Source: an uncultured Porphyromonadaceae bacterium
Lineage (GTDB): Bacteria; Bacteroidota; Bacteroidia; Bacteroidales; Muribaculaceae
Assembly: GCA_947175645.1 (NCBI GenBank)
Contig: CAMWNP010000005.1
Coordinates: 1 to 64,000 of the forward strand
DNA: 64,000 nt
Direction of reading: 5' to 3'
Part shown: in pieces, positions 1 through 64,000 of the stretch
How the letters are laid out: each line of letters starts with the position of its first letter
Position numbering within the stretch: the first letter of the stretch is position 1
Notes under the pieces: generated by a model
What the model saw: the letters and a program-made list of their open reading frames with translations, nothing else
What the model was told of the DNA's origin: nothing
Databases searched by the model: none
Position numbers and translations under genes: made by a program

Positions 1-6
1 ACTAAA

Positions 7-45
7 AGGTCTGACTCCTGCAAATGGAATCAGACCTAATTTTAT
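7..45 (+). terminator. Rho-independent terminator of an upstream gene
   Basis: The arms AGGTCTGA-TCC and GGA-TCAGACCT (about 7-18 and 26-37) form a nearly perfect hairpin followed by AATTTTATT. It probably ends a gene lying left of the window. Confidence 0.6.
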
Positions 46-91
46 TCCTACTCAAATTTTTTTTAGCGGACAGTAATAAATTAATATAGAA

Positions 92-511
92 ATGAGAAAA
101 ATTCTAAACGTTATTATGTGCCTTTTCGCAACAGTTATTATTGCGAAAGCACAAGTACAAGATTCACCAACGACTATGAAGGTTTATTGTGAAGTTATGT
201 GTGTGCAGTATAATCTTTTTAAAGGAGACGTTAATGCAGTCGTGGATTTTGGCATAGCCGACAAGGCTAAAAATGCTGATGGCTGGATTTATGATTCGGA
301 AACCAACAAAAAGATGTCATTTGCTTCACCAATGAGTGTGTTTTCATATATGGCAAAGCGTGGGTGGGAATATAAGGATGCCATAATAATAACAGAAATT
401 AATGGGATGAAAGGCAAACAAAATGTTTGGCATTTTATTCTTACTAAAGAAATGCCTTTAGATTGTACTCCGGAAGACATCGTAGGAAATATTGACTACC
501 GAAATAAATAA
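92..511 (+). CDS. Small secreted protein of unknown function
   Basis: This 139-residue protein is not recognised. Residues 1-20 form a clear Sec signal peptide: MRK, then a hydrophobic stretch ending AKA before Gln. The mature part is about 118 residues and holds two cysteines close together near residues 33-37 (YCEVMC) and one near the C-terminus. No lipobox is visible, so a periplasmic or exported soluble protein is the best description. It stands alone between two hairpin terminators (7-45 and 535-580), so it is probably monocistronic. The coding sequence is AT-richer than most of the window, which fits an accessory gene. Confidence 0.7.
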   Translation: MRKILNVIMCLFATVIIAKAQVQDSPTTMKVYCEVMCVQYNLFKGDVNAVVDFGIADKAKNADGWIYDSETNKKMSFASPMSVFSYMAKRGWEYKDAIIITEINGMKGKQNVWHFILTKEMPLDCTPEDIVGNIDYRNK

Positions 512-859
512 GCGTCTTTTCGCGCATCTTATAGAGTCCATAACTTCGCTAAAAACATCAGCAAGTTATGGACTTCTCTTTTTCCGACCTCAACCTTCAG
601 ATTGGCAACTGCCCATCAATTTCAACTCCGTTGTAATCAACAACGTCGCTATGCTTACAAGCAATGAAAACCTGCCCGGCTTCAAGGTTGGCTCAGCATT
701 TCTTTGCTATGGCAAAGTCATCGCCGGAAGGTGCCTTAATCAGAAAGAATCCCGCAAACAAATTCGACTACGAAGCGTTTTTGCTGCGCAAGCGGCAAGC
801 CGATAACGCCCTCCACGCTTACGTTCCGGAGGTTTCGCCTTACCACTTTTCTCCATTTT
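512..859. other. Intergenic stretch with no convincing gene
   Basis: About 350 bases. The left end holds the hairpin listed at 535-580. The remainder is GC-richer than its surroundings and open in overlapping plus-strand frames (492-806, 664-921). On the minus strand it reads protein-like only between stop codons. No frame has both a plausible start and an intact domain. It may be a decayed gene or a dispersed repeat, and no function can be assigned. Confidence 0.4.
535..580 (+). terminator. Strong hairpin terminator
   Basis: A perfect 12-bp inverted repeat, AGTCCATAACTT (535-546) and AAGTTATGGACT (563-574), is followed by a T-rich run (TCTCTTTTT). It lies 24 bases after the stop of the secreted protein gene and is its likely terminator. 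Confidence 0.75.
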
Positions 860-1237
860 TCAGCCCCCTTGCTTTGTCAATGATTTATTTTCAGATATTA
901 TCGCTTTCCGTTGTCTGTTAGTCAGCGCAGGCTCTACATAGTTCTCACTATACCAGCGGATAAATCCTTCGGGTTGTCCGTAGAGTCCTATCCAGTGACA
1001 GTAGCGGTTAAACAGTAAGCACTTCAAAGCGGCGGGTGTGCCGTCGTTGTTATGAAGCCACTCCCATAAACCCAGTTGCTTCAGTTGATCTTTTTCGCAC
1101 TCCCAATCCCGGTCTGTTCCCCGGGCCCACAAGTGTTCATAGTTCCAGAACATGGTGTTGGTTTCGGCGGGTGGATTGTTCTCTCCGTTATAATATCGGC
1201 AATCCAGTATTCTGTCATATACCTCAGGCTTCATCAT
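860..1237 (-). CDS. Hypothetical protein co-transcribed with an HxlR regulator
   Basis: A 125-residue protein rich in Trp, Tyr and Asn (for example WEWLHNND and RYCHWIGLYG), with no signal peptide or membrane segment. The family is not recognised. Its ATG overlaps the stop codon of the HxlR-type regulator in an ATGA arrangement (1234-1237), so the two are almost certainly one transcript and translationally coupled. A partner or target role with the regulator is only inference. It could be an enzyme or binding protein for whatever signal the regulator senses. Confidence 0.65.
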   Translation of the reverse strand: MMKPEVYDRILDCRYYNGENNPPAETNTMFWNYEHLWARGTDRDWECEKDQLKQLGLWEWLHNNDGTPAALKCLLFNRYCHWIGLYGQPEGFIRWYSENYVEPALTNRQRKAIISENKSLTKQGG

Positions 1238-1587
1238 TCCCTATTCTCACACGCCCAATTTATCAGATTATGCAATATGGGTATAAGAGTTTTCCCTTTT
1301 TCGGTCAATGAATATTCCACTCGTGGCGGTATCTCAGGGAATAATTCCCTTTTAACCAGATTGTCTTCCTCCAGTGTCTTCAAGTTTGATGTCAGAACTT
1401 TGGGTGAAATATCCGGAATTGCACGCCCTATTTGATTGAACCGGGTCTTTTCGTTCTCTGCGAGTATGCATAGAATCAATATAGACCATTTCCCTGAGAA
1501 GCGAGAAATCATATTCCTGACAGGGCACGTTTCGATATTTGTGTATTTTTTTAAATTTTCTTGTATCTGCAAGTTGCTCATTTTCAA
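1234..1587 (-). CDS. HxlR-family winged-helix transcriptional regulator
   Basis: This 117-residue protein matches the HxlR/YodB pattern. An N-terminal Cys (TCPVRNM, about residue 21) is followed by 'GKWSILIL', then the winged-helix core with 'RFNQIGRAIPDISPKVLTSNLK' split across helices 2-3, then the wing 'PPRVEYSLTEKG'. Family members bind DNA as dimers, and many sense electrophiles or oxidants through the N-terminal cysteine. It is divergent from a cupin gene across a 138-base region containing promoter boxes for both directions, so control of that gene and autoregulation are likely, though inferred. Length is normal for the family. Confidence 0.9.
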   Translation of the reverse strand: MKMSNLQIQENLKKYTNIETCPVRNMISRFSGKWSILILCILAENEKTRFNQIGRAIPDISPKVLTSNLKTLEEDNLVKRELFPEIPPRVEYSLTEKGKTLIPILHNLINWACENRE

Positions 1588-1630
1588 TAATGGTTACCTG
1601 ACGGTAAGTCTGTTTGCTTTAGGAAACTTC

Positions 1631-1661
1631 TTGTTTTTCCGGGGTTCAAGCATTAACTTTG
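1631..1661 (+). promoter_or_regulatory. Bacteroidetes-type promoter for the cupin gene
   Basis: TTG (1631-1633), a 20-bp spacer and TAACTTTG (1654-1661) match the TTG-N19/21-TAnnTTTG consensus. Transcription would begin near 1668, about 58 bases before the cupin ATG. Confidence 0.6.
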
Positions 1662-1691
1662 CGCTATCAAAAAGAAAGCGAATTACTTCTG

Positions 1692-1699
1692 CAAAGTTA
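1692..1699 (-). promoter_or_regulatory. Candidate -7 box for the HxlR operon
   Basis: The minus strand reads TAACTTTG here, matching TAnnTTTG, about 105 bases upstream of the HxlR start. No good -33 TTG is found at the normal distance, so support is partial. It faces away from the cupin promoter, with about 30 bases between the two -7 boxes. Confidence 0.4.
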
Positions 1700-1725
1700 G
1701 TAAATAAATTTAATAATAATAAATC

Positions 1726-2136
1726 ATGAGCGAAATCAAGATTCTCAACAGCGGCGAAAAGTTCGCACATGCCTCCGTAGGTTCCTTGCATGACTTCGAG
1801 GGCAAACAGTTTGTAAAGGATGCAACAGGTGCAACCTCTTGTGAAATATCTTTCGGTACACTTTCAAAAGGTGAATCAATTCCTTTCTTTCATAGCCATA
1901 AGGGAAATGAGGAAAACTACATCATCCTTTCAGGTTCCGGCAAATTCCAGGTCAATGACGATGTCTTCGACGTTGCGGAGGGGTCAGTTGTAAGGGTGGC
2001 TACCAATTGCGACAGAAACATAAAATGCACTTCCGATGAAAAGATGTGCTACATCTGCATTCAGGCCAAGGAAGGGAGTCTGGAGGGTTACACCATGACA
2101 GATGCGGAGATAACCCAGCGTGAATCTTTGCTATGA
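1726..2136 (+). CDS. Cupin-domain protein
   Basis: A 136-residue single-domain cupin. Motif 1 is visible as 'FFHSHKGNEENYIILSGSG', giving the H-x-H-(x)n-E metal set followed by G. Motif 2 is degenerate (VFDVAEGSVVRVATNCDRNI): it lacks the usual second histidine and has Asn or Cys there instead. Cupins of this size may be metal-dependent enzymes or sugar/small-molecule binding proteins, and the substrate is unknown. The gene is divergent from an HxlR regulator and is probably its target. One of the window's dispersed repeats and a terminator follow it. Confidence 0.8.
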   Translation: MSEIKILNSGEKFAHASVGSLHDFEGKQFVKDATGATSCEISFGTLSKGESIPFFHSHKGNEENYIILSGSGKFQVNDDVFDVAEGSVVRVATNCDRNIKCTSDEKMCYICIQAKEGSLEGYTMTDAEITQRESLL

Positions 2137-2174
2137 GAATAATGGTGTGATACTGAATTGATTGAATAAATGGA

Positions 2175-2300
2175 GCGGTGAGTCATAATAGGCCATCTGT
2201 GTCGTTGCTTTTGGAATTCGGCTTCGGTCACATACTTATGTATGCTCCTATCGTCCTCATCCTCAGCGCCTAACATCTGACCTATTCTGACAAATCTTAA
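2175..2300 (+). repeat. Dispersed repeat, copy 1
   Basis: About 125 bases, closely similar to 10005-10130 and 45111-45234 and to an internally deleted copy at 9370-9435. Shared blocks include GTCATAATA, GTCGTTGCTTT, TTCGGTCACATAC, GTATGCTCC and CCTCATCCTCAGCG. Inside it, CATAC and GTATG form a small stem around TTAT. It lies after the cupin gene and runs into a terminator hairpin. Confidence 0.8.
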
Positions 2301-2346
2301 GGGGCAGTTCAAAAATTTGGAATTTTGAACAGCCTCTTTTTTATTG
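2300..2346 (+). terminator. Terminator following dispersed repeat copy 1
   Basis: The arms AGGGGC-GTTCAAAAATT and AATTTTGAAC-GCCTCT pair (with one mismatch and a G-T pair) around TGG and are followed by a run of T. Copies at 10131 and 45235 have a different stem sequence in the same place. Confidence 0.7.
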
Positions 2347-2392
2347 TCACGTGGGGTTGGAACGTATTCAGGTTTTTCCCGTTTTTTATTAT

Positions 2393-2400
2393 TATCTTTG
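2393..2400 (+). promoter_or_regulatory. Candidate -7 box for the HD/HIRAN operon
   Basis: TATCTTTG matches TAnnTTTG and lies 40 bases before the HD-protein start. No clear TTG occurs at the usual distance upstream, so this is a half-site prediction. Confidence 0.45.
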
Positions 2401-2439
2401 CATTGTAATCAGTTTTTGAGGGTACATAATTAATCAGTT

Positions 2440-2889
2440 ATGACAAAAGAACAGTCGGCACAACTGCTTGACAAGGCAGCGATGTTGTGTGTGGTCAAAC
2501 ATGGCGGACAGCGTGATAAGGGTGGCAGTGCCTATTTTCAGCATCCCATGCGGGTTGCAATGAAATGCACGACCGATGAGGAAAAGATGGTGGCGCTCCT
2601 GCATGACATAATCGAAGACACGGATGTCACTGCGGATTATCTGCTGCGCGAAGGGTTCCCGCGCCGGGTTGTTGACGGAGTCATTGCCGTTACAAAACGT
2701 GATGGCGAGAAGTATGAGGATTTTGTGACACGAGCAGGGAAGAATCCGCTTGGACGGATAGTGAAGATTCATGATCTGGAGGATAATCTTGATCTGATGC
2801 GCCTGGATGAGATGTCGCCCGAGGCCGTCGTGCGGTTAAACAAGTATTTGAGGGCATACCGTTATCTTAAAGAAATAAGTGAAGAATGA
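2440..2889 (+). CDS. HD-domain phosphohydrolase, (p)ppGpp-hydrolase-like
   Basis: This 149-residue protein is little more than one HD domain of the RelA/SpoT hydrolase or MESH1 type. It has the pattern H-x-GQ-x-D-x3-Y-x3-HP-x2-V near residues 25-43, then 'ALLHDIIEDTDV' (the HD plus ED signature) near residue 58, and a late 'KIHDLEDNLD' near residue 108 that resembles the K-x-x-D-x-x-D-N segment of (p)ppGpp hydrolases. No synthetase, TGS or ACT domain follows, so it would be a small stand-alone hydrolase. A different nucleotide or phosphoester substrate is possible. Its stop overlaps the next start by 4 bases. Confidence 0.85.
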   Translation: MTKEQSAQLLDKAAMLCVVKHGGQRDKGGSAYFQHPMRVAMKCTTDEEKMVALLHDIIEDTDVTADYLLREGFPRRVVDGVIAVTKRDGEKYEDFVTRAGKNPLGRIVKIHDLEDNLDLMRLDEMSPEAVVRLNKYLRAYRYLKEISEE

Positions 2890-3797
2890 AGCATCAAAAC
2901 CGGGTGGAAGAGTTTCGCTACAAGGAGCCTGAATTTGCATATCAGCGAGTGTTGTTCAAGGAGTGCGTCATCGCCGGAGTATCATTTCATATTGGTCCGG
3001 ATGATGAAATATGGGAAGAACTTCATGAGGGTGCGGAAGTAGCCCTGGTGCGCGAACGATCTAACCCTCATGATTCCAATGCCGTTGCCATAGCGCTGGC
3101 TGATGACTATGATGGTGATCCTGACAATTTTGATTTTGACCTGATTCTGGGTTATGTGCCGCGGAGTGACAATGCGGAATTGGCACGATTGCTTGATGCC
3201 GGTTACGCTGATAAATTGAGTGCGAAGATCACCGGCTTCCGGCGGTATGGAAATCCGAACTCCAGGCTGCGCATATCCATTTATCTTGAAAGCATGAAGC
3301 CGCTTCGGACCAAACCTAACTTGCTGCGTGCCACAACTATAGGCCTGGAGGAGTTGATCGGTCTCGACCTGGATCTTCGCAGAAGCGGTACGGCTTATAT
3401 GCGCTTCGGCGGTTTCTATGAACGGGACGTGTTTGAGCCGGAGGAAGGAGACAGCGTCGTTGCAGTATATGACGATGACCCTGAGGTGACAGTCTTATAT
3501 CTGTTGAGGGTTTTGGCCACGGGAGAAAGGTGTAAGGATTATGTCGATGATCCGGAGTGTCTGGACATGGTCGATGACTGCGCCCCCTACATACTCACGA
3601 ATATATGTGGTCCGGTTGTTGTCAACAAAAATGAGCAAACCCCTCTTTCCGGAGTGGATCTCGCAGGATTGGACCCTATGGAGTATCTCAGCGATGAATA
3701 TTCCGATCGTTTCAAACATATTTTCGACTCGGTTCTCGGCGGGATTGTCGCAGAGGATAGATGCAAAAGAAGGGAAAGTGAAGATCAGATAGACTGA
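2886..3797 (+). CDS. HIRAN-domain protein
   Basis: 303 residues. Residues about 20-120 form a HIRAN domain: a strand start 'GVSFHIGPDDE', then 'LVRERSNPHDSNAVAI', then 'LGYVPRSDNAELARLLDAG'. HIRAN domains are known as DNA-end or damaged-DNA binding modules in helicases such as HLTF, and also occur alone in bacteria. Residues about 150-300 are acidic and not recognised. The gene overlaps the HD hydrolase by 4 bases (ATGA), so the two are coupled. A joint role in stress or phage response is a guess from architecture. No signal peptide is seen. Confidence 0.8.
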   Translation: MKHQNRVEEFRYKEPEFAYQRVLFKECVIAGVSFHIGPDDEIWEELHEGAEVALVRERSNPHDSNAVAIALADDYDGDPDNFDFDLILGYVPRSDNAELARLLDAGYADKLSAKITGFRRYGNPNSRLRISIYLESMKPLRTKPNLLRATTIGLEELIGLDLDLRRSGTAYMRFGGFYERDVFEPEEGDSVVAVYDDDPEVTVLYLLRVLATGERCKDYVDDPECLDMVDDCAPYILTNICGPVVVNKNEQTPLSGVDLAGLDPMEYLSDEYSDRFKHIFDSVLGGIVAEDRCKRRESEDQID

Positions 3798-4242
3798 AAG
3801 ATGCACTTCTGATAATTTTCTCATACGTGATGCTGTGTCAAAATAGGCGCAGCCTCTTGCTCATATCTCGCCCCACGCTAACATTTCTTATTGCTTCTGC
3901 GCTAAAAATGCAAAAATTCACTAACCTTTTCTTTTATCCGTTAGGTGTCAGACATTTCATAATTTTTTCGTATATTTGAAGTCGGAAAAGTCTCTTGCTT
4001 CGCAAGCGCATAGGCGATAATGACCGCTCCGCGACATTCTGAAAATAAGAAGCGTTATGCTTATCTTGTTTGTTGAAAATGTAAGAAATTGCAAATCGAT
4101 GCAAGAGATAGCATAGTGGTTCTCACGCATATGCGTGGGTCGCTATTGTTACATCTGCATCAAAGGTTTCCTACGCCCCTCAACAAAGACGTGGCATGGT
4201 TGGCTCACGGATTTTTGTATAATAATTATCTCATTTCTTTAT
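3798..4242. other. Leader/intergenic region before the giant secreted protein
   Basis: About 445 bases without a convincing gene. It contains a TATATTTG box (3971-3978) that fits the Bacteroidetes -7 element but has no good -33 partner. A small hairpin CTTGC-TTC-GCAAG follows near 3993-4005. The frame of the next gene is open upstream to an ATG at 4135, but those 36 extra residues precede a normal signal peptide and are more likely untranslated. Confidence 0.4.
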
Positions 4243-7200
4243 ATGATCATTCCTTCTAAATTATTAACTATAATACTGGCGTTGGGTTCTGTTCTCCTGT
4301 TTAGTCTTTCGGCTAAGGCTGCTGACCAGATTGCCATTGACGGTGTGACTTATACGAAGCATACCGCCTACGCTTGTAATGACCCCATTCCCTTTACCCT
4401 CGGGGAGGACGGTCAAAACCATTATTATGAGTTCATTGAGAGTAATATCTTGATGAATCAAGGTGGAGGACCGGCCATTACCATTAAGGGTAATGTCGTT
4501 ATCGGAGTTTATAAAACTCTCAACGTCAGAGGTGGCGACGCAAAAGGTTATCTTGGTGGCGGTGCCGGCATTTATGTGCCTAAGGGGGCGTCACTCCGCA
4601 TCATGCCCTCGCAAGGTCAAAGTTCCTGCACCGTTACAGCCTACGGCGGAAATGCCGGACAGCCGAATGTGAGGATTTATGGCGAGGACAGGTTTATGCA
4701 ATATAACAATGGTGCCGGCGGTGCCGGGGCTGGTATCGGTGGCAACGGAGGCAATGGCGGTAGTGCAATCAACGTGTTTGACAATGCCGGTAATTATTCC
4801 TACGCTAACTATGGTCAACCGAGCCAACAGTGCGGTAATATCTTCATTGACAAAGGTGTGACTTTGACTGCCGTAGGTGGTCGAGGTACCGGTGTCGAAC
4901 ACACTGATAATGGCAAGACGGTATATAATTTTGACCTTGTCGGATCTGATAGTAGCCCCAAGAATTACGGTTATAATGCTGCCGGAGTAAAGAAAGGCTC
5001 GTGGCTCAATCTTGAAGTTGATAACCAAACGGCACACTATAGCGGCGACACATGGGGTGGACCTTATTCAGCCTACGGCTCTCCCGGCAGTCAAGGCGGC
5101 GGTGGCGGTGGATATCCCGCAGCCGGTATCGGTGGCGGTGGCTCAGGCGGTGGTGCCGGCGGCTTCGGCTCACTCGGTTCATCCGAAACCGGCAAAGCGA
5201 CAAGCGCATCAGGACATGGTGGACACGGCGGTGGCGGTGGCACAGGCTACGGCTATGCCGGTCAGTTTGGTATTTCAGGCGGCTATGCTAAATTTCAATA
5301 TGGCTGGACCACTCCGATTATTTCTGCCGCCGGTGCTGAATATAAAGAGGCCGGTGAGTACCTGACAAGCAGCGGACTCTATACAGGACGTAACGGCTAC
5401 TGGGGTCAGAAAAACTTCTCAGGCAAAGGTCATACCGAAGGAGAGACGGGGTCGCGACAACTCAACGGAGTACGCCCCGGCAGTTACCTTGAAGGTGGCA
5501 ACGGTGGCGAATTAGTGTCGGGGTCTCCTGTAAGTGAGCCGGGTATAGCCGGGGGTGGTGTTCTGTTCGATTCTCGTTCGGGAGAAATTACTATTCGTGG
5601 CAACGTAACCAGTCTTGGCAATGGAGGCCACCAACCTAAACAATATCAAACAATAGGCTCGGTAACATATACGCAGCCTAACATGCCCTATTATATCAAC
5701 GATATCGGAACGGCGCTCAATGGCGAACACAATCCTTTCAACGTGACGGTTGAAAACGGAGTCCTGACCACTAACCGTCAGGACGGACTGACGATGACAG
5801 ACGAGAACAACTTTTCAGCAAAAGAATATACTGTTACCGTAACAAAATATCTCGGCTCTATCTTCGGGCATCAGATGATGAATCCACCGGAAAAGAGGAC
5901 TTACCGCCTGTCAGGCATACAGCATTTTAAGGAGGAGTTCGGTGCGTCGGCCCTGTATGTCTCTTACAATGGTCTGACTCCGGGGCAGGAGCGATTCACT
6001 TATTTAAACCCATTGCCCGACAATAAGAATGCCATTCACTCAGACGGCATCAGTCTGGCCGAGAGATATTACTCAGATAAAAACCTTCCGTCAGGTGACT
6101 GGGAGTATACCGGTGCGCTTACCTGGAAAACCGTAACTAACGCCGGTCAAACTGATTATGCCTTCAATGGCCGGTTTGATAAAAATTCTTCCGAAGACAG
6201 ATTGGGTATATTTTTCTTTGACGTCATGCTCAAAAACGGCTCTCTTGAAATTGGTGATATGACCTTTTCTTCGTCATATGACTGGATGAGTTACAGCCAG
6301 ATAGTGACTGCCAACGATTTTCAGGTGCGTTTTCACCGCAATGCCTCAGACGGTTATGCCGAAATGAGATGGATGAATTGGAAACCGCTCAATTTCGCAT
6401 TCTGCGGCTACGGGGGAAATAACTATGAGTTACAGTCTGTAACGACTGCCACATTGCCCTCCTTCAAGAACAATAATACGGATGACACAAACATCTTCGG
6501 GTTCTTCACCGAGCGTGCCGTAGTCAAGGATGGCGAACTTCAGATTAATGGTCAAACCTTTGATACCCTTGAAGAACTCGCCCGCAATAGCAAGGACTCC
6601 ATATATGTTGTTACCTGGAATCCTACCAAAGAACTTGTCTCAGCGGAATCTCGTCAACGGATTGCCGTTAAGATTGATGAAGCCTGTGGTGCATATCAGC
6701 CGGATAAATCAAATAACAATCGGCTGATGGCAAAACTGACCTATAAATCAATGTTGGTGCAACATTCTAATATGGAATTGATTACTGACAATGACGCGCC
6801 GACAATTATCTCTTTTACCTATAAAGGAGATCTCAGAATCATGATTGAGGGCGAAGAAAACATTGGGTGTATGTCTGACGATTGGACCGAAGCGTTCATT
6901 TCCGTTCCTGCCGGGCGGCAAAGCGTTCATTTCCAATCGGATGATAAGGAATCATATCTCTACGACATCCATGAAGTCTCCACTCTGCCTCAGGATGAAG
7001 ACGGCTATTATGTAATTCGCACTTCCGATGACCTTGATGCGGCAAGCAGCCTGGTGAACAATTCAGGCGGTAGCGCTTTCCATTTCCGGGTGATTGGAGA
7101 AGTTAATTCATCTGCTGATTTTGAACCGTTTGGCTCGTCATCTCCGTTTGTGGGCTCAATCACGGGAGGAACAATCAAGTTGACAAATAATAAACCGCTC

Positions 7201-9306
7201 ATGATTCACGCGCAAAATGCCGTGTTTACTGACATGACAGTCATCGGTGATATGGTCAATGACGGTGCTATGGTTCAGGACCTGGTTATTTTCGCTTACA
7301 CCACAAACGACGTTAAGTTTGTCAATTGTAAAGTCTCCGGCTCTCTGAATATGGACAATAAATTCGGGTATAACCTTGCCGGATATTCTGTTTGGGCTCG
7401 GAACACCGAATTTTCAGGTTGCGTTTCAGATGTTCAGATGGTTGGATACGTCATGAAGATGGATTATGACGATGAAGACGGAGACGAGGAAAACTCCTCC
7501 CTCCTGAAGCCTTATATGGGCGGATTTGTTGTCGGGCTCAAGATGGAGGATGATAATCTGGGGCTGAAGTTTTCTGACTGTTCATTTCTCGGTTCGGTCT
7601 ATGCGGTAGATGATGAAGGAACAATCTATCCGGGGCAACCTTTCGGAGAGTGCCCCGGCGAATGTGATTCAGACATCTTTGACGTAAGAAATTGCATCTC
7701 GACCTTTAATCCTCAGTATGACCGACTGCCCTTCACTTCCGCTGTCAACACATTTATCCGTGCTGATGAAGATAAGCAGATGGTTAATTACTCAACTAAG
7801 ACGGCAGAGCAATTTGCTTCGGGCGAGGTGGGCAATCTGCTCGCGAATAATGGCCGCAGTCACTGGTATACTCCCAACAATTCGGAATATCCTGTATATG
7901 ATCATGACAAGTTTTATAATCATGCACGCATTATAGCCGGGGAGAATCTTGTGCTTACTAAGGGGACTCCGGCGATTCATAAAACGAAGTCATTATCTAC
8001 GCAAAATAATCTCTCCGATAATTCCAAACTCCATTTGCATGAGGGAGATGAATTTACGGTAAGCCACATTGCCAATCAAGAATGCCTCTTGTATATAAAT
8101 AATGAACTCGTATCCAATACAGGCACTTACACCGGCATTGCTCCTGCCGGAGAAACGCTGATTTCAATGAAGGAATTGGCTAAGGCCGGAGATGAGTTTG
8201 AAGACGGCGGCTTGAAGTACGTGATTTTGACTACACAAGAGGGCGATGACTACGGAACGGTTAAGACTTTGCCCGGTACGAGCGACAACTATGGTAATTC
8301 TGACCTTTCCGGCAAACTTGTTATTCCTTCCGTCGTGAATTCCGACGGCTCGGTTTATTATGTCACCGAGATTGGTGACTACGGCCTTGCCGGCAGCGGG
8401 GTCACTTCCGTGGAACTTCCGGAAACCTTGACTACTATCGGTACCTCAGGACTCGGAGGATTGACCGGTATAGAGGATATTAAGATACCCCACAATGTTG
8501 AATCTCTCGGCAGTAGCGTCTTTAAGGGATGCAGTAACCTCAAAGAGATTACTTTTGCCAACGATATTCAGATAACGGAAATTCCTCAGAGTGCTTTTGA
8601 GGGAACTGCCATCACATCGATCAACGTTCCCGAAAGTGTAACTTCGATTGGCGATAATGCATTCTTCAACTGCAATGACCTGAGAACTGTTACGCTTCCA
8701 GCCGGATTGACTTCGCTTGGCGAAAAAGCATTTGGCGAAACTCCGAATCTTAAAACGGTTATCTACCTGACGGATGAACCAGTTAGTGCATCGGAAAACG
8801 CCTTTAGCGATTACTCGACACCAACTCTCTATGCCCTTCTTTCGGAGAAAGATAAGTATGAGGATATTGAACCCTGGAATAAGTTCACGAACACAACTTG
8901 GTGTGGAGTCCACCTCAATCCCACAGAGATTGATTTAATCATTAGTCGCTCAGCGCAACTCTCGGCAACCGTTGTTGTGGCTCCGGGAGAAATGCCTCAG
9001 GATATTGTATGGTCTTCAAGCGATCCGAATATTGTTGAGGTCGATAATGAAGGAAAAGTTAAAGCCATAGATTATGGACACGCGACAGTTTCATCTGTTG
9101 CCGGCCCATATGGAAATGAGTGCGAAGTTACGGTACATGACTTCACTACAGGCATTGATGAAATCTTGGGCGATGAAACCAAACAGGTTGATATCTTCAA
9201 TCTTCAGGGGGTATGCCTGAAACGCAATGCATCGGCTGATGACATCCGCACCCTTGCTCCCGGACTTTACATCATAGGCGATAAAAAAGTCCTCATACGA
9301 GAATAA
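4243..9306 (+). CDS. Giant secreted glycine-rich, BspA-type LRR protein
   Basis: About 1687 residues from the ATG at 4243. That start gives a clean signal peptide (MIIPSKLL... ending AKA); an in-frame ATG at 4135 would put 36 residues before it. Residues about 95-350 are glycine-rich, with runs such as GGGGGG and GGGGSGGG. Residues about 1380-1515 contain BspA/LRR_5-type repeats of the pattern 'LPxxLTxIGxxAFxxC'. Residues about 1560-1630 form a Big_2-like Ig domain ('VWSSSDPNIVEVD'). The last 45 residues end 'FNLQG...LAPGLYIIGDKKVLIRE', a tail shared with two other exported proteins here. An extracellular or surface adhesin or matrix role is inferred. A terminator follows at 9319. Confidence 0.85.
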   Translation: MIIPSKLLTIILALGSVLLFSLSAKAADQIAIDGVTYTKHTAYACNDPIPFTLGEDGQNHYYEFIESNILMNQGGGPAITIKGNVVIGVYKTLNVRGGDAKGYLGGGAGIYVPKGASLRIMPSQGQSSCTVTAYGGNAGQPNVRIYGEDRFMQYNNGAGGAGAGIGGNGGNGGSAINVFDNAGNYSYANYGQPSQQCGNIFIDKGVTLTAVGGRGTGVEHTDNGKTVYNFDLVGSDSSPKNYGYNAAGVKKGSWLNLEVDNQTAHYSGDTWGGPYSAYGSPGSQGGGGGGYPAAGIGGGGSGGGAGGFGSLGSSETGKATSASGHGGHGGGGGTGYGYAGQFGISGGYAKFQYGWTTPIISAAGAEYKEAGEYLTSSGLYTGRNGYWGQKNFSGKGHTEGETGSRQLNGVRPGSYLEGGNGGELVSGSPVSEPGIAGGGVLFDSRSGEITIRGNVTSLGNGGHQPKQYQTIGSVTYTQPNMPYYINDIGTALNGEHNPFNVTVENGVLTTNRQDGLTMTDENNFSAKEYTVTVTKYLGSIFGHQMMNPPEKRTYRLSGIQHFKEEFGASALYVSYNGLTPGQERFTYLNPLPDNKNAIHSDGISLAERYYSDKNLPSGDWEYTGALTWKTVTNAGQTDYAFNGRFDKNSSEDRLGIFFFDVMLKNGSLEIGDMTFSSSYDWMSYSQIVTANDFQVRFHRNASDGYAEMRWMNWKPLNFAFCGYGGNNYELQSVTTATLPSFKNNNTDDTNIFGFFTERAVVKDGELQINGQTFDTLEELARNSKDSIYVVTWNPTKELVSAESRQRIAVKIDEACGAYQPDKSNNNRLMAKLTYKSMLVQHSNMELITDNDAPTIISFTYKGDLRIMIEGEENIGCMSDDWTEAFISVPAGRQSVHFQSDDKESYLYDIHEVSTLPQDEDGYYVIRTSDDLDAASSLVNNSGGSAFHFRVIGEVNSSADFEPFGSSSPFVGSITGGTIKLTNNKPLMIHAQNAVFTDMTVIGDMVNDGAMVQDLVIFAYTTNDVKFVNCKVSGSLNMDNKFGYNLAGYSVWARNTEFSGCVSDVQMVGYVMKMDYDDEDGDEENSSLLKPYMGGFVVGLKMEDDNLGLKFSDCSFLGSVYAVDDEGTIYPGQPFGECPGECDSDIFDVRNCISTFNPQYDRLPFTSAVNTFIRADEDKQMVNYSTKTAEQFASGEVGNLLANNGRSHWYTPNNSEYPVYDHDKFYNHARIIAGENLVLTKGTPAIHKTKSLSTQNNLSDNSKLHLHEGDEFTVSHIANQECLLYINNELVSNTGTYTGIAPAGETLISMKELAKAGDEFEDGGLKYVILTTQEGDDYGTVKTLPGTSDNYGNSDLSGKLVIPSVVNSDGSVYYVTEIGDYGLAGSGVTSVELPETLTTIGTSGLGGLTGIEDIKIPHNVESLGSSVFKGCSNLKEITFANDIQITEIPQSAFEGTAITSINVPESVTSIGDNAFFNCNDLRTVTLPAGLTSLGEKAFGETPNLKTVIYLTDEPVSASENAFSDYSTPTLYALLSEKDKYEDIEPWNKFTNTTWCGVHLNPTEIDLIISRSAQLSATVVVAPGEMPQDIVWSSSDPNIVEVDNEGKVKAIDYGHATVSSVAGPYGNECEVTVHDFTTGIDEILGDETKQVDIFNLQGVCLKRNASADDIRTLAPGLYIIGDKKVLIRE

Positions 9307-9318
9307 ATCATTTACAAT

Positions 9319-9358
9319 ACGGAGCCTGCGGTTTCAGCCATAAGGCTCCGTGTCTTTT
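9319..9358 (+). terminator. Terminator of the giant secreted protein gene
   Basis: A perfect 9-bp stem, ACGGAGCCT (9319-9327) with AGGCTCCGT (9343-9351), is followed by GTCTTTT. It lies 12 bases after the stop codon. Confidence 0.75.
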
Positions 9359-9369
9359 ACTCATAAAGG

Positions 9370-9435
9370 GCGGTGTGTCATAATAGACCATCTGTGTCGT
9401 TGCTTTCGGAATTCGGACTCAGTGCCTAACATCTT
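9370..9435 (+). repeat. Dispersed repeat, internally deleted copy
   Basis: The left half (GCGGTGTGTCATAATAG to GGAATTCGG) and the right end (CTCAGTGCCTAACATCTT) of the dispersed repeat are present. About 40 central bases, including the CATAC/GTATG stem, are missing. No terminator hairpin follows. The rest of the 9307-9684 intergenic stretch holds nothing recognisable apart from the box at 9659. Confidence 0.7.
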
Positions 9436-9658
9436 AGCGCTTTCTACCATAGGAGAAAGACTTTTATCGCTCATTATGTCATTTGAAGTGGTTTGAAACT
9501 CTATTACCGTGACTTTTTTGTTGCGTTGCGTCTGAATTGCGAGTTAAAGATAATTGGGCGTATCCCAATTTGGAGAAATAATGAATTTCTTCATGATGAG
9601 GAAAAATTTTCGCAACGATGTATTATTCGGACTTGTGGGTTTCTCGTGATAAAATGCG

Positions 9659-9666
9659 TATCTTTG
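9659..9666 (+). promoter_or_regulatory. Candidate -7 box for the YciI-like gene
   Basis: TATCTTTG matches TAnnTTTG and ends 18 bases before the chosen ATG. The nearest upstream TTG (9633-9635) leaves a 23-bp spacer, longer than usual. Confidence 0.45.
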
Positions 9667-9684
9667 CAGAAAATATTAAATGTT

Positions 9685-9975
9685 ATGTTCATTTTCAAAT
9701 TAACTTATAAGAAGCCGTTGGCTGAGGTGGAGCGGTTTTTGGCTGCGCACCGCGAGTTTCTGGACAGGTTTTATCAGGCCGGGAAACTGGTGGTTTCCGG
9801 TCCGCGTGAACCAAGGGTGGGGGGCGTGATTCTATGCAATGCCGCTACTGAGGCGGAGGCCCGGGAGATTATCGCTCAGGATCCGTTTTTCGTGGAGGAG
9901 ATCGCTGATTATGAGGTTACGCAGTTCCATGCCACCAAGCATTGTGTGGATAATTTTCTGAACGGGCTGGAGTGA
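9685..9975 (+). CDS. YciI-like protein
   Basis: 96 residues from the ATG at 9685. The domain runs the full length: 'FIFKLTYKKPLAEVERFLAAHREF...', 'GKLVVSGPREPRVGGVIL', 'AREIIAQDPFFVEEIADYEVTQF'. This matches the YciI/YCII ferredoxin-like fold, with the conserved H near residue 22 and 'DPF' near residue 67. The open frame extends back to 9493, but that segment is unrelated to YciI and a -7 box at 9659 lies within it, so the short start is preferred. Family function is uncertain; some members are small dehydrochlorinase-like or muconolactone-type enzymes. It appears to be transcribed alone. Confidence 0.8.
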   Translation: MFIFKLTYKKPLAEVERFLAAHREFLDRFYQAGKLVVSGPREPRVGGVILCNAATEAEAREIIAQDPFFVEEIADYEVTQFHATKHCVDNFLNGLE

Positions 9976-10004
9976 CGTTTCACATACTTAAAAACGCAGG
10001 CGGG

Positions 10005-10130
10005 GCGGTGTGTCATAATAAGCCATCTGAGTCGTTGCTTTCGGAATTCGGCTTCGGTCACATACTTAGGTATGCTCCTATCAGCCTCATCCTCAGCGTC
10101 TTGCATCTGGCCTATCCTGACAAACCTTAA
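10005..10130 (+). repeat. Dispersed repeat, copy 2
   Basis: A near-identical relative of 45111-45234 and 2175-2300. It starts GCGGTGTGTCATAATAAG and ends GACAAACCTTAA. The internal stem is CATAC-TTAG-GTATG. Its reverse complement keeps an open frame encoding a short peptide with KYVTEAEFRKQR, conserved in copies 1 and 3. It lies between convergent genes. Confidence 0.8.
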
Positions 10131-10165
10131 GAGGGTGTGTCAAAATTGCATTTCGACACACCCTC
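10131..10165. terminator. Terminator hairpin attached to repeat copy 2
   Basis: A perfect 11-bp stem, GAGGGTGTGTC and GACACACCCTC, with a 13-base loop. It lies between the convergent YciI-like gene and AEC carrier gene and could stop transcription from both sides. Confidence 0.7.
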
Positions 10166-10198
10166 TCGCGGTGTTATTTCGTCATTCAAAGAAGAGTT

Positions 10199-11179
10199 TT
10201 AGAATGCTTTGATGGCTATGTCAGTGAGCCAGATCCAGAGAGGACAGGTTACGACAAACAGGATTACACTTAATGTGAGGGAAGAAGTACCGGTTGCAAC
10301 GTAAGTGTTGTATTCGTCAGCGATGATGATACCTGAGAAGGCCGGGGGAAGCGCTGCTGCCACAACGAGCATTTTCAGATTTTCGGGATCCATGTGGAAG
10401 AGAAGTCCGAGGATGAGCACCACTGCGGGCATTACGAACATCTTGAGGATTGAACCGAGGATCACCTGCCAGTTGATTGACACTTTGATTGCAGAAAGGG
10501 TTATACCGGCTGAGAACACTGCCATTGAGGCATTGGCTTTAGCCATCAGGTCAAATGAAGGACTGAGTTCTTTAGGCCAGGGTATACCGGCGAGGACCCA
10601 TACAACGGCGAGGATAGGAGCCCAGGCCACAGGCTGGGCCAACGCGTGGAGCACGGGTTTCCATGCTGATTCTTTTTTACCGCCGTTCGCGGCTCCCTGT
10701 TTGGCAAGGGATGCGTTCATGAGTGAAAGTCCCACGGGAATACCGACGGCGTTGACCACGATACCTACGATGGCAACCACAAGTGCAACTGCGGGAAGAC
10801 CTACTGTAGAGTCAAAGATAGGCTCAAGAACGGCAAATCCGAGGAAGCCGATTGTTGGTGAACCACTGATCAAGGCGCTGATGGCGGCATCCGCACCGGT
10901 GTTTTTCTTGAAGCAGTATTTGAAAATGAAGTATACGAGCATGAAACAGCCCATTATACCCAGCAACGATACGATGGTAAGGTTGATGTCTTTGGCAAGG
11001 TCTTCGCGTGATGACTGCACGATAGAAACGAACAGTGCGGCCGGCAATGCGAAGTCAAGCACTACTTTATTGAATTTTTTTGCGTCATCACCGCTGAAGG
11101 CTCCCTTTTTACCGGCAATGTAACCGGCGAGCATGATCACGACGATAGGCACGATGGCGTATAGAATGATGTGTGTCAT
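10199..11179 (-). CDS. AEC-family permease, probable oxalate/formate carrier
   Basis: 326 residues with about ten hydrophobic segments in two five-helix halves, as in the auxin efflux carrier (AEC) family. Each half shows the unwound small-residue/proline helices ('DFALPAALFVSI' in the first, 'ALPPAFSGIIIADEYN' in the second). The gene is the last of the frc-oxc operon. Escherichia coli has the same trio (yfdW = frc, yfdU = oxc, yfdV = an AEC permease). The likely job is therefore uptake of oxalate, or oxalate/formate exchange, at the inner membrane. Substrate assignment rests on context only. A structured 154-base gap separates it from oxc. Confidence 0.8.
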   Translation of the reverse strand: MTHIILYAIVPIVVIMLAGYIAGKKGAFSGDDAKKFNKVVLDFALPAALFVSIVQSSREDLAKDINLTIVSLLGIMGCFMLVYFIFKYCFKKNTGADAAISALISGSPTIGFLGFAVLEPIFDSTVGLPAVALVVAIVGIVVNAVGIPVGLSLMNASLAKQGAANGGKKESAWKPVLHALAQPVAWAPILAVVWVLAGIPWPKELSPSFDLMAKANASMAVFSAGITLSAIKVSINWQVILGSILKMFVMPAVVLILGLLFHMDPENLKMLVVAAALPPAFSGIIIADEYNTYVATGTSSLTLSVILFVVTCPLWIWLTDIAIKAF

Positions 11180-11333
11180 GATAAATTGAATTTAGTGATT
11201 TAAATAGTTGATTAGGGAGAATCCGCCGTCAGTTTCCGGTCAGACGGCCGGGGCGACGGATTTCTATGGTTTCCGGATTCCGGAGAGAGGCTGGTTCAGC
11301 CCTCCGCCGGATCCGTTGGCCATGATATTCCTA

Positions 11334-13079
11334 TCAGACGGTGTAGTCGATAAGAGGAGTTGGGTTGAGGTAACCGATGTGTCCGCTTTCCTTACCGGAG
11401 TCGGCTGCCAACTGAACGTTTATCAGTGCAGGTTTCTTTGAAGCGATTGCCTCGGTGAGAGCCTTGGTGAGTTCATCGGGTGTGCTTACGTAGTATGCCG
11501 CACCGCCGAAAGCCTCGGCCATCTTGTCATAACGTGCGTTGATGTCAAGGGTTGTTGGAGCAGGTTCGTCTGTTCCACCGGGATTCACACCCACACCGTT
11601 GTAGATACCTCCGTTGTTGAAGATCACTACCGTGCAGGGGAGTTTGTAGCGGCAGATTGTTGCGAATTCCATTCCTGAGAAACCGAAGGCAGAGTCACCT
11701 TCCACGGCAACAACGCTCTTGCCTGTTGCAACGGCAGCACCGATTGTGGAACCCATACCCATACCCATGATTGACCATGATGCGCAGTCAACGCGGTGGC
11801 GGGGAAGTGCCATGTCAACAGTGTCACGTGTGTCGTCCAGAGTGTTGGCACCCTCATTGATGAGGATAACGTCGGGGTTGGATTCAAGAATAGGTTTGAT
11901 TGCGCTCAAGGCTGTCCAGTGGTTCATGGGCTGAGCGGTTGCTGCAGCCTGCAGACGAGCCTCGAATTTCTTGTTCTTTTCTGCTGTTTCAGCCTGGAGT
12001 GAAGGAACCCATGTGGGGTCAAACGCAGTTTTGTATTTGGGCAGTTCGGCCAGGATTGCCTTCAGTGATTCGTTCATGTCGCCGACAACGGGTGCGGCTA
12101 CGGGAACGTTACGGTCAATTTCGCGTGGCTCAACATCGAGTTGTACGAATTTGACATTCGGGTTCCATTTACCTTTACCGAATGAGAGCATCCAGTTGAT
12201 ACGTGCGCCTATAACGATTACCACATCGGCCTGCTCCATGATTGTTGAGCGGCATGAAAGCGCACTCAGATCGCCTTTGTCAGGAAGAACACCTTTGGCC
12301 ATAGACATTGCCAGATACGGAATCTTGTAGGTGTCGCTGAGTTGTTTGATCAGATCTTCGGCCTGAGCCTGTGCAGCACCTTTACCAATGAGGATGGCAG
12401 GTTTCTTGGCTGCTGCGATTGTCTGTGCCGCGCGTGTCACCGCATCAGCGTTAGGAGCGACCTTTGAGTAGACGTCAACAGGTGAGAAATAAAGTTTTTC
12501 TGCTTCTGCTGCATCCATGACTTCACCGAGGGCGGGAGTTGTCATGTCGATATATACACCGCCGGGACGACCGCTTACGGCTGCACGATATGCACGTGCT
12601 ACGGCAGCAGGGATGTCTTTGGCATGGCTGCAACGGAATGCTGCCTTAACATAGGGACGGGCAGCGTTCAACTGGTCGAGTTGTTCGTATGTACCCATGT
12701 CCATATCAACCATCTGAGGATCTGAAGCACCTGAAATCTGTATCATAGGATAGCAGTTCACGGTTGCGTTGATTGTTGCTGTCAGACCGTTGAGGAATCC
12801 AAGAGATGAAACAGTCAGCAATACACCGGGTTTGCCGGTGAGGTAGCCATGAGTGGCGGCTGCCATACCTGCCTGCTGTTCAAAACGGAATCCGTAGTAA
12901 TTCATGCCTATTTTCTGCATTGCGTATGCTACTTCGGTCACGGGGATACCCACCAGACCGTATACATCCATCAGTCCGAGACGGCGAAGTGATTCTGCCA
13001 AAATATACATACCGGTTACCTGCTCCGGAAATTTGGGAGCGGCAGGGGTTGTTGAAGTGGTATTAGTTGTTGTGCTCAT
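11334..13079 (-). CDS. oxc: Oxalyl-CoA decarboxylase
   Basis: 581 residues from the ATG at 13079. The protein converts oxalyl-CoA to formyl-CoA and CO2 using thiamine diphosphate. The three ThDP-enzyme domains are evident: N-terminal Pyr domain (MYILAESLRRLG...), central domain, and C-terminal PP domain with 'EGDSAFGFSGMEFATICRY' followed by 'IFNNGGIYNGV', the diphosphate/Mg site typical of Oxc. The frame is open back to 13145, but those residues are not Oxc-like. The first 20 residues are Thr/Ala/Pro-rich and seem to be an extra N-terminal tail. Cytoplasmic; it lies between frc and the AEC carrier. Confidence 0.95.
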   Translation of the reverse strand: MSTTTNTTSTTPAAPKFPEQVTGMYILAESLRRLGLMDVYGLVGIPVTEVAYAMQKIGMNYYGFRFEQQAGMAAATHGYLTGKPGVLLTVSSLGFLNGLTATINATVNCYPMIQISGASDPQMVDMDMGTYEQLDQLNAARPYVKAAFRCSHAKDIPAAVARAYRAAVSGRPGGVYIDMTTPALGEVMDAAEAEKLYFSPVDVYSKVAPNADAVTRAAQTIAAAKKPAILIGKGAAQAQAEDLIKQLSDTYKIPYLAMSMAKGVLPDKGDLSALSCRSTIMEQADVVIVIGARINWMLSFGKGKWNPNVKFVQLDVEPREIDRNVPVAAPVVGDMNESLKAILAELPKYKTAFDPTWVPSLQAETAEKNKKFEARLQAAATAQPMNHWTALSAIKPILESNPDVILINEGANTLDDTRDTVDMALPRHRVDCASWSIMGMGMGSTIGAAVATGKSVVAVEGDSAFGFSGMEFATICRYKLPCTVVIFNNGGIYNGVGVNPGGTDEPAPTTLDINARYDKMAEAFGGAAYYVSTPDELTKALTEAIASKKPALINVQLAADSGKESGHIGYLNPTPLIDYTV

Positions 13080-13125
13080 AAGAGAATTTTTTTTTAACGT
13101 GTTGTAAGTTATAATATGAAAGGGT

Positions 13126-13161
13126 GACCTGCGGAGATCCTTCACGGATTATCCGCAAGTC
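13126..13161 (-). other. Hairpin in the frc-oxc spacer
   Basis: The arms GACTTGCGGA and TCCGCAGGTC (one mismatch) enclose a second inner stem (GAT-ATCC with GGAT-TC), forming a long stem-loop in the transcript between frc and oxc. There is no T-run after it on the minus strand apart from AT-rich sequence near the oxc start, so an mRNA-processing or stabilising element is more likely than a terminator. Confidence 0.5.
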
Positions 13162-13177
13162 GCCGGTATGTCAAGGT

Positions 13178-14518
13178 TTATTTCTGTGCTGTGGCAGTTG
13201 ATGCTGCGGGAGCGGCAGGTTTGGGAGCGGGAGCGGTTGTACCGTTCTTAGCGAATTCGTCGATCTCAGCCTGAGTGTAACCAAGAGAGGTAAGCACTTC
13301 AGTGGTGTTGCCACCGAGTTCAGGAGCAGGACCATAAGTAGGCTGGTAGTTTGACATTGTGAAGGGGCAACCTACGGTTACGAATTCACCGATTTCACCA
13401 CCCTGGTTGATGCGGACGAGAGTGTTGCCGTCATAAAGGCTTTCATCAGTCATCATTTCTTTGGTTGAAAGAACGGGACCTACAGGAACACCTGCTTTAC
13501 CGAGGATTTCAGTAACCTCATATTTGGTTTTGTCAGCAGTCCACTGACCAACTCTCTGATAGATTTCCTGTTTGTGACGGTCACGTGCGTCTGCAGTGTT
13601 GAAGTCGGGATTGGTCAACCAGTCCTGGAAGCCTACAGCGTTGCAGAAGAGTTCGAAATCTTTCGCGCCGCGCTGAAGAACAATGTAGACATAGTTGTTG
13701 GCGTCAAGTTCGGTGTCATAACCGCCGGCGGGCTTGCATTTATATGTCCAACCGAGAACACCACCACCTTCGATGTTACCTGAACGAGGAACACAATCAC
13801 CGAATTTTCCATCGGGATACTGCGGGAACTGAGTCAGATAACCGATCTTGTCAAGAGTCAACTGGTCACGGGTCTTAATACGGCAGAGGTTAAGACATGC
13901 GTTGTGCATTGACTGATAAACGTAAACACCTTCACCGGTTTTTTCACGCTGAACAACAGCGGCGAGCAAACCAATCAACAGGTGCATACCTGTGTTTGAG
14001 TCACCAAGAGCGGCACCACTCTGGGTAGGGATGTTGTATTCGCCGTCATACCAGCCGGTGGTTGAAGCGGCTGCTGCAGTCACCTGTGCGATAGGTTCGT
14101 ATGCTTTAAGATCTTTGTATTTTGAAGAAACAGGGAAACCTTTGATAGTACCATAAATACAGCGGGGGTTCAAGGCATGAACGGCTTCCCAACTGAAGCC
14201 CAGTTTATCCATTGCACCCGGGTGCAGGTTTTCAACGAAGATATCACATTCTTTAATAAGTTTGGTAAGAATAGCCTTGCCATCAGGTGTTTTAGCGTCA
14301 AGAGTAAGAGATTTCTTGTCGCTGTTGAGTTGCAGGAAGTAGTAACTGGGCAGATCAGGATTGAACTGAAGTTCCTTACGTGTTGCGTCACCAACTCCGG
14401 GACGTTCGATTTTTATTACATCGGCTCCGAGCCATGCTAACATTTGTGTACAAGAAGGACCGGACTGAACTTCTGTGAAGTCTACTACTTTCAAGCCTTG
14501 TAGAGGTGCTGTATTCAT
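13178..14518 (-). CDS. frc: Formyl-CoA:oxalate CoA-transferase
   Basis: 446 residues, a class III CoA-transferase (CaiB/BaiF family). It moves CoA from formyl-CoA to oxalate, feeding Oxc and closing the oxalate cycle. The N-terminus 'LKVVDFTEVQSGPSCTQMLAWLGADVIKIERP' (spread over residues 9-41) and 'GAALGDSNTGMHL' around residue 170, where the catalytic Asp sits, are diagnostic. The C-terminus carries an extra tail of about 20 residues rich in Ala, Pro and Thr that normal Frc lacks. It is first in the operon and is preceded by a well-matched promoter at 14647-14678 with a leader of about 120 bases. Confidence 0.95.
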   Translation of the reverse strand: MNTAPLQGLKVVDFTEVQSGPSCTQMLAWLGADVIKIERPGVGDATRKELQFNPDLPSYYFLQLNSDKKSLTLDAKTPDGKAILTKLIKECDIFVENLHPGAMDKLGFSWEAVHALNPRCIYGTIKGFPVSSKYKDLKAYEPIAQVTAAAASTTGWYDGEYNIPTQSGAALGDSNTGMHLLIGLLAAVVQREKTGEGVYVYQSMHNACLNLCRIKTRDQLTLDKIGYLTQFPQYPDGKFGDCVPRSGNIEGGGVLGWTYKCKPAGGYDTELDANNYVYIVLQRGAKDFELFCNAVGFQDWLTNPDFNTADARDRHKQEIYQRVGQWTADKTKYEVTEILGKAGVPVGPVLSTKEMMTDESLYDGNTLVRINQGGEIGEFVTVGCPFTMSNYQPTYGPAPELGGNTTEVLTSLGYTQAEIDEFAKNGTTAPAPKPAAPAASTATAQK

Positions 14519-14646
14519 AATATTATACTTTTAATTTGGTTATTGTATATGTTTTTCGTTTTTCTGTATTTCTAACAAAGAATCAGACTCAATAGTTCTT
14601 ATCGGTTGTTAAAAAAATGTTAAATGCCGGAATGACTGTGGTGCTG

Positions 14647-14678
14647 CAAAGATAACAGGAAAAACGGCTCCCGGGCAA
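14647..14678 (-). promoter_or_regulatory. Promoter of the frc-oxc-carrier operon
   Basis: The minus strand reads TTG (14678-14676), 21 bases, then TATCTTTG (14654-14647). The start would be near 14640, giving a leader of about 120 bases before frc. It is divergent from the Rhs gene promoter, with only about 60 bases between the two. Confidence 0.65.
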
Positions 14679-14706
14679 TGAATAAACCTCAAAATACACG
14701 GAAAAC

Positions 14707-14737
14707 TTGCAGGTTAGATAGAAATTCCATATATTTG
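14707..14737 (+). promoter_or_regulatory. Promoter of the Rhs-tip cassette
   Basis: TTG (14707-14709), 20 bases and TATATTTG (14730-14737) fit the consensus. The start would be near 14744, about 25 bases before the ATG. A dedicated promoter argues that the short Rhs gene is a real independent gene rather than a random 3' scrap. Confidence 0.65.
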
Positions 14738-14768
14738 CCAAACACTAACAAATCATTTCTCTCTTGCC

Positions 14769-15854
14769 ATGAAAAAATATTCCAACCGCTCGGTCACCGA
14801 AGGGTGTTCGTTCTACGGCAACTTTGAGGCTGATAACAAATCGTTCCGTCTGAACACCTCCACCGGCTACTACGATGTGACCTCCGGCGAGCACTATCAG
14901 TATCTGCGCAACCTACAGGGTTCGGTGATGGCGGTGGTCAACAGCCGTGGTGAGACAGTGCAACGCACCGGACTCTATCCTTCCGGCACTCCCTATATCC
15001 TCCCCTGCGACTACAAGTCAGACGGCACTAACGATATGACCCCCAAGACCGACCGCCTCCACATTGGCAATCACTGGATGAGCCAGTCCGGTCTGAACCT
15101 CTACGACAACACCGCCCGCATGCACGATCCCGTCCTGTGTGACATGAAATCCGGAGACCCCAAATTCTCAGAATATCCCTCCATGAGCCATTATTCATTC
15201 TGTGGAGCGAATCCAGCGAATATCATTGACCCCCTCGGAGAAGATTGGTATGTGGATGAAAGAGGATGGCTTAATTGGATAGAGTCTCAGGAAGCATTTA
15301 TTGAAGATAAAATTAAGGGTTATTATTTAGGAGAAACTGCAGTCGTTGTTATCGGTTCAAGAAACGAAACTTTAGGAGTGAAAAATGGTAAATCAGGTTA
15401 TATCGATGGTGAAGGAGCGATTACGGCAACTGCTTATATATGTGGAAGTGAAGGAGCAGATGATGTTACCTCATATACGGCTTTTACAATGTCATCAGAT
15501 TATGCGAAGTATGGTGCCATTGCTGATGGCGTTTACACTTTATCTTATAGAGAATATAGTGGGACCGGTAGTATTCCAAAGAATTACTGGTTAAACTATG
15601 GGAAACCTGTCAATTGTCTTGACGGTAAAAATCCAAATCCTTTTGACGCTTATTCTACTACTCAGAAGAATGGAATATTTGTTCACCGAACAAATTTGGA
15701 CGGATTTGCCGGTTGGCATTCGGAGGAAAAACCAGTTTCGTCTGGATGTATTCTAATAGATACAAAACAGTGGGATGGATTTGTGAAAAATTTAAATAAA
15801 GTAATGAGTAAGAGTGGAACTTCGGAACTATTATTGTTCTTGGGTAGATATTAA
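14769..15854 (+). CDS. Short Rhs-core protein with L,D-transpeptidase-like C-terminal toxin domain
   Basis: 361 residues. Residues about 40-158 are the end of an Rhs/YD-repeat core: 'YQYLRNLQGSVMAVVNSRGE', 'GLNLYDNTARMHDP', then 'YSFCGANPANIIDPLGEDW', the classic junction motif. Everything after it is AT-richer and unrelated to Rhs. The C-terminal part ends 'GIFVHRTNLDGFAG...VSSGCILI', with His306 and Cys327 spaced as in the His...(S)xGC site of YkuD-type L,D-transpeptidases; the second site His is Ser here. A peptidoglycan-acting toxin is inferred. No signal peptide or delivery domain is present and the large Rhs shell is missing. Two exported SH3-like proteins follow and may be its immunity. 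Confidence 0.75.
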   Translation: MKKYSNRSVTEGCSFYGNFEADNKSFRLNTSTGYYDVTSGEHYQYLRNLQGSVMAVVNSRGETVQRTGLYPSGTPYILPCDYKSDGTNDMTPKTDRLHIGNHWMSQSGLNLYDNTARMHDPVLCDMKSGDPKFSEYPSMSHYSFCGANPANIIDPLGEDWYVDERGWLNWIESQEAFIEDKIKGYYLGETAVVVIGSRNETLGVKNGKSGYIDGEGAITATAYICGSEGADDVTSYTAFTMSSDYAKYGAIADGVYTLSYREYSGTGSIPKNYWLNYGKPVNCLDGKNPNPFDAYSTTQKNGIFVHRTNLDGFAGWHSEEKPVSSGCILIDTKQWDGFVKNLNKVMSKSGTSELLLFLGRY

Positions 15855-15870
15855 GTTAATTATGTTATAC

Positions 15871-16716
15871 ATGAAGAAATATATAACGATTTTTGGTGTG
15901 CTGTTGATGTTCGGCAATATTTGTTGTAAAGCAGAGAGTAGACATAAACGCTTCGCAGCGGAGGTCCGTTTTGAGAGTCTGCGGAGTTATCCGGATTCAA
16001 CGTACAGCGAGCATAATGCCATACTGTTCTCCGGTTGTGACGGAGATGTGTGGCAGTACAATGTGAGAGGTGAAGCGGCGGATCGTCTTTATCTGGAACT
16101 CCGTAAGCCTGAAAGTGATTTCAGTATCACCACGTGGGTTGATAAATCAGATGTGGCTGTTGACTCTGTTGGAGAGATCCCTTTAAGGCTTGCCGAGCCT
16201 GTTTATCATTACAAACTATCACGACCGTTCAAATATTGTTATATAGAAACAATCATGTCATCAACGGCTCCGGGAATAGTGTATGCCGATTCTGTCGCAA
16301 CGGAATACAGTGCGGTGCTTAATGATATATACATGAAAGATTTGTATTGGGGCGGAGCCATAGTGGATAAGTCGGAAAACCGCCTGAAAGTTGAACTGAT
16401 GCAGGACTTGTCAGGTTCAATATCGGAATCCCTGGTGACAGGATGGGTTGATAAGGGAACTCTGGTTGTATACCCTTCTAATAACACAAAAGCGGGTGCC
16501 GGAGTGTTTTTCTTGTATCAACAGCCTGATGATCAGTCAAATCATCGGCAGTATGATAACGAGATGGTTGGGGAGTTCTCGGTTCTTGACTATGTTAAGG
16601 ATAGCAGAACCGGTGAGACGTGGCTTAAAGTGGAGTTTATCCATAGACCGGATGGGACAACCGTTACCGGTTGGATAGACCATTGGTGTGATTCTGTGTG
16701 GACTTGTGGAAATTAA
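15871..16716 (+). CDS. Exported SH3-like repeat protein, candidate immunity protein 1
   Basis: 281 residues from the ATG at 15871; ATG 15862 is a 3-codon longer alternative. An N-terminal signal peptide ends in 'GNICCKA', which could be a lipobox. Three SH3-like units follow, each ending in 'W(V/I)D': 'ITTWVDKSDVAVDS' near residue 90, 'VTGWVDKGTLVVYP' near 190, and 'TWLKVEFIH...VTGWIDHW' near 255-275. It is a paralogue of the next gene, sharing 'ILFSGC' and 'DKSENRLK-ELMQDL'. It starts 16 bases after the Rhs-tip gene, in one operon. A periplasmic immunity function is inferred from position, export and the wall-binding reputation of SH3 folds. Confidence 0.65.
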   Translation: MKKYITIFGVLLMFGNICCKAESRHKRFAAEVRFESLRSYPDSTYSEHNAILFSGCDGDVWQYNVRGEAADRLYLELRKPESDFSITTWVDKSDVAVDSVGEIPLRLAEPVYHYKLSRPFKYCYIETIMSSTAPGIVYADSVATEYSAVLNDIYMKDLYWGGAIVDKSENRLKVELMQDLSGSISESLVTGWVDKGTLVVYPSNNTKAGAGVFFLYQQPDDQSNHRQYDNEMVGEFSVLDYVKDSRTGETWLKVEFIHRPDGTTVTGWIDHWCDSVWTCGN

Positions 16717-16722
16717 TATATT

Positions 16723-17592
16723 ATGAAGAAATTACTTTTCATGTCAGTGTGCGTGGCGGCAACGATTGCGGTTTGCACGTCTTGTCAGTCGGAGAAAATT
16801 GTAAACCGTCAGTATCCAACGGTGGATGTGGATTTCGGAAGTATAAAAAGTTATCCTGATTCAATTTCTGACCACGCAAATGCCATACTTTTTTCGGGAT
16901 GTGAACCAAATTGGGAATGTGGTCTGATTGGGGAATCATCTGACAGGTTGTATGTGGAATTAAGCAGACCGGACGATGATTTCAGCATAACCACCTGGGT
17001 GAACAAATCAGCGTTTTCTGTAGATACAGTTGTGGAGTTGGAATATGAACGGGTTAAGCCTCGCTATCACTTCGTTGATGGGAAACAGATGCCGGGGATT
17101 GAAGCAATCATGACCAAACAGTTGCGCGTGTTGGTTTATGCTGACTCGGTTTCAGCCTCCTTCAGTGCTGCGTTAAGCAACATCCCGTGGATGAGTCTTT
17201 TCTGGGGTGGTCGTATAATCGACAAGTCGGAAAATCGACTGAAAATGGAGTTGATGCAGGATTTAGCCCAACCCGGATCTACCGAGTCATTGATAACGGG
17301 ATGGGTGGAAAAGGGTATGCCGGTTGTTTTCCCTCCTAAGAACGGAGCGGATAGCAAGGCTGGGCCCAACCTGTTTATTTTGTATCAGAAGCCTACGGTT
17401 CATTCCGGGAATCAGCGGTATGTGAGAAATTACATCAACAAAAAAGAACTGCTTATCCTTGATTATGCGATTGATGAGAATGGGGAAAAATGGCTTAAAG
17501 TGAAGTTCTTCTATCTTAACCCACTGGATGCTACCCCCGTCGTCGGGTGGATAAACCAATGGTCAGCCAACTTGCAGGATGGCGTGGATTGA
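16723..17592 (+). CDS. SH3-like repeat lipoprotein, candidate immunity protein 2
   Basis: 289 residues. The start MKKLLFMSVCVAATIAVCTSC gives a lipoprotein signal with Cys21 as the lipidated residue. It is a clear paralogue of the preceding protein with the same three-unit layout: 'ITTWVNKSAFSVDT', then 'WGGRIIDKSENRLKMELMQ' leading to 'ITGWVEKGMPVVFP', then 'KWLKVKFFY...VVGWINQW'. It begins 6 bases after its neighbour's stop. Duplicated immunity-like genes behind an Rhs tip are common in polymorphic toxin loci, where extra copies can protect against related toxins. No direct evidence fixes the function. Confidence 0.65.
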   Translation: MKKLLFMSVCVAATIAVCTSCQSEKIVNRQYPTVDVDFGSIKSYPDSISDHANAILFSGCEPNWECGLIGESSDRLYVELSRPDDDFSITTWVNKSAFSVDTVVELEYERVKPRYHFVDGKQMPGIEAIMTKQLRVLVYADSVSASFSAALSNIPWMSLFWGGRIIDKSENRLKMELMQDLAQPGSTESLITGWVEKGMPVVFPPKNGADSKAGPNLFILYQKPTVHSGNQRYVRNYINKKELLILDYAIDENGEKWLKVKFFYLNPLDATPVVGWINQWSANLQDGVD

Positions 17593-17624
17593 ATAACTGA
17601 TATCGGGTAATCCGGAACAGCGTC

Positions 17625-18752
17625 TCAGAGGCTGTTTATGATGGCTGCTATCTCTTCGGCATCCTGCGGGGTGGTGGCAGGTGAGATGGGGAGTGAGATA
17701 CAATGGTCTGCTATTCGGTCTGTGACCGGGAGATGGAGCGAGGCGAAACGGGTGGCATAGCAGGGCTGACGGTGGGGCGGGGTGGCATAGTGGATGTCGG
17801 TCTGCACGCCGTTTGCGGCAAGATCCTTGCGGAACCGGTCGCGGTCAGGAGCGAGGATAACATATTGGTGCCACACATGTTCGGATGGAGATGCCGGGAT
17901 AGCGGGCTTGGTTACTTTAGGGTTGGTGATGTGACGGTCGTATACTGCCGCGAGTGCCTGACGGCGCGCTGATTCCTCACCCAGATGTTTCAGTTTAACG
18001 TTCAACACAGCCGCCTGAACTGGATCGAGCCGGCAGTTGAAGCCGCTGTAAATGTTGTGGTAGCGACGGTCGCTGCCGTAGTTGGCAAGTGCCCTGACGG
18101 TCTCGGCAACTTCGGCATGAGGGGTAAGCACTGCGCCGGCATCACCCATGGCACCGATGTTTTTTGTGGGGTAGAAACTGAATGCCGCTGCGTCGCCCAA
18201 GGCACCGGTCATGCAGTTGCCATATAGTCCTTCCGTTGATGAAACTGCCCCGATGGCCTGCGCGTTATCTTCAAAAAGGAGCAAGTTATGTTTACGGACA
18301 AGTTCACGCATGGTATCATCGTAGGCCACCCGACCGTAGAGATGCACTGTCATTATGGCGCGTGTGCGCGGAGTCAGGGCAGGTTCTATGGCAGCGGAAT
18401 CAATGTTGAGAGTATGTAGTGAAGGCTCTACGGGAACAGGGGTTAGACCGGCCTGAATGATGGCCATCACGGTTGCTATATATGTGTTTGCGGGAACGAT
18501 CACCTCGTCGCCGGGGTTCAGTCGCCCCAGAATTTTGTATGTTTCAAGAATCAGCCTGAGTGCATCCAGTCCATTGCTGACCCCCACGGCATATTCAACT
18601 CCGTGGATTTCTGACATAGTGCGTTCAAAACGAGCATTCTCCTCACCGCCTATGTATCTGCCGCTAATGACCACATTGTCAACCGCACGGCGGATGTCGT
18701 CCATATAAGGGGCATTGACTTTTGCCAGATTCAGGAACTCGAATTGTTTCAT
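17625..18752 (-). CDS. DegT/DnrJ/EryC1/StrS sugar aminotransferase (FdtB/QdtB-like)
   Basis: 375 residues, a fold-type I PLP aminotransferase acting on nucleotide-linked keto sugars. Visible marks are 'GGEENARFE' near residue 36, 'VGVSNGLDALRL' near 57, 'LFEDNAQAIGA' (Asp binding the pyridine N) near 160, and 'FSFYPTKNIGAMGDAG', where the Lys forms the Schiff base, near 197. Together with rfbA, rfbB and the 3,4-ketoisomerases upstream it should make a dTDP-3-amino-3,6-dideoxyhexose, as FdtB or QdtB do. The final acetyltransferase is not in the window. It overlaps the upstream gene by 4 bases and ends 33 bases from the convergent SH3 gene. Confidence 0.88.
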   Translation of the reverse strand: MKQFEFLNLAKVNAPYMDDIRRAVDNVVISGRYIGGEENARFERTMSEIHGVEYAVGVSNGLDALRLILETYKILGRLNPGDEVIVPANTYIATVMAIIQAGLTPVPVEPSLHTLNIDSAAIEPALTPRTRAIMTVHLYGRVAYDDTMRELVRKHNLLLFEDNAQAIGAVSSTEGLYGNCMTGALGDAAAFSFYPTKNIGAMGDAGAVLTPHAEVAETVRALANYGSDRRYHNIYSGFNCRLDPVQAAVLNVKLKHLGEESARRQALAAVYDRHITNPKVTKPAIPASPSEHVWHQYVILAPDRDRFRKDLAANGVQTDIHYATPPHRQPCYATRFASLHLPVTDRIADHCISLPISPATTPQDAEEIAAIINSL

Positions 18753-19186
18753 GGGTTGAGTTTTTCGGCTGTCAGTTCAAGGAATCGGTCGAAGTCACGG
18801 ACGTAGTCTGCCTCGGAAAATTTCTCGGAGGTCAGCACCAGGCAGACAGATCCGGATGAGAAATTGTCCAGCGAACGCCATATCCCGGCAGGGATATATA
18901 ACCCCTTGTAGGGGCGGTTGAGCGTGAATGTGCGGCTTTCGTGTCCGTCATGCAGTGTCACGTCAAAACATCCGCTGAGCGCAACTATCAGTTCGCGCGC
19001 TTCATGATGGGAATGTCCGCCACGCTCTGAGTCGCCCGGAATATCATAGAGGTAGAAAACCCGTCTGACATCAAACAGTGCGCCGGGAATATTCTGTACG
19101 AAAGTGAGCGACCCGTTGTCGTGCCTGATTCTGGGAAGATCAACTATCCGGCAGTGGCTCAGCAGAGATAAGGAATGGTTATTCAT
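18749..19186 (-). CDS. WxcM/FdtA-type dTDP-keto-sugar 3,4-ketoisomerase, copy with full His motif
   Basis: 145 residues, a single cupin domain of the FdtA/QdtA/WxcM family, which moves the keto group of dTDP-4-keto-6-deoxyglucose from C4 to C3. The family pattern is present: 'VRRVFYLYDIPGDSERGGHSHHEARELIVALSG', then 'RPYKGLYIPAGIWRSLDNFS', then 'TSEKFSEADYVRDFDRFL' (quoted in parts, residues about 40-138). The GGHSHH motif keeps the paired active-site histidines. Overlaps flank it: 4 bases with the aminotransferase and 8 bases with its paralogue, so translation is coupled. Epimer specificity (galacto or gluco product) cannot be read by eye. Confidence 0.85.
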   Translation of the reverse strand: MNNHSLSLLSHCRIVDLPRIRHDNGSLTFVQNIPGALFDVRRVFYLYDIPGDSERGGHSHHEARELIVALSGCFDVTLHDGHESRTFTLNRPYKGLYIPAGIWRSLDNFSSGSVCLVLTSEKFSEADYVRDFDRFLELTAEKLNP

Positions 19187-19592
19187 CGGAGACCTCCTTC
19201 CTCAGTGTGTCAAAGTCGCGGATATAGTCCTCGGGGGAGTATGTGGTGGATGTGAGCACCATGGCGACGGAGTTAGTGGAAAAATTGTCAAGTTCGCGCC
19301 ACGTCATGGGAGGAACAAGCAGGCCGTAGTACGAACGGTTGAGCAGGTGTCGCTCAACGGTGCCGTCGGGGTGGGTTATGACCACTTCGAAACTGCCGCT
19401 CATGGCAACTATCAGTTCGTATGCTTCCCGGAACGCATGTCCGTTTCGCTGACGTCCTGCGGGTACGTCATAGATCCAGTAACAGCGCTGCATGTCAAAC
19501 GGGATATGGTCACCGTTCTGGATGAAGGTGAGGTTTCCTCTCCGGTCGCAGATTTTTGGGAGGGTCACCATTTTTAATTCCTGCCTGTTCAT
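19179..19592 (-). CDS. WxcM/FdtA-type 3,4-ketoisomerase paralogue with altered His motif
   Basis: 137 residues from the ATG at 19592, which forms an ATGA overlap with the rfbA stop; an ATG at 19604 would add four residues and a 16-base overlap. Same fold and layout as the next gene, but the active-site segment reads '[11 protein letters not shown]': the second histidine of the usual H-A-H is Phe. Other marks remain: '[19 protein letters not shown]' and '[10 protein letters not shown]'. It may be a subunit, a binding-only partner, or an isomerase with a different stereochemical outcome. Tandem placement suggests duplication followed by divergence. Confidence 0.82.
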
Positions 19593-20476
19593 GATTTCAG
19601 ACATCTGTTGGCAAGATTGTTGAGATAGTCACCGTAGTCACAGTTGAGCATAGGTGCCGCGAGTTTCTTCAGTTGTGCTGCGGTAATGAATCCGCGTCGG
19701 AACGCCACCTCTTCCAGTGCGGCTATGAAGAATCCCTGTCGTTTCTGGATAGCCTCGACGTAGGACGAGGCTTCCATCAGGGAGTCGACAGTGCCGGTAT
19801 CCAGCCAGGAGAATCCGCGTCCGAAACATTCCACATTAAGTCTCTTTTGCTCAAGATAAGCATGGTTGACAGATGTTATTTCCAGTTCGCCACGTGCCGA
19901 GGGGGTGACTCGGGCGGCTATGTCAACCACATCGTTAGGGTAGAAATACAGCCCCACAACAGCGAAGTTTGATTCCGGTTCGGCAGGTTTCTCAATGATT
20001 CTGAGCGGCATGCCGTCATCATCAAGAGTCACGACCCCGAAACGGTGTGGATCTTTCACCGGGTATGCGAAGATTGTGGCGGTGTTTCTTTCAGCCGCGT
20101 TCCTTACACCCCTTTCGAGCATGGCCGTGAAGCCCTGACCATGGAAAATATTGTCGCCCAAAACAAGGCAGACGTCCTCATCACCAATGAATTCACGCCC
20201 TATGATGAACGCCTGGGCAAGACCTTCCGGACGCGGCTGTTCGGCATAGGAGAAATGGACGCCGAGCCTTGTGCCGTCGCCCAGCAGACGCCGGAAACCC
20301 GGCAGATCGTCAGGTGTGGAAATAATGAGTATGTCACGGATGCCGGCCAGCATCAGAACCGATATGGGGTAGAAAATCATCGGCTTGTCATAAACCGGAA
20401 TAAGTTGTTTGGAGATGCCCATTGTTATGGGGTATAGGCGGGTGCCGCTTCCTCCGGCAAGTACTATCCCTTTCAT
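19589..20476 (-). CDS. rfbA: Glucose-1-phosphate thymidylyltransferase
   Basis: 295 residues, the normal length for RmlA. It makes dTDP-glucose from dTTP and glucose-1-phosphate. The nucleotide-binding signature '[20 protein letters not shown]' lies at residues 6-25, with '[13 protein letters not shown]' after it and '[10 protein letters not shown]' near residue 107. The C-terminal part has the allosteric-site region typical of RmlA ('GFSWLDTGT...[11 protein letters not shown]'). It overlaps rfbB by 4 bases (ATGA) and the downstream isomerase by 4 bases. Cytoplasmic; first committed step of the deoxysugar pathway encoded here. Confidence 0.95.
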
Positions 20477-21630
20477 GATTCTGACGTTTTAGAGGTTACG
20501 GATTCAATCCATCCGGGATTGTCGAGATACCATTTCACGGTAAGCCTGATCCCTTCGGAGAATGGAGTCTGTGGCACCCATCCGAGTTCACCCGCAATCT
20601 TTGTTGGGTCAATGGCATAGCGGAGGTCATGTCCGGGGCGGTCAGTGACAAACTCTATCAGTGATTCATTGATATCCTCTGCAGGGAGGACGCTCAAATG
20701 CCGGTAGTCCGGATTTTCAGCGATAAGCCGCGACACAGTTGCGATAATCTCCCTGACTATGCTGATGTTCTGCTTTTCGTTGAGTCCACCGATATTGTAT
20801 ACCTCGCCCTGTTTCCCTTTTGTCAGCACCAGGTCTATTGCGCGTGCGTGGTCGGTGACATAGAGCCAGTCGCGCACGTTTTCACCCTTACCGTAAACAG
20901 GGAGTTTCTTTCCTTTCAGTATATTGGTGATTATCAGGGGGATAAGTTTTTCGGTGAACTGATAGGGACCGTAGTTGTTGCTGCAACGGGTGATGCTCAC
21001 CGGAAGCCCGAATGTTTCGTGATAAGCCATGACAAGCATGTCGGCCGATGCTTTTGATGCGGAGTAGGGTGAGCGGGGAGAAAGTGGGGTATGCTCGTTG
21101 AAAAGGGCGTTCCCGAAAGTCTCGGGGTTGCCGCGGTGTGAGCACACTCTGCTTACTTCGGCATTCATCTGCAGCGGCTGTGGTGATGTAAAATCAATGG
21201 TGAGGGCACCGTAGACTTCATCTGTGCTGATCTGAAGGAAGCGGTGTCCGGGAAGATAGGAATTGTCAGGACAGCGCCAAGCCTCACGGACTGCATCCAG
21301 AAGGGTCTGTGTTCCCAGAATGTTGGTCTCTACAAAAATCCGTGGTCCCGTGATGCTGCGGTCAACATGTGATTCTGCGGCGAAGTTGACAACGTAGTCA
21401 GGTTTGTGTTCCTTGATAATAGCGCTCACCAGATTGAAGTCTCCGATGTCACCTTTGATGAACGTGACGTTGGGGAGAGCGATTTCATCCTTTATGCTTT
21501 CAAGGTGTCCGGCGTAGGTCAGAGCGTCAAGAATGACTATCCTGACATCGTTTCCGTAAGTTTCGATGAGGTATTTGACAAAGTTTGCACCGATGAATCC
21601 GGCGGCCCCTGTCACAAGATAGCATTTCAT
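20473..21630 (-). CDS. rfbB: dTDP-glucose 4,6-dehydratase
   Basis: 385 residues, an extended short-chain dehydrogenase. The NAD site '[11 protein letters not shown]' is at residues 7-17, 'STDEVYG' at 135-141, and the catalytic Tyr-x3-Lys at Y189/K193 ([10 protein letters not shown]). About 30 extra residues sit between STDEVYG and the YxxxK segment compared with compact RmlB proteins, which accounts for the longer total length. It forms dTDP-4-keto-6-deoxyglucose, the substrate of the two isomerase-like proteins downstream. It starts 9 bases after the small secreted protein gene, so all six genes seem to share the promoter at 21989-22019. Confidence 0.95.
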
Positions 21631-21639
21631 GATAATGGT

Positions 21640-21963
21640 TTAAATCGTGATACGTCGGGTTGCTGAACCAGCACGGAGAATGTAAATTCCGCGCGATGCC
21701 AGGTGCAGACGGTAAGTGCCCGGCTGCATGGTTTCCGTGATTATCGGCTGGCCAAGAATGCTGAATATTCGGATTGTCACGGTGCGGGTGGCTGTCACGT
21801 AAACCCATCCGTCCTTGACCATTATCTCAACTCCTTCCGATTCCACCTGCTGGTGCACAGCCTGGTTGTCGACCGGACGTGATGCCTCCTCCCATTTTAC
21901 GGGACCGCACCATGCCGACATGGCGGAAAACGTCAGGGCTAATATGAGTAAAATCCTTTTCAA
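21640..21963 (-). CDS. Small exported protein with sorting-type C-terminal fold
   Basis: 107 residues. A signal peptide (MKRILLILALTFSAMSAWC) precedes a short linker. Residues about 45-107 look like a Por/T9SS-type C-terminal beta domain with little else: 'GVEIMVKDGWVYV', 'VTIRIFSILGQPI', 'LASRGIYILRAG'. It is thus almost a free-standing tail domain. It is the first gene of the dTDP-aminosugar operon, 9 bases from rfbB, with a promoter ending about 19 bases upstream. A link with the sugar pathway, such as glycan display on the surface, is speculative. Confidence 0.7.
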   Translation of the reverse strand: MKRILLILALTFSAMSAWCGPVKWEEASRPVDNQAVHQQVESEGVEIMVKDGWVYVTATRTVTIRIFSILGQPIITETMQPGTYRLHLASRGIYILRAGSATRRITI

Positions 21964-21988
21964 ATCACGTGGTTCAGGTAATATCTGT

Positions 21989-22019
21989 CAAAATTACTAA
22001 TTTTAATCTGAACCGCAAA
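21989..22019 (-). promoter_or_regulatory. Promoter of the dTDP-aminosugar operon
   Basis: The minus strand reads TTTG (22019-22016), 19 bases and TAATTTTG (21996-21989). This is a full consensus match and gives a leader of about 19 bases before the small exported protein gene. Confidence 0.7.
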
Positions 22020-22053
22020 ATAATTTCCAGGAATTTGAATTAAGACTATAAAG

Positions 22054-22197
22054 TCATTAGGGTCATTAGGGTCATTAGGGTCATTAGGGTTTTTAGGGCC
22101 TTTAGGGTCAATAAGGTTTTTAGGGCCTTTAGGGTCAATAAGGTTATTAGGGGCTTTAGGGTCTTTAAGGTCATTAAGGACTTTAGGGTCATTAAGG
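22054..22197. repeat. 9-bp tandem repeat array, 16 units
   Basis: Sixteen consecutive 9-base units based on TCATTAGGG. The first four are identical, and the rest vary mostly in the first five bases while keeping TTAGGG or TAAGG. The array stops directly at the stop codon of the four-helix-bundle gene (22201). A second array of the same unit lies at 23852-23905. Confidence 0.9.
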
Positions 22198-22200
22198 TTT

Positions 22201-22749
22201 TTAAAAACCTCGTTTTTTTCTTCTCATCTCCGACATTCGCTCTGAGAAGCCCCCCCTTTCAAGGAAATCCTTTTCTAAGCGTTGGAGTTGCTTGAAAAGC
22301 AGGTAATCAGCCTGGTTGAGCAGTATTATAGCCATGTTGGCTATTGTCTCCGGCGGGCGTGTTGCGGCTATGTTCATGAAAAATTCGGCATCGTTATGGT
22401 CTCTACCCAACTGGCGCATTGTTTCATATTCGATGCTTCCCTTTTCCCATTGCTGATGATGTCGGGTTTTGAGATAGTCTTCGTAGTCTTCGAGCAATTC
22501 TTTGAGGCTTGCCTTAGCCACATTTATGAGTTTAATTTCCGTTTTGGTTGATGTTGTTGAGGCTGCACACCCTTCCACTATGTTCTGCTTGCCGCTTCTG
22601 GCTGCCTGCACCATCTGGTCGATGGTGCGGTCACCCTTTTGCAGGAAACGGCTGCAGAAATCGAATGTGAGTTGATAAATCACATCCGCTTTCTTGTAAC
22701 TTATCAGATTTTTATAGTTACCTCCGGTATGTGGAATCAGGCCGGTCAT
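22201..22749 (-). CDS. Four-helix-bundle suffix-domain protein
   Basis: 182 residues matching the four-helix-bundle (S23/TIGR02436-type) family, in its longer 'suffix domain' form. The start 'YKKADVIYQLTFDFCSRFL' and 'DQMVQAARSGKQNIVEG' are typical, with the motif SGKQNIVEG around residues 52-60. Helical C-terminal sequence ends in a basic stretch (MRRKKRGF). Function is unknown; relatives occur inside 23S rRNA genes or next to DNA-modification and other accessory genes. Its ATG overlaps the stop of the truncated hsdS by 4 bases, so it belongs to the same operon. The 9-bp array abuts its stop codon. Confidence 0.8.
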   Translation of the reverse strand: MTGLIPHTGGNYKNLISYKKADVIYQLTFDFCSRFLQKGDRTIDQMVQAARSGKQNIVEGCAASTTSTKTEIKLINVAKASLKELLEDYEDYLKTRHHQQWEKGSIEYETMRQLGRDHNDAEFFMNIAATRPPETIANMAIILLNQADYLLFKQLQRLEKDFLERGGFSERMSEMRRKKRGF

Positions 22750-22964
22750 TTTGCAAGAGCAGGAGAAACAAATGATTTAGTTTCAGTTGCAAACGTACCA
22801 TAGTGAGTGTAAATTTGCCCGTAATGGATGCAACCAACGCCATCATCAACAAAATCTTTTTTCTGTAACCCATTTCCTCTGATAAAGGTGCCTAATTCTT
22901 CAAGTGGCTTAACCTCCACTCCATCAGGGCAAAGTCGGTCAATCAGTTCTTTTAATTTGCTCAT
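22746..22964 (-). pseudogene. hsdS: hsdS fragment (type I restriction specificity subunit, N-terminus only)
   Basis: 72 residues corresponding to the start of an HsdS subunit: 'LKELIDRLCPDGVEVKPLEELG', split by a target-recognition start 'FIRGNGLQKKDF...CIHYGQIYTHYG'. A full HsdS is about 380-450 residues, so most of the first and all of the second target-recognition domain are missing. The reading frame ends cleanly after 'SPALAK' in an ATGA overlap with the four-helix-bundle gene, and its start overlaps fic by 4 bases. It cannot be a working specificity subunit. Either the operon has decayed or the stub is retained as a translational-coupling leader. Confidence 0.75.
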
Positions 22965-23515
22965 ACTTCGGTCTGTTTTTCGTAACCCTCGTAATAATAA
23001 GATTGCTCAATCCCCTTGAATATCAGTTCACGGTCCTGCGTGCGATCGGTGAGCGCAGGTTGAAGCAGGAAGCGCAGTTCAAGGTCATTGATGGGGCTGC
23101 GCTCCATGGCCTGAAGATATTGCTCCTTATCCACAATCTGCCAATCTATCACTCTGCCCAAACGCTTCTTTAATATCATGTCAAGCCAGATGCGTGTTGC
23201 TCGTCCGTTACCTTCCATAAACGGATGCGCTACGTTCATTTCAACATATTTGGCTATGATTTCTTCATAGGTGTTTTCGGGCATACGCTCAATGGCTGCC
23301 AATGCTTCTTTAAGATACAGGGAATTGGCAAACCTGAATCCTCCTTTGCTGATATTCTTCTGGCGTATCTCTCCGGCAAAGGGATAGAGTGTGTCAAACA
23401 GATAGCGGTGGATGGCCTGCAACCCTTTTACGGTTCCTACTTCCATGGCATCAATCGCTCCGGAGTCAAACAGCCGTTTGGCATTCTCCAGACTTATTGC
23501 ATCAACAGACTTCAT
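22961..23515 (-). CDS. Fic/DOC-family protein
   Basis: 184 residues from the ATG at 23515, which overlaps the hsdM fragment stop (ATGA); the open frame extends further upstream but without Fic similarity. The active-site loop [14 protein letters not shown] begins at His97, a perfect HPFx(D/E)GNGRxxR motif, and '[14 protein letters not shown]' near residue 47 is the usual flap region. Fic enzymes usually AMPylate target proteins at Tyr, Ser or Thr. No obvious inhibitory (S/T)xxxE(G/N) helix was seen. Fic genes are often found between hsdM and hsdS, where they are accessory to type I loci, and this position is kept here although both partners are truncated. Confidence 0.88.
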
Positions 23516-23757
23516 AGGGTTTCGGATTCGAGTTCGCAGTGCTTGATTTCTTTGCGGTGGGCATATTCGGCTACGATGGCGGCTTCGCGCTGCATTTTGT
23601 TGACGTAGTTTGTGATATTCTCCGAAATAAAGCGATAGAAAAGCATTCCAAGCACGTAACTCTTGAAATCCCAACCGTCGACCGAGTTGCGCAAGTCCTC
23701 GGCAATGGCCCATATCGCCTTGAAAAGTTCCTGTTTCTGTTGAGTGCTTGTAGCCAT
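23512..23757 (-). pseudogene. hsdM: hsdM fragment (type I methylase subunit, N-terminus and possible C-terminal end)
   Basis: 81 residues. Residues 1-55 match the N-terminal helical domain of HsdM ('[41 protein letters not shown]', spread over residues 7-48). The catalytic domain with its FxGxG and NPPY motifs is entirely absent. Residues 56-81 do not read like the normal continuation and end in an exact ATGA overlap with fic, so they may be the original C-terminal end joined by an internal deletion. It is not expected to methylate DNA. Confidence 0.72.
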
Positions 23758-23791
23758 GAGTGAAAATTCAGATTGGGTTGGCGTTAGATTG

Positions 23792-23799
23792 CAAATTTA
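23792..23799 (-). promoter_or_regulatory. Candidate -7 box for the hsdM'-fic operon
   Basis: TAAATTTG on the minus strand, 34 bases before the hsdM fragment start. No -33 TTG at the standard spacing. Confidence 0.4.
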
Positions 23800-23851
23800 C
23801 GAAAATTTCCTGATAATCCTGAAATAATGGAAGGGAAAGTTGACTTTAAGT

Positions 23852-23905
23852 TTTTTAAGGTCATTAGGGTCATTAAGGTCATTAGGGTCATTAAGGTCTT
23901 TAGGG
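23852..23905. repeat. 9-bp tandem repeat array, 6 units
   Basis: Six units of the TCATTAGGG / TCATTAAGG type, ending 3 bases before the stop codon of the ABC permease (23909). It has the same unit and orientation as the 16-unit array at 22054-22197, so the two arrays bracket the hsdM'-fic-hsdS'-four-helix module. Confidence 0.88.
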
Positions 23906-23908
23906 TCC

Positions 23909-25051
23909 TTACTTGATGCTGCTCCGCAGCATAGGGAACACGGGGAGTGTAAGAACTATGATGATGAGGGCTCCGGCAATATATGGGGTGGGGGTGAACT
24001 GAGCCGAGGGTATCATTGACCGCCAGAGGGTTGCCACAGCGGGGGTGAGCAGGGATGCTGTCATCAGTGTCAGCAGATTTGACAGGAGTATGAACAGGAG
24101 GTAATATCTGCGTAGTGATGCCGGTGAATAGCCTAAGAGAATCAGGCGGTCGGTGGTTCTGCGGTTTTTCTCAACCAACAGGTACAGGCAGAGTATCTGT
24201 ATGATGACAGAAAGGAGAATTATGGCACTTCCTATGGCTATAAGGATGGTTGTCAGCAGTTTGACGGCGTTGGACAGCACGGAGGTGTCGGTTCCCTCAC
24301 CCGAACGTTCCAGATGATTCTCGGAAAGGTAGCGGTTTATGCGGTCGCTGTCAGCGTAAGTGCGGATAATCAGTCGGGTAGGACGGTTGTCGCCGGGCTG
24401 TCCATACACGCGGTTGGCCATGATGACGAACTCTTCCGGGGCGATAACGGAGTTGATGCGTGATGAAAATCCCACTATTCGCGCGTCATATTCGCGTGAC
24501 CTTCCGTTTCCGCTCAGGGTTAGCCTTATGGGTAGCCGCGAGAGAGTTGACTCTGAAAGGCGCGGGAGCGACCGCGAGGAGGCGAACCCGTAGTTATAGA
24601 GAGTAAGATAGTCCCGTGGGATGATAAGGGGTACGGTGCGGGTGTCCGGTGAACAGGACCATCCGTCAGGTATGGTGTCAAGGAAAAAATCAGGGACGGC
24701 TTCCAGAAACATTGAAGTGGATATCTGACCTCCAAGGTTCATTGAAAGCATTACGGAAAAGTCACCTGAGATATAAGGGGCCACTGAGTCTGTCCATGCC
24801 TCACGGCGGAGGTGGTCAATTTCTTCTACGGAAAAACTGTTGTCATTGAATCCTGACCTATCCACAATCTTGGATACTGTGATGAATTCCCTGGGAGTGT
24901 TTGCCTCAGGATTGAGCCATTGTGATGCATCGTGGCGGAACTGCAATGCGAGCATCACCATGGCGACACCGCATAGCAGCGCTATGAAGTAGGTTGCGAC
25001 CTGTGCTCCTGAAATGTTTTTGCGGAGTAGTTTCCACACCAGTCCGTTCAT
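23909..25051 (-). CDS. ABC transporter permease, FtsX-like
   Basis: 380 residues. One membrane helix lies near residues 20-40, a large extracytoplasmic region spans about 45-260, and three helices follow near 265-295, 315-340 and 350-372. This is the four-helix MacB/FtsX topology. The last gene of the greA-led operon, it overlaps its ATPase by 4 bases. FtsX/MacB-type exporters move lipoproteins or peptides, or transmit signals across the inner membrane; the substrate is unknown. The stop codon directly meets a 9-bp tandem array. Confidence 0.8.
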   Translation of the reverse strand: MNGLVWKLLRKNISGAQVATYFIALLCGVAMVMLALQFRHDASQWLNPEANTPREFITVSKIVDRSGFNDNSFSVEEIDHLRREAWTDSVAPYISGDFSVMLSMNLGGQISTSMFLEAVPDFFLDTIPDGWSCSPDTRTVPLIIPRDYLTLYNYGFASSRSLPRLSESTLSRLPIRLTLSGNGRSREYDARIVGFSSRINSVIAPEEFVIMANRVYGQPGDNRPTRLIIRTYADSDRINRYLSENHLERSGEGTDTSVLSNAVKLLTTILIAIGSAIILLSVIIQILCLYLLVEKNRRTTDRLILLGYSPASLRRYYLLFILLSNLLTLMTASLLTPAVATLWRSMIPSAQFTPTPYIAGALIIIVLTLPVFPMLRSSIK

Positions 25052-25698
25052 AGTGTCAGTGGGGTTATCGGGGTTATCAGCAATGGGTTGCCTACGGATG
25101 TGGCAATCAGTCCGGCGCCGTTTTGGCGTAGCGCACTGTCAATCATCTGTGCCATTATCAAGTTGTTCGCCTCATCAAGGTGGCTCACCGGTTCATCAAG
25201 GATAAGGAAATCCATGGGCTGACAAAGTGCGCGTATAATCGCCACTCTCTGCTGCTGACCGAGTGAAAGCAGTGCTGCCGGGGTGTTGCGTTTATCCGCT
25301 ATTCCGGCTGTCTGCAGCATCTGAGTGATTTCCCCATCGGTGCGGCAGTCGGTCATACGGTTTTTCAGCATGATGTTCTCGATCACCGTCATTTCCGGAA
25401 AAAGCGACAGGTTCTGCGGAACGAATGCCAGATGGCGCGTGCGTATTTCTGACCAGTTGGCAGGGCTGAGAGTGGAGACCGGTGTACTGTCAAAGATGAG
25501 TTCCCCGGAGTAGTCGGTGCGCAGTCCGTAAATGAAGGCGCACAATGAGGATTTTCCTGCTCCGGACTCCGCATGCAGCATGTAGCGTTGACCGCGCCGG
25601 AAGGTCAGTTCGGTCAGCCACACATTGCCGTTGGCGTGGCTATCCCGTTCATCCGCGAACACTTCGGGGAGCAGTTTGCGAAGAGTGATGGTGTTCAT
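25048..25698 (-). CDS. ABC transporter ATP-binding protein
   Basis: 216 residues. Walker A 'AESGAGKSS' lies at about 43-51, Q-loop 'FVPQNLSLF' near 95, signature 'LSLGQQQRVAIIRAL' near 147, Walker B 'FLILDEP' near 167, and the H-loop His seems replaced in the C-terminal 'IATSVGNPLLI' segment. A LolD/MacB-type ATPase is the best fit. If the switch His is truly absent, ATPase coupling may be unusual. It lies between a lipoprotein gene (1 base apart) and the permease (4-base overlap). Confidence 0.85.
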   Translation of the reverse strand: MNTITLRKLLPEVFADERDSHANGNVWLTELTFRRGQRYMLHAESGAGKSSLCAFIYGLRTDYSGELIFDSTPVSTLSPANWSEIRTRHLAFVPQNLSLFPEMTVIENIMLKNRMTDCRTDGEITQMLQTAGIADKRNTPAALLSLGQQQRVAIIRALCQPMDFLILDEPVSHLDEANNLIMAQMIDSALRQNGAGLIATSVGNPLLITPITPLTL

Positions 25699-25699
25699 C

Positions 25700-27097
25700 T
25701 CAGCGGGCTTCCCTGATTGTTTCGGCGAGTGCTTCCAGCAGTGCTGTTTTCGATCCGTTAAGCGATAACCGCATGGTTATGGATGTGTCACGGCCAATGA
25801 TGGCAACGCTCGGGCCATAAGGTAGGTTGAAGGCTCGCATTGTCTCGCTGTTATACGGTATGTTTATTGCCACACCGAACGATGCGCCATAAAACAGATC
25901 GGCATAACCTGACTCCATCTCCGGGGTGCGGATATAGTCGGTTGACACTGTCAGCAGCGGCGGAGTCTGCAGCAGGTAGAGCGATATGTCGGGGGTAAGG
26001 TTGTAACGCATCTGTCCCTCCTCCTCGTCGGCGTTCCGTGATTTGCTCCCTCCGCCGAACATCGACAGCATTGAAAGAATGGATGAGAGATTCCCGTCAG
26101 TCAGAGTCATTGTGCCGGTGATGTTCCATGCCGGTGGTGTCATTTTGCGAAGATAGGTGCCGGTAGCGGCCGGGGTGGCGCTGATCATAAATGACCCGCT
26201 GATGAAGTCGGTGACGAACATCCACTCATTGTATTTTCTGATTATGGATGATAATGCCGGGTGCAGATAACGCATGAGGCCGTTGATGTCAGGTGATTCA
26301 CCCATAACCGCCACACCTTGCGCTCCCGCCGGGATTGATGAAATGACGTCAGGGTCAGCGGGTGGGATGAAGCGAGTGATGTCAACTGGATATCCCTCGG
26401 TGTCGAACATGGTCAGTTCGGCGTCAAGAAAGCGTTCATGCAGGTCGATGGTCAGGCGCATGCTGTTGTAACCTTCCGCCATGCTTTCCTGCCGGTCATG
26501 GCGGTTAGGGGTTGTCTTGCTCCGGTAATATGCTGAAACGGTCATCTCGCTTTCTTTGAGGAATCCGGTAAGTTCCTGATCGGCCGACAAGGGATTTTCA
26601 TCAGCCTCTTGCATTATTCCGGCAATCAGTTCCGGTGATTCCGCAATCACTGCTATTCCGTCATCTTCGGCTATGGCGAGAGTGCTTGTGGCATAGATCT
26701 CACGTCCGGAAACCTCGGTCAGAACACCGTTCTCGTCAAGATATCGCTCCATCAGTTCCGGATTCCTCACGGTTGTCACGCCAACCGGGCGGTCACCGTA
26801 TGCCGTGATGACTACATTTTCCATGTCAAGGATGGGGTAGAGGTCCACAATTGCGGTGAAAAACTCTTGCTGACCGGGAGTGGCTGCTCCAAGCAGCAGT
26901 TCCATGGAGGGTGACAGTGTCACCTTGCCATCGCGGATGCGGCAGCCGGAGTTCTTCAGGATGGCATCGACGTTGACTCGCGCAACCCCATCTGATTCGG
27001 CAGGGATATAGTCATAAACAGACTTTTCACCCCCGTTGCGGTTGCAGGAGGTGAAAAGTGCCAGTAGGGTTAATGCAATGATTGAGAGATGTTTCAT
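25700..27097 (-). CDS. Lipoprotein of unknown function (DUF4836-like)
   Basis: 465 residues. The signal peptide ends in 'FTSC', so Cys18 is the lipidated residue. Mature sequence starts 'DYIPAESDGVARVNVDAILKNSGC', which resembles Bacteroidales DUF4836/DUF3352-type lipoproteins that open with 'IP.d...v..vn...l..k'. That family call is from memory of the pattern and uncertain. The protein is globular with no transmembrane helix after the signal. It lies 1 base before the ABC ATPase gene and 20 bases after the thioredoxin-fold lipoprotein, so it may serve the exporter, for example as a cargo or outer component. Confidence 0.65.
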   Translation of the reverse strand: MKHLSIIALTLLALFTSCNRNGGEKSVYDYIPAESDGVARVNVDAILKNSGCRIRDGKVTLSPSMELLLGAATPGQQEFFTAIVDLYPILDMENVVITAYGDRPVGVTTVRNPELMERYLDENGVLTEVSGREIYATSTLAIAEDDGIAVIAESPELIAGIMQEADENPLSADQELTGFLKESEMTVSAYYRSKTTPNRHDRQESMAEGYNSMRLTIDLHERFLDAELTMFDTEGYPVDITRFIPPADPDVISSIPAGAQGVAVMGESPDINGLMRYLHPALSSIIRKYNEWMFVTDFISGSFMISATPAATGTYLRKMTPPAWNITGTMTLTDGNLSSILSMLSMFGGGSKSRNADEEEGQMRYNLTPDISLYLLQTPPLLTVSTDYIRTPEMESGYADLFYGASFGVAINIPYNSETMRAFNLPYGPSVAIIGRDTSITMRLSLNGSKTALLEALAETIREAR

Positions 27098-27117
27098 TTC
27101 CTCACAAACAAAAATGC

Positions 27118-28215
27118 TTACAAATATTTGTTTATCTGTTGCGGGAGTTTGTCAATGTCCGTGACGCGCTCTGAAAGTTCCCCTTTCCTGTCGATGATGA
27201 ATGTGGTGGGGAGCACGCCTACATTATATTTTAGTATGGGGTCAGTGTAGGTGGGAGAGTTGTAGACGCATATCCAGGGGAGATTTTTTGCTGCCGTACG
27301 CCATGCCACTTCATCCTCATCTATGCTTACCTGATAAATCTGCACTCCGCGGTTCTTGTACTCATCGTAGATTTTGTTAAGAGCCAGATTGAATTCAATG
27401 GATTCGGGTCGGGTGAGCGAGGTGAAGTTAAGCAGAACCACGTTGCCTTTGGATGCGACATCGTTCAGACTTACTTTCTTTCCGGTTGCGTCATGGCTGT
27501 TGATTTCAAACAGAGTGGTGACGTTTGCCACAATGGTGTCTGCAGCCTGTGAAACTGCTTCCTGACGGCGGTTGCGGAGGAATTTCTCCTTGAGATAGGC
27601 TGTGCGGGGATCGTCAGGATGTTCAATGTTCATGGCGTTGGCAACCGCGCCAATAAGGCGGTGATCCATTTTCTCCGAGGGGTTGAACAAGGGTGCGTTG
27701 CCCACGGTTTTGCTTACTATGTAGTATGCCACCACACTTCCGGGATTCACAAGGATGATTTTGCCCAGTTCGCGCTTCAGTTCGGGATCGGTAATGGTGA
27801 GAGCCTCTCCCTTGGCGGCTATCGATGCATTGATAATTGAGTCTGCCATCATCATCATCCGGGCGTTGTCATTTCCTGACAGACGGTAGCCTGTGGAGAA
27901 ATTCTTGGCTGAACCGGTCAGGGTGACTGACTCTATGCTGTCAATGGGGAAGTATGCGGTCTGACCGTTCAGACGCAGACGGAAGATGTCAGGAGCGGCC
28001 GGTGCGGGTTGACTGAATCTGAAGTCGCCTTTGGCATCGAGTTTCACGGTGTCGATTGGAGTCCATCCAATGGTGCTCATGTTTTCAAGGATAAGATCCT
28101 GTCCGTCGGCGTCAGAGATATTTCCCTTGAGTTCCCAGTTTGCGTTGGAACATCCGGTGAGAACGGATGCCGCAGCACATATAATAATATATGTTGATTT
28201 GAAAATCTTTTTCAT
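27118..28215 (-). CDS. Thioredoxin-fold lipoprotein (TlpA-like with DUF4369-type N-domain) lacking CxxC
   Basis: 365 residues with a lipoprotein signal ending 'LTGC' (Cys22). Residues about 25-110 look like the DUF4369 beta domain common in Bacteroidales ('WELKGNISDADGQDLILENM', 'IDTVKLDAKGDFRF'). Residues about 230-365 form an AhpC/TSA-like thioredoxin fold: 'VSLNDVASKGNVVLLNFTSL', 'YQVSIDEDEVAWR' and the cis-Pro segment 'GVLPTTFIID'. Where TlpA has WCxxC, this one has 'TSLTRPES', with no cysteine, so it cannot be a disulfide reductase. A binding or structural role is likely. It overlaps the HIT gene by 4 bases. Confidence 0.82.
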   Translation of the reverse strand: MKKIFKSTYIIICAAASVLTGCSNANWELKGNISDADGQDLILENMSTIGWTPIDTVKLDAKGDFRFSQPAPAAPDIFRLRLNGQTAYFPIDSIESVTLTGSAKNFSTGYRLSGNDNARMMMMADSIINASIAAKGEALTITDPELKRELGKIILVNPGSVVAYYIVSKTVGNAPLFNPSEKMDHRLIGAVANAMNIEHPDDPRTAYLKEKFLRNRRQEAVSQAADTIVANVTTLFEINSHDATGKKVSLNDVASKGNVVLLNFTSLTRPESIEFNLALNKIYDEYKNRGVQIYQVSIDEDEVAWRTAAKNLPWICVYNSPTYTDPILKYNVGVLPTTFIIDRKGELSERVTDIDKLPQQINKYL

Positions 28216-28604
28216 ATTTTTTCTGCTATTCGGTTTGCAATCTGTTGCATCTTCTCAGCAGGCAGCGAGAGTTTTGGCTTGCGGAAGTCAAGGTCGGCTT
28301 CAGTTTGCAGCGGAACAAGATGAATGTGGGCATGAGGCACTTCCATTCCGAGCACTGCCACACCCACACGCTTGCATGGAACAGCCTCTTTCAGCCCTTT
28401 GGCTACTTTCCGCGCGAATTTCTGAAGTGAAACATAGTCATCCTCACTGAGATTGAAAATGTAGTCTTCCTCCGCTTTGGGAACCACCAGCACATGACCT
28501 TCGGCCAGCGGATTGATGTCGAGGAAAGCGAAGTTCTTTTCATCCTCCGCCACCTTGTAGCAGGGGATCTCGCCGTTTATTATCCTGGTGAAGATAGTTG
28601 CCAT
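28212..28604 (-). CDS. HIT-family nucleotide hydrolase
   Basis: 130 residues, a complete HIT protein of the HINT/HinT type. The triad motif is HAHIHLVP, with His91, His93 and His95. 'FLDINPLAEGHVLVVPK' at residues 27-43 is also typical. Such enzymes cleave adenosine phosphoramidates or related AMP conjugates. It has 1 base in common with greA (TGATG) and 4 with the next gene, so the operon is tightly coupled. Confidence 0.92.
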   Translation of the reverse strand: MATIFTRIINGEIPCYKVAEDEKNFAFLDINPLAEGHVLVVPKAEEDYIFNLSEDDYVSLQKFARKVAKGLKEAVPCKRVGVAVLGMEVPHAHIHLVPLQTEADLDFRKPKLSLPAEKMQQIANRIAEKI

Positions 28605-29074
28605 CAGAAACTGATTTCTTTGATTTCAAATTTCATTAATCCCGAGGGAACGCGGATCTCCACTACGTCACCTATCTTGTGGCCTAACAGTCCTTTTGCT
28701 ATGGGAGTTGACGATGCTATTTTCTTCTCCTTGAGGTTTGCCTCACTGTCAGCAACTATAGTGTACTCGACTTCCATGCCATTGGTCAGGTTTTTGATCT
28801 TGACCTTGTTCATGATCTGAACCTCGTCGCAGTTGAGTTTGCTTTCGTCAATGATACGTGCGCCTGCCACAAGTTCCTTCAGTTTGGATATCTGCATTTC
28901 AAGCATTCCCTGTGCTTCTTTTGCAGCGTCATACTCGGCGTTCTCCGAAAGGTCGCCCTTATCGCGTGCCTCTGCTATTGCGCGTGATATTTCGGGACGT
29001 TTTACAGTTTCAAGATAGGCTATCTCTTCCATTTTTTTCTTGTAGCCTTCCTTGGTCATGAATGTAATTGCCAT
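28604..29074 (-). CDS. greA: Transcription elongation factor GreA
   Basis: 156 residues, the normal GreA length. The N-terminal coiled coil begins 'MTKEGYKKKMEEIAYLETVKRPEISRAIAEAR' (residues about 5-36), with the acidic tip 'DKGDLSENAEYDAAKEAQ' around residues 38-55 that enters RNA polymerase's secondary channel and activates transcript cleavage. The C-terminal FKBP-like domain ends 'GHKIGDVVEIRVP'. It is first in a six-gene operon with a full-consensus promoter at 29174-29205 and a leader of about 95 bases. Confidence 0.96.
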   Translation of the reverse strand: MAITFMTKEGYKKKMEEIAYLETVKRPEISRAIAEARDKGDLSENAEYDAAKEAQGMLEMQISKLKELVAGARIIDESKLNCDEVQIMNKVKIKNLTNGMEVEYTIVADSEANLKEKKIASSTPIAKGLLGHKIGDVVEIRVPSGLMKFEIKEISF

Positions 29075-29173
29075 TATCGTGTTCTATTAAAGGTTCAAAC
29101 AAAATTGGTTCAACATAAAAAATATAAGAATCTCGACGGTGGCCGAGACCCTTATCTGCGTTATTTTCGCCGG

Positions 29174-29205
29174 CAAAGTTACGGTTTATTTTTTTAATCT
29201 GCAAA
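29174..29205 (-). promoter_or_regulatory. Promoter of the greA operon
   Basis: TTTG (29205-29202), 20 bases and TAACTTTG (29181-29174) on the minus strand, a full match to the Bacteroidetes consensus. Confidence 0.75.
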
Positions 29206-29260
29206 TGAAATGGGAAATTAAATGCCGTTATAATACTTTAACATATTTTTAACTTCGGAT

Positions 29261-29293
29261 TTTGTGGAACATAAATAAAAAAGTGTAATTTTA
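29261..29293 (+). promoter_or_regulatory. Candidate promoter of the propeller-amidase operon
   Basis: TTTG (29261-29264), 21 bases and TAATTTTA (29286-29293), with one mismatch to TAnnTTTG at the last base. It lies 54 bases upstream of the next ATG. Confidence 0.45.
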
Positions 29294-29346
29294 CACCCAC
29301 AAAACACTAATACTAACCAATACATTATCAAAAAAAAAGTAAACCC

Positions 29347-30243
29347 ATGAAAAAATTTTTCATTTCGGCTGCGCTGATATGTAGCGGTTTTATGGCTTAT
29401 GCTCAGTTGGTTAACGTTGAATCGGTTCAACGTGTCAATCTGCCCTCTACATTGGCCGTAAACAAAGCCACTATCAGCCCCGACGGCACTTTCGCCGTGG
29501 TTTCTGATCTGGGGAGTACAGCGCTCAACAGTGTTGATCTGGCCTCAGGCAGAGTGTCAACTATCACCGATAACGGTTCCGGTGTTGATGTTCGTATCAG
29601 CGATGATAACCAGACCGTTGTTTATCGTCAGATCACAACAAACAAAAACCATCTCCGTCAGACTGCGGTCCGGGCACATGACATGTCAACCGGTTCCGAA
29701 CAGCAGATTCTGAAACCCACACGTAATCTCAACGGCGTGGCAATCAATGGAACCGAGGTTGTGGCTATCGAAAAAGGGAAGGCACGCACCAAAAACCTCG
29801 GAAAGAATAAAGTTTCACGTCCGGTTGTTTCAATTCAGGAAGGTCACCTGAATGTAACCGTAAACGGCAAGACAACCACCCTTGATCCTCAGGGACGTTC
29901 AAGTTACCTGTGGCCAAGCCTCTCACCTGATGGAACCAAAGTTCTTTATTGGGTGGCTTTTGAAGGTTGTTTCGTATGCGACCTGGATGGCTCTAATCCC
30001 GTGAAACTCGGTGAACTCCGTGCTGCCCGCTGGATCAATGACAACCTCGTGGTTGGCCAGCGTGACCATGACAACGGTGATTACATCACTGACTCTGAAC
30101 TGATCGCTTCTGACCTCAACGGCACAAAACAGGTTCTGACCGACGCTTCTGTTGTCGCTCTTAACCCCTCGGTAAGTGCTGACGGAAAGAAAATCGCCTT
30201 CACAACAAACAAGGGCGAACTTTATATCCTTAACCTTAAATAA
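29347..30243 (+). CDS. Exported TolB-like beta-propeller protein
   Basis: 298 residues. A signal peptide ends 'MAYAQ' near residue 20. PD40/WD40-like blades are visible through repeated 'ISPDGTFAVVSD', 'ISDDNQTVVYR', 'LSPDGTKVLYW' and 'VSADGKKIAFTTNKGELYIL'. TolB-like propellers bind proteins or ligands in the periplasm. It lies 11 bases upstream of the large amidase gene and shares its strong codon bias, so co-expression and a shared envelope task are likely, though inferred. Confidence 0.85.
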   Translation: MKKFFISAALICSGFMAYAQLVNVESVQRVNLPSTLAVNKATISPDGTFAVVSDLGSTALNSVDLASGRVSTITDNGSGVDVRISDDNQTVVYRQITTNKNHLRQTAVRAHDMSTGSEQQILKPTRNLNGVAINGTEVVAIEKGKARTKNLGKNKVSRPVVSIQEGHLNVTVNGKTTTLDPQGRSSYLWPSLSPDGTKVLYWVAFEGCFVCDLDGSNPVKLGELRAARWINDNLVVGQRDHDNGDYITDSELIASDLNGTKQVLTDASVVALNPSVSADGKKIAFTTNKGELYILNLK

Positions 30244-30254
30244 GCAGACTCACA

Positions 30255-33200
30255 ATGAAAAAATCACTTTTATTTGGCGCTATGGCGCTTGTGGCTTCTG
30301 CTTCTTTAACTGCTAAAGATGCAGATCAACTCCGTGTTTACATCAACCCCGGTCACGGTTCATGGACCGGTAATGACCGCCCCTGTCAATTGGTCGGTCA
30401 TGGCGCATATAATGTAAACGACCCTGACACTACCAACTTCTTTGAGACAAACACCAACCTCCGCAAGGGTTACGGTGTTCTCGAGAAACTCCGTCAGATG
30501 GGTCTGAAATTCGATCCTACTCTCAACCAGACCGGTGAACTCCACCAGATTGGTGCCGCCCGTGACCTCAGCAACAACATTGTCATGAGCCACGTGAAGG
30601 CCGGTCCTCACGAAGGTGACTACCGCACTACCGGTCAGTTGAATTCTGCAAAGGGCGCTATTTACGAGAAATATTCCGAAGGTAAGACTTATGAGAAACT
30701 GACCGCGGATGAGAAAGCGGAAATCGAAACCAAGTTCACCGATCAGGAAAAGGATGAGATTGCGGCACTCGATCATTTACTGAGCCGCGCCGAACTCTTC
30801 AACCGTGCACTTTCTGAAATTGACGCCGAGGTTGACGCCAACAACTTCGACATGTTCATCTCTATTCACTCAAATGCCGCCACTGAAGGCACAACAACCA
30901 ACTTCCCTCTCTATCTCTACCGCGGTTATGATGCAGGCAAGGGTGGTCCCAAAGTTGAGAACTCCGATGTGATGGCGCAGAAATGCTGGCCTCACAGTTT
31001 CGCCAATCCCCACATGGTCTGGACATCCTATTCAGCGACCAGTACCAACATCCGTGGCGACCTCAACTTCTACAGCACCACAAGCACCTACGGCTATCTG
31101 GGCGTTCTTAAACATGAAACTCCCGGATTCCTCGTTGAAGGTTATTTCCACACCTATCAGCCCGCTCGCCAGCGAGCAATGAACTGGGATGTGGACTACA
31201 TGGAAGGTTATGCCTATGCACGCGGTATCGCTGACTATTTCGGCCTGGAAGATAAGACCGGTTCAATCTACGGTGTTGTACGTGACCTGCATGAAAAATT
31301 CGTTCATGACCAGTATAAGCCCAACGGTGCCAGCGATGACCTCTACCTCCCGCTCAACGGTGCAAAAGTGGTTCTGAAAAAAGGTGACGAAACAATTGCC
31401 GAATATACCACTGATGATAACTACAACGGCGCATACGTGTTCCGCGATGTTGATCCCGGCAAATACACCGTGGTTATCACTCACCCCGACTACAAGGAAA
31501 TCGAACCTATGGAAGTTGAGGTGAAGGCAGGTGAGACAACTTATCCTGTTTCAAAGATGGAGAACACCGAATATGAGCCCCCGAAAATCAACTACGTGAC
31601 TTATCCTGATGAATTCAATCTGGCTTCACAAGGTCCGCAGTCAACTTACAATTTCACTGACAAGTTCAAAGATGTTGAAATTGAGGCTCTCGCCGGCAAA
31701 AACATCAAACGTTCAATTGCCCGTGGTGAAAACATCTACATCCTCGCTCTTGATGAAGAAGGTAAGGCAACAGTTCTCGTTTACGATGTTAAGAACAATG
31801 CTGTTCTCCGCGAAATCGGCACAGAAGGAACTGAAGGTGACTTCCTCCCATTGAGTGATATCGCCCTTACCGCAGAAGGTGTTCTCGTTGGTATCAACAA
31901 AACCAATCAGAAATTCGGCGGCACCAAACAAGTGCATATTTACAAATGGACCAACAATGCAGAAGACGGAATTGCCGAAGGAAACCCTGAAGTATGGTTC
32001 TCTACAAACAACGGTGGTAACTTCAATGATGGAATTACCGGTGAAACCATGGCTTATGCAGGTACTCTTGACGAAGGCCGACTGATTTACTCTGCGGTAA
32101 CTGCTGCGGAAAGCACTAACCTCCGTTTTGCCAATGTAACCATTGCAAACGGTGATATGGCATCAGCATACCACATGAACCATAACTCAAACCCCAACGG
32201 TAATGAAATTGCTCTCGGAAACTACCAGATCAACATTTCACCCGCTGCTGACAACCAGTTCATCATCAACTCTACACTCGTTCCCGCAACCGAATATATC
32301 TGTGCTGCTGCAGCCGCAGGCGTACCCACACCCGTGGCTTCACTCAACGCTGAAGTTACTTCTGCCGCTTACAAATCACAGATGTTCAAATATGCAGGTC
32401 ATTCCTACATGGTAGTTCCTACCGTTGAAGAGGTTACCGAACAGGCTGAAGGTGACGAAGAAACTCCCGAGGCTCCCAAGGCTGTAGGTGTGAAACTCCT
32501 TGACATCACCGAAGGTCTTGACAAGGCTGTGGAAGTTGGCGCGGCAGGCGTTACATTCACACCCGCAGAATTCGAAGGTCTCGCAACAATGGGTCAGACC
32601 ATCGTTACACGTGATGTTGAAGATAATGTCACTGCAGGTCACATGAATCTCTACGTGGCATCTGCTAACGGAGTTTCTCACTTTACTACCAAGAACGTTA
32701 AGCAGCCCGTTTACAAAACTGAGTTCGCTTACGGTCTGAAATCAACAAAGAACGATGATGAAACCTACACTATCGAGTACTCACTTTCAGGCGATGCTGT
32801 TTCTGCCGAACTCGTTCTGACTGATGTTGACGATCAGCAGATCATTCCTCTGGAAGCAACCAAGGGTGCTCACACCTATACTCTTGATACCAATGACCTC
32901 GACAACGGTAAAACATATACTTGGGAAGTAAAAGTTACTTCTAAATCAAACGGTGTGTCAGGTGAAATTTTCGCTGAAAAACATGGTCTCAGCGACCGTC
33001 GTGGTGGTGTTGTAGCCATCACTGATCCCGCTGTGGAATCATTCGGTTACACTGTTGTCAGCCACGGTAATGCCGGTGGTATGGACATCTACAACCCCGC
33101 AGGTGAGAAAGTTGGCGAACGTCTCTGGAAAGACCACGCTCTGTTCGGTGGTGTCAACGGTGCAAACAACCAGTCTAACCCCTTCCGCGGTCATGAACGT

Positions 33201-34115
33201 GAAGGTAAGGTTGTTCTCCCCTCTTGGGGTGACAAGGCACACGGTATCGTAGTAATCGATCCTCTTGCTGTTGAAGAACCTGCAAGTATGTATACAGGTC
33301 AAATGCAGTCATCAGGTAACTTCATCTATAATGAAGCAAGTCTTGGTGGCGGTCACGCAGGTCTCTGCTTCGTAGGTAAAGGCGAAGACACCAAACTCTA
33401 CGCATTCTCCGAAGACCACGATGCGGCTACTAAAAACTCAGTGGTCCGTTATGATATCGGTTCTTCATGGGTGATTACTGAAGCACCTGAAGTGATGGGT
33501 CACAAGGCACTCCTTGCAAACACCAACGTTGATATGCTCGGCTACGGCGAAGGTTACTTCGTTTCTCAGATCCGCACAGCAGGTAACAACACCAAAGGTT
33601 GTCCTTGCTTCGCGTATATCGATGCCAACACCAACGAGGATGTTTATCAGTCAAGCGAAAATTCAGATGATATCTCAAACGGTATCTCAGGTATGGCAAT
33701 CACTCCCGACGGTAAGATTTTCGCTCACGCTGAATCAAACAAGATCGATATCTTCAATGTCGTATGGGACGGAAACAAACCTACCTTCACACTTGCAAGC
33801 ACTATCCCCTTCGCTAAGACACTCGGTTGGGCACACATGCGCTTTGATGCTGCAGGCAACCTCCACGTTTACGAACGCGAAAACGGCGGTTACCACGTAT
33901 ATGCAGTAGCACGCCAGAATCCGGCTGTAACCACTCCGGGTATTTCTGAAATCGTAACAGGTGAGAGCGGTGTTGAAATTATCGAGGAAACTCTCAACGA
34001 TGGTCCCGTTGAATTCTGGAACCTCCAGGGAGTCAAAGTCAACTCTGACAACCTCACCCCCGGCATCTATATCCGCCGTCAGGGTCAGAAAGCAGAAAAA
34101 GTGGTTATCCGCTGA
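30255..34115 (+). CDS. Large exported N-acetylmuramoyl-L-alanine amidase (Amidase_3) with sorting-type tail
   Basis: 1286 residues with a signal peptide ending near residue 20. Residues about 25-330 are an Amidase_3 zinc domain: His34 in 'INPGHG', Glu64 in 'FFETNTNLRKG', His205 in 'SIHSNA' and Glu295 in 'LVEGYFH' supply the metal ligands and catalytic acid. Residues about 337-435 form a carboxypeptidase-regulatory-like beta domain ('GSIYGVVRD...GKYTVVITHPDYKEIE'). The long middle region is propeller-like. The end 'FWNLQGVKV...LTPGIYIRRQG...KVVIR' is the tail shared with two other exported proteins here. Codon use is strongly biased (CTC, AAC, CGT), suggesting high expression. It cleaves peptidoglycan stem peptides or processes muropeptides outside the cytoplasm. 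A terminator follows. Confidence 0.85.
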   Translation: MKKSLLFGAMALVASASLTAKDADQLRVYINPGHGSWTGNDRPCQLVGHGAYNVNDPDTTNFFETNTNLRKGYGVLEKLRQMGLKFDPTLNQTGELHQIGAARDLSNNIVMSHVKAGPHEGDYRTTGQLNSAKGAIYEKYSEGKTYEKLTADEKAEIETKFTDQEKDEIAALDHLLSRAELFNRALSEIDAEVDANNFDMFISIHSNAATEGTTTNFPLYLYRGYDAGKGGPKVENSDVMAQKCWPHSFANPHMVWTSYSATSTNIRGDLNFYSTTSTYGYLGVLKHETPGFLVEGYFHTYQPARQRAMNWDVDYMEGYAYARGIADYFGLEDKTGSIYGVVRDLHEKFVHDQYKPNGASDDLYLPLNGAKVVLKKGDETIAEYTTDDNYNGAYVFRDVDPGKYTVVITHPDYKEIEPMEVEVKAGETTYPVSKMENTEYEPPKINYVTYPDEFNLASQGPQSTYNFTDKFKDVEIEALAGKNIKRSIARGENIYILALDEEGKATVLVYDVKNNAVLREIGTEGTEGDFLPLSDIALTAEGVLVGINKTNQKFGGTKQVHIYKWTNNAEDGIAEGNPEVWFSTNNGGNFNDGITGETMAYAGTLDEGRLIYSAVTAAESTNLRFANVTIANGDMASAYHMNHNSNPNGNEIALGNYQINISPAADNQFIINSTLVPATEYICAAAAAGVPTPVASLNAEVTSAAYKSQMFKYAGHSYMVVPTVEEVTEQAEGDEETPEAPKAVGVKLLDITEGLDKAVEVGAAGVTFTPAEFEGLATMGQTIVTRDVEDNVTAGHMNLYVASANGVSHFTTKNVKQPVYKTEFAYGLKSTKNDDETYTIEYSLSGDAVSAELVLTDVDDQQIIPLEATKGAHTYTLDTNDLDNGKTYTWEVKVTSKSNGVSGEIFAEKHGLSDRRGGVVAITDPAVESFGYTVVSHGNAGGMDIYNPAGEKVGERLWKDHALFGGVNGANNQSNPFRGHEREGKVVLPSWGDKAHGIVVIDPLAVEEPASMYTGQMQSSGNFIYNEASLGGGHAGLCFVGKGEDTKLYAFSEDHDAATKNSVVRYDIGSSWVITEAPEVMGHKALLANTNVDMLGYGEGYFVSQIRTAGNNTKGCPCFAYIDANTNEDVYQSSENSDDISNGISGMAITPDGKIFAHAESNKIDIFNVVWDGNKPTFTLASTIPFAKTLGWAHMRFDAAGNLHVYERENGGYHVYAVARQNPAVTTPGISEIVTGESGVEIIEETLNDGPVEFWNLQGVKVNSDNLTPGIYIRRQGQKAEKVVIR

Positions 34116-34146
34116 TTCTCCGCTGACTGATTAATAATAAACTACT

Positions 34147-34185
34147 CTCCCCGGTGCAACACCCGCATCGGGGAGTGTTTTTTTT
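34147..34185 (+). terminator. Terminator of the amidase gene
   Basis: CTCCCCGGTG (34147-34156) pairs with CATCGGGGAG (34166-34175), with one G-T pair, and TGTTTTTTTT follows. Classic intrinsic terminator. Confidence 0.9.
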
Positions 34186-34272
34186 CGTATAATGCTGATT
34201 CTACTTTTTTTGATGTTTGACCGGGATTAAGAGCAGCCTCAATATTAGGCAACTCATTTTTGATAAATTATG

Positions 34273-34303
34273 TTGTAAGTAATGAGCAAAAGTATTAATT
34301 TTG
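34273..34303 (+). promoter_or_regulatory. Promoter of glsA, close to the start codon
   Basis: TTG (34273-34275), 20 bases and TAATTTTG (34296-34303). The -7 box ends only 7 bases before the ATG, so the mRNA would be leaderless or nearly so. Confidence 0.6.
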
Positions 34304-34310
34304 TGAAATT

Positions 34311-35225
34311 ATGTCATACAACAAGATACTGACAAAGATCGCTGCCGAAATAGCCCCTCTGCGAAACGAGGGGAAGCAGGCTGACTATATCCCTGCGCTT
34401 GCAAAGGTCGAACCTGACCATTTCGGAATATGCATCACCACCACCTCCGGGAAGACCTACGGATGGGGCGACATTGACACCCCATTTTCCATCCAGTCCG
34501 TGACAAAGGTATTCTCACTGGCAATGGCTATGTCGATCATGGGGGAAAACCTGTGGAAGAGGGTTGACAAGGAACCTTCGGGTTCTGCCTTCAATTCCCT
34601 TATACAACTTGAACTGGATCACGGAATACCCCGTAACCCATTCATTAACGCCGGCGCCATCGTGATAGCCGACATACTGCTCTCACATCTTCAGCATCCT
34701 CATTCCGACTATCTGAAATTCATCAGACGAATGGCTGACGATCCCACGATAAACTACAACTTCGAGGTTGCCACGTCGGAGCGTTCCGTGGGCTATATCA
34801 ACGCTGCCATAGCAAATATGCTCAAATACTACGGTAACCTGGAGAATGATATAGAGGAAGTCCTCCACTTCTATTTCCTGATGTGCTCTGTTGAAATGAC
34901 ATGCAGGCAACTTTCACACGCGTTTCTGGCTTTCGCTCACTCAAAAACCAAGTTTGTATTCGGCGACATATCTCTTACTTCATCGCAGGTGAAGCGAATA
35001 AACGCCATAATGCAGACCTGCGGATTCTACAACGATGCAGGAGAATATTCCTATCTCGTAGGACTGCCAGGTAAAAGCGGGGTCGGAGGAGGCATAGGGG
35101 CCGTATATCCGCGTCGCTACGCAGTGGCAACATGGAGCCCCAGGCTGAACTCCAAAGGAAATTCCGTGATGGGCATGAAGGCACTGGAATTGCTGACAAC
35201 CTATACTAACGAATCCATTTTTTAG
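34311..35225 (+). CDS. glsA: Glutaminase
   Basis: 304 residues, full length for the bacterial glutaminase A family (serine-dependent, beta-lactamase-like fold). It hydrolyses glutamine to glutamate and ammonia. Visible marks are 'ADYIPALAKVEPDHFGI' near residues 24-40, the catalytic 'FSIQSVTKVF' with Ser63 and Lys66, 'PRNPFINAGAI' near 110, and 'GVGGGIGAV' near 262. In some enteric bacteria this family supports acid resistance. The start is supported by alignment with family N-termini, although a promoter box sits directly before it. Confidence 0.95.
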   Translation: MSYNKILTKIAAEIAPLRNEGKQADYIPALAKVEPDHFGICITTTSGKTYGWGDIDTPFSIQSVTKVFSLAMAMSIMGENLWKRVDKEPSGSAFNSLIQLELDHGIPRNPFINAGAIVIADILLSHLQHPHSDYLKFIRRMADDPTINYNFEVATSERSVGYINAAIANMLKYYGNLENDIEEVLHFYFLMCSVEMTCRQLSHAFLAFAHSKTKFVFGDISLTSSQVKRINAIMQTCGFYNDAGEYSYLVGLPGKSGVGGGIGAVYPRRYAVATWSPRLNSKGNSVMGMKALELLTTYTNESIF

Positions 35226-35300
35226 ATTTGCGCAAGTATTGTCCTATGAAATGAACCGCAAGCAGGGTGGAGTTGTTTTAACTTTATAGACTATTTATTT

Positions 35301-36950
35301 ATGGAACATCTGAATACAGCCATAGCCGGAACATTAAGAAAACATTGGAATCATCCGGCACTATCGGACAGTGACGGGTCAACATGGACTTATGCCGCAT
35401 TGGCAGAAAGAATAGCCGGACTACACTGTTTGTTTGAGAACGTTGGAATACGTCCGGGCGACAGGATAGCGCTTTGTGGCAAAAATTCCACTCATTGGGC
35501 CGCAGCATTCATAGCATCTGTCACTTACGGGGCAGTTGCAGTTCCCATCCTTCATGATTTCCAGGTTGAAAACATCCATAATCTGATTACACATTCGGAG
35601 GCTAAATTGCTGTTTGCCGAATCAAGGATATGGAAGAAACTGAACCCCACGGAGATGCCGTTGTTGAAAGGTGCGCTTTCACTGGAAGAGTATAAGCCTC
35701 TTTATTCTGCTGAGGGATATGGACTTGAGGAATCTGTCAGCAGACTCGACGACCTCTTCAAGGCTAAGTACGGCGGCACGTTTTCGCCGACGGATATCCA
35801 TTACTACATTCCTGACAACATCAATGACATGGCCGTCATCAACTACACGTCAGGTTCAACCGGATTCTCCAAGGGCGTGATGGTGTCATACCGCGCTTTG
35901 ATAAGTAATCTGACATTCGCAATGGAGAATATCCCCTACCTCTATCCGGATGACGGAACGGTCTCCATGCTCCCTATGGCCCACATGTTCGGGTTGGTGG
36001 TGGAACTTATGTTTCCGCTCCTCAAGGGGTGTCACATCCACTTCCTGTCGCGTGTTCCGGCCCCTTCGGTCGTGCTGAAAGTGTTCGCCGAGGTGCGTCC
36101 CAAACTTATCATTGCCGTTCCGCTTATCATTGAGAAAATTGTCAGAGGAAAGGTGTTCCCCCAGTTACAGAAACAGCCTGCGAGGACACTTGTAAAAATC
36201 CCCGTTTTGCGGAATCTTGTGTATAAGAAAATCCGTAAAGGGCTTCTCAATGCTTTCGGTGGCGAACTTCAGCAACTGGTGGTTGGCGGTGCGGCCATGA
36301 GCCGTGACATAGAGGAGTTCCTGAGAAAAATAAAATTCCCCTACACCGTAGGCTACGGAATGACGGAGTGCGCTCCGCTCATCTGCTACTCACCCTGGGA
36401 CATCAACCGCGTAGGTTCATGCGGAAGGGCCGTTGACAGGATGGTTCTGCGTGTGGATTCGACAGATCCGGTAAATATCCCCGGTGAACTTTGGGTGAGG
36501 GGCGACAATGTAATGAACGGATACTACAAGAACCCCGAGGCAACGGAGTCCATCATGCGTGACGGATGGATGAACACCGGCGATATCTGTCAACTTGATG
36601 CCGACGGATTCCTATATATCAGGGGACGCAACAAGTCCATGATTCTCGGTCCGTCAGGGCAGAACATTTATCCTGAGGAAATAGAGACACGCATCGATGC
36701 GTTCCCTCTGGTCATGGAGTCAGTGGTTGTTGAACGTGAGGGTCATCTGGTGGCTCTGATCTATCCTGATTACGAAAAAGGGAAGCAGGACGGACTTGAC
36801 AAAGAACAGGTCGATGCGGAAATCAGGAATATACCTGCCGCGCTAAACCCGCGGCTTGCCCCTTACGAGCGTTTAGCCTCCGTTGAGATCCGCACCACTG
36901 AATTTGAAAAGACACCCAAACGCTCCATTAAGCGTTACCTCTATAAATAA
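35301..36950 (+). CDS. AMP-binding long-chain acyl-CoA synthetase
   Basis: 549 residues, an ANL-superfamily adenylating enzyme of the FadD type. The P-loop motif 'INYTSGSTGFSKGVM' lies near residue 180, 'YGMTECAPLI' near 350, 'NTGDICQLDADGFLYIRGRNKSMI' near 425-450 (split here at the conserved Asp), and the C-terminal lysine segment 'FEKTPKRSIKRYLYK' at the end. It activates fatty acids to acyl-CoA through acyl-AMP. It lies 66 bases before tamB on the same strand and may share a transcript with it. Confidence 0.9.
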   Translation: MEHLNTAIAGTLRKHWNHPALSDSDGSTWTYAALAERIAGLHCLFENVGIRPGDRIALCGKNSTHWAAAFIASVTYGAVAVPILHDFQVENIHNLITHSEAKLLFAESRIWKKLNPTEMPLLKGALSLEEYKPLYSAEGYGLEESVSRLDDLFKAKYGGTFSPTDIHYYIPDNINDMAVINYTSGSTGFSKGVMVSYRALISNLTFAMENIPYLYPDDGTVSMLPMAHMFGLVVELMFPLLKGCHIHFLSRVPAPSVVLKVFAEVRPKLIIAVPLIIEKIVRGKVFPQLQKQPARTLVKIPVLRNLVYKKIRKGLLNAFGGELQQLVVGGAAMSRDIEEFLRKIKFPYTVGYGMTECAPLICYSPWDINRVGSCGRAVDRMVLRVDSTDPVNIPGELWVRGDNVMNGYYKNPEATESIMRDGWMNTGDICQLDADGFLYIRGRNKSMILGPSGQNIYPEEIETRIDAFPLVMESVVVEREGHLVALIYPDYEKGKQDGLDKEQVDAEIRNIPAALNPRLAPYERLASVEIRTTEFEKTPKRSIKRYLYK

Positions 36951-37016
36951 CAATTCCTGAATATCCGCCCGAAAGGGATTGATTACTTCCGGATTCATCA
37001 CACGCACAGTTCTCAG

Positions 37017-40000
37017 ATGGAGGAGAAAATTGAAAAGAAACATAAAATCAGAAAGTTCGCCGGGTGGGTCATAGGCTCCCTGGCAGCCCTGGTTATTATG
37101 GCTTTTGTAGCCCTGTATATTCCGTTTGTTCAGGATTTTGCCATAGGCAAGGTTCTGGATAGCGTCAATGCAGGGGGTGACATGTTCATAACCCTTGACA
37201 AAGCACGCCTTACGTTTCCTCTCAACCTGCGGGTGGACAACCTGATGATCAGGCAGAAGACCGATACGATGCTGACAGCCGGCAAGGTGCGTGCGAACAT
37301 AGGGTTACTCCCCCTTTTCCGGGGCAGGGTAGGGATTGACGATGTGGAGGTGGACTCACTGGTTTACTCCATGGGCAATCCTGATTCGGTTATGCAGATG
37401 AAGGCAAAAGTGACTCTGTTCCGACTGTCTGATTCCTCAGTGCGACTCTCTGACATGGACATTGATCTTGGTGAAGCACTCCTCGATGGCGGAGACCTGA
37501 ATCTGGACATACGGCGCGACACAACTGCAAAAGCCGTGGCCGATACTGCCGCCGCTCCGTTGCAGATGAATATCCTTGCCCACTCACTGGTTCTGCGCGA
37601 CGTCACCTACCGGATGACTATGGAAGGTACGATCGACTCTCTGGATGTGGCTTTGCGTTCTGCCGCATTGAGAGAGGGAAGAATTAAAATGGCTTCGCAA
37701 CAGATTGAAGTGCAGGAGGTTGAACTTGACAGTGTTGATGCCTGCTACTTCACTCCTGCCGTTTCCGCACCATCGCAGCCTTCTGACTCAGTGGCATCAG
37801 TTCCCTGGACCGTACAGGTTCATAACATATCCCTTCGCCGTTCCAACGCCCTGTATGCCACCTCCGGAGCCATTCCCAAACCCGGATTCGATCCTGCATA
37901 CATATCGGTGAATGACATAAACATTGAAATTGATTCGTTGTATAACCGCGGGACAGCCATAAGGGTGCCGTTGCGCTCACTTGATGCTACGGAGCGGTGT
38001 GGCGTCAACATGCGTGCTGAAGGTGTTTTCCACATGGATTCCATTGCCATGCATGCCGACAGTTTCAATATCACCACAGGATTCTCCGACATCACGCTCA
38101 ATGCCATGATGGGAGTGGGCGACATGACCACCGATCCTTCTCTGCCTCTAAAACTTGACGCTACGGCGCGTCTTGCGCAGATCGACCTTATCCGCATGTT
38201 CCCTGACATGGAACAGATCATAACCTCCCTTCCCCAATATTCAGTCCCGGAAGCGGAAGTGTCGGTGGACGGCACAATCGGAGCCCTGAACATCAATAGT
38301 TTTGTCATTGCCCTGCCCCGGCACTTTGAACTTACGGCAGAAGGAACTGTTGGCAATGTCATGGACTTTGACAACATGAATGCCGACGTCAGGCTCGGAG
38401 GTTTCATCAACAATGCTAATTTCGCAAAACAGATTTTCCTCTCCAGGGAGTCGCGTGACGCCGTAAACATCCCTAATCTTAACCTTGACGGCAAGGTGGT
38501 GATGCGCAATGGCGTGATGGACGGAAATCTCTCGGCAAGGACCACGGGTGGAAAAATGGCCTTCAATGCCCGCTGGGATAACCGTCATGAGAAATACGAC
38601 GCCACGATGGACTTCGCCACATTCCCCATTCAGTCAATTCTCCCCACGGTCGGAATCCGTAACCTTTCCGCTCAGGCCCGTGTAACAGGTGCCGGGTACG
38701 ATCCTCTGACAAAATCCACTGCAATCCATGCCGCCATTGACCTTGACAGCGTCACCTACAACAATGTTCTTTACACTAACATCGTTGCCGACGCTATCCT
38801 GTTGGACGGTCATGCCGATGTCAGACTGACCTCAGCCAACCGCGATGCTGACTTCACCCTGACTCTCAGCGGAATGGTTTCGCCAACTCCTTACGACTTC
38901 ACGCTTAACGGAGAAATACGTAACATCAATCTCCAGTCGCTGGGGATGGCTCAGGACAAGGCGTACGTCAACGGAACACTTACCGGTGCCGCAACATTTG
39001 ACCCCGCCGACAACTCGCTCGATGCAGCACTTACCGTGGTGAGACTGCACTGTGTAATGGAACCGTCACTCAATATGGTGACCTCTGACATTAATTTCGC
39101 TCTGCATGCCGATGATTCGCTGACCAGGGCCGAAATCATAAACCGCGACCTGAAAATGACATTCGTGTCGCCCACATCCCTGGATTCCCTGGGTGCCCGT
39201 TTCTCCGCTGCCATGGACACACTGTCAGTGCAGTTGGCCGGCTATAACATCGTTGTTCCTGACATAACACGCACCCTTCCACCATTTACCCTTGACCTTG
39301 ATGCCGGACGTAACAATGTCATTAACGACTATCTGCAGGGAAGCGGTCAAAGCATCAATTCCGCATCTCTTTCAGCGGTGAACGACTCAACATTCCATCT
39401 GGATGGAAAGGTGCTCGGCTTCCGGACTCCCACCATGAAACTTGACACTATCACCGTAGGTGCGAAGCAGATGGGTAAATACCTGGTGCTCCAGGCCAAC
39501 CTCGACAATGCCCCGGGTACTATGGATAACTTCGCGCATGTCATTGTCCATGGATTCGTGGCGGGCAGAAAGGCAGGTCTTTTCCTCAGGCAAAGCAACC
39601 TGAAGGGGGAAATGGGATATCGTATAGGTCTTATGACTCAGATGGCCGACTCTGTGATCCGGTTAAATCTGATTCCCTATGATCCCATCATCGCTTACAA
39701 GAAGTGGAACATCAACGAAGATAACTTCATATCGCTTGACCTGGCCAGACGTCATCTTGATGCTGACCTTATGATGAAGAACGATGAATCGTCGCTCCAT
39801 CTCTACACCGAACATAATGACTCTGTTGATGTTCAGGAGGATATAATCCTGAATATCAGTGATATAAAGATTGCTGACTGGATAGCGCTGAACCCATTCG
39901 CTCCAAAAATCAAGGGTGATCTATCGGCTTCCGTCAGATTGAGGGAAGACCGTGAAAACAAGGCGATCAACGGCAAAGGAACCATATCGCTGAGCAATTT

Positions 40001-41777
40001 CATCTTCGGGAAACAGCGTGTCGGCGACTTCGACCTTGATCTTGACGTGAGCACGAATTCTCGTGGAGCACTTGCTGCCAAGGCTTCGCTCAGCGTGGAT
40101 TCCGCCAAGGTTGTTTATCTCTCCGGAGTGTTGAACGACAGTAGTTCCGTGGAGCCGTTCCGTGTGGACCTGGAACTTGACCGTTTCCCGCTGAAGGTGG
40201 TTAACCCGTTCCTTCCTCCACGTACCGCCACACTGTCAGGGGCACTTTCCGGTATGATGGACGTCACCGGTGAAATGACCGCACCGCTGATGAACGGATA
40301 TATCGAGTTTGATTCCGCTCAGGCCCGCATAACCATGCTCGGATCTGACTTCTCGTTCGCTGACACCACGATTCCCGTCGACAGCAACAACATTCAGTTC
40401 AATAACTTCGCAATAACCGCATGCAATGAAAATCCGTTGACAATTAACGGTAACGTGAACATGCGTGACCTCATAAATCCCAAAATCTCGCTGAAACTCG
40501 GAGCCTCAAACATGCAGATAGTCAAGTCCGACCGTCCGCGTGGTGCCGACATTTACGGGAAAGGATTCATTGACCTGGATGCAACTGTCAAAGGTGACAT
40601 GTCGCTCCTTGATGTGGATGCCGCCCTGACCATACTCAGCGCTACAAACATCACCTACGTTATGACCGATGCGGAGTCAACCATAACGTCCCGCTCCACC
40701 GGCGACATGGTCAAGTTTGTAAACTTTGCTGACACCACTCAGGTTATCAGAGCCGACTCCATTGCTGACAACGCTATGGCTATGAATCTTAACGCAACCC
40801 TGGTAATGGAACCCGGAACTGACATCAATGTGGATCTTTCCACGGACGGCAAAAACAAGGTTTCGCTCAAAGGTAACGCCAACCTCAATTACACCATGGA
40901 TGCCATGGGCGCTGACCGTCTGGTAGGCCGATACAATATCACCGGCGGATTCGCACGCTATACACCTCCGTTCATGTCAGAGAAAAACTTTAAATTCCAG
41001 GAAGGAAGTAATGTTTCATTCACCGGAAACATGATGAACCCTCAACTGAACATCAGGGCCATTGACGACATAAAGGCAAACGTAACCCAGGAAGGACAGA
41101 ACTCACGCCTGGTGGACTTCCTTGTAATTCTAACCGTCCGTGGGACTCTTGAACAGATGGACATTGCGTTTGACCTCGCAACGGAGCAGGATATAACCAT
41201 CTCTAACGAACTCCAGTCGATGTCGGCCGAACAGCGTGCCTCCCAGGCAATGAACCTGCTGCTCTATAACATTTACACAGGTCCCGGAACAAAAGGAAAC
41301 GCAAACATAGGAGGAAACACACTCTACTCATTCCTTGAGTCGCAGATCAATTCCTGGGCAGCCAACAACATCAAGGGTGTGGATCTTTCTTTCGGCATAA
41401 ATCAGTATGACAAAACCATGAACGGAAACACTTCCACAACAACAAGTTACAGTTACAAGGTGTCAAAGAGCCTGTTCGATGACCGTTTCAAGATTGTTGT
41501 GGGGGGTAACTATTCGAACGACAACGAGAGCGATGCGGAACTCGCGGAGTCACTGATCAACGACGTTTCATTTGAATATTATATTAATCGCAACGGAACC
41601 ATGATCCTCCGAATTTTCCGCCACAATGACTTTGAAAGTATCCTTGAAGGAGAGGTGACGGAAACCGGCGTAGGTTTTGTCTACAAACGCAAGTTACGCC
41701 GTCTGGGCGATCTGTTCCGACGTTATAACAGAACACAGACCACTGTAATCCCCCAGGAGGGCAAACCAATTAACTGA
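37017..41777 (+). CDS. tamB: Translocation and assembly module protein TamB
   Basis: 1586 residues. One N-terminal membrane helix (about residues 14-36, 'FAGWVIGSLAALVIMAFVAL') anchors it in the inner membrane. The rest is a very long series of beta-strand repeats spanning the periplasm, as in AsmA-like bridge proteins. The last 300 residues are the DUF490 domain ('GRYNITGGFARYTPPFMSEKNF', 'LEQMDIAFDLATEQDITI' in parts). TamB works with an outer-membrane TamA-type barrel in envelope assembly and phospholipid transport. The partner gene follows after 2 bases. Confidence 0.93.
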   Translation: MEEKIEKKHKIRKFAGWVIGSLAALVIMAFVALYIPFVQDFAIGKVLDSVNAGGDMFITLDKARLTFPLNLRVDNLMIRQKTDTMLTAGKVRANIGLLPLFRGRVGIDDVEVDSLVYSMGNPDSVMQMKAKVTLFRLSDSSVRLSDMDIDLGEALLDGGDLNLDIRRDTTAKAVADTAAAPLQMNILAHSLVLRDVTYRMTMEGTIDSLDVALRSAALREGRIKMASQQIEVQEVELDSVDACYFTPAVSAPSQPSDSVASVPWTVQVHNISLRRSNALYATSGAIPKPGFDPAYISVNDINIEIDSLYNRGTAIRVPLRSLDATERCGVNMRAEGVFHMDSIAMHADSFNITTGFSDITLNAMMGVGDMTTDPSLPLKLDATARLAQIDLIRMFPDMEQIITSLPQYSVPEAEVSVDGTIGALNINSFVIALPRHFELTAEGTVGNVMDFDNMNADVRLGGFINNANFAKQIFLSRESRDAVNIPNLNLDGKVVMRNGVMDGNLSARTTGGKMAFNARWDNRHEKYDATMDFATFPIQSILPTVGIRNLSAQARVTGAGYDPLTKSTAIHAAIDLDSVTYNNVLYTNIVADAILLDGHADVRLTSANRDADFTLTLSGMVSPTPYDFTLNGEIRNINLQSLGMAQDKAYVNGTLTGAATFDPADNSLDAALTVVRLHCVMEPSLNMVTSDINFALHADDSLTRAEIINRDLKMTFVSPTSLDSLGARFSAAMDTLSVQLAGYNIVVPDITRTLPPFTLDLDAGRNNVINDYLQGSGQSINSASLSAVNDSTFHLDGKVLGFRTPTMKLDTITVGAKQMGKYLVLQANLDNAPGTMDNFAHVIVHGFVAGRKAGLFLRQSNLKGEMGYRIGLMTQMADSVIRLNLIPYDPIIAYKKWNINEDNFISLDLARRHLDADLMMKNDESSLHLYTEHNDSVDVQEDIILNISDIKIADWIALNPFAPKIKGDLSASVRLREDRENKAINGKGTISLSNFIFGKQRVGDFDLDLDVSTNSRGALAAKASLSVDSAKVVYLSGVLNDSSSVEPFRVDLELDRFPLKVVNPFLPPRTATLSGALSGMMDVTGEMTAPLMNGYIEFDSAQARITMLGSDFSFADTTIPVDSNNIQFNNFAITACNENPLTINGNVNMRDLINPKISLKLGASNMQIVKSDRPRGADIYGKGFIDLDATVKGDMSLLDVDAALTILSATNITYVMTDAESTITSRSTGDMVKFVNFADTTQVIRADSIADNAMAMNLNATLVMEPGTDINVDLSTDGKNKVSLKGNANLNYTMDAMGADRLVGRYNITGGFARYTPPFMSEKNFKFQEGSNVSFTGNMMNPQLNIRAIDDIKANVTQEGQNSRLVDFLVILTVRGTLEQMDIAFDLATEQDITISNELQSMSAEQRASQAMNLLLYNIYTGPGTKGNANIGGNTLYSFLESQINSWAANNIKGVDLSFGINQYDKTMNGNTSTTTSYSYKVSKSLFDDRFKIVVGGNYSNDNESDAELAESLINDVSFEYYINRNGTMILRIFRHNDFESILEGEVTETGVGFVYKRKLRRLGDLFRRYNRTQTTVIPQEGKPIN

Positions 41778-41779
41778 TT

Positions 41780-44068
41780 ATGAAACATTTCTCACTTCTG
41801 TCGCTACTCTCGCTGCTACTCCTGACGGCCGGTTGCTCCACAACCCGACGGGTCCCTGATGACGAGGTACTCTACACCGGTCTGCAAGGTGTCACTTACA
41901 ACCCTGAAGGCACCGGAAGCAAGGATCTCCCCTCGGGAATGACCGAAGGTATACATGACGCCGTTAATGTAAAGGCTAACAAATACACCTTCACACCCAA
42001 ACTGCGTATTCCGTTCGGGCTTTGGGTCTACAACAACATGAACCCGGATTCAAAAGGACTGAAAGGATGGTTCTACCGGAAATTCGCTTCGGAGCCAATC
42101 CTTGTCAGCGACGTACGCCCTGAGGTCAGGACAAAAATGATCGATGAGATTCTCGATAACAACGGCTACTTCCGGGGCTACGCCGACTATACCCTCAATC
42201 AGGGAAGGAACAAGAAAAAGGGTTCGCTGACCTACACCGTAGTTACAGGTCCCGCCTATACGCTTGACTCCATTCAGTTACTGCCTGACACATGCAATCT
42301 CTCTCATCTGATTGATTCTGTGGCTATACGTGACCCTTATCTCCGCCCCGGAAGCCGCTATTGCACAGACTCCCTGTCAGTGGTCCGTAACCGTATCACC
42401 AACTCTCTCCGCAACAGAGGATACTACTATTTTCGTCCTGAATATATAGAATATCTCGCTGACAGTATTCAGAATCCCGAACATATCAGCCTCCGTCTGA
42501 CACTCGCCGAAAATACCCCTAAGATGGCTCGTGAACGATGGAAAACCGGTAACGTCACAATTTATGCCTTCAGGGCTGACGGTGGCGGTACTCCTGACAC
42601 TATACCAACACGTAGAGGCACAATCATTCAGATGCAGCCTTCCCGACTACGCCACGAGATAATCCCTGAATGTGTAAGGTTCCGTGAAGGACAGTATCTT
42701 TCGGCACGGTCAATGGATGTCACCCAGACCAGGTTGTCCCGACTGGGTATTTTCAACGCTATCTCAATCGATGTGGCTCCGGATTCGCTCGCCAAGGAAC
42801 CCACACTTGACATTGCGGTTTCTTGTACCTTTGACATACCGCTTGAAGCGAGTGTCGAGGTTAACGCCACCTCAAAATCCAATTCCTACATTGGTCCCGG
42901 ACTGACGTTCAATGTAACTAACCGCAACCTTTTCGGTGGCGGCGAGCAATTGAACGTTGCGCTCACCGGCTCCTATGAATGGCAGACAGGTACGTCAGGC
43001 GGTAAACACTCATCGGTTTTCAACTCCTATGAAATCGGTGTCAACGGGTCGCTCGCATTTCCGCGTCTGATTGCGCCAAAGTTCATTCCACGTCGTAACC
43101 GTAACCTCAACTGGACACGTTTCACTCTCGGTGCCGACCTTCTTAACCGTCCCCACTATTTCAAACTCGCACGGTTCAATACATCCGTGAACTATGACTG
43201 GAATCCCTCACGTTACAGTACGGCGACTTTCACACCATTCAAACTGACCTACACTAAACTGATGCACACCACTCCGGAGTTCGATTCAATCACAGCCGCA
43301 AACAAGGCAATTGCACTGTCGTTCCGGTCGCAATTCATACCGTCGCTGGGCTACTCCTACAGTTATAACCGCAACTTCGGACGTGATAACCAGTTCTCAT
43401 GGAATTTCTCGGTCATGGAAGCGGGTAACCTTTTCTGGAGCATATATGAACTGTGCGGAAAGAAAGGTGAGAAAACTCTTTTCGGCACACCATTCTCACA
43501 ATTCGTGAAGGGTACGACCCAAGTTGTTTACGGACGTCGTCTGAGCGGTGACAACTGGCTTGTCAGCAGGGCAGCCGTAGGAGCCGCGCATGCCTATGGA
43601 AATGCCACTGAAGTGCCTTACGCCGAGCAGTTCTATGTGGGTGGTGCAAACTCTATCCGTGCCTTCACCGTCCGCTCGCTCGGCCCCGGAAGTTATCATC
43701 CACCGGTCAACACTGAAAACGGATATTTCGATCAGACAGGTACATTCAAGTTTGAGTTCAACATTGAATATCGGTTCCCCATCTTCGGTCCCGTCCATGG
43801 TGCCACTTTCATTGACTCCGGTAATGTATGGCTGCTCAAAAATGACCCCGCACGTCCCGGTGGAGAACTTAAAGCATCCACATTCTTCAAGGACCTTGCC
43901 CTCGGCACAGGTGCCGGTCTACGTCTCGACCTATCCATGATTGTGGTCCGCGCTGACCTCGGTGTGGGTATCCATGCTCCCTATGACACCGGGAAGAAAG
44001 GATATTACAATATGGAATCTTTCAAGAAATCACTCGCTTTCCACCTCGCTATAGGTTACCCCTTCTGA
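41780..44068 (+). CDS. tamL: TamL, lipoprotein-type TamA/BamA outer-membrane assembly factor
   Basis: 762 residues of the Omp85 superfamily. Unlike proteobacterial TamA it starts with a lipoprotein signal, 'LLTAGC', with Cys19 lipidated, the form found in Bacteroidetes and called TamL. POTRA-like domains cover residues about 25-345. The rest is the 16-strand barrel with 'GSANSIRAF'-type motif ('YVGGANSIRAFTVRSLGPG') near residue 620 and a C-terminal strand ending 'AIGYPF', the aromatic terminus of outer-membrane barrels. It is coupled with tamB upstream. Confidence 0.92.
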   Translation: MKHFSLLSLLSLLLLTAGCSTTRRVPDDEVLYTGLQGVTYNPEGTGSKDLPSGMTEGIHDAVNVKANKYTFTPKLRIPFGLWVYNNMNPDSKGLKGWFYRKFASEPILVSDVRPEVRTKMIDEILDNNGYFRGYADYTLNQGRNKKKGSLTYTVVTGPAYTLDSIQLLPDTCNLSHLIDSVAIRDPYLRPGSRYCTDSLSVVRNRITNSLRNRGYYYFRPEYIEYLADSIQNPEHISLRLTLAENTPKMARERWKTGNVTIYAFRADGGGTPDTIPTRRGTIIQMQPSRLRHEIIPECVRFREGQYLSARSMDVTQTRLSRLGIFNAISIDVAPDSLAKEPTLDIAVSCTFDIPLEASVEVNATSKSNSYIGPGLTFNVTNRNLFGGGEQLNVALTGSYEWQTGTSGGKHSSVFNSYEIGVNGSLAFPRLIAPKFIPRRNRNLNWTRFTLGADLLNRPHYFKLARFNTSVNYDWNPSRYSTATFTPFKLTYTKLMHTTPEFDSITAANKAIALSFRSQFIPSLGYSYSYNRNFGRDNQFSWNFSVMEAGNLFWSIYELCGKKGEKTLFGTPFSQFVKGTTQVVYGRRLSGDNWLVSRAAVGAAHAYGNATEVPYAEQFYVGGANSIRAFTVRSLGPGSYHPPVNTENGYFDQTGTFKFEFNIEYRFPIFGPVHGATFIDSGNVWLLKNDPARPGGELKASTFFKDLALGTGAGLRLDLSMIVVRADLGVGIHAPYDTGKKGYYNMESFKKSLAFHLAIGYPF

Positions 44069-44232
44069 TGCGAGTCCGTATCAACTCATCACCCTACCAT
44101 ATTGCAAATTTCAAGATTACTTGTCAAGAAAGAGAGTTGTCAGACATTTTCCATACGTGACAACATATTCCGGATTTTGTATTTTTGTCATCTTTTGCTT
44201 TTCTTTGCAATATAAACCTGAAAAGATTGAAT

Positions 44233-45015
44233 ATGAAGAAACTTATAATAACCTTTGCCCTATTTCTCAGTTGGATGGCAATGTTCGGCTGGGGACAGAA
44301 AGGTCATGATGTGGTGACCTATATAGCCGAACAGCACTTAACCCCGACTACACGTGCAGCCGTGGACTCTATCCTTGACGGACGTTCTATTGTCTACTGG
44401 GCGAACTGGCTTGATAACGCAAGCCACACCCCTGAATATGCCTATACAAAAACGTGGCATTACAAGAACGTCAATGCTGACGAAACATATCTCACGGCAC
44501 TGGCTAACCCTGCGGGTGATGCAGTCACGGCAATAAAGGCCCAACTTGAATTGCTTAACTCGGGAGAGGCTTCCAAGCCACAGGCTGAACTGGCAATGAA
44601 AATTCTTGTTCATGTGGTTGGCGATCTCCACATGCCGCTCCACATGGGGCATGCATCTGACCTCGGTGGAAACCGCATAAAGGTGAAATATTTCGGACGT
44701 GACAAGAATCTGCACTCCGTATGGGACACTGACCTGGTGGAGTCAGCACACAAATGGAGCCATTCGGAATGGCAGTATCAGATTGACCGGCTGTCACCCG
44801 AAGCGCAGCAGAAAGTTGTTGATGGCAATATAGATGACTGGGCACAAGAAACAATAAAAGTTGCCGGGGAAGTCTACAAAGCAACTCCGGAGGGTACTAA
44901 CCTCTCATTCAATGAAGTTGCCAAATGGACCCCCGTCATTGAAAAACAGTTGCTCGCCGCCGGTCTCCGTCTGGCCCACCTCCTGAACCTGACATTCGAT
45001 CCTGCCTACAACTGA
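44233..45015 (+). CDS. S1/P1-family nuclease
   Basis: 260 residues from the ATG at 44233, which gives a good signal peptide; a longer frame starts at 44185. Cleavage before Trp20 ('WGQKGHDVV') would leave the N-terminal Trp that binds zinc in S1/P1 nucleases. Other zinc ligands are seen in 'WANWLD' near residue 65, 'HYKNVN' near 84, and 'HVVGDLHMPLHMG...LGGN' near 135-160 with 'LHSVWD'. It degrades single-stranded nucleic acid or 3'-nucleotides outside the cytoplasm. After its stop codon the same frame continues open for 30 more codons (see 45016-45108). Confidence 0.92.
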   Translation: MKKLIITFALFLSWMAMFGWGQKGHDVVTYIAEQHLTPTTRAAVDSILDGRSIVYWANWLDNASHTPEYAYTKTWHYKNVNADETYLTALANPAGDAVTAIKAQLELLNSGEASKPQAELAMKILVHVVGDLHMPLHMGHASDLGGNRIKVKYFGRDKNLHSVWDTDLVESAHKWSHSEWQYQIDRLSPEAQQKVVDGNIDDWAQETIKVAGEVYKATPEGTNLSFNEVAKWTPVIEKQLLAAGLRLAHLLNLTFDPAYN

Positions 45016-45108
45016 TTACCCATCATTCTGGAACTCACCGAGTGGGCTCAGAACAACATGAAGACCATCATGGAGCACCGTCGTCTCAGTGAATCGGCAG
45101 AAGTCTAA
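45016..45108 (+). pseudogene. 30-codon in-frame coding-like remnant
   Basis: After the nuclease TGA, the same frame encodes 30 residues (LPIILELTEWAQNNMKTIM, then EHRRLSESAEV) to a TAA at 45106-45108. Base composition and amino-acid use look like a genuine gene C-terminus. Nuclease homologues normally end where the TGA lies, so this may be the tail of a lost gene joined in frame, or a readthrough extension. Source gene not identified. Confidence 0.45.
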
Positions 45109-45110
45109 AG

Positions 45111-45234
45111 ACGGTGTGTCATAATAAGCCATCCGCGTCGTTGCTTTCGGAATTTGGCTTCGGTCACATACTGGGGTATGCTCCCGTCAGCCTCATCCTC
45201 AGCGCCTTGCATCTGACTTGTTTTGACAAACCTT
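45111..45234 (+). repeat. Dispersed repeat, copy 3
   Basis: About 124 bases, same family as 2175-2300 and 10005-10130. Internal stem CATAC-TGGG-GTATG: the stem is kept, the loop is changed. It begins 2 bases after the stop of the 30-codon remnant and ends at a terminator hairpin. Confidence 0.8.
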
Positions 45235-45275
45235 AAGAGGGTGTGTCAAAATTTTTCATTTCGACACACCCTCTT
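45235..45275. terminator. Terminator hairpin attached to repeat copy 3
   Basis: A perfect 13-bp stem, AAGAGGGTGTGTC and GACACACCCTCTT, with a 15-base loop, almost the same as at 10131-10165. It lies between the convergent nuclease and RND pump genes and can serve both. Confidence 0.75.
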
Positions 45276-45293
45276 ATTCCTGTGATAATTTAA

Positions 45294-48200
45294 TTATACT
45301 GTTGTGTCATCTGTCCGGGAGTCCGATTGAGATTTATCGGTCTCTGACGCGGCACCCGGTGCCACCCCTCCGTTAAAGAATTTAACCAGATATTTCTCGC
45401 CGAACCGCTGCAGAAGTTCCCAGAAGTTTGGCACGAAAAGCGTTCCTACAATGGCGTTGACAAGCATACCGAATACAACCGCCGTACCCAGCGCCAGACG
45501 GCTTCCTGCGCCGGCTCCTGTAGCGAACAGCATAGGCAGGACACCGAACACGAAGGCCAGCGCCGTCATCATTATGGGACGGAAACGAACCTCACCGGCA
45601 TGGAGCGCGGCATCGCGTATGCTCTGTCCCTGCTTTCGGTAGTCCATGGCGTATTCAACAATCAGGATGGCGTTCTTGGCCGATAGTCCGAGAAGAAGGA
45701 TGATGCCGATCTGAGTGTAGATGCTTATGCTCTGCGACATGAAGATACATCCTATGATGGCTCCCAGAATGGCTGTCGGCATAGAGATTACAACCGCGAT
45801 GGGATCAGTCCAACTTTCATATTGGGCGGCGAGAACAAGAATTGTTATTATGACCGCGAATATGAGAACCATACTGACGGTAGTCCCTGACTGAGACTCC
45901 TGGTAGGCCTCGCCGGTCCATGCGTATGAGAAGTTCTCTCCCAGAGTCTCCCGGACAATCTCTTCCATAGCCTTGATGCCGTCACTTGAACTGACGCCTT
46001 TGGCCGGATTAGCGGTCAACGCCGCTGTATTATACATGTTATAGCGACTTACTGACGGCTCTCCCATTGACGGTACTATACGGCTGAACGCCGAGAACGG
46101 AACCATGTCGCCGTAACTGTTGCGCACGCTCAGTTTCATCACATCCTCAGGGTCACGGCGTGAAGCACCCGAGCCGCTGATGTTAACCTGATATACGCGG
46201 TTGAATTCCACGAAGTCATTAACATAACTTGTACCCATGAAAGAGGACAGCGCACTGTAGACATCCTCCAGTACAAGTCCGTGGAGTTTAACCTTGTCAC
46301 GGTCCACCTCAAGGTTAAACTGAGGAACTGTTCCGCGATAAAGTGAGGTTACAGAAGATATGCGGGAATCTTTTTCCGCCGCTTCCTGCACTGCCTTCAG
46401 CGCCTGCTGGATCTGTTCGGCACCAAGATTACGGATGTCAAGAAGTTGCATCTCCAGACCTGACGAATTGCCAAGCCCCGGTATGGCGGGAGGATTGACA
46501 GAGAAGATTTCGGCCTCCTGGAACTGTGAGGAAATTTCATCAACCTTTGCCATGACTCCGTTAACATCTTCACCCTTACCCTTGCGCTCGCTCCATGGTT
46601 TGAGCACCACGAACATCGATGCCCCGTCGCTTCCTGAGCCACCGCCCATCATTGACATGCCGGCCACGGAAAGGACATCCTTGACTTCAGGCAATTCCTT
46701 TATTTTGTCAGCAAGAGCATTCGTAATCTTGTCCGTACGGTCAAGCGCGGCCCCCGTGGGCAACTGTATCGAAGTCATGAAGTAGCCCATATCCTCCTGA
46801 GGCAGATAGGATGTCGGCCATTTCATAAATCCCCAGAAAGCCAGCCCGGTCAGGGCGAGATAGATCATGATAGCCACAGCCGGGCGTTTCAGGAATCCTC
46901 CTACTATCTTCATGTAGACAGCCACTGTTTTGCCGAATCCCTTGTTGAACCAGCGGTAGAGGAAGAAGTCGCTCTCTTTGGTGGGGCGGAGGAAAAGTGC
47001 GCACATGGCGGGGGTGAATGTCAGTGCGTTGAACCCGGAGAAAGCCGTACTGACGGCAATGGTCAGTGCGAACTGCTTGTAGAGTTCACCCGTGATTCCG
47101 CTTATGAAGGCGGTGGGAATGAACACTGAAAGCAACACCAGGACTTCCCCGATTACAGGACCCTGGATTTCCTGCATTGACTGATAAATGGCCTGTCTCC
47201 CCTTGATTTTCCCCTCATCCAGAATACGGGAGCAGTTCTCCACCACCACTATGGCGTCATCCACCACTATGGCTATGGCCAGTACGAGTCCGAACAGCGT
47301 CAGTGTGTTGAGTGAGAAACCAAGCAGTTTCATCACGGCAAATGTGGCTATCAGCGATACAGGGATAGTCAGCATGGGAATGATAACGGCACGCCAACTC
47401 TGAAGGAATATCAGTATGACTACCATCACTATAAGGGTGGTCTCAAGGAATGTCACAAGCAGTTCGTCGATAGAACTGGAAACGAAATCCGTAGTATTAA
47501 GTATTATACGGTAATGTACCCCCTCAGGGAAATATTCGGCAAGTTCATCAAGCCTTTTTTCAACCCGTTTGGCAACGTCCAGAGCATTTGCACCGGGCAA
47601 CTGGTTGATTCCTATAAGCCCGGCCTCATCACCGTTTACGCGTGACACCTGCGAGTAACTGTCCGATCCAAGTTCCACTGTGGCCACATCCTTGAGCCGG
47701 AGCATTGATCCGTCCTCGTCGGCGCGGAGAACGATGTTTGAGAATTGCTCGGCATCTTTCAGTCGACCCTGTGTGGTCAGTGTCACCTGGAATTCCTGAT
47801 TCTCGGAGATGGGAGGGGCACCGATGCTGCCGGCTGAAACTTCCATGTTTTGTGACTGGATGGCACTCATCACATCGGACGGGTTTATGTTGCGCACACG
47901 CATTTTCTCGGGATTGAGCCATACGCGCATGCTGTATTCGCCTGCACCGAAAGCGTTTACGCCACCAACACCCTCCACGCGTGAGAGTTCGTCAACAATG
48001 TTGAGTTTGGCATAGTTGGTCAGATAAAGCGAGTTATAGCGGTCCGGATCATCTGACTCCAGGGCTATGAACAGGATGGTGTTTGTTGATTCCGACATCA
48101 CCGAAACCCCCTGCTGCTTAACCGCGGAGGGGAGCGATGCCTCAGCCATTGATATACGGTTCTGAACCTTTACTGCGGCCATGTCAAGGTCTGTACCCAC

Positions 48201-48488
48201 TTCAAAGGTTATGGTCAGTGAGTACGTGCCGTCGGAACTGGCGTCGGAACTCATGTACATCATCCCTTCCACACCGTTTACCTGCTCTTCAATGGGAACA
48301 CCTATGGTTTTGGCTACTGTTTCAGCATCCGCGCCCGGATAGGTTGCGGAAACCCTCACTGTGGGAGGTGTGATGTCAGGGAACTGCGCCACCGGCAGAG
48401 ATGTCAGTGTCAGCAGGCCTGCCAATACCATCGCTATGGCAATGACAATGGCGAAGATAGGACGGTTGATAAAGAACTTCGAGAACAT
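45294..48488 (-). CDS. RND multidrug efflux pump, inner-membrane subunit (AcrB/HAE1 type)
   Basis: 1064 residues, full length. The start '[20 protein letters not shown]' and the pattern of one helix, large porter loop, and five further helices twice over are those of AcrB-like pumps. The proton-relay pair lies in '[20 protein letters not shown]', the two Asp residues corresponding to D407/D408 of AcrB. It exports drugs, bile salts or dyes using proton motive force. It is the last gene of a TolC-adaptor-pump operon, 5 bases after the adaptor gene. Confidence 0.95.
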
Positions 48489-48493
48489 CCTGA

Positions 48494-49636
48494 TTATTCT
48501 TTAACGGGTTTTACTTTCATTCCCTCACGCACTTTGAGCAATGCTTTGGTGACATAACGTGTGCCGGGCTTGACCCCGGAGGTGACAACACGCAGGGTGT
48601 CGGCATAGAGATCCCCCACGGTGATGGGAGTGTAGACAACCTCGTTGGAGTCGTTGACCGTGTAGATGTATTTGCCTAACTGGTTGGTGGCTATCGAGGC
48701 ATCCTTGACAAGCATTGCCTTCGGCTCGAATTTGTAGGGAAGATCGATTGTCGCATACATGCCGTTGCGGAGTTCTCCGTAAGGGTTGTTGACTGAAGCC
48801 TGCAGTTTAAGGGTACCGGTGCTCTCATCAACGTTAGGCGACATGTAGGTTAGATTGCCGGTGTATTTATGTGGGAGTGTATCGGAGAAGTTTACCGGGA
48901 TGGCTGTATAGTCAATTCTGTGGCGTCCGTTTTCGTTGTTGAACATACGCAGCACGGCAGCGTCCTCAATGTAGAAGTTTGCGCTCATTACGTCATCCTG
49001 ATAGATTGTTGCCAGCACTTCACCGCTCCCTGCGCTGAGGTATGCCCCCACGGAAGGTCCTGACGAGGTTATGTGACCGCTCATCGGTGCGGTGATGGTG
49101 CAGTATCCGAGGTTGGTGATTGCCGTCTGCAACTGGGCCTTCGCATTCGCTACCGCCGCCTCGCTCTCCTGCAGGGCGTTCTTTGCCTGGGCCACCTCTA
49201 TCTGTGCCACGGCATCGCTGAGCAACGCTTTCGCCATTGCGTCATAATGGGTCCGCGCATATTCCATATTGCTTTCTGCAGTGGCCAGTTGGGCGCGTGC
49301 CTGCTGCACCGCGTTTCTGTACTGCGTATCCTCAATGGAGAACAGTATCTGTCCGGCCTTGACAAGGTCGCCTCCGCTGAAATAAGTTTTTACCAGATTC
49401 CCTGATGCACGTGGAACAAGGTCAACGTGGTTCTTTGCCGTCACGGTTCCGGGATAAGTCTTATACAGGGTAATGGAATCCGTCAGAACTTCCGCCACCG
49501 CTATCTCAGGAATCGTAGCGGAATCTGATGTTGCGGTTCCATGACCGCATGAGCAAAGTGACATCACGACACCCGCCGACAGAATGATATTCTTTGCTGA
49601 TGCTCCTTTGAGCATCCGGTAACTGTTTGTGTGCAT
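48494..49636 (-). CDS. RND efflux periplasmic adaptor (membrane fusion protein)
   Basis: 380 residues with a lipoprotein signal ('SLCSC', about residue 30). The lipoyl half-motif '[29 protein letters not shown]' (split around residues 70-98) is followed by a coiled-coil hairpin rich in Ala/Gln ('[21 protein letters not shown]') and the second lipoyl half '[10 protein letters not shown]', then beta-barrel and proximal domains. It joins the RND pump to the outer-membrane channel. An internal Met seven residues in is an alternative start. Confidence 0.93.
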
Positions 49637-49688
49637 ACTCTTTATCTGGTTGTTTGTTTATTGCAGGTAATTTTGATTCTATCCGGGA

Positions 49689-51083
49689 TTATTCCCATCC
49701 GCCTCCCAGGGCCTTGTATAGCGAAACCATTGTCAGCAACGCTTCCTCACGTGCTGAAATCAGGCTCGTTGAATAGTTCAGATAGTCAATCTGGGCGTTT
49801 GCCACGTTGAGGAACCCTGTCAGACCTTGCTTGTACAGGTCAAGCGACAGGTCGAATGTCTCACGCGAACTCCCCACCACCAGCGTCAGTCGTTCAATCT
49901 GGTGGAGTTCACCCTGGTAGCGGCTCATGGCATTGTCCACTTCCTCAATGGCCGCACGGATGGCATAATTGTAGTTCTCTATGTCGGCTTCCATCTGTGC
50001 CTTGGCCGAACGCAGTGAGTAGGTCCGTGACATTCCTGAGAAGATGGTCCACGAAAGGGTAGGGGTGATGGAATATGTGAAACTGTCGTTCTTGAACAGG
50101 TCGCCTGCATTGTGGGCCGCGGTACCTATGGAGCCCTCGAGGGTCAGAACTGGGAGAAAATCTTTTTTTGCTATCCCCACGGCTGCCGCTGAGGCCGCCA
50201 ACTGATACTCGGCCTGGAGTATGTCAGGACGGCGGCGCACAAGTTCCATCGGTATGCCGGTGGAAATCACGTGATTGTAACTCGGCATAAGACGCTGTCT
50301 TGAAAGCCGCTCCACCATCTGATCCGGAAAGGCTCCTGTCAGCAATGCAATAGCATCGATGTAAGCCCTTGAGTCAGCCTCAAGCATCGGTATTGTGGCC
50401 AGTGTTGAATTATAGATGGTCTGCGCCTGCGCCACATCAAGTTTCGATGCCAGACCGGCCTCATGGCGTGCTTTGGCAATGTTGAGCACATGTTCCTGCG
50501 AGGCTATATGTTCCTGAGCCAGCGACAGTTTGGCCTGTGTGGCACGTAATTGCAGATAGTTGGTGGCTATCTCCGCCGCCACTGAAACCATCATTCCTGT
50601 GCGCTCGGCACGTGTAGCGTTCAGCAGTTCCTTCTGCTGCTTCGCCTTGGCGGATATTTTCCCGAAAAGGTCAATCTGCCAACTCATGTCAACTGTGCCG
50701 GCGAACTGACTTGAATAGTCCGGACCTGTTGACCGGCGGGATGTTCCGTAACCGGTGTCACGTGTCTTGGTCCATGAGGCGCTCATCCCTATCTGTGGAA
50801 AATATTGTGATCGGGCTATGTTGAGGTTCTGGCGTGCTATTTCTATGTTTCGCATCGCCACTATGAGGCTGCTGTTGTTTTCCTCACTTTCGGCTATAAG
50901 ATTATTCAGCAAGGTGTCGCCGAAGAGTGTCCACCATTGGTCCTCAGCAGGGTCAGGCTGGAAGTTCTCGCCGCTGTAGAGCCAGCGACCGGGAATGGAG
51001 TCCATGTTTGAAACGTTCACGGCAGATGATTTAACTGCCGGTATGGTGATGAATAGAAGTAACAGGCTTAGGGTCCGATGCAT
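49689..51083 (-). CDS. TolC/NodT-family outer-membrane efflux channel
   Basis: 464 residues, Sec signal peptide at residues 1-19 (MHRTLSLLLLFITIPAVKS). Two structural repeats of the outer-membrane efflux family follow, with long amphipathic helices such as 'NIARQNLNIARSQYFPQIG' and 'VELVRRRPDILQAEYQLAA', the latter being the typical R-RPDI-AE motif of the NodT/OprM subgroup. No lipobox Cys is found, unlike many OprM relatives. It is the first gene of the efflux operon. A clear promoter was not identified upstream. Confidence 0.93.
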   Translation of the reverse strand: MHRTLSLLLLFITIPAVKSSAVNVSNMDSIPGRWLYSGENFQPDPAEDQWWTLFGDTLLNNLIAESEENNSSLIVAMRNIEIARQNLNIARSQYFPQIGMSASWTKTRDTGYGTSRRSTGPDYSSQFAGTVDMSWQIDLFGKISAKAKQQKELLNATRAERTGMMVSVAAEIATNYLQLRATQAKLSLAQEHIASQEHVLNIAKARHEAGLASKLDVAQAQTIYNSTLATIPMLEADSRAYIDAIALLTGAFPDQMVERLSRQRLMPSYNHVISTGIPMELVRRRPDILQAEYQLAASAAAVGIAKKDFLPVLTLEGSIGTAAHNAGDLFKNDSFTYSITPTLSWTIFSGMSRTYSLRSAKAQMEADIENYNYAIRAAIEEVDNAMSRYQGELHQIERLTLVVGSSRETFDLSLDLYKQGLTGFLNVANAQIDYLNYSTSLISAREEALLTMVSLYKALGGGWE

Positions 51084-51141
51084 TTTATCGCTTTTTTATT
51101 AATCTTTACTAAAAATAACATGGAAAAATCTGAAAAGGTTC

Positions 51142-51172
51142 TTTGACTAAAGCAAAAAAATGAGTAGATTTG
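51142..51172 (+). promoter_or_regulatory. Promoter of the phosphodiester glycosidase gene
   Basis: TTTG (51142-51145), 19 bases and TAGATTTG (51165-51172); full match to the Bacteroidetes consensus. It lies 40 bases before the start codon. Confidence 0.7.
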
Positions 51173-51211
51173 CAATCACTAACCCTTTGCCACGGCACTT
51201 AAATAAAAAAT

Positions 51212-53596
51212 ATGATCATGAAAAAACTGCTGTCACTTTTTGCTATATGTTCATTGCTCGGCTCCCCTTTATCGGCCTATGCATCCGGAAAAATGACCAT
51301 TCTTGGAGTGGAATACCGGGTTGACACGGTCGCTCACCTGAAGGTTGGTCCCGGCAGTACAACCACTCATCTGCGCCTGTCAGGTCCGAATCTGATTCAG
51401 GCCCATTATCTCACCATCGACAAGTCTCATCCGGGAGTATCGCTCCATGCCGTATGTGCCACTGACAAGGTTGCGGGAACCGAACGTACATCTTCGATGG
51501 CTAAACGCAAGTCAACGTCACAGAGGATTTATTTCGCCGGCACCAACGCGGATTTCTTCACTACATCAGGTAACGCTACCAACGGGTCTTCAAAGGTGGG
51601 TAGTCCCACAACCTCCTGCACAGTCGACGGTGAAATATTCAAGACATCGAACTCTCAGTATCAGTTCGTGGTCGACAATGAGGGTGTGGCACGCATAGGT
51701 AGGCTTGATTATTACACCGGTACAGCCACTATTGGTGATAAAGTCACTCTCTATAAGGGGGTTAACGTGGCGTCCCCGAACAACGGAATCACCCTTTACA
51801 CTTCCCGTTACTGGGGCAGTACCAATCAGACTGACAAGCAGGGCAGTTGCGCCGAGGTGGTGGCACGGCTGGTTGACGGAGATAGTTTCGTTTGCGGCGG
51901 AACATACCGGATGGAAGTACTCGATGAGCCGACCTCTGACGGCGATACAGCCATACCTGACGGACAATTTGTAATTCACGGACGCGGAGCATCAACATCA
52001 GGCTGCAACACAGGTGCCAAGGCTTTCGTAGAATCACTCAAACCGGGGGATATTGTTACTCTTGATAATGTTGTTCTCCTTGACAATCAGAGGATTTATC
52101 CTCAGCAAATAGTTTCAGGCAATCCCAAGAATGTTGGCAACGGGGAGACGCTTGACACTGAGGGCGAACGCTCTGATGCTTCCGCCTTGCATCCGAGAAC
52201 CGGCATCGGTGTAAGTCAGGACGGAAACACCATCATCATGATGGTTGTGGAAGGACGATATGGCGGTTCGGTTGGCGTACGCACTTCCCAACTTGCCGAC
52301 ATCATGCGCTATGCCGGTGCATACGATGGAGTTAACCTTGACGGTGGGGGTTCCTCAACTCTTTACACCTCAGCCTTCGGTGTGAGAAACTACTGCACCG
52401 ACGGTAGTGAACGAGCCGTGGGGAATGCCATCTTTGCCACACTTGATCTGCCGGACGAAGTGGATAATACCATAACGGAAATACGGTTCGCCGATATCAA
52501 TGTAACTATTCCGCGTTACGGCCGTTATACCCCTCGCCTGTTAGGCTACAACAGCCTCGGCCTCCTTGTTGTCGACGGCATCACTGACTGCACGCTCTCC
52601 TGTCCGGAAGGTGCGGCGGAAATAACTGAAGGCAACTCGGTTCTCGCAACCAGGAAAGGATATTTTCCTCTCACTGCCGAACTCAACGGTCTGAAAGCCA
52701 CCATTCCTGTCACCGTTGATGATGATATGGCATACTCGCCGCGCTTCACAAACCTGCTGATCGATGACAAACATCAGTACTCGGTTGAAATCAATGCCGA
52801 CAACGGTTTGCAGACCATGCCGGTTGCTCCGGAGGCGTTCTCATGGAGCAGTTCCGATACGTCAGTGGCAACGGTTTCTGACAACGGGGTGATACGCGGC
52901 ATCTCTGACGGGACAGCCGAGGTCACCGGGAGTGCCGGTGACACTCAGGTTACCATGAACGTGACAGTGGAACTTGCTCCGGCCGCAAAGGATAACCTTA
53001 TCGGCAGTTTTAATACCGAAGGCTGGAAATTCACTAAATCGGGCTGCACCTCAACGACTGCCATTGAGGCCGCCGCTTCCGGATTCAATATTGATTATGG
53101 AGTAAATTCGTCGCGCAGCGCATCCGTAACTCTTGTTCCGCAACAGCAACTGACACTAAAGAGTATCCCGGAGGCTATCGAACTGGAGATGACCGCTGAT
53201 GGTGCCCCAATCACCTCCACTACCATCAAACTTTCCACCGCTGACGGAAACCGCTTGAGTGTGACCATTCCTGAACTTCCCGCCGGAGAAACCATGCGTC
53301 ACACCATCAACCTTTCTGATCTCACGGATACTTCTGACCTTATCATTTATCCGGTGTCCATAACTTCCGTCAACTTTGCCCTGCAGGCAAAATCAGGAGT
53401 GACCGGCAAAATCTCCGTACCTGCGATAAATGCGGTTTACATGGATGAAGAGGGCGTGGATGCGGTTGAGGATGACTTCACCTCAAAGGGGCAACCGGAG
53501 TTTTTCAATATTATGGGAATCCGTGTGGATAAGCCTTCTTCCGGTTTTTATATAAGAAAACAGGGGAACGAAGTGGAAAAAATAATTATGAGGTAG
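51212..53596 (+). CDS. Exported phosphodiester glycosidase (NAGPA-like) with Big_2 domain and sorting-type tail
   Basis: 794 residues (ATG 51212; ATG 51218 is two codons shorter and gives the same signal peptide). Residues about 30-420 are a phosphodiester glycosidase (NAGPA) domain: 'RIYFAGTNADFF' near 105, 'PRTGIGVSQDGNTIIMMVVEGR' near 328 (in parts), and 'YDGVNLDGGGSSTLY' near 375. This family removes sugars linked by phosphodiester bonds. Residues about 535-590 form a Big_2-like domain ('FSWSSSDTSVATVSDNGVI'). The C-terminus 'FFNIMGIRV...SGFYIRKQG...KIIMR' is the tail also found at 9306 and 34115. Likely surface-attached or secreted and acting on host or bacterial glycans. Confidence 0.87.
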   Translation: MIMKKLLSLFAICSLLGSPLSAYASGKMTILGVEYRVDTVAHLKVGPGSTTTHLRLSGPNLIQAHYLTIDKSHPGVSLHAVCATDKVAGTERTSSMAKRKSTSQRIYFAGTNADFFTTSGNATNGSSKVGSPTTSCTVDGEIFKTSNSQYQFVVDNEGVARIGRLDYYTGTATIGDKVTLYKGVNVASPNNGITLYTSRYWGSTNQTDKQGSCAEVVARLVDGDSFVCGGTYRMEVLDEPTSDGDTAIPDGQFVIHGRGASTSGCNTGAKAFVESLKPGDIVTLDNVVLLDNQRIYPQQIVSGNPKNVGNGETLDTEGERSDASALHPRTGIGVSQDGNTIIMMVVEGRYGGSVGVRTSQLADIMRYAGAYDGVNLDGGGSSTLYTSAFGVRNYCTDGSERAVGNAIFATLDLPDEVDNTITEIRFADINVTIPRYGRYTPRLLGYNSLGLLVVDGITDCTLSCPEGAAEITEGNSVLATRKGYFPLTAELNGLKATIPVTVDDDMAYSPRFTNLLIDDKHQYSVEINADNGLQTMPVAPEAFSWSSSDTSVATVSDNGVIRGISDGTAEVTGSAGDTQVTMNVTVELAPAAKDNLIGSFNTEGWKFTKSGCTSTTAIEAAASGFNIDYGVNSSRSASVTLVPQQQLTLKSIPEAIELEMTADGAPITSTTIKLSTADGNRLSVTIPELPAGETMRHTINLSDLTDTSDLIIYPVSITSVNFALQAKSGVTGKISVPAINAVYMDEEGVDAVEDDFTSKGQPEFFNIMGIRVDKPSSGFYIRKQGNEVEKIIMR

Positions 53597-53707
53597 TACA
53601 CAATAATCAGCGATTCGCTCCGTTAGAATTTATGTAATATTATGAACGTGCCGGAGCAAACGTCTCCGCACTATCAAAGATTAAATCAACCTACATTACA
53701 CATTCTG

Positions 53708-55642
53708 ATGAAAAAGCAATTCCTTTCTTTGGCAATGGCAGCCGTGGCTCTGGTTCCGGTATTCGCAAAAAACAATGCGGATCCCGTGCTGTTCACTGTC
53801 GATGGCAAAGATGTGCCGCTGAGCGAATTTGAATATCTATATAACAAGAATAACCAGCAGCAGGCCGAGCCTCAGACCCGTCAGCAGTATTTTGACATGT
53901 TCCTGCTCTACAAACTTAAAGTGGCTGATGCCATATCTGCAGGAATGGATACAACCGCATCTTTCAGGAGCGAATATGACCAGTATCGCCGTGACCTTGC
54001 ACTGCCTTATCTGATTGACAAGGATGTGGAGGACCAGTTGATTCGTCAGGGCTACGAGATGATGGGTGAGTTTGTCGATGTCAGCCACATAATGCTTCCC
54101 CACGGAAACACCCCCGCTCTTGACCTTGAGAACAAACTCCGTCTTGACAGCATACGTACGGAAGTTCTCGCCGGACGTGCCGACTTTGATGAGATGGCAC
54201 GCAGATTCTCTGTTGACAACGCTGTCAAACGGACCGGCAACGCCCACATGGGTCTGGTTCGCGGAACCCAGCATTATCCCTATCCTTTTGTGGAAGCGGC
54301 CTATACAACACCTGTAGGTGGCATTTCACCCGTGATTGATTCAGGCTTCGGTTACCATATTGTCCGTCCGGAAAAACGTGTGCCTAACGATGGTGAGGTT
54401 CGTGCGCGCCATATCCTCAAACTGACAAGAGACCTTTCTCCGGAACAGGCCGAGGCCAAGAAAGAGGAAATCTACCGCATTTACAAGGAACTCAAGGCCG
54501 GTGCCTCATTTGATTCTATTGCGAGTGCCGAAAGTGAAGATCCCGGATCCGCAAGAAATGGCGGTGACCTCGGATATTTCGGCAGGGGGCAGATGGTTCC
54601 CGAGTTCGAACAGGTTGCCTTCTCTCTCTCTGACGGACAGTTCTCAGAGCCGTTCCTCTCTGCTTTCGGTTATCACATTGTCCTTCGTGAGGACCATCGC
54701 GGCGTTCCTTCATTTGAAGAGGCGCAACCCGGTCTGAAGAAAGAAATCGATAACGATGAGAGGGGCAACCGTCCGCGTACGGCCATGTTTGAGAAACTCC
54801 GGAAGAAATACAATGCGTCCGTTTCTGAGAAAGGATTCAGTGAAATGATGCAGATTATCCGTGATAACGGTGGGTATGATTCAGTGGCGATTCTCAAGAT
54901 CAAGGAGATGAAAACACCTGTTGTAGTGATGGACGGCGCAACAGTTTCTGCTTCTGAGGTTGTGGACGGTGTAGGTCGTATAGTGAAAGTTTCGCCCGAG
55001 GCTATAGAACCTTATCTCAAGGAATCAGCCAAACGTCTGACTGACTCTCGCCTGATGACCCTCGCCGTGGACCGTCTCCCCGAGGATAATGAGGAATACA
55101 GGAATCTGGTCAATGAGTATCACGACGGTATCCTGCTGTTTGAAATCAGTAACAGAAACGTCTGGGACCGTTCCACCAAAGATAAGGAAGGCCTTGAAAA
55201 ATTCTTCAGCAAAAACAAGGCGAACTACCGCTGGAATGCTCCTAAATATAAAGGTTATATAGTTTTTGCCACCTCTGACTCACTGGAGACTGCCGCCCGT
55301 GAATTCCTTAAGGCAAACAACGTGGCTCAGGCAGATCTCTCGAAAGAACTGCGCCGTCAGTTCGGCAAGGATGTCAAGGCAGAGAAGGTTCTGGCTGCCA
55401 AGGGAGAGAATGCAATCGTCGACGCTGCCGTGTTTGGTGGAGCAAAACCTGAGAAATCAGGTAGGTGGGCGTTCTACTTCCCGTATGATGGCAAGGTTAT
55501 TGACCAGCCTGAGGAAGCGGCTGATGTACGTGGCGCGGCTACCTCTGACTATCAGGCTCTCCTGGAAAACCAATGGATCAAGGATCTGAAATCAAAACAC
55601 AAGGTAAAAATCAACAAAAAAGTTCTTGACTCACTCAAGTAA
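53708..55642 (+). CDS. Periplasmic parvulin-type peptidylprolyl isomerase (SurA/PpiD-like)
   Basis: 644 residues from the ATG at 53708, which directly gives a signal peptide (MKKQFLSLAMAAVALVPVFA); the frame extends 22 codons upstream without sense. Two rotamase domains are clear. The first spans about 140-250 ('DVSHIMLPHG...FDEMARRFS...GFGYHIV') and the second about 255-350 ('RARHILKLT...FDSIASAESEDPGSARNGGDLGYFGRG', given in parts, ending 'FGYHIVLREDH'). Such proteins assist folding of outer-membrane proteins. The lipoprotein gene that follows 28 bases later resembles its N-terminal chaperone part. Confidence 0.92.
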   Translation: MKKQFLSLAMAAVALVPVFAKNNADPVLFTVDGKDVPLSEFEYLYNKNNQQQAEPQTRQQYFDMFLLYKLKVADAISAGMDTTASFRSEYDQYRRDLALPYLIDKDVEDQLIRQGYEMMGEFVDVSHIMLPHGNTPALDLENKLRLDSIRTEVLAGRADFDEMARRFSVDNAVKRTGNAHMGLVRGTQHYPYPFVEAAYTTPVGGISPVIDSGFGYHIVRPEKRVPNDGEVRARHILKLTRDLSPEQAEAKKEEIYRIYKELKAGASFDSIASAESEDPGSARNGGDLGYFGRGQMVPEFEQVAFSLSDGQFSEPFLSAFGYHIVLREDHRGVPSFEEAQPGLKKEIDNDERGNRPRTAMFEKLRKKYNASVSEKGFSEMMQIIRDNGGYDSVAILKIKEMKTPVVVMDGATVSASEVVDGVGRIVKVSPEAIEPYLKESAKRLTDSRLMTLAVDRLPEDNEEYRNLVNEYHDGILLFEISNRNVWDRSTKDKEGLEKFFSKNKANYRWNAPKYKGYIVFATSDSLETAAREFLKANNVAQADLSKELRRQFGKDVKAEKVLAAKGENAIVDAAVFGGAKPEKSGRWAFYFPYDGKVIDQPEEAADVRGAATSDYQALLENQWIKDLKSKHKVKINKKVLDSLK

Positions 55643-55670
55643 CTGACTGAAGCGTCGCTCTAATGCGCTT

Positions 55671-56531
55671 ATGAACAATCTTATTCTGAAAATATTTTCC
55701 GCCATCGCCGCCCTCGCCTTCTTCACGGCTTGCAATAATTCAAGTGAGGGTAACGATGGCGGAAATCTGTTAGTCCGGCTCGGAGACTCAAGGCTCACTC
55801 TCACGGAACTGCGCTCCGTAGTGCCGCCGGGCACTCCTTCCGAGGACTCGGTTCGGCTTGCCCGAAACTACATAAACCGATGGATTGACACTCATCTCAT
55901 AACGGATATTGTAGCACCTCAGATCCCGGATATGGATGAAATTGACCGTCTGACAATGCAGTACCGTCAGTCATTGATAGAGGATGCCTACCGTGCCCGG
56001 ATGTATAGGAAAAACGGTGATTACAACATACCGGAGGATACTCTCCGTGCCTACTATGATGCGCGGAAAGAATCACTCAAACTGAAATCACCCATCGTAA
56101 AGGGTGTCTTCCTCAAGTTTGCCGATGATTCTAAAAACCTTAAGGAAGCGCGTCGACTGTTCAAGTCATCAAGGCAGGATGATATTGATAAACTTGAGAA
56201 AATAGCCTATGATGATGCCGTGTACTATGAATATTTCCGTGACCGCTGGATTGACTGGCAGAATATGCTCGCCGTCATCCCGTCGGACTTCGGCAACGAA
56301 CCGCTGACCTACCCTGGCACACACAAGTCAACCGACCTTTCTGCTGACGGGTTCACATATCTCCTGTATATCACCGATTATAAGGGGGTAGGCTCTCAAA
56401 TCCCCTTTGAGTACGCAAAGGAGCAGATTCGTGACGCCATCCTCTATGACCGTCAGAAAGAATATGACGAGGAGTTGCGCCGCCAGTTGCGTGAAGATGC
56501 TATTGACGATGGCACACTCGTAATATATTGA
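55671..56531 (+). CDS. SurA-N-like periplasmic lipoprotein
   Basis: 286 residues. Signal peptide 'IFSAIAALAFFTAC' puts the lipid on Cys21. The pattern after it, 'LVRLGDSRLTLTELRSVVPPG...YINRWIDTHLI', mimics the SurA/PpiD N-terminal chaperone domain ('V.G..IT..el...l...L...I...l'). The remainder is helical and charged, with no recognisable rotamase domain. Together with the upstream isomerase it likely forms a folding pair for the outer membrane. Function is inferred from architecture and neighbourhood. Confidence 0.7.
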   Translation: MNNLILKIFSAIAALAFFTACNNSSEGNDGGNLLVRLGDSRLTLTELRSVVPPGTPSEDSVRLARNYINRWIDTHLITDIVAPQIPDMDEIDRLTMQYRQSLIEDAYRARMYRKNGDYNIPEDTLRAYYDARKESLKLKSPIVKGVFLKFADDSKNLKEARRLFKSSRQDDIDKLEKIAYDDAVYYEYFRDRWIDWQNMLAVIPSDFGNEPLTYPGTHKSTDLSADGFTYLLYITDYKGVGSQIPFEYAKEQIRDAILYDRQKEYDEELRRQLREDAIDDGTLVIY

Positions 56532-56547
56532 TATCCCTTTAGGGGGA

Positions 56548-56582
56548 GAGTTGATGAAAATACGGATTTATTTCATCAACTC
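56548..56582. terminator. Inverted repeat between convergent genes
   Basis: GAGTTGATGAAA (56548-56559) and TTTCATCAACTC (56571-56582) form a perfect 12-bp stem. The right arm lies in the last codons of the alcohol dehydrogenase gene. No T-run follows on either strand, so termination is possible but unproven. Confidence 0.45.
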
Positions 56583-57737
56583 ATAGATTGCGGTCATATC
56601 TGCACGGTTAAGGCGATAATAACCGCCGATAATTTCACCCTTGTTTTCGATAAGTTTGTCAACAAGCAGACTGATATCCGGATTTTCAATTCCTAACTGC
56701 GCGAAGGTCAGTGGCAGTCCTAACGAACCGAAGAATTTCCTGAGAGCCTCCGCACCCTTGCGTGCGGCAACGGCATCGTCGGTTTCAGTGATGTTGAACA
56801 CAGTGCGGGCGAACTGAGCGGGCTTGGACGGTGAATGTGTGGCCATGAACATCAGGAACGCCGGATAAACCACTGTCAGTCCGGCACCGTGGGTAACCCC
56901 GTAGACCGCACTGATCTCATGCTCCATGAAGTGTGACACCCAGTCCTCCACGCGTCCGCAGCCGCAGATGCCGTTATGAGCCATGGTTCCGGCCCACATT
57001 ATGTTTGCCCTCGCCTGATAATCTTCAGGATTCTTGATTACCCGGGGTGCCACATCTATGATGGCCCGTAGCAGTCCCTGGCAGAGATGGTCGGTGACCT
57101 GCACATCTTCAGTTGGTGAGAAATAGCGTTCCATGATGTGAGCCATCATGTCGGCAATTCCGCTGGCTGTCTGAAAAGCCGGGAGCGTGAAGGTCAGAAC
57201 CGGGTTAAGGATTGCGAACCTGGGGCGAAGAGCCGAATCCGTACGAAGTGAAATTTTGTGCAGACCATCAAGTTTGGTGATAACCGAATTTCCGGAACCT
57301 TCACTGCCGGCTGCCGGAATTGTGAGTACCACGCCTACAGGGAGTGCCCGCTCAGCCACAAGTTTGCCTGCATAGAAATCCCAGAAGTCTCCGTCATAAA
57401 GTGCTCCGAGGGCTATGGCCTTCGCCGTGTCAATGACAGAACCTCCGCCAACTGCAATAAGTCCGTCGATATTGTTCTCGCGCACCACGTCTATACCTTC
57501 GTATACTCTGTCGTCAGTGGGATTCGGCTTGATTCCACCGAACTCAATGAACTCTATACCTGCGTTTTTGAGCGATTCCTTGACGCGGTCAAGGAGTCCG
57601 CTTCTGACCACTGATCCACCTCCGTAGGTCAGCAACACTTTTTTCATCCCGTTCTCTGAGGCAAGACGTCCGGTTTCCTTCTCTGTGTCCTTCCCGAAAA
57701 TGTATCGGGTTGGCGCGTAATAACTGAAATTGTTCAT
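56568..57737 (-). CDS. Iron-containing alcohol dehydrogenase (BdhA/YqhD-like)
   Basis: 389 residues. The N-terminal Rossmann-like domain carries 'GGGSVIDTAKAIALGA' near residues 97-112 (the dinucleotide motif). The C-terminal helical domain supplies the iron ligands: Asp and His in 'IADMMAHIMERYF' near 195-205, His in 'FMEHEIS' near 267, and His in 'VTHGAGL' near 280. It reduces aldehydes to alcohols with NADPH or NADH. A -7 box (TATATTTG, 57761-57754) lies 17 bases upstream of the start. Confidence 0.93.
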   Translation of the reverse strand: MNNFSYYAPTRYIFGKDTEKETGRLASENGMKKVLLTYGGGSVVRSGLLDRVKESLKNAGIEFIEFGGIKPNPTDDRVYEGIDVVRENNIDGLIAVGGGSVIDTAKAIALGALYDGDFWDFYAGKLVAERALPVGVVLTIPAAGSEGSGNSVITKLDGLHKISLRTDSALRPRFAILNPVLTFTLPAFQTASGIADMMAHIMERYFSPTEDVQVTDHLCQGLLRAIIDVAPRVIKNPEDYQARANIMWAGTMAHNGICGCGRVEDWVSHFMEHEISAVYGVTHGAGLTVVYPAFLMFMATHSPSKPAQFARTVFNITETDDAVAARKGAEALRKFFGSLGLPLTFAQLGIENPDISLLVDKLIENKGEIIGGYYRLNRADMTAIYELMK

Positions 57738-57753
57738 ATCTGTGGTTTTGTGG

Positions 57754-57761
57754 CAAATATA
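57754..57761 (-). promoter_or_regulatory. Candidate -7 box for the alcohol dehydrogenase gene
   Basis: TATATTTG on the minus strand, matching TAnnTTTG, 17 bases from the ATG. A -33 element at the normal spacing is not apparent. Confidence 0.45.
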
Positions 57762-57801
57762 CGCATATTTCCCAAAAATTCTTATACCCCGCGGATGAAA
57801 A

Positions 57802-57833
57802 TTTGCTTTTTCAGCATGGTTTTTCTAATTTTG
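57802..57833 (+). promoter_or_regulatory. Promoter of the biotin operon
   Basis: TTTG (57802-57805), 20 bases and TAATTTTG (57826-57833); full consensus. Start near 57840, leader of about 17 bases to bioA. No BirA-type operator palindrome was evident beside it. Confidence 0.7.
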
Positions 57834-57856
57834 TACTCCATTAATTAAAAGATTAG

Positions 57857-59161
57857 ATGAGCATCGCTAACGACTGCCACGAAACGATTCACGACCGGTT
57901 TGACCGGGAACATCTGTGGCATCCATATACATCCACCATTGATCCGCTGCCCACTTATAAGGTCAGCCATGCGGACGGGGTGAGAATTTTTCTTTCTGAC
58001 GGGACACCACTGATTGACGGCATGTCGTCATGGTGGTGTGCATGCCACGGCTATAACAATCCGAGGCTCAACCGTGCGGCAACCGAGCAACTCGGCCGCA
58101 TGTCACACGTCATGTTCGGCGGTCTTACCCACGAACCGGCTATCTCATTGGGTAAGAAACTCCTGAAGATGGCTCCTCCGTCAATGAACAATATCTTTTA
58201 TGCCGACTCCGGATCAGTGGCGGTCGAGGTGGCCATGAAAATGGCAGTGCAGGCCTCCGTGTCGCGCTCGGGCGACCACAGCCGGACCAATTTCGTGACC
58301 ATACGTAACGGGTATCACGGCGATACTTGGAATGCAATGAGTGTGTGTGATCCGGTTACAGGGATGCATGGTGCTTTCGGTCCGGCTCTCCCCATACGCT
58401 TCTTTGTTCCGCAGCCACGCTCACGCTTTGACGGAGAATGGAATCCCGCTGATATGGAACCGCTTGAAAAAGTTCTCGAGCAACATTCCGGTGAGATAGC
58501 AGCCATGATTCTTGAGCCTGTAGTGCAGGGTGCCGGCGGCATGTGGTTCTATCATCCGCAGTATCTGAAGGAAGTACGCCGCCTTTGCGATAAATATTCA
58601 ATCTATCTGATTTTTGATGAGATAGCCACCGGTTTCTGGCGCACGGGTAAATGCTTCGCATGGGAGTGGGCCGGTGTGGAACCGGATATCATGACAATAG
58701 GCAAGGCTCTGACCGGAGGTTATCTGACATCGGCGTCCGTTCTGACCACAAGCGAGGTAGCCGATACCATCTCCAACGGGGAGGCCGGGGTTATGATGCA
58801 TGGCCCGACGTTCATGGCTAACCCTCTGGCATGTGCGATAGCCAACGAATCGCTTGACATACTCAATGAATGTGATATGGAATCCCGCATCAGTCACCTC
58901 AACAAACTGATCGCGGAGTGTCTCGCTCCGGCACGTGGTTTCAGCAATGTCCGTGACGTGAGATCCATCGGTGCCATCGGGGTGGTGGAGATGCAGGAGC
59001 CGGTTGACGTGGGTGAATTCCAGAAAAAGTGTGTGGAACGTGGCATATGGGTGCGTCCTTTCGGCAGAAATGTCTATATCATGCCCCCATACATCATCTC
59101 TGACGAGGACCTCCGTTACCTGATTTCCAATATGCTGGAAATAATAAAACCGGAGGTATGA
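57857..59161 (+). CDS. bioA: Adenosylmethionine-8-amino-7-oxononanoate aminotransferase
   Basis: 434 residues, normal length for BioA. The signature start '[10 protein letters not shown]' lies near residue 20, '[15 protein letters not shown]' near 55, '[16 protein letters not shown]'-type segment (here '[16 protein letters not shown]') near 115, '[13 protein letters not shown]' with the PLP Asp near 254, and the Schiff-base Lys in '[11 protein letters not shown]' near 282. It converts 8-amino-7-oxononanoate (KAPA) to 7,8-diaminononanoate. First gene of the operon; its stop overlaps bioF by 4 bases. Confidence 0.96.
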
Positions 59162-60306
59162 CCGATTCCTGTGAAAAATATTACGCCGAAGTCCTCTCCC
59201 AACTGCAATGCGGGGGAAACCTTCGTGTAATCCCTTCTGACCGCCGGTACTCCAAAGCCGCAGATTTCTCAACAAATGATTATCTAGGTTACGGTTCACT
59301 GACGCTCCGGGATATGGCTGAATATGATCCCGAATTGCCTGATCTCCCTATGACTTCATCCGCATCAAGATTGCTTGCGGCCACCCAACGGGAGTATGAC
59401 GCTCTGGAGCGGATGCTTGAATCACTCTATAAGGGAAAACGTGCCCTCATTTTCAACAGCGGTTATCATGCCAACACAGGTATAATAGGTGCTCTGGCCG
59501 ACCGCTCCACCATTATTCTGGCCGATCGTCTTGTTCATGCCAGCATCATTGACGGGATACTTTTGTCCAGAGCAAAATTTTTCCGTTTCGAGCACAACAA
59601 TACTGATGACCTCAGGCGGTTGTTGAAGAAATGTTATGAACCGGGCAAGAGGATTTGGATTGTAGTGGAATCGGTTTACAGTATGGATGGCGATTATGCC
59701 GATGTCAACGCGCTTCTTGAGATAAAGAGGGAGTATCCGGGCGTTATGCTGTATGTTGACGAAGCACATGCCTTCGGTGTCAACGGCCCTCATGGATTAG
59801 GGCTGGTGGAGTCATCCGGCAACCCTGCCGAGGTAGATGTCACGGTGGCTACGTTCGGCAAAGCATTAGCCTCCTACGGAGCGTTCGCCATTGTCAGCGA
59901 AACCCTCCGCGGATATCTTCTCAACCGTGCCCGCAGTTTCATCTTCTCAACCTCACTGCCCCCCATGCAGATTCGATGGACCCAACGTATGATAGAACGG
60001 ATGCTGGGCGATGATGCCGCAAGAGAACGCCTGCGAAGCCTGTCGGAAAGACTCCATGACATAATCACCGGAGGCAGCGGAGTGCCTTCTGTGGTCAGTC
60101 ATATCCAGCCCCTTGTTACCGGTGATGCCGGGCGGGCGGTGGAACTGTCACGCCGTCTGGCCGAACATGATATCATCGTGCTTCCTATCCGCACCCCCAC
60201 TGTGCCCGCAGGTACGGAACGGCTCCGCTTCAGCCTGAGCGCAGCATTGACGGATGACAATATGCAGGAATTGAAAAACGTACTGAAACTATGCGCAGAC
60301 ATCTGA
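59158..60306 (+). CDS. bioF: 8-amino-7-oxononanoate synthase
   Basis: 382 residues, alpha-oxoamine synthase family. It condenses pimeloyl-thioester with alanine to give KAPA. Family marks are '[11 protein letters not shown]' near residue 38, '[13 protein letters not shown]' near 97, '[17 protein letters not shown]' near 200, and the PLP Lys in '[13 protein letters not shown]' near 236. The start ATG overlaps bioA (ATGA) and the 3' end overlaps the following fusion gene by 16 bases. Confidence 0.95.
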
Positions 60307-61670
60307 TCCACAGTGCTCCGGGCAACCGTTCGGCCATAGCCTTTTTTGCAGGATGGGCCATGGACAGCACCCCTTTCCGCAAATTGCATAAGAGCGGCTA
60401 TGACATATATCTGTTTTATGACTACAGGACAGTGGAGCCGGAACTCTACACTTCGTTGTTCAGGAAATATGAAAAGGTGGCGGTTGTAGCGTGGTCCTTT
60501 GGCGTTGCGGTGGCAAACCGGCTGATTTCGACTCGGGAGGAAACCCGTATAGCGGTGAACGGTACGGCGCAGGGAGTGGACAATCACTGTGGGCTGCCCA
60601 AACCATATAACGATCTGACCTTGAAGAGACTTTCTCCCGAAACGCTTGATACATTCTATCATAAGGTGTTCGCAGATGATGAAGGTGACTGGTTTTTCTC
60701 CAGTCTGCCGCAACGTCCGCTTGATGAATTGGCTGCGGAACTCAGAACGCTCGGTGAGACGGAATTCACATCGCCGTCGCCTTATTGGGATAAGGCTTAC
60801 ATAAGTGAGTACGACAAGATCATTCCTCCGGTCAACCAGTTCAACAGTTGGCGGGAATTCAGTCCGGAAGTCATAGCCGATGGTGCGCATGGGGTTGATT
60901 TTCAGAAAATCATCGACTCGGATATTGTCAATAAAGCGGTAGTCGCACAACGGTTCACCCGAAAGGCCAGGAGTTATGAGGATAATGCTGACGTTCAGCG
61001 CGACATGGCAGCCGAACTGATGCGCCTGCTTGATAAAAACGGCATCTCCATAGGGGGGAAGGATATCCTTGAGGTGGGTATAGGAACAGGATTTCTGACT
61101 CGTCTGTACTGCGGCCGTCATCCGTCATCCGTCACTGCCGTAGATCTTGCTGACAGTGAGACTCTCACGGCCATTATCGCCGATGCTCTTCCTGATTTCA
61201 GCGGAACTGTCCTCACGGCTGATGCCGAGCGGTTTGTGGCGGACAAAACAGATTGCTACGATGTGATTCTCACCGCATCCACAATCCAGTGGTTCAATTC
61301 CCAGCGTCTTTTCCTGTCAAATTGTGCCAGGGCACTCCGCAAAGGTGGTGTGCTGGCAATAGCCACTTTCGCTCCGGGAACATTCCATGAGATTACAGAA
61401 ATAACCCGCAGTGCCTTGACTTATTATCCAATAGAATGGTACAGGCAGAATTCGGGCCCGTCGCTGCAACTTGCGGACTGTAAGGAGGATAACATCATTC
61501 TCAAGTTCTCTGATCCGCGTCGGGTACTCGAGCATATATCGCTGACGGGTGTCAACGCCGTCAGTCATCAGCCATCCACAGTCAGTCACACCATCAGTCT
61601 GCTGCGCCGGCTACCTGACGAGCCTACTCTAACGTATAATCCCATTTATCTGATATTTAAAAAAATATGA
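60291..61670 (+). CDS. bioC: BioG-BioC fusion: pimeloyl-ACP methyl ester esterase plus malonyl-ACP O-methyltransferase
   Basis: 459 residues carrying two enzymes. Residues 1 to about 215 match BioG, an alpha/beta-hydrolase esterase: 'FFAGWAMDSTPF' near 19 and the nucleophile elbow 'VAWSFGVAVA' near 66-75 with the catalytic Ser. Residues about 220-459 match BioC, an S-adenosylmethionine methyltransferase: 'FTRKARSYEDNADVQRDMA', motif I 'DILEVGIGTGFLT' and 'ASTIQWF'. BioC methylates malonyl-ACP to start pimelate synthesis, and BioG removes the methyl group at the end. Having both in one chain keeps the opening and closing steps together. It overlaps bioF by 16 and bioD by 4 bases. Confidence 0.92.
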   Translation: MRRHLIHSAPGNRSAIAFFAGWAMDSTPFRKLHKSGYDIYLFYDYRTVEPELYTSLFRKYEKVAVVAWSFGVAVANRLISTREETRIAVNGTAQGVDNHCGLPKPYNDLTLKRLSPETLDTFYHKVFADDEGDWFFSSLPQRPLDELAAELRTLGETEFTSPSPYWDKAYISEYDKIIPPVNQFNSWREFSPEVIADGAHGVDFQKIIDSDIVNKAVVAQRFTRKARSYEDNADVQRDMAAELMRLLDKNGISIGGKDILEVGIGTGFLTRLYCGRHPSSVTAVDLADSETLTAIIADALPDFSGTVLTADAERFVADKTDCYDVILTASTIQWFNSQRLFLSNCARALRKGGVLAIATFAPGTFHEITEITRSALTYYPIEWYRQNSGPSLQLADCKEDNIILKFSDPRRVLEHISLTGVNAVSHQPSTVSHTISLLRRLPDEPTLTYNPIYLIFKKI

Positions 61671-62299
61671 GCACAATATTCATTTCGGGAATCGATACCG
61701 ATGCCGGCAAAACCTATGCTACGGCATGGCTTGCCACTGAGTTTCTGAAAAAGGGTAAAACCGTTATCACCCAGAAGTTTATACAAACAGGCAACAAGGA
61801 TTTCTCAGAGGATATAGCCAAGCACAGGGAACTGATGAAAGTGGAGCCATATCCTGATGACGCAGACCACACCACTGCCCCGGTGATATTCAGTTATCCC
61901 GCGTCGGCTCAACTTGCAGCGCGTATCGACGGTAAAGAGATTGATCTTGGTGTCATTGACCGTGCCACGGAGAAACTTTCCGCCAGATATGATGTTGTGC
62001 TGATTGAAGGAGCCGGAGGTCTGATGGTGCCTGTCACCGACACATTTCTCACCATAGACTATATAGCATCACGCGGACTCCCGTGTGCCCTTGTGACGAA
62101 CTCCAGGCTGGGCTCAATAAACCACACGCTCCTCTCAATAGAGGCTCTGCTGAGCCGGAAGATCTCCATTCCCTATATCCTTTACAGCGAACATCTCGAT
62201 GATGATCCCCTGATAGCCGAGGATACCAAGGGTTTCATAGCCCGGTATGTGAAGCGCAATCTTCCTGACACGGAACTTCTGTTCGTTCCACGTTATTGA
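61667..62299 (+). CDS. bioD: Dethiobiotin synthetase
   Basis: 210 residues. The ATP P-loop is 'GIDTDAGKTYATAW' at residues 8-21, with 'EGAGGLMVPVT' near 118 as the second active-site motif. It forms dethiobiotin from diaminononanoate, CO2 and ATP. It overlaps the upstream fusion gene by 4 bases. bioB, the last enzyme, is not in the window. Confidence 0.95.
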   Translation: MSTIFISGIDTDAGKTYATAWLATEFLKKGKTVITQKFIQTGNKDFSEDIAKHRELMKVEPYPDDADHTTAPVIFSYPASAQLAARIDGKEIDLGVIDRATEKLSARYDVVLIEGAGGLMVPVTDTFLTIDYIASRGLPCALVTNSRLGSINHTLLSIEALLSRKISIPYILYSEHLDDDPLIAEDTKGFIARYVKRNLPDTELLFVPRY

Positions 62300-62310
62300 G
62301 TGTCATTGCC

Positions 62311-62661
62311 ATGGATCGTGTTGAACTTAACCGTGTCAGAATCTATGCCCACCACGGAGTGATGGAGCAGGAGCGAAAGGTGGGGAACCTGTTTGAGGTC
62401 ACCGTGCACCTTGAAGGGGATATGCAGACGGTTATGCAGACTGATGATATTTCGGCAGGGATATCATACGCTGATATTTTCGAGGAGGTGCGCAGGGTGA
62501 TGGATGAACCGTCAAAAACACTGGAACATGTGGCCTATCGCCTGAAATCGGCGCTGCTGCTCCGCTTTCCGCAGACCACCGGCGGGAGGATAACCGTTTC
62601 CAAACTCACTCCTCCGTTTGCGGCGCGACTGGACAACGCCTCATTCACCCACACGTGGTGA
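62311..62661 (+). CDS. folB: Dihydroneopterin aldolase
   Basis: 116 residues from the ATG at 62311; a TTG at 62296 overlapping the bioD stop would add five residues. It converts dihydroneopterin to 6-hydroxymethyldihydropterin in folate synthesis. The hallmark 'IYAHHGVMEQERKVGNLFEV' lies near residues 10-30 and 'SYADIFEEVRRVM' near 57. The catalytic Lys is in 'ITVSKLTPPF' near 100. It follows bioD by 11 bases and its 3' end overlaps the convergent tilS by 17 bases. Confidence 0.92.
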   Translation: MDRVELNRVRIYAHHGVMEQERKVGNLFEVTVHLEGDMQTVMQTDDISAGISYADIFEEVRRVMDEPSKTLEHVAYRLKSALLLRFPQTTGGRITVSKLTPPFAARLDNASFTHTW

Positions 62662-63961
62662 TTTTCAATATTCTCCGGCTTTGAGGCGTGACCTTGAAAA
62701 GTTCACTGCCTCGGATGCCTATCAGCCATATTGTCAAACCGTTACATGTCAGTAGGGATGTGGATTCTTTGGTGACGCTGTCGGTCTTGAGGTCATTGAA
62801 AATGTCGGAAATGAGTTTGCTGCGTCCGTTCATGCCGAACGGTTTCATTCGGTCGCCACGTACAGCCTTGCGTATTTCCCAGACTGCGTCAGCGGGTATC
62901 TTGTCAGCATCAATGTAAATCACCCGGCTGTCACGCTCAGGGTTGAACTCGGCCTGCGAGATTTCCTTGACTGTAAACCATGGGTTGGGGGAGTGGACAG
63001 ATTCAAGTATCATAGGTTTCATTTCCATCGGCTCACGCTGCCGAATCACAGCGAACCCACGATTGATTACCAGTTCGCAGTCACCGGACAGGAAGCGACT
63101 ACCGGATGTGGCAAGCAGCATGGCATCACACTGTGAGCGGTTGAATCCGCGTGGCTTTAGTATGTGAAACAAAATCTGTTCCGGATGCTGCTCGTTTGCT
63201 ATAAGTTTGTCAGTCAGCAGTTTGTTGTTGTCGAGATATTCTTTTCTCCATAGTTTTACGACATCGTCAAGCAATAAGGAATCGTCACGCAGATTGCCCA
63301 GCGATCGGGAAATACGAGTGAGAGCCCCGGGGAAGTCCTGCTCAAGTTGGGACAAGATGCCGTTTCGCAAGCGGTTGCGGGTGATGTCGTTGCTCAGGTT
63401 GCTGCTGTCAGTGACATAAGTCAGTCTCCGTTCTTCAAGATATTGAATGATTTCCTTACGGCTCATTTCCAGCAGCGGGCTGATGCGTCGGTCAGCCTGT
63501 GGCATTATCCCGCAAGCGCCATGTATGCCCGTACCTCTCAGCAGGTTCAGGAGCATGGTTTCCACATTGTCCTCCAGATGGTGACCTGTCGCAACCGCCT
63601 GGGCGTCATATTTTTCCTTTAGTTCGCTGAACCATTCGTAACGGAGTTCGCGGCAGGCCATCTCCATTGATTCGCCGGTGAGGGCCATCCGTTGCGGGAC
63701 ATTAAAATGGATAGTTTCAGATTTCGCACCTAACGCGCGGGCCACGTCAATGGCGTGTTTCATGTCGCGGTCGCTCTCCTCACCCCTCAGATGGAAGTTG
63801 CAGTGTGCGGCCACGCAGTCATATCCCAGGGCGGTCATGACGGCGAGCAGTGCCACGGAGTCCGCTCCTCCGCTCAATGCCACAATGACCTTGCCATTCC
63901 GAGGTCCGATTGCTATCTCACGAGAAATAAAATCGTTGACTTTTTCTTCAAAACCATTCAT
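62645..63961 (-). CDS. tilS: tRNA(Ile)-lysidine synthetase
   Basis: 438 residues, full length. It modifies the wobble C of the AUA-reading tRNA-Ile to lysidine. The PP-loop 'ALSGGADSVALL' is at residues 28-39, with 'ATGHHLEDNVETMLLNLLRG' near 125-145. The C-terminal TilS domain is visible as 'GDRMKPFGMNGRSKLISDIF'. The start lies just 8 bases downstream of a TAATTTTG box. It is convergent with folB. Confidence 0.95.
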   Translation of the reverse strand: MNGFEEKVNDFISREIAIGPRNGKVIVALSGGADSVALLAVMTALGYDCVAAHCNFHLRGEESDRDMKHAIDVARALGAKSETIHFNVPQRMALTGESMEMACRELRYEWFSELKEKYDAQAVATGHHLEDNVETMLLNLLRGTGIHGACGIMPQADRRISPLLEMSRKEIIQYLEERRLTYVTDSSNLSNDITRNRLRNGILSQLEQDFPGALTRISRSLGNLRDDSLLLDDVVKLWRKEYLDNNKLLTDKLIANEQHPEQILFHILKPRGFNRSQCDAMLLATSGSRFLSGDCELVINRGFAVIRQREPMEMKPMILESVHSPNPWFTVKEISQAEFNPERDSRVIYIDADKIPADAVWEIRKAVRGDRMKPFGMNGRSKLISDIFNDLKTDSVTKESTSLLTCNGLTIWLIGIRGSELFKVTPQSRRILKITTCG

Positions 63962-63969
63962 TGTAAATG

Positions 63970-63977
63970 CAAAATTA
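63970..63977 (-). promoter_or_regulatory. Candidate -7 box of tilS, close to the start codon
   Basis: The minus strand reads TAATTTTG (63977-63970), matching TAnnTTTG, 8 bases before the ATG at 63961. The -33 element would fall at or beyond the window edge and cannot be checked. Confidence 0.5.
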
Positions 63978-64000
63978 CAATTTATTCAGATTATTCGGAA

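Follow-up and report, generated by a model that had tools for sequence, protein, structure and literature searches.

A probable orphan Rhs toxin-tip and immunity cassette combining an L,D-transpeptidase-like tip with a pair of exported SH3-like proteins

We identified a locus of three genes in the window, the whole 64,000-nt stretch of DNA that was analysed, from a bacterium probably belonging to the Bacteroidales, and consider it, with a probability of roughly 0.78, to be an orphan Rhs toxin-tip and immunity cassette in which an L,D-transpeptidase-like tip is neutralised by a pair of exported SH3-like proteins. The enzyme activity, target, binding and delivery of the cassette are what we infer, as follows. 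Attached to an Rhs carrier that is exported, the tip domain with His306 and Cys327 would act on peptidoglycan stem peptides in a neighbour's periplasm. SH3-1 and SH3-2, being exported, would counteract such tips in the periplasm, and binding of the toxin domain is the most likely means. The cassette has a conserved promoter of its own. The exported SH3 pair is most likely the part of the locus that functions. The features are listed below.

14663..14768, + strand: conserved leader; three copies in the genome, each ahead of an Rhs tip with this core type
14707..14737, + strand: promoter of the Bacteroidales kind, TTG-N20-TATATTTG, from a pattern match; conserved in the three leader copies
14769-15854, + strand: Rhs-tip reading frame, 361 aa
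14769..15236, + strand: truncated Rhs core end, residues 1-156, without a signal peptide (profile match, core comparison)
15237..15854, + strand: candidate toxin domain resembling YkuD (L,D-transpeptidase-like), residues 157-361, including the stop (profile matches, alignment)
15684..15686, + strand: codon of His306, candidate catalytic base, conserved in the aligned tips
15747..15749, + strand: codon of Cys327, candidate nucleophile (SSGC), conserved in the aligned tips
15871..16716, + strand: SH3-1, candidate immunity protein; SH3-like, exported, containing repeat units (reading frame, paralogy, HMM, N-terminus)
16723..17592, + strand: SH3-2, exported paralogue of SH3-1, 289 aa, candidate immunity protein (paralogy, N-terminus)

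An exported SH3-type protein is encoded directly downstream of all seven tips that are of the same kind as the window tip and have a readable next gene, in three families; the two genes overlap by 4 bases at one extreme and lie 20 bases apart at the other. In contrast, none of the four readable sister-clade tips has an SH3-type next gene; three are followed by an exported MORN-type protein and one (G049:C2) by a protein of neither type. The first-pass annotation would have been refuted had relatives of the SH3-like genes never accompanied such a domain in other genomes, but they do (7/7 versus 0/4, a small sample). We rejected the SH3 pair as chance neighbours because chance is unlikely to produce this contrast. 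The comparison supports the first-pass annotation, which had read the locus as a candidate toxin and immunity cassette, although the tip itself proved to be a truncated orphan without an export signal. The position of the directly downstream gene and its association with the tip fit a candidate immunity role.

The SH3-type neighbours of the G289 and G727 tips, which entered the count via their tips, were missed by the genome searches and recognised afterwards. The held-out SH3 HMM gave 26.0 bits for the G289 neighbour (best of 500 shuffles, 6.7) and 72.1 and 18.8 bits for those of G606 and G727 (8.2 at best in 1300 shuffles), whereas candidate immunity proteins that belong to other types, nine in all, scored at most 1.9 bits. 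Several tips were left out of the count: G494, whose downstream gene lies beyond the contig end (its upstream neighbour scored 9.6 bits against the SH3 HMM, barely over the best shuffle, 8.2); G749, whose downstream stretch was not readable; the second YkuD-like tip of the window's genome (C17), which has a different YkuD-like domain, other neighbours and an SH3-1 remnant; and tip fragments in G026 (C109 and C101), G267 (two) and G235. One of the two G267 fragments was examined, and its next protein is MORN-type (85 bits). The G235 fragment contains one internal stop; its next gene is also MORN-type (43 bits), with no hydrophobic start as read.

A single change is enough to explain the distribution of the SH3 label over the tip tree, and 0 of 500 shuffles reach so low a value. 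Tip similarity and SH3 similarity are correlated over the seven pairs, with SH3-1 representing the window (Spearman 0.77, reached or exceeded in 24 of 5040 permutations). Support for the tip clades is only moderate: a group of six among the seven SH3-linked tips receives 90/91, the sister clade 91/89 and all seven together 64/65; the tree does not resolve the placement of G289. Nine SH3 loci were found by the SH3 searches, of which five adjoin a tip and four do not, so that other roles are possible for the SH3 family. SH3 orphans are also present in G065, G022 and G578.

The three genes of the locus are closely packed, as had been noticed earlier, with gaps of 16 bases between the tip frame and SH3-1 and 6 bases between SH3-1 and SH3-2. 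The genome contains four copies of the core of the window tip. The leader precedes three of them, and the fourth has neither the core start nor the leader. Three tips in the genome share core and leader and diverge in sequence beyond the core. A good promoter had been claimed ahead of the genes. Positions 14707-14737, inside the conserved leader, fit the promoter pattern of Bacteroidales; TTG-N20-TAnnTTTG occurs six times within the 64,000-nt window versus 0.55 expected.

The first gene had been described as carrying the end of an Rhs core, and Rhs_assc_core (TIGR03696) does match residues 98-157, at 28.8 bits, which is below the cut-off of 32.5. As in orphan Rhs tips, a variable domain comes after the core end of the protein. 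G+C is 0.369 in the YkuD-like part versus 0.538 in the core part. No hydrophobic stretch and no export signal were found at its N-terminus. A search of the genome for a full-length Rhs closely matching the window tip found none, and the other Rhs frames share 30-34% identity across the core region. Other truncated tips lie on C3 and C17. G003, a genome of the same genus, encodes a 1098-aa Rhs half with the same core type and a signal-peptide-like start; since the core extends further upstream there, the tip was rejected as a complete stand-alone family. As a truncated orphan without an export signal, the window tip is, as encoded, not a deliverable weapon. The lack of an export signal and the distance of the other Rhs frames suggest that this copy is probably stored or stranded, and that the SH3 pair is kept as protection against tips arriving from neighbours.

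The candidate toxin domain comprises 205 residues after the 156-residue core end. YkuD (PF03734) matched residues 251-334 of the tip protein at E=3.5e-4, and the isolated domain reached 22.9 bits (E=1.4e-4), just below the cut-off of 23.4. YkuD matches at E<=1 were obtained for five of the eight tips of the A7 alignment and not for the other three, nor for the G727 and G494 tips; the G606 tip matched at E=0.011 and the second YkuD-like tip of the window's genome at E=3.3e-4. His306 and Cys327 stand where they had been reported, in an SSGC arrangement, and are invariant, together with Ser324 and Gly326, in all eight A7 tips; the His and the Gly-Cys are kept in 9/9 tips of a separate nine-tip alignment. 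The spacing of His306 and Cys327 is that of the YkuD family, the window motif being H-X17-S-S-G-C. HGC is the usual motif of this family. The (S/T)HGC form is absent from the window tip (SSGC), and the HGC histidine is replaced by Ser, Thr, Gln, Glu, Met or Ala in all 14 tips compared. The likeness to L,D-transpeptidases proposed earlier is supported by the sub-cut-off matches and the His and Cys, but not by the HGC motif, which reads SGC. AlphaFold gave low-confidence models (pLDDT 32.9 for the tip domain from a 2-row alignment, 42 for SH3-1 from a 3-row alignment), so the YkuD assignment rests on the matches to the profile and on the two invariant residues, His and Cys. Foldseek with these models returned nothing at E<=0.001, its matches being treated as meaningless, and searches of the PDB by sequence and by profile yielded nothing usable, with no PDB chain fitting the tip profile.

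SH3-1 (281 aa from the ATG at 15871; an alternative in-frame ATG lies at 15862) and SH3-2 are 45% identical and have hydrophobic N-termini, in agreement with the earlier view of two exported paralogues. SH3-2 is possibly a lipoprotein, with a weak lipobox judged by eye. Three SH3-like units had been claimed for each protein. Units 1 and 2 are alike in both (score above 1000/1000 shuffles), and units 2 and 3 are alike in SH3-1 (above all 1000 shuffles) but not in SH3-2 (305/1000 as high). Units 1 and 3 did not exceed shuffles in either protein (240/1000 and 279/1000 as high), and unit 1 did not stand out from shuffles when searched with a unit HMM built on relatives that have two units. No Pfam SH3 match was found in SH3-1 or SH3-2. 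Two relatives match SH3_3 (E=7e-5 and 1.9e-5), both below the 27-bit cut-off.

In G003, the SH3 pair occupies the same site without the tip, and no tip was found in this genome, which is 76% complete. Between the window's genome and G003, dS is 0.119 and 0.135 for the SH3 pair, the flanking gene having 0.605, and dN/dS of the pair is 0.23 and 0.26 (Fisher p 3.4e-4 and 3.4e-5). The pair is under purifying selection although G003 showed no tip. It lies in a toxin-free island of five candidate immunity genes on the same strand; all five proteins appear exported (N-termini by eye), and two of the genes are homologous to those behind the same-site tip of a sister genome. The pair adjoins a homologue of the immunity candidate of the second YkuD-like tip, whose cassette in the window's genome contains 118 bp left over from the beginning of SH3-1. 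A broader reading, which we regard as unlikely, is that the tip group pairs with exported repeat proteins (SH3 or MORN) chosen by clade, that SH3 proteins shield the wall substrate besides or instead of binding the toxin, and that toxin-free islands spread between species as a broad periplasmic defence.

Nor do we think it probable that the SH3 proteins protect solely by occupying the substrate, binding and shielding peptidoglycan stem peptides and not the toxin, so that protection would cover several L,D-transpeptidase-like tips. Bacterial SH3 domains are thought to bind the cell wall, and both the SH3-1 remnant beside the second tip and the neighbour of the G003 pair favour shielding, whereas the change of downstream protein with tip clade and the co-variation of tip and SH3 similarities are as direct binding would predict. 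Such wall binding is qualified by 'presumably' in PMC13055248. It is doubtful, too, that the YkuD-like tip domain is a relic, or a variant without enzyme activity, in a decaying cassette without a present role. The truncated core, the missing export signal, the SGC motif and the truncated tips on C3 and C17 would suit decay, but His and Cys are retained in tips of several families, the reading frames are open, the leader is kept in three copies and the SH3 genes are under purifying selection. Very improbable is the idea that the SH3 proteins are exported accessory factors (wall anchors or co-effectors) or wall binders carried along by chance: tip-less SH3 loci exist (G003, G065, G022, G578) and the immunity function is a candidate one, but the pairing contrast, the low divergence of the pair and its purifying selection, although no tip was found in the 76% complete G003, argue against it.

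If the cassette reading is true, one clade of wall-targeting Rhs tips is countered in three bacterial families by an exported SH3-type family, which moves toxin-free between sister species and stays conserved there. The specificity of periplasmic toxin immunity, by direct inhibition or substrate shielding, could then be tested with small proteins.

A scan of genome contigs found only SUXH01000023.1, by its match apparently G049:C18. There was no match for A3 or A4 in viral contigs, for the tip domain or SH3-1 in plasmids, for the tip domain in phages, or for five proteins in PADLOC. The T6SS sheath protein VipB was not found in the window's genome or in 6/6 relatives in a search that may miss Bacteroidales sheaths, only E. 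coli matching among 14 controls.

Rhs toxins with L,D-peptidase tips and linked immunity genes have been a known class since 2012, and a subset of those immunity proteins is secreted or membrane-bound (PMC3482391). This class combines an RHS carrier, an L,D-peptidase domain and linked immunity genes, as the window locus probably would; the sections of that paper compared here name no SH3-type or MORN-type partner. Since the tips and secreted immunity are already known, any novelty would lie in the SH3 (and MORN) pairing alone. Literature searches found no description of the tip and SH3 pairing, which had not been recognised earlier as a described one. Tlde1/Tldi1, an effector and immunity pair of the Salmonella T6SS, also includes an L,D-transpeptidase-like antibacterial toxin, and the immunity protein Tldi1a carries a sec signal (PMC9638812). 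However, Tlde1a is a T6SS effector and the window domain an Rhs tip, and the Tlde1 motif HXX14-17-(S/T)HGCh is not matched by SSGC (PMC9638812); the assignment of the window tip to Tlde1 was rejected on this motif (SGC for HGC).

Orphan rhs-CT/immunity pairs of Enterobacteriaceae become active when they recombine with the main rhs gene (PMC3967940). The window locus shares with them a displaced tip and a partial core, linked here to a candidate immunity gene, but the window tip begins at a start codon of its own behind a conserved promoter, and a search of its genome gave no main Rhs that matches closely. The G003 island resembles polyimmunity loci, as a toxin-free run of candidate immunity genes (PMC3482391), and Bacteroidales orphan immunity genes, as immunity candidates without a toxin (PMC10470768, PMC12247911). 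It differs from both in that all five of its proteins look exported and in that two of its genes have homologues behind a sister-genome tip at the same site.

The genome comprises 3.17 Mb in 139 contigs; contig C5, of 107,760 bases, supplies its first 64 kb as the window. The three-gene cassette sits between a CoA-transferase-like and an aminotransferase-like gene (both names given by eye):

13178-14518, divergent from the cassette: CoA-transferase-like gene
14769-15854, same strand as SH3-1 and SH3-2: tip gene (361 aa)
15871-16716, same strand as the tip gene: SH3-1, exported SH3-like protein
16723-17592, same strand as the tip gene: SH3-2, its paralogue
17625-18752, convergent with the cassette: aminotransferase-like gene

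A promoter of Bacteroidales type lies at 14707-14737; the window holds 6 instances of its pattern versus 0.55 expected. To the left, 10199-14518 holds look-alikes of an AEC-type transporter, oxalyl-CoA decarboxylase and formyl-CoA transferase (named by eye), a possible oxalate-degradation cluster.

The tip protein has the two parts that the first-pass annotation had assigned to it, an Rhs core end and an L,D-transpeptidase-like arrangement of His306 and Cys327, with both profile matches falling below the cut-off. The Rhs_assc_core score of residues 98-157 is 28.8 bits (cut-off 32.5); Pfam YkuD scores 22.9 bits (E=1.4e-4, cut-off 23.4) on residues 157-361. His306, Ser324, Gly326 and Cys327 (domain number + 156) are invariant in an alignment of the window domain with seven relatives, and the motif is spaced H-X17-S-S-G-C. 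The G+C content of the YkuD-like domain is 0.369 against 0.538 for the core part, as expected of an exchanged tip. No hydrophobic N-terminus was found on the tip protein.

Searches were run on 149 relatives and on two larger sets, one for the family (398 genomes) and one for the order (393); the sets overlap, and queries and limits differed between them. Among the 149 relatives the tip domain and SH3-2 were each found in 3 genomes. Profile searches found tip-like domains in 10/398 family and 6/393 order genomes, and SH3-type proteins in 7/398 and 3/393. It had been considered that relatives of the SH3-like genes might never accompany this domain; on the contrary, an exported SH3-type protein lies directly downstream of all seven window-type tips whose downstream gene is readable (window, G049:C18, G170, G157, G289, G606 and G727), the spacing ranging between an overlap of 4 bases and a gap of 20. 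The neighbours in G289 and G727 were absent from the genome-search matches and were recognised via held-out profiles (26.0 bits, best shuffle 6.7, and 18.8 bits, best shuffle 8.2, respectively). Six of these seven tips group with support of 90/91 and the five tips of the sister clade with 91/89; the tree leaves the placement of the G289 tip open, its identity to the window domain being 43% versus 25-27% for the aligned sister-clade tips. The SH3 label requires one change on the tree (0/500 shuffles as low), with the branch joining all seven at only 64/65. Tip similarity also correlates with SH3 similarity (Spearman 0.77; 24/5040 permutations). Seen from the SH3 side, five of the nine loci from SH3 searches adjoin a tip and four do not (G003, G065, G022 and G578).

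Behind the four readable sister-clade tips (G049:C2, G347, G303 and G624) stand no SH3-type and three MORN-type proteins. MORN_2 matches that of G303 above the cut-off (4.9e-10) and that of G624 below it (4.7e-4), and the G347 protein matches that of G303 (E=1.2e-20). Five MORN-type proteins (L032:2100-2690, L033:936-1496, L037:1727-2344, L039:773-1348 and L066:783-1406), four with hydrophobic starts, immediately follow tips of the sister clade or fragments of tips and are candidates for a second immunity type; a search of open-licence papers for MORN-type immunity gave no match. Short proteins in G347 (L032:772-2103, most of the Rhs core absent) and G049:C18 (L018:1-1041) seemingly carry an Rhs tip fused to a signal-peptide-like start and are perhaps directly exported mini-Rhs toxins. 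In G606, a 138-aa frame (L074:898-1314) consists of tandem short units, RSQTYYFTQKMER-like.

Most likely, the YkuD-like domain would act on stem peptides in the periplasm, where the SH3 proteins would bind it. Alternatively, the SH3 proteins might shield the peptidoglycan substrate.

SH3-1 and SH3-2 are 45% identical. Of the three SH3-like units proposed for each, unit 1 is similar to unit 2 in both proteins and unit 2 to unit 3 in SH3-1 (0/1000 shuffles as high in each case), and no likeness above shuffles was found between units 2 and 3 of SH3-2 (305/1000 as high) or units 1 and 3 of either protein (240 and 279 of 1000). A unit model from two-unit relatives did not detect unit 1 above shuffles. 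Pfam SH3_3 matches two homologues, and neither SH3-1 nor SH3-2. Apart from their G003 counterparts, the relatives of the two proteins are shorter, at 167-229 aa. A Cys-containing C-terminal tail is present in 7/8 aligned proteins and lost from SH3-2.

In G003, a genome of the same genus (76% complete), the tip domain was not found by the searches of relatives and family genomes. On its contig C27 the genes to the left are those of the window; three other signal-like-start genes take the place of the tip, and the SH3 pair comes next. These five genes, all on one strand and all with signal-like starts, form a toxin-free island (L015:7225-10857) at the window's chromosomal site. The three genes resemble those that follow a second YkuD-like tip of the window genome, on contig C17, where 118 bp from the start of SH3-1 also survive as a remnant. 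SH3-1 of G003 may be broken or mis-assembled, because its frame changes with N bases nearby. Between the window genome and G003, dS is 0.119 for the 5' part of SH3-1 (198 codons) and 0.135 for SH3-2 (268 codons) versus 0.605 for the flanking CoA-transferase (433 codons), with dN/dS of 0.23 and 0.26 (Fisher test 3.4e-4 and 3.4e-5, respectively). From these low values, the SH3 pair appears to have been transferred recently between lineages and conserved where the tip was not found. The other three island genes have dN/dS of 0.71, 0.67 and 0.31.

The tip's core recurs at three further places in the genome (78-84% identity), and the three remaining Rhs frames found share just 30-34% in the core region. 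A leader of about 105 bp including the promoter was found in the genome only at the window, C3 and C17 copies. The 1098-aa Rhs half encoded by G003 begins with a signal-like sequence and combines this core type with a different tip. The window tip thus represents a displaced end of an Rhs of that kind. On C3, leader and tip copy lie directly behind a tRNA-Met gene (L017:9786-10555); elsewhere on C3 (L061:4715-14869), a 2004-aa Rhs with a signal-like start is followed by a 519-aa tip, with several similar signal-like-start genes between and beyond them. The C17 tip (L016:5548-8990, minus strand) carries a different YkuD-like domain (E=3.3e-4; RIHGG...TEGCIRAY), followed by three signal-like-start genes, the SH3-1 remnant and a truncated tip. 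The T6SS sheath protein VipB was not found in the window genome or 6/6 relatives, which is weak evidence because E. coli alone was positive among the control genomes.

PMC3482391 (2012) already describes RHS toxins that carry L,D-peptidase domains, and immunity proteins that are secreted. The listings and passages of open-licence papers covered by the search do not name the pairing of such a tip with SH3-type immunity, so it is the pairing that may be new. The Tlde1 motif is given as HXX14-17-(S/T)HGCh in PMC9638812, and therefore the second histidine of that motif is missing from the window tip (SSGC); Ser, Thr, Gln, Glu, Met or Ala replaces it in the 14 tips seen. The G003 island resembles the polyimmunity loci outlined in PMC3482391. 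Like the enterobacterial orphan rhs-CT pairs (PMC3967940), the window tip is a displaced Rhs end, but unlike them it has its own start and promoter.
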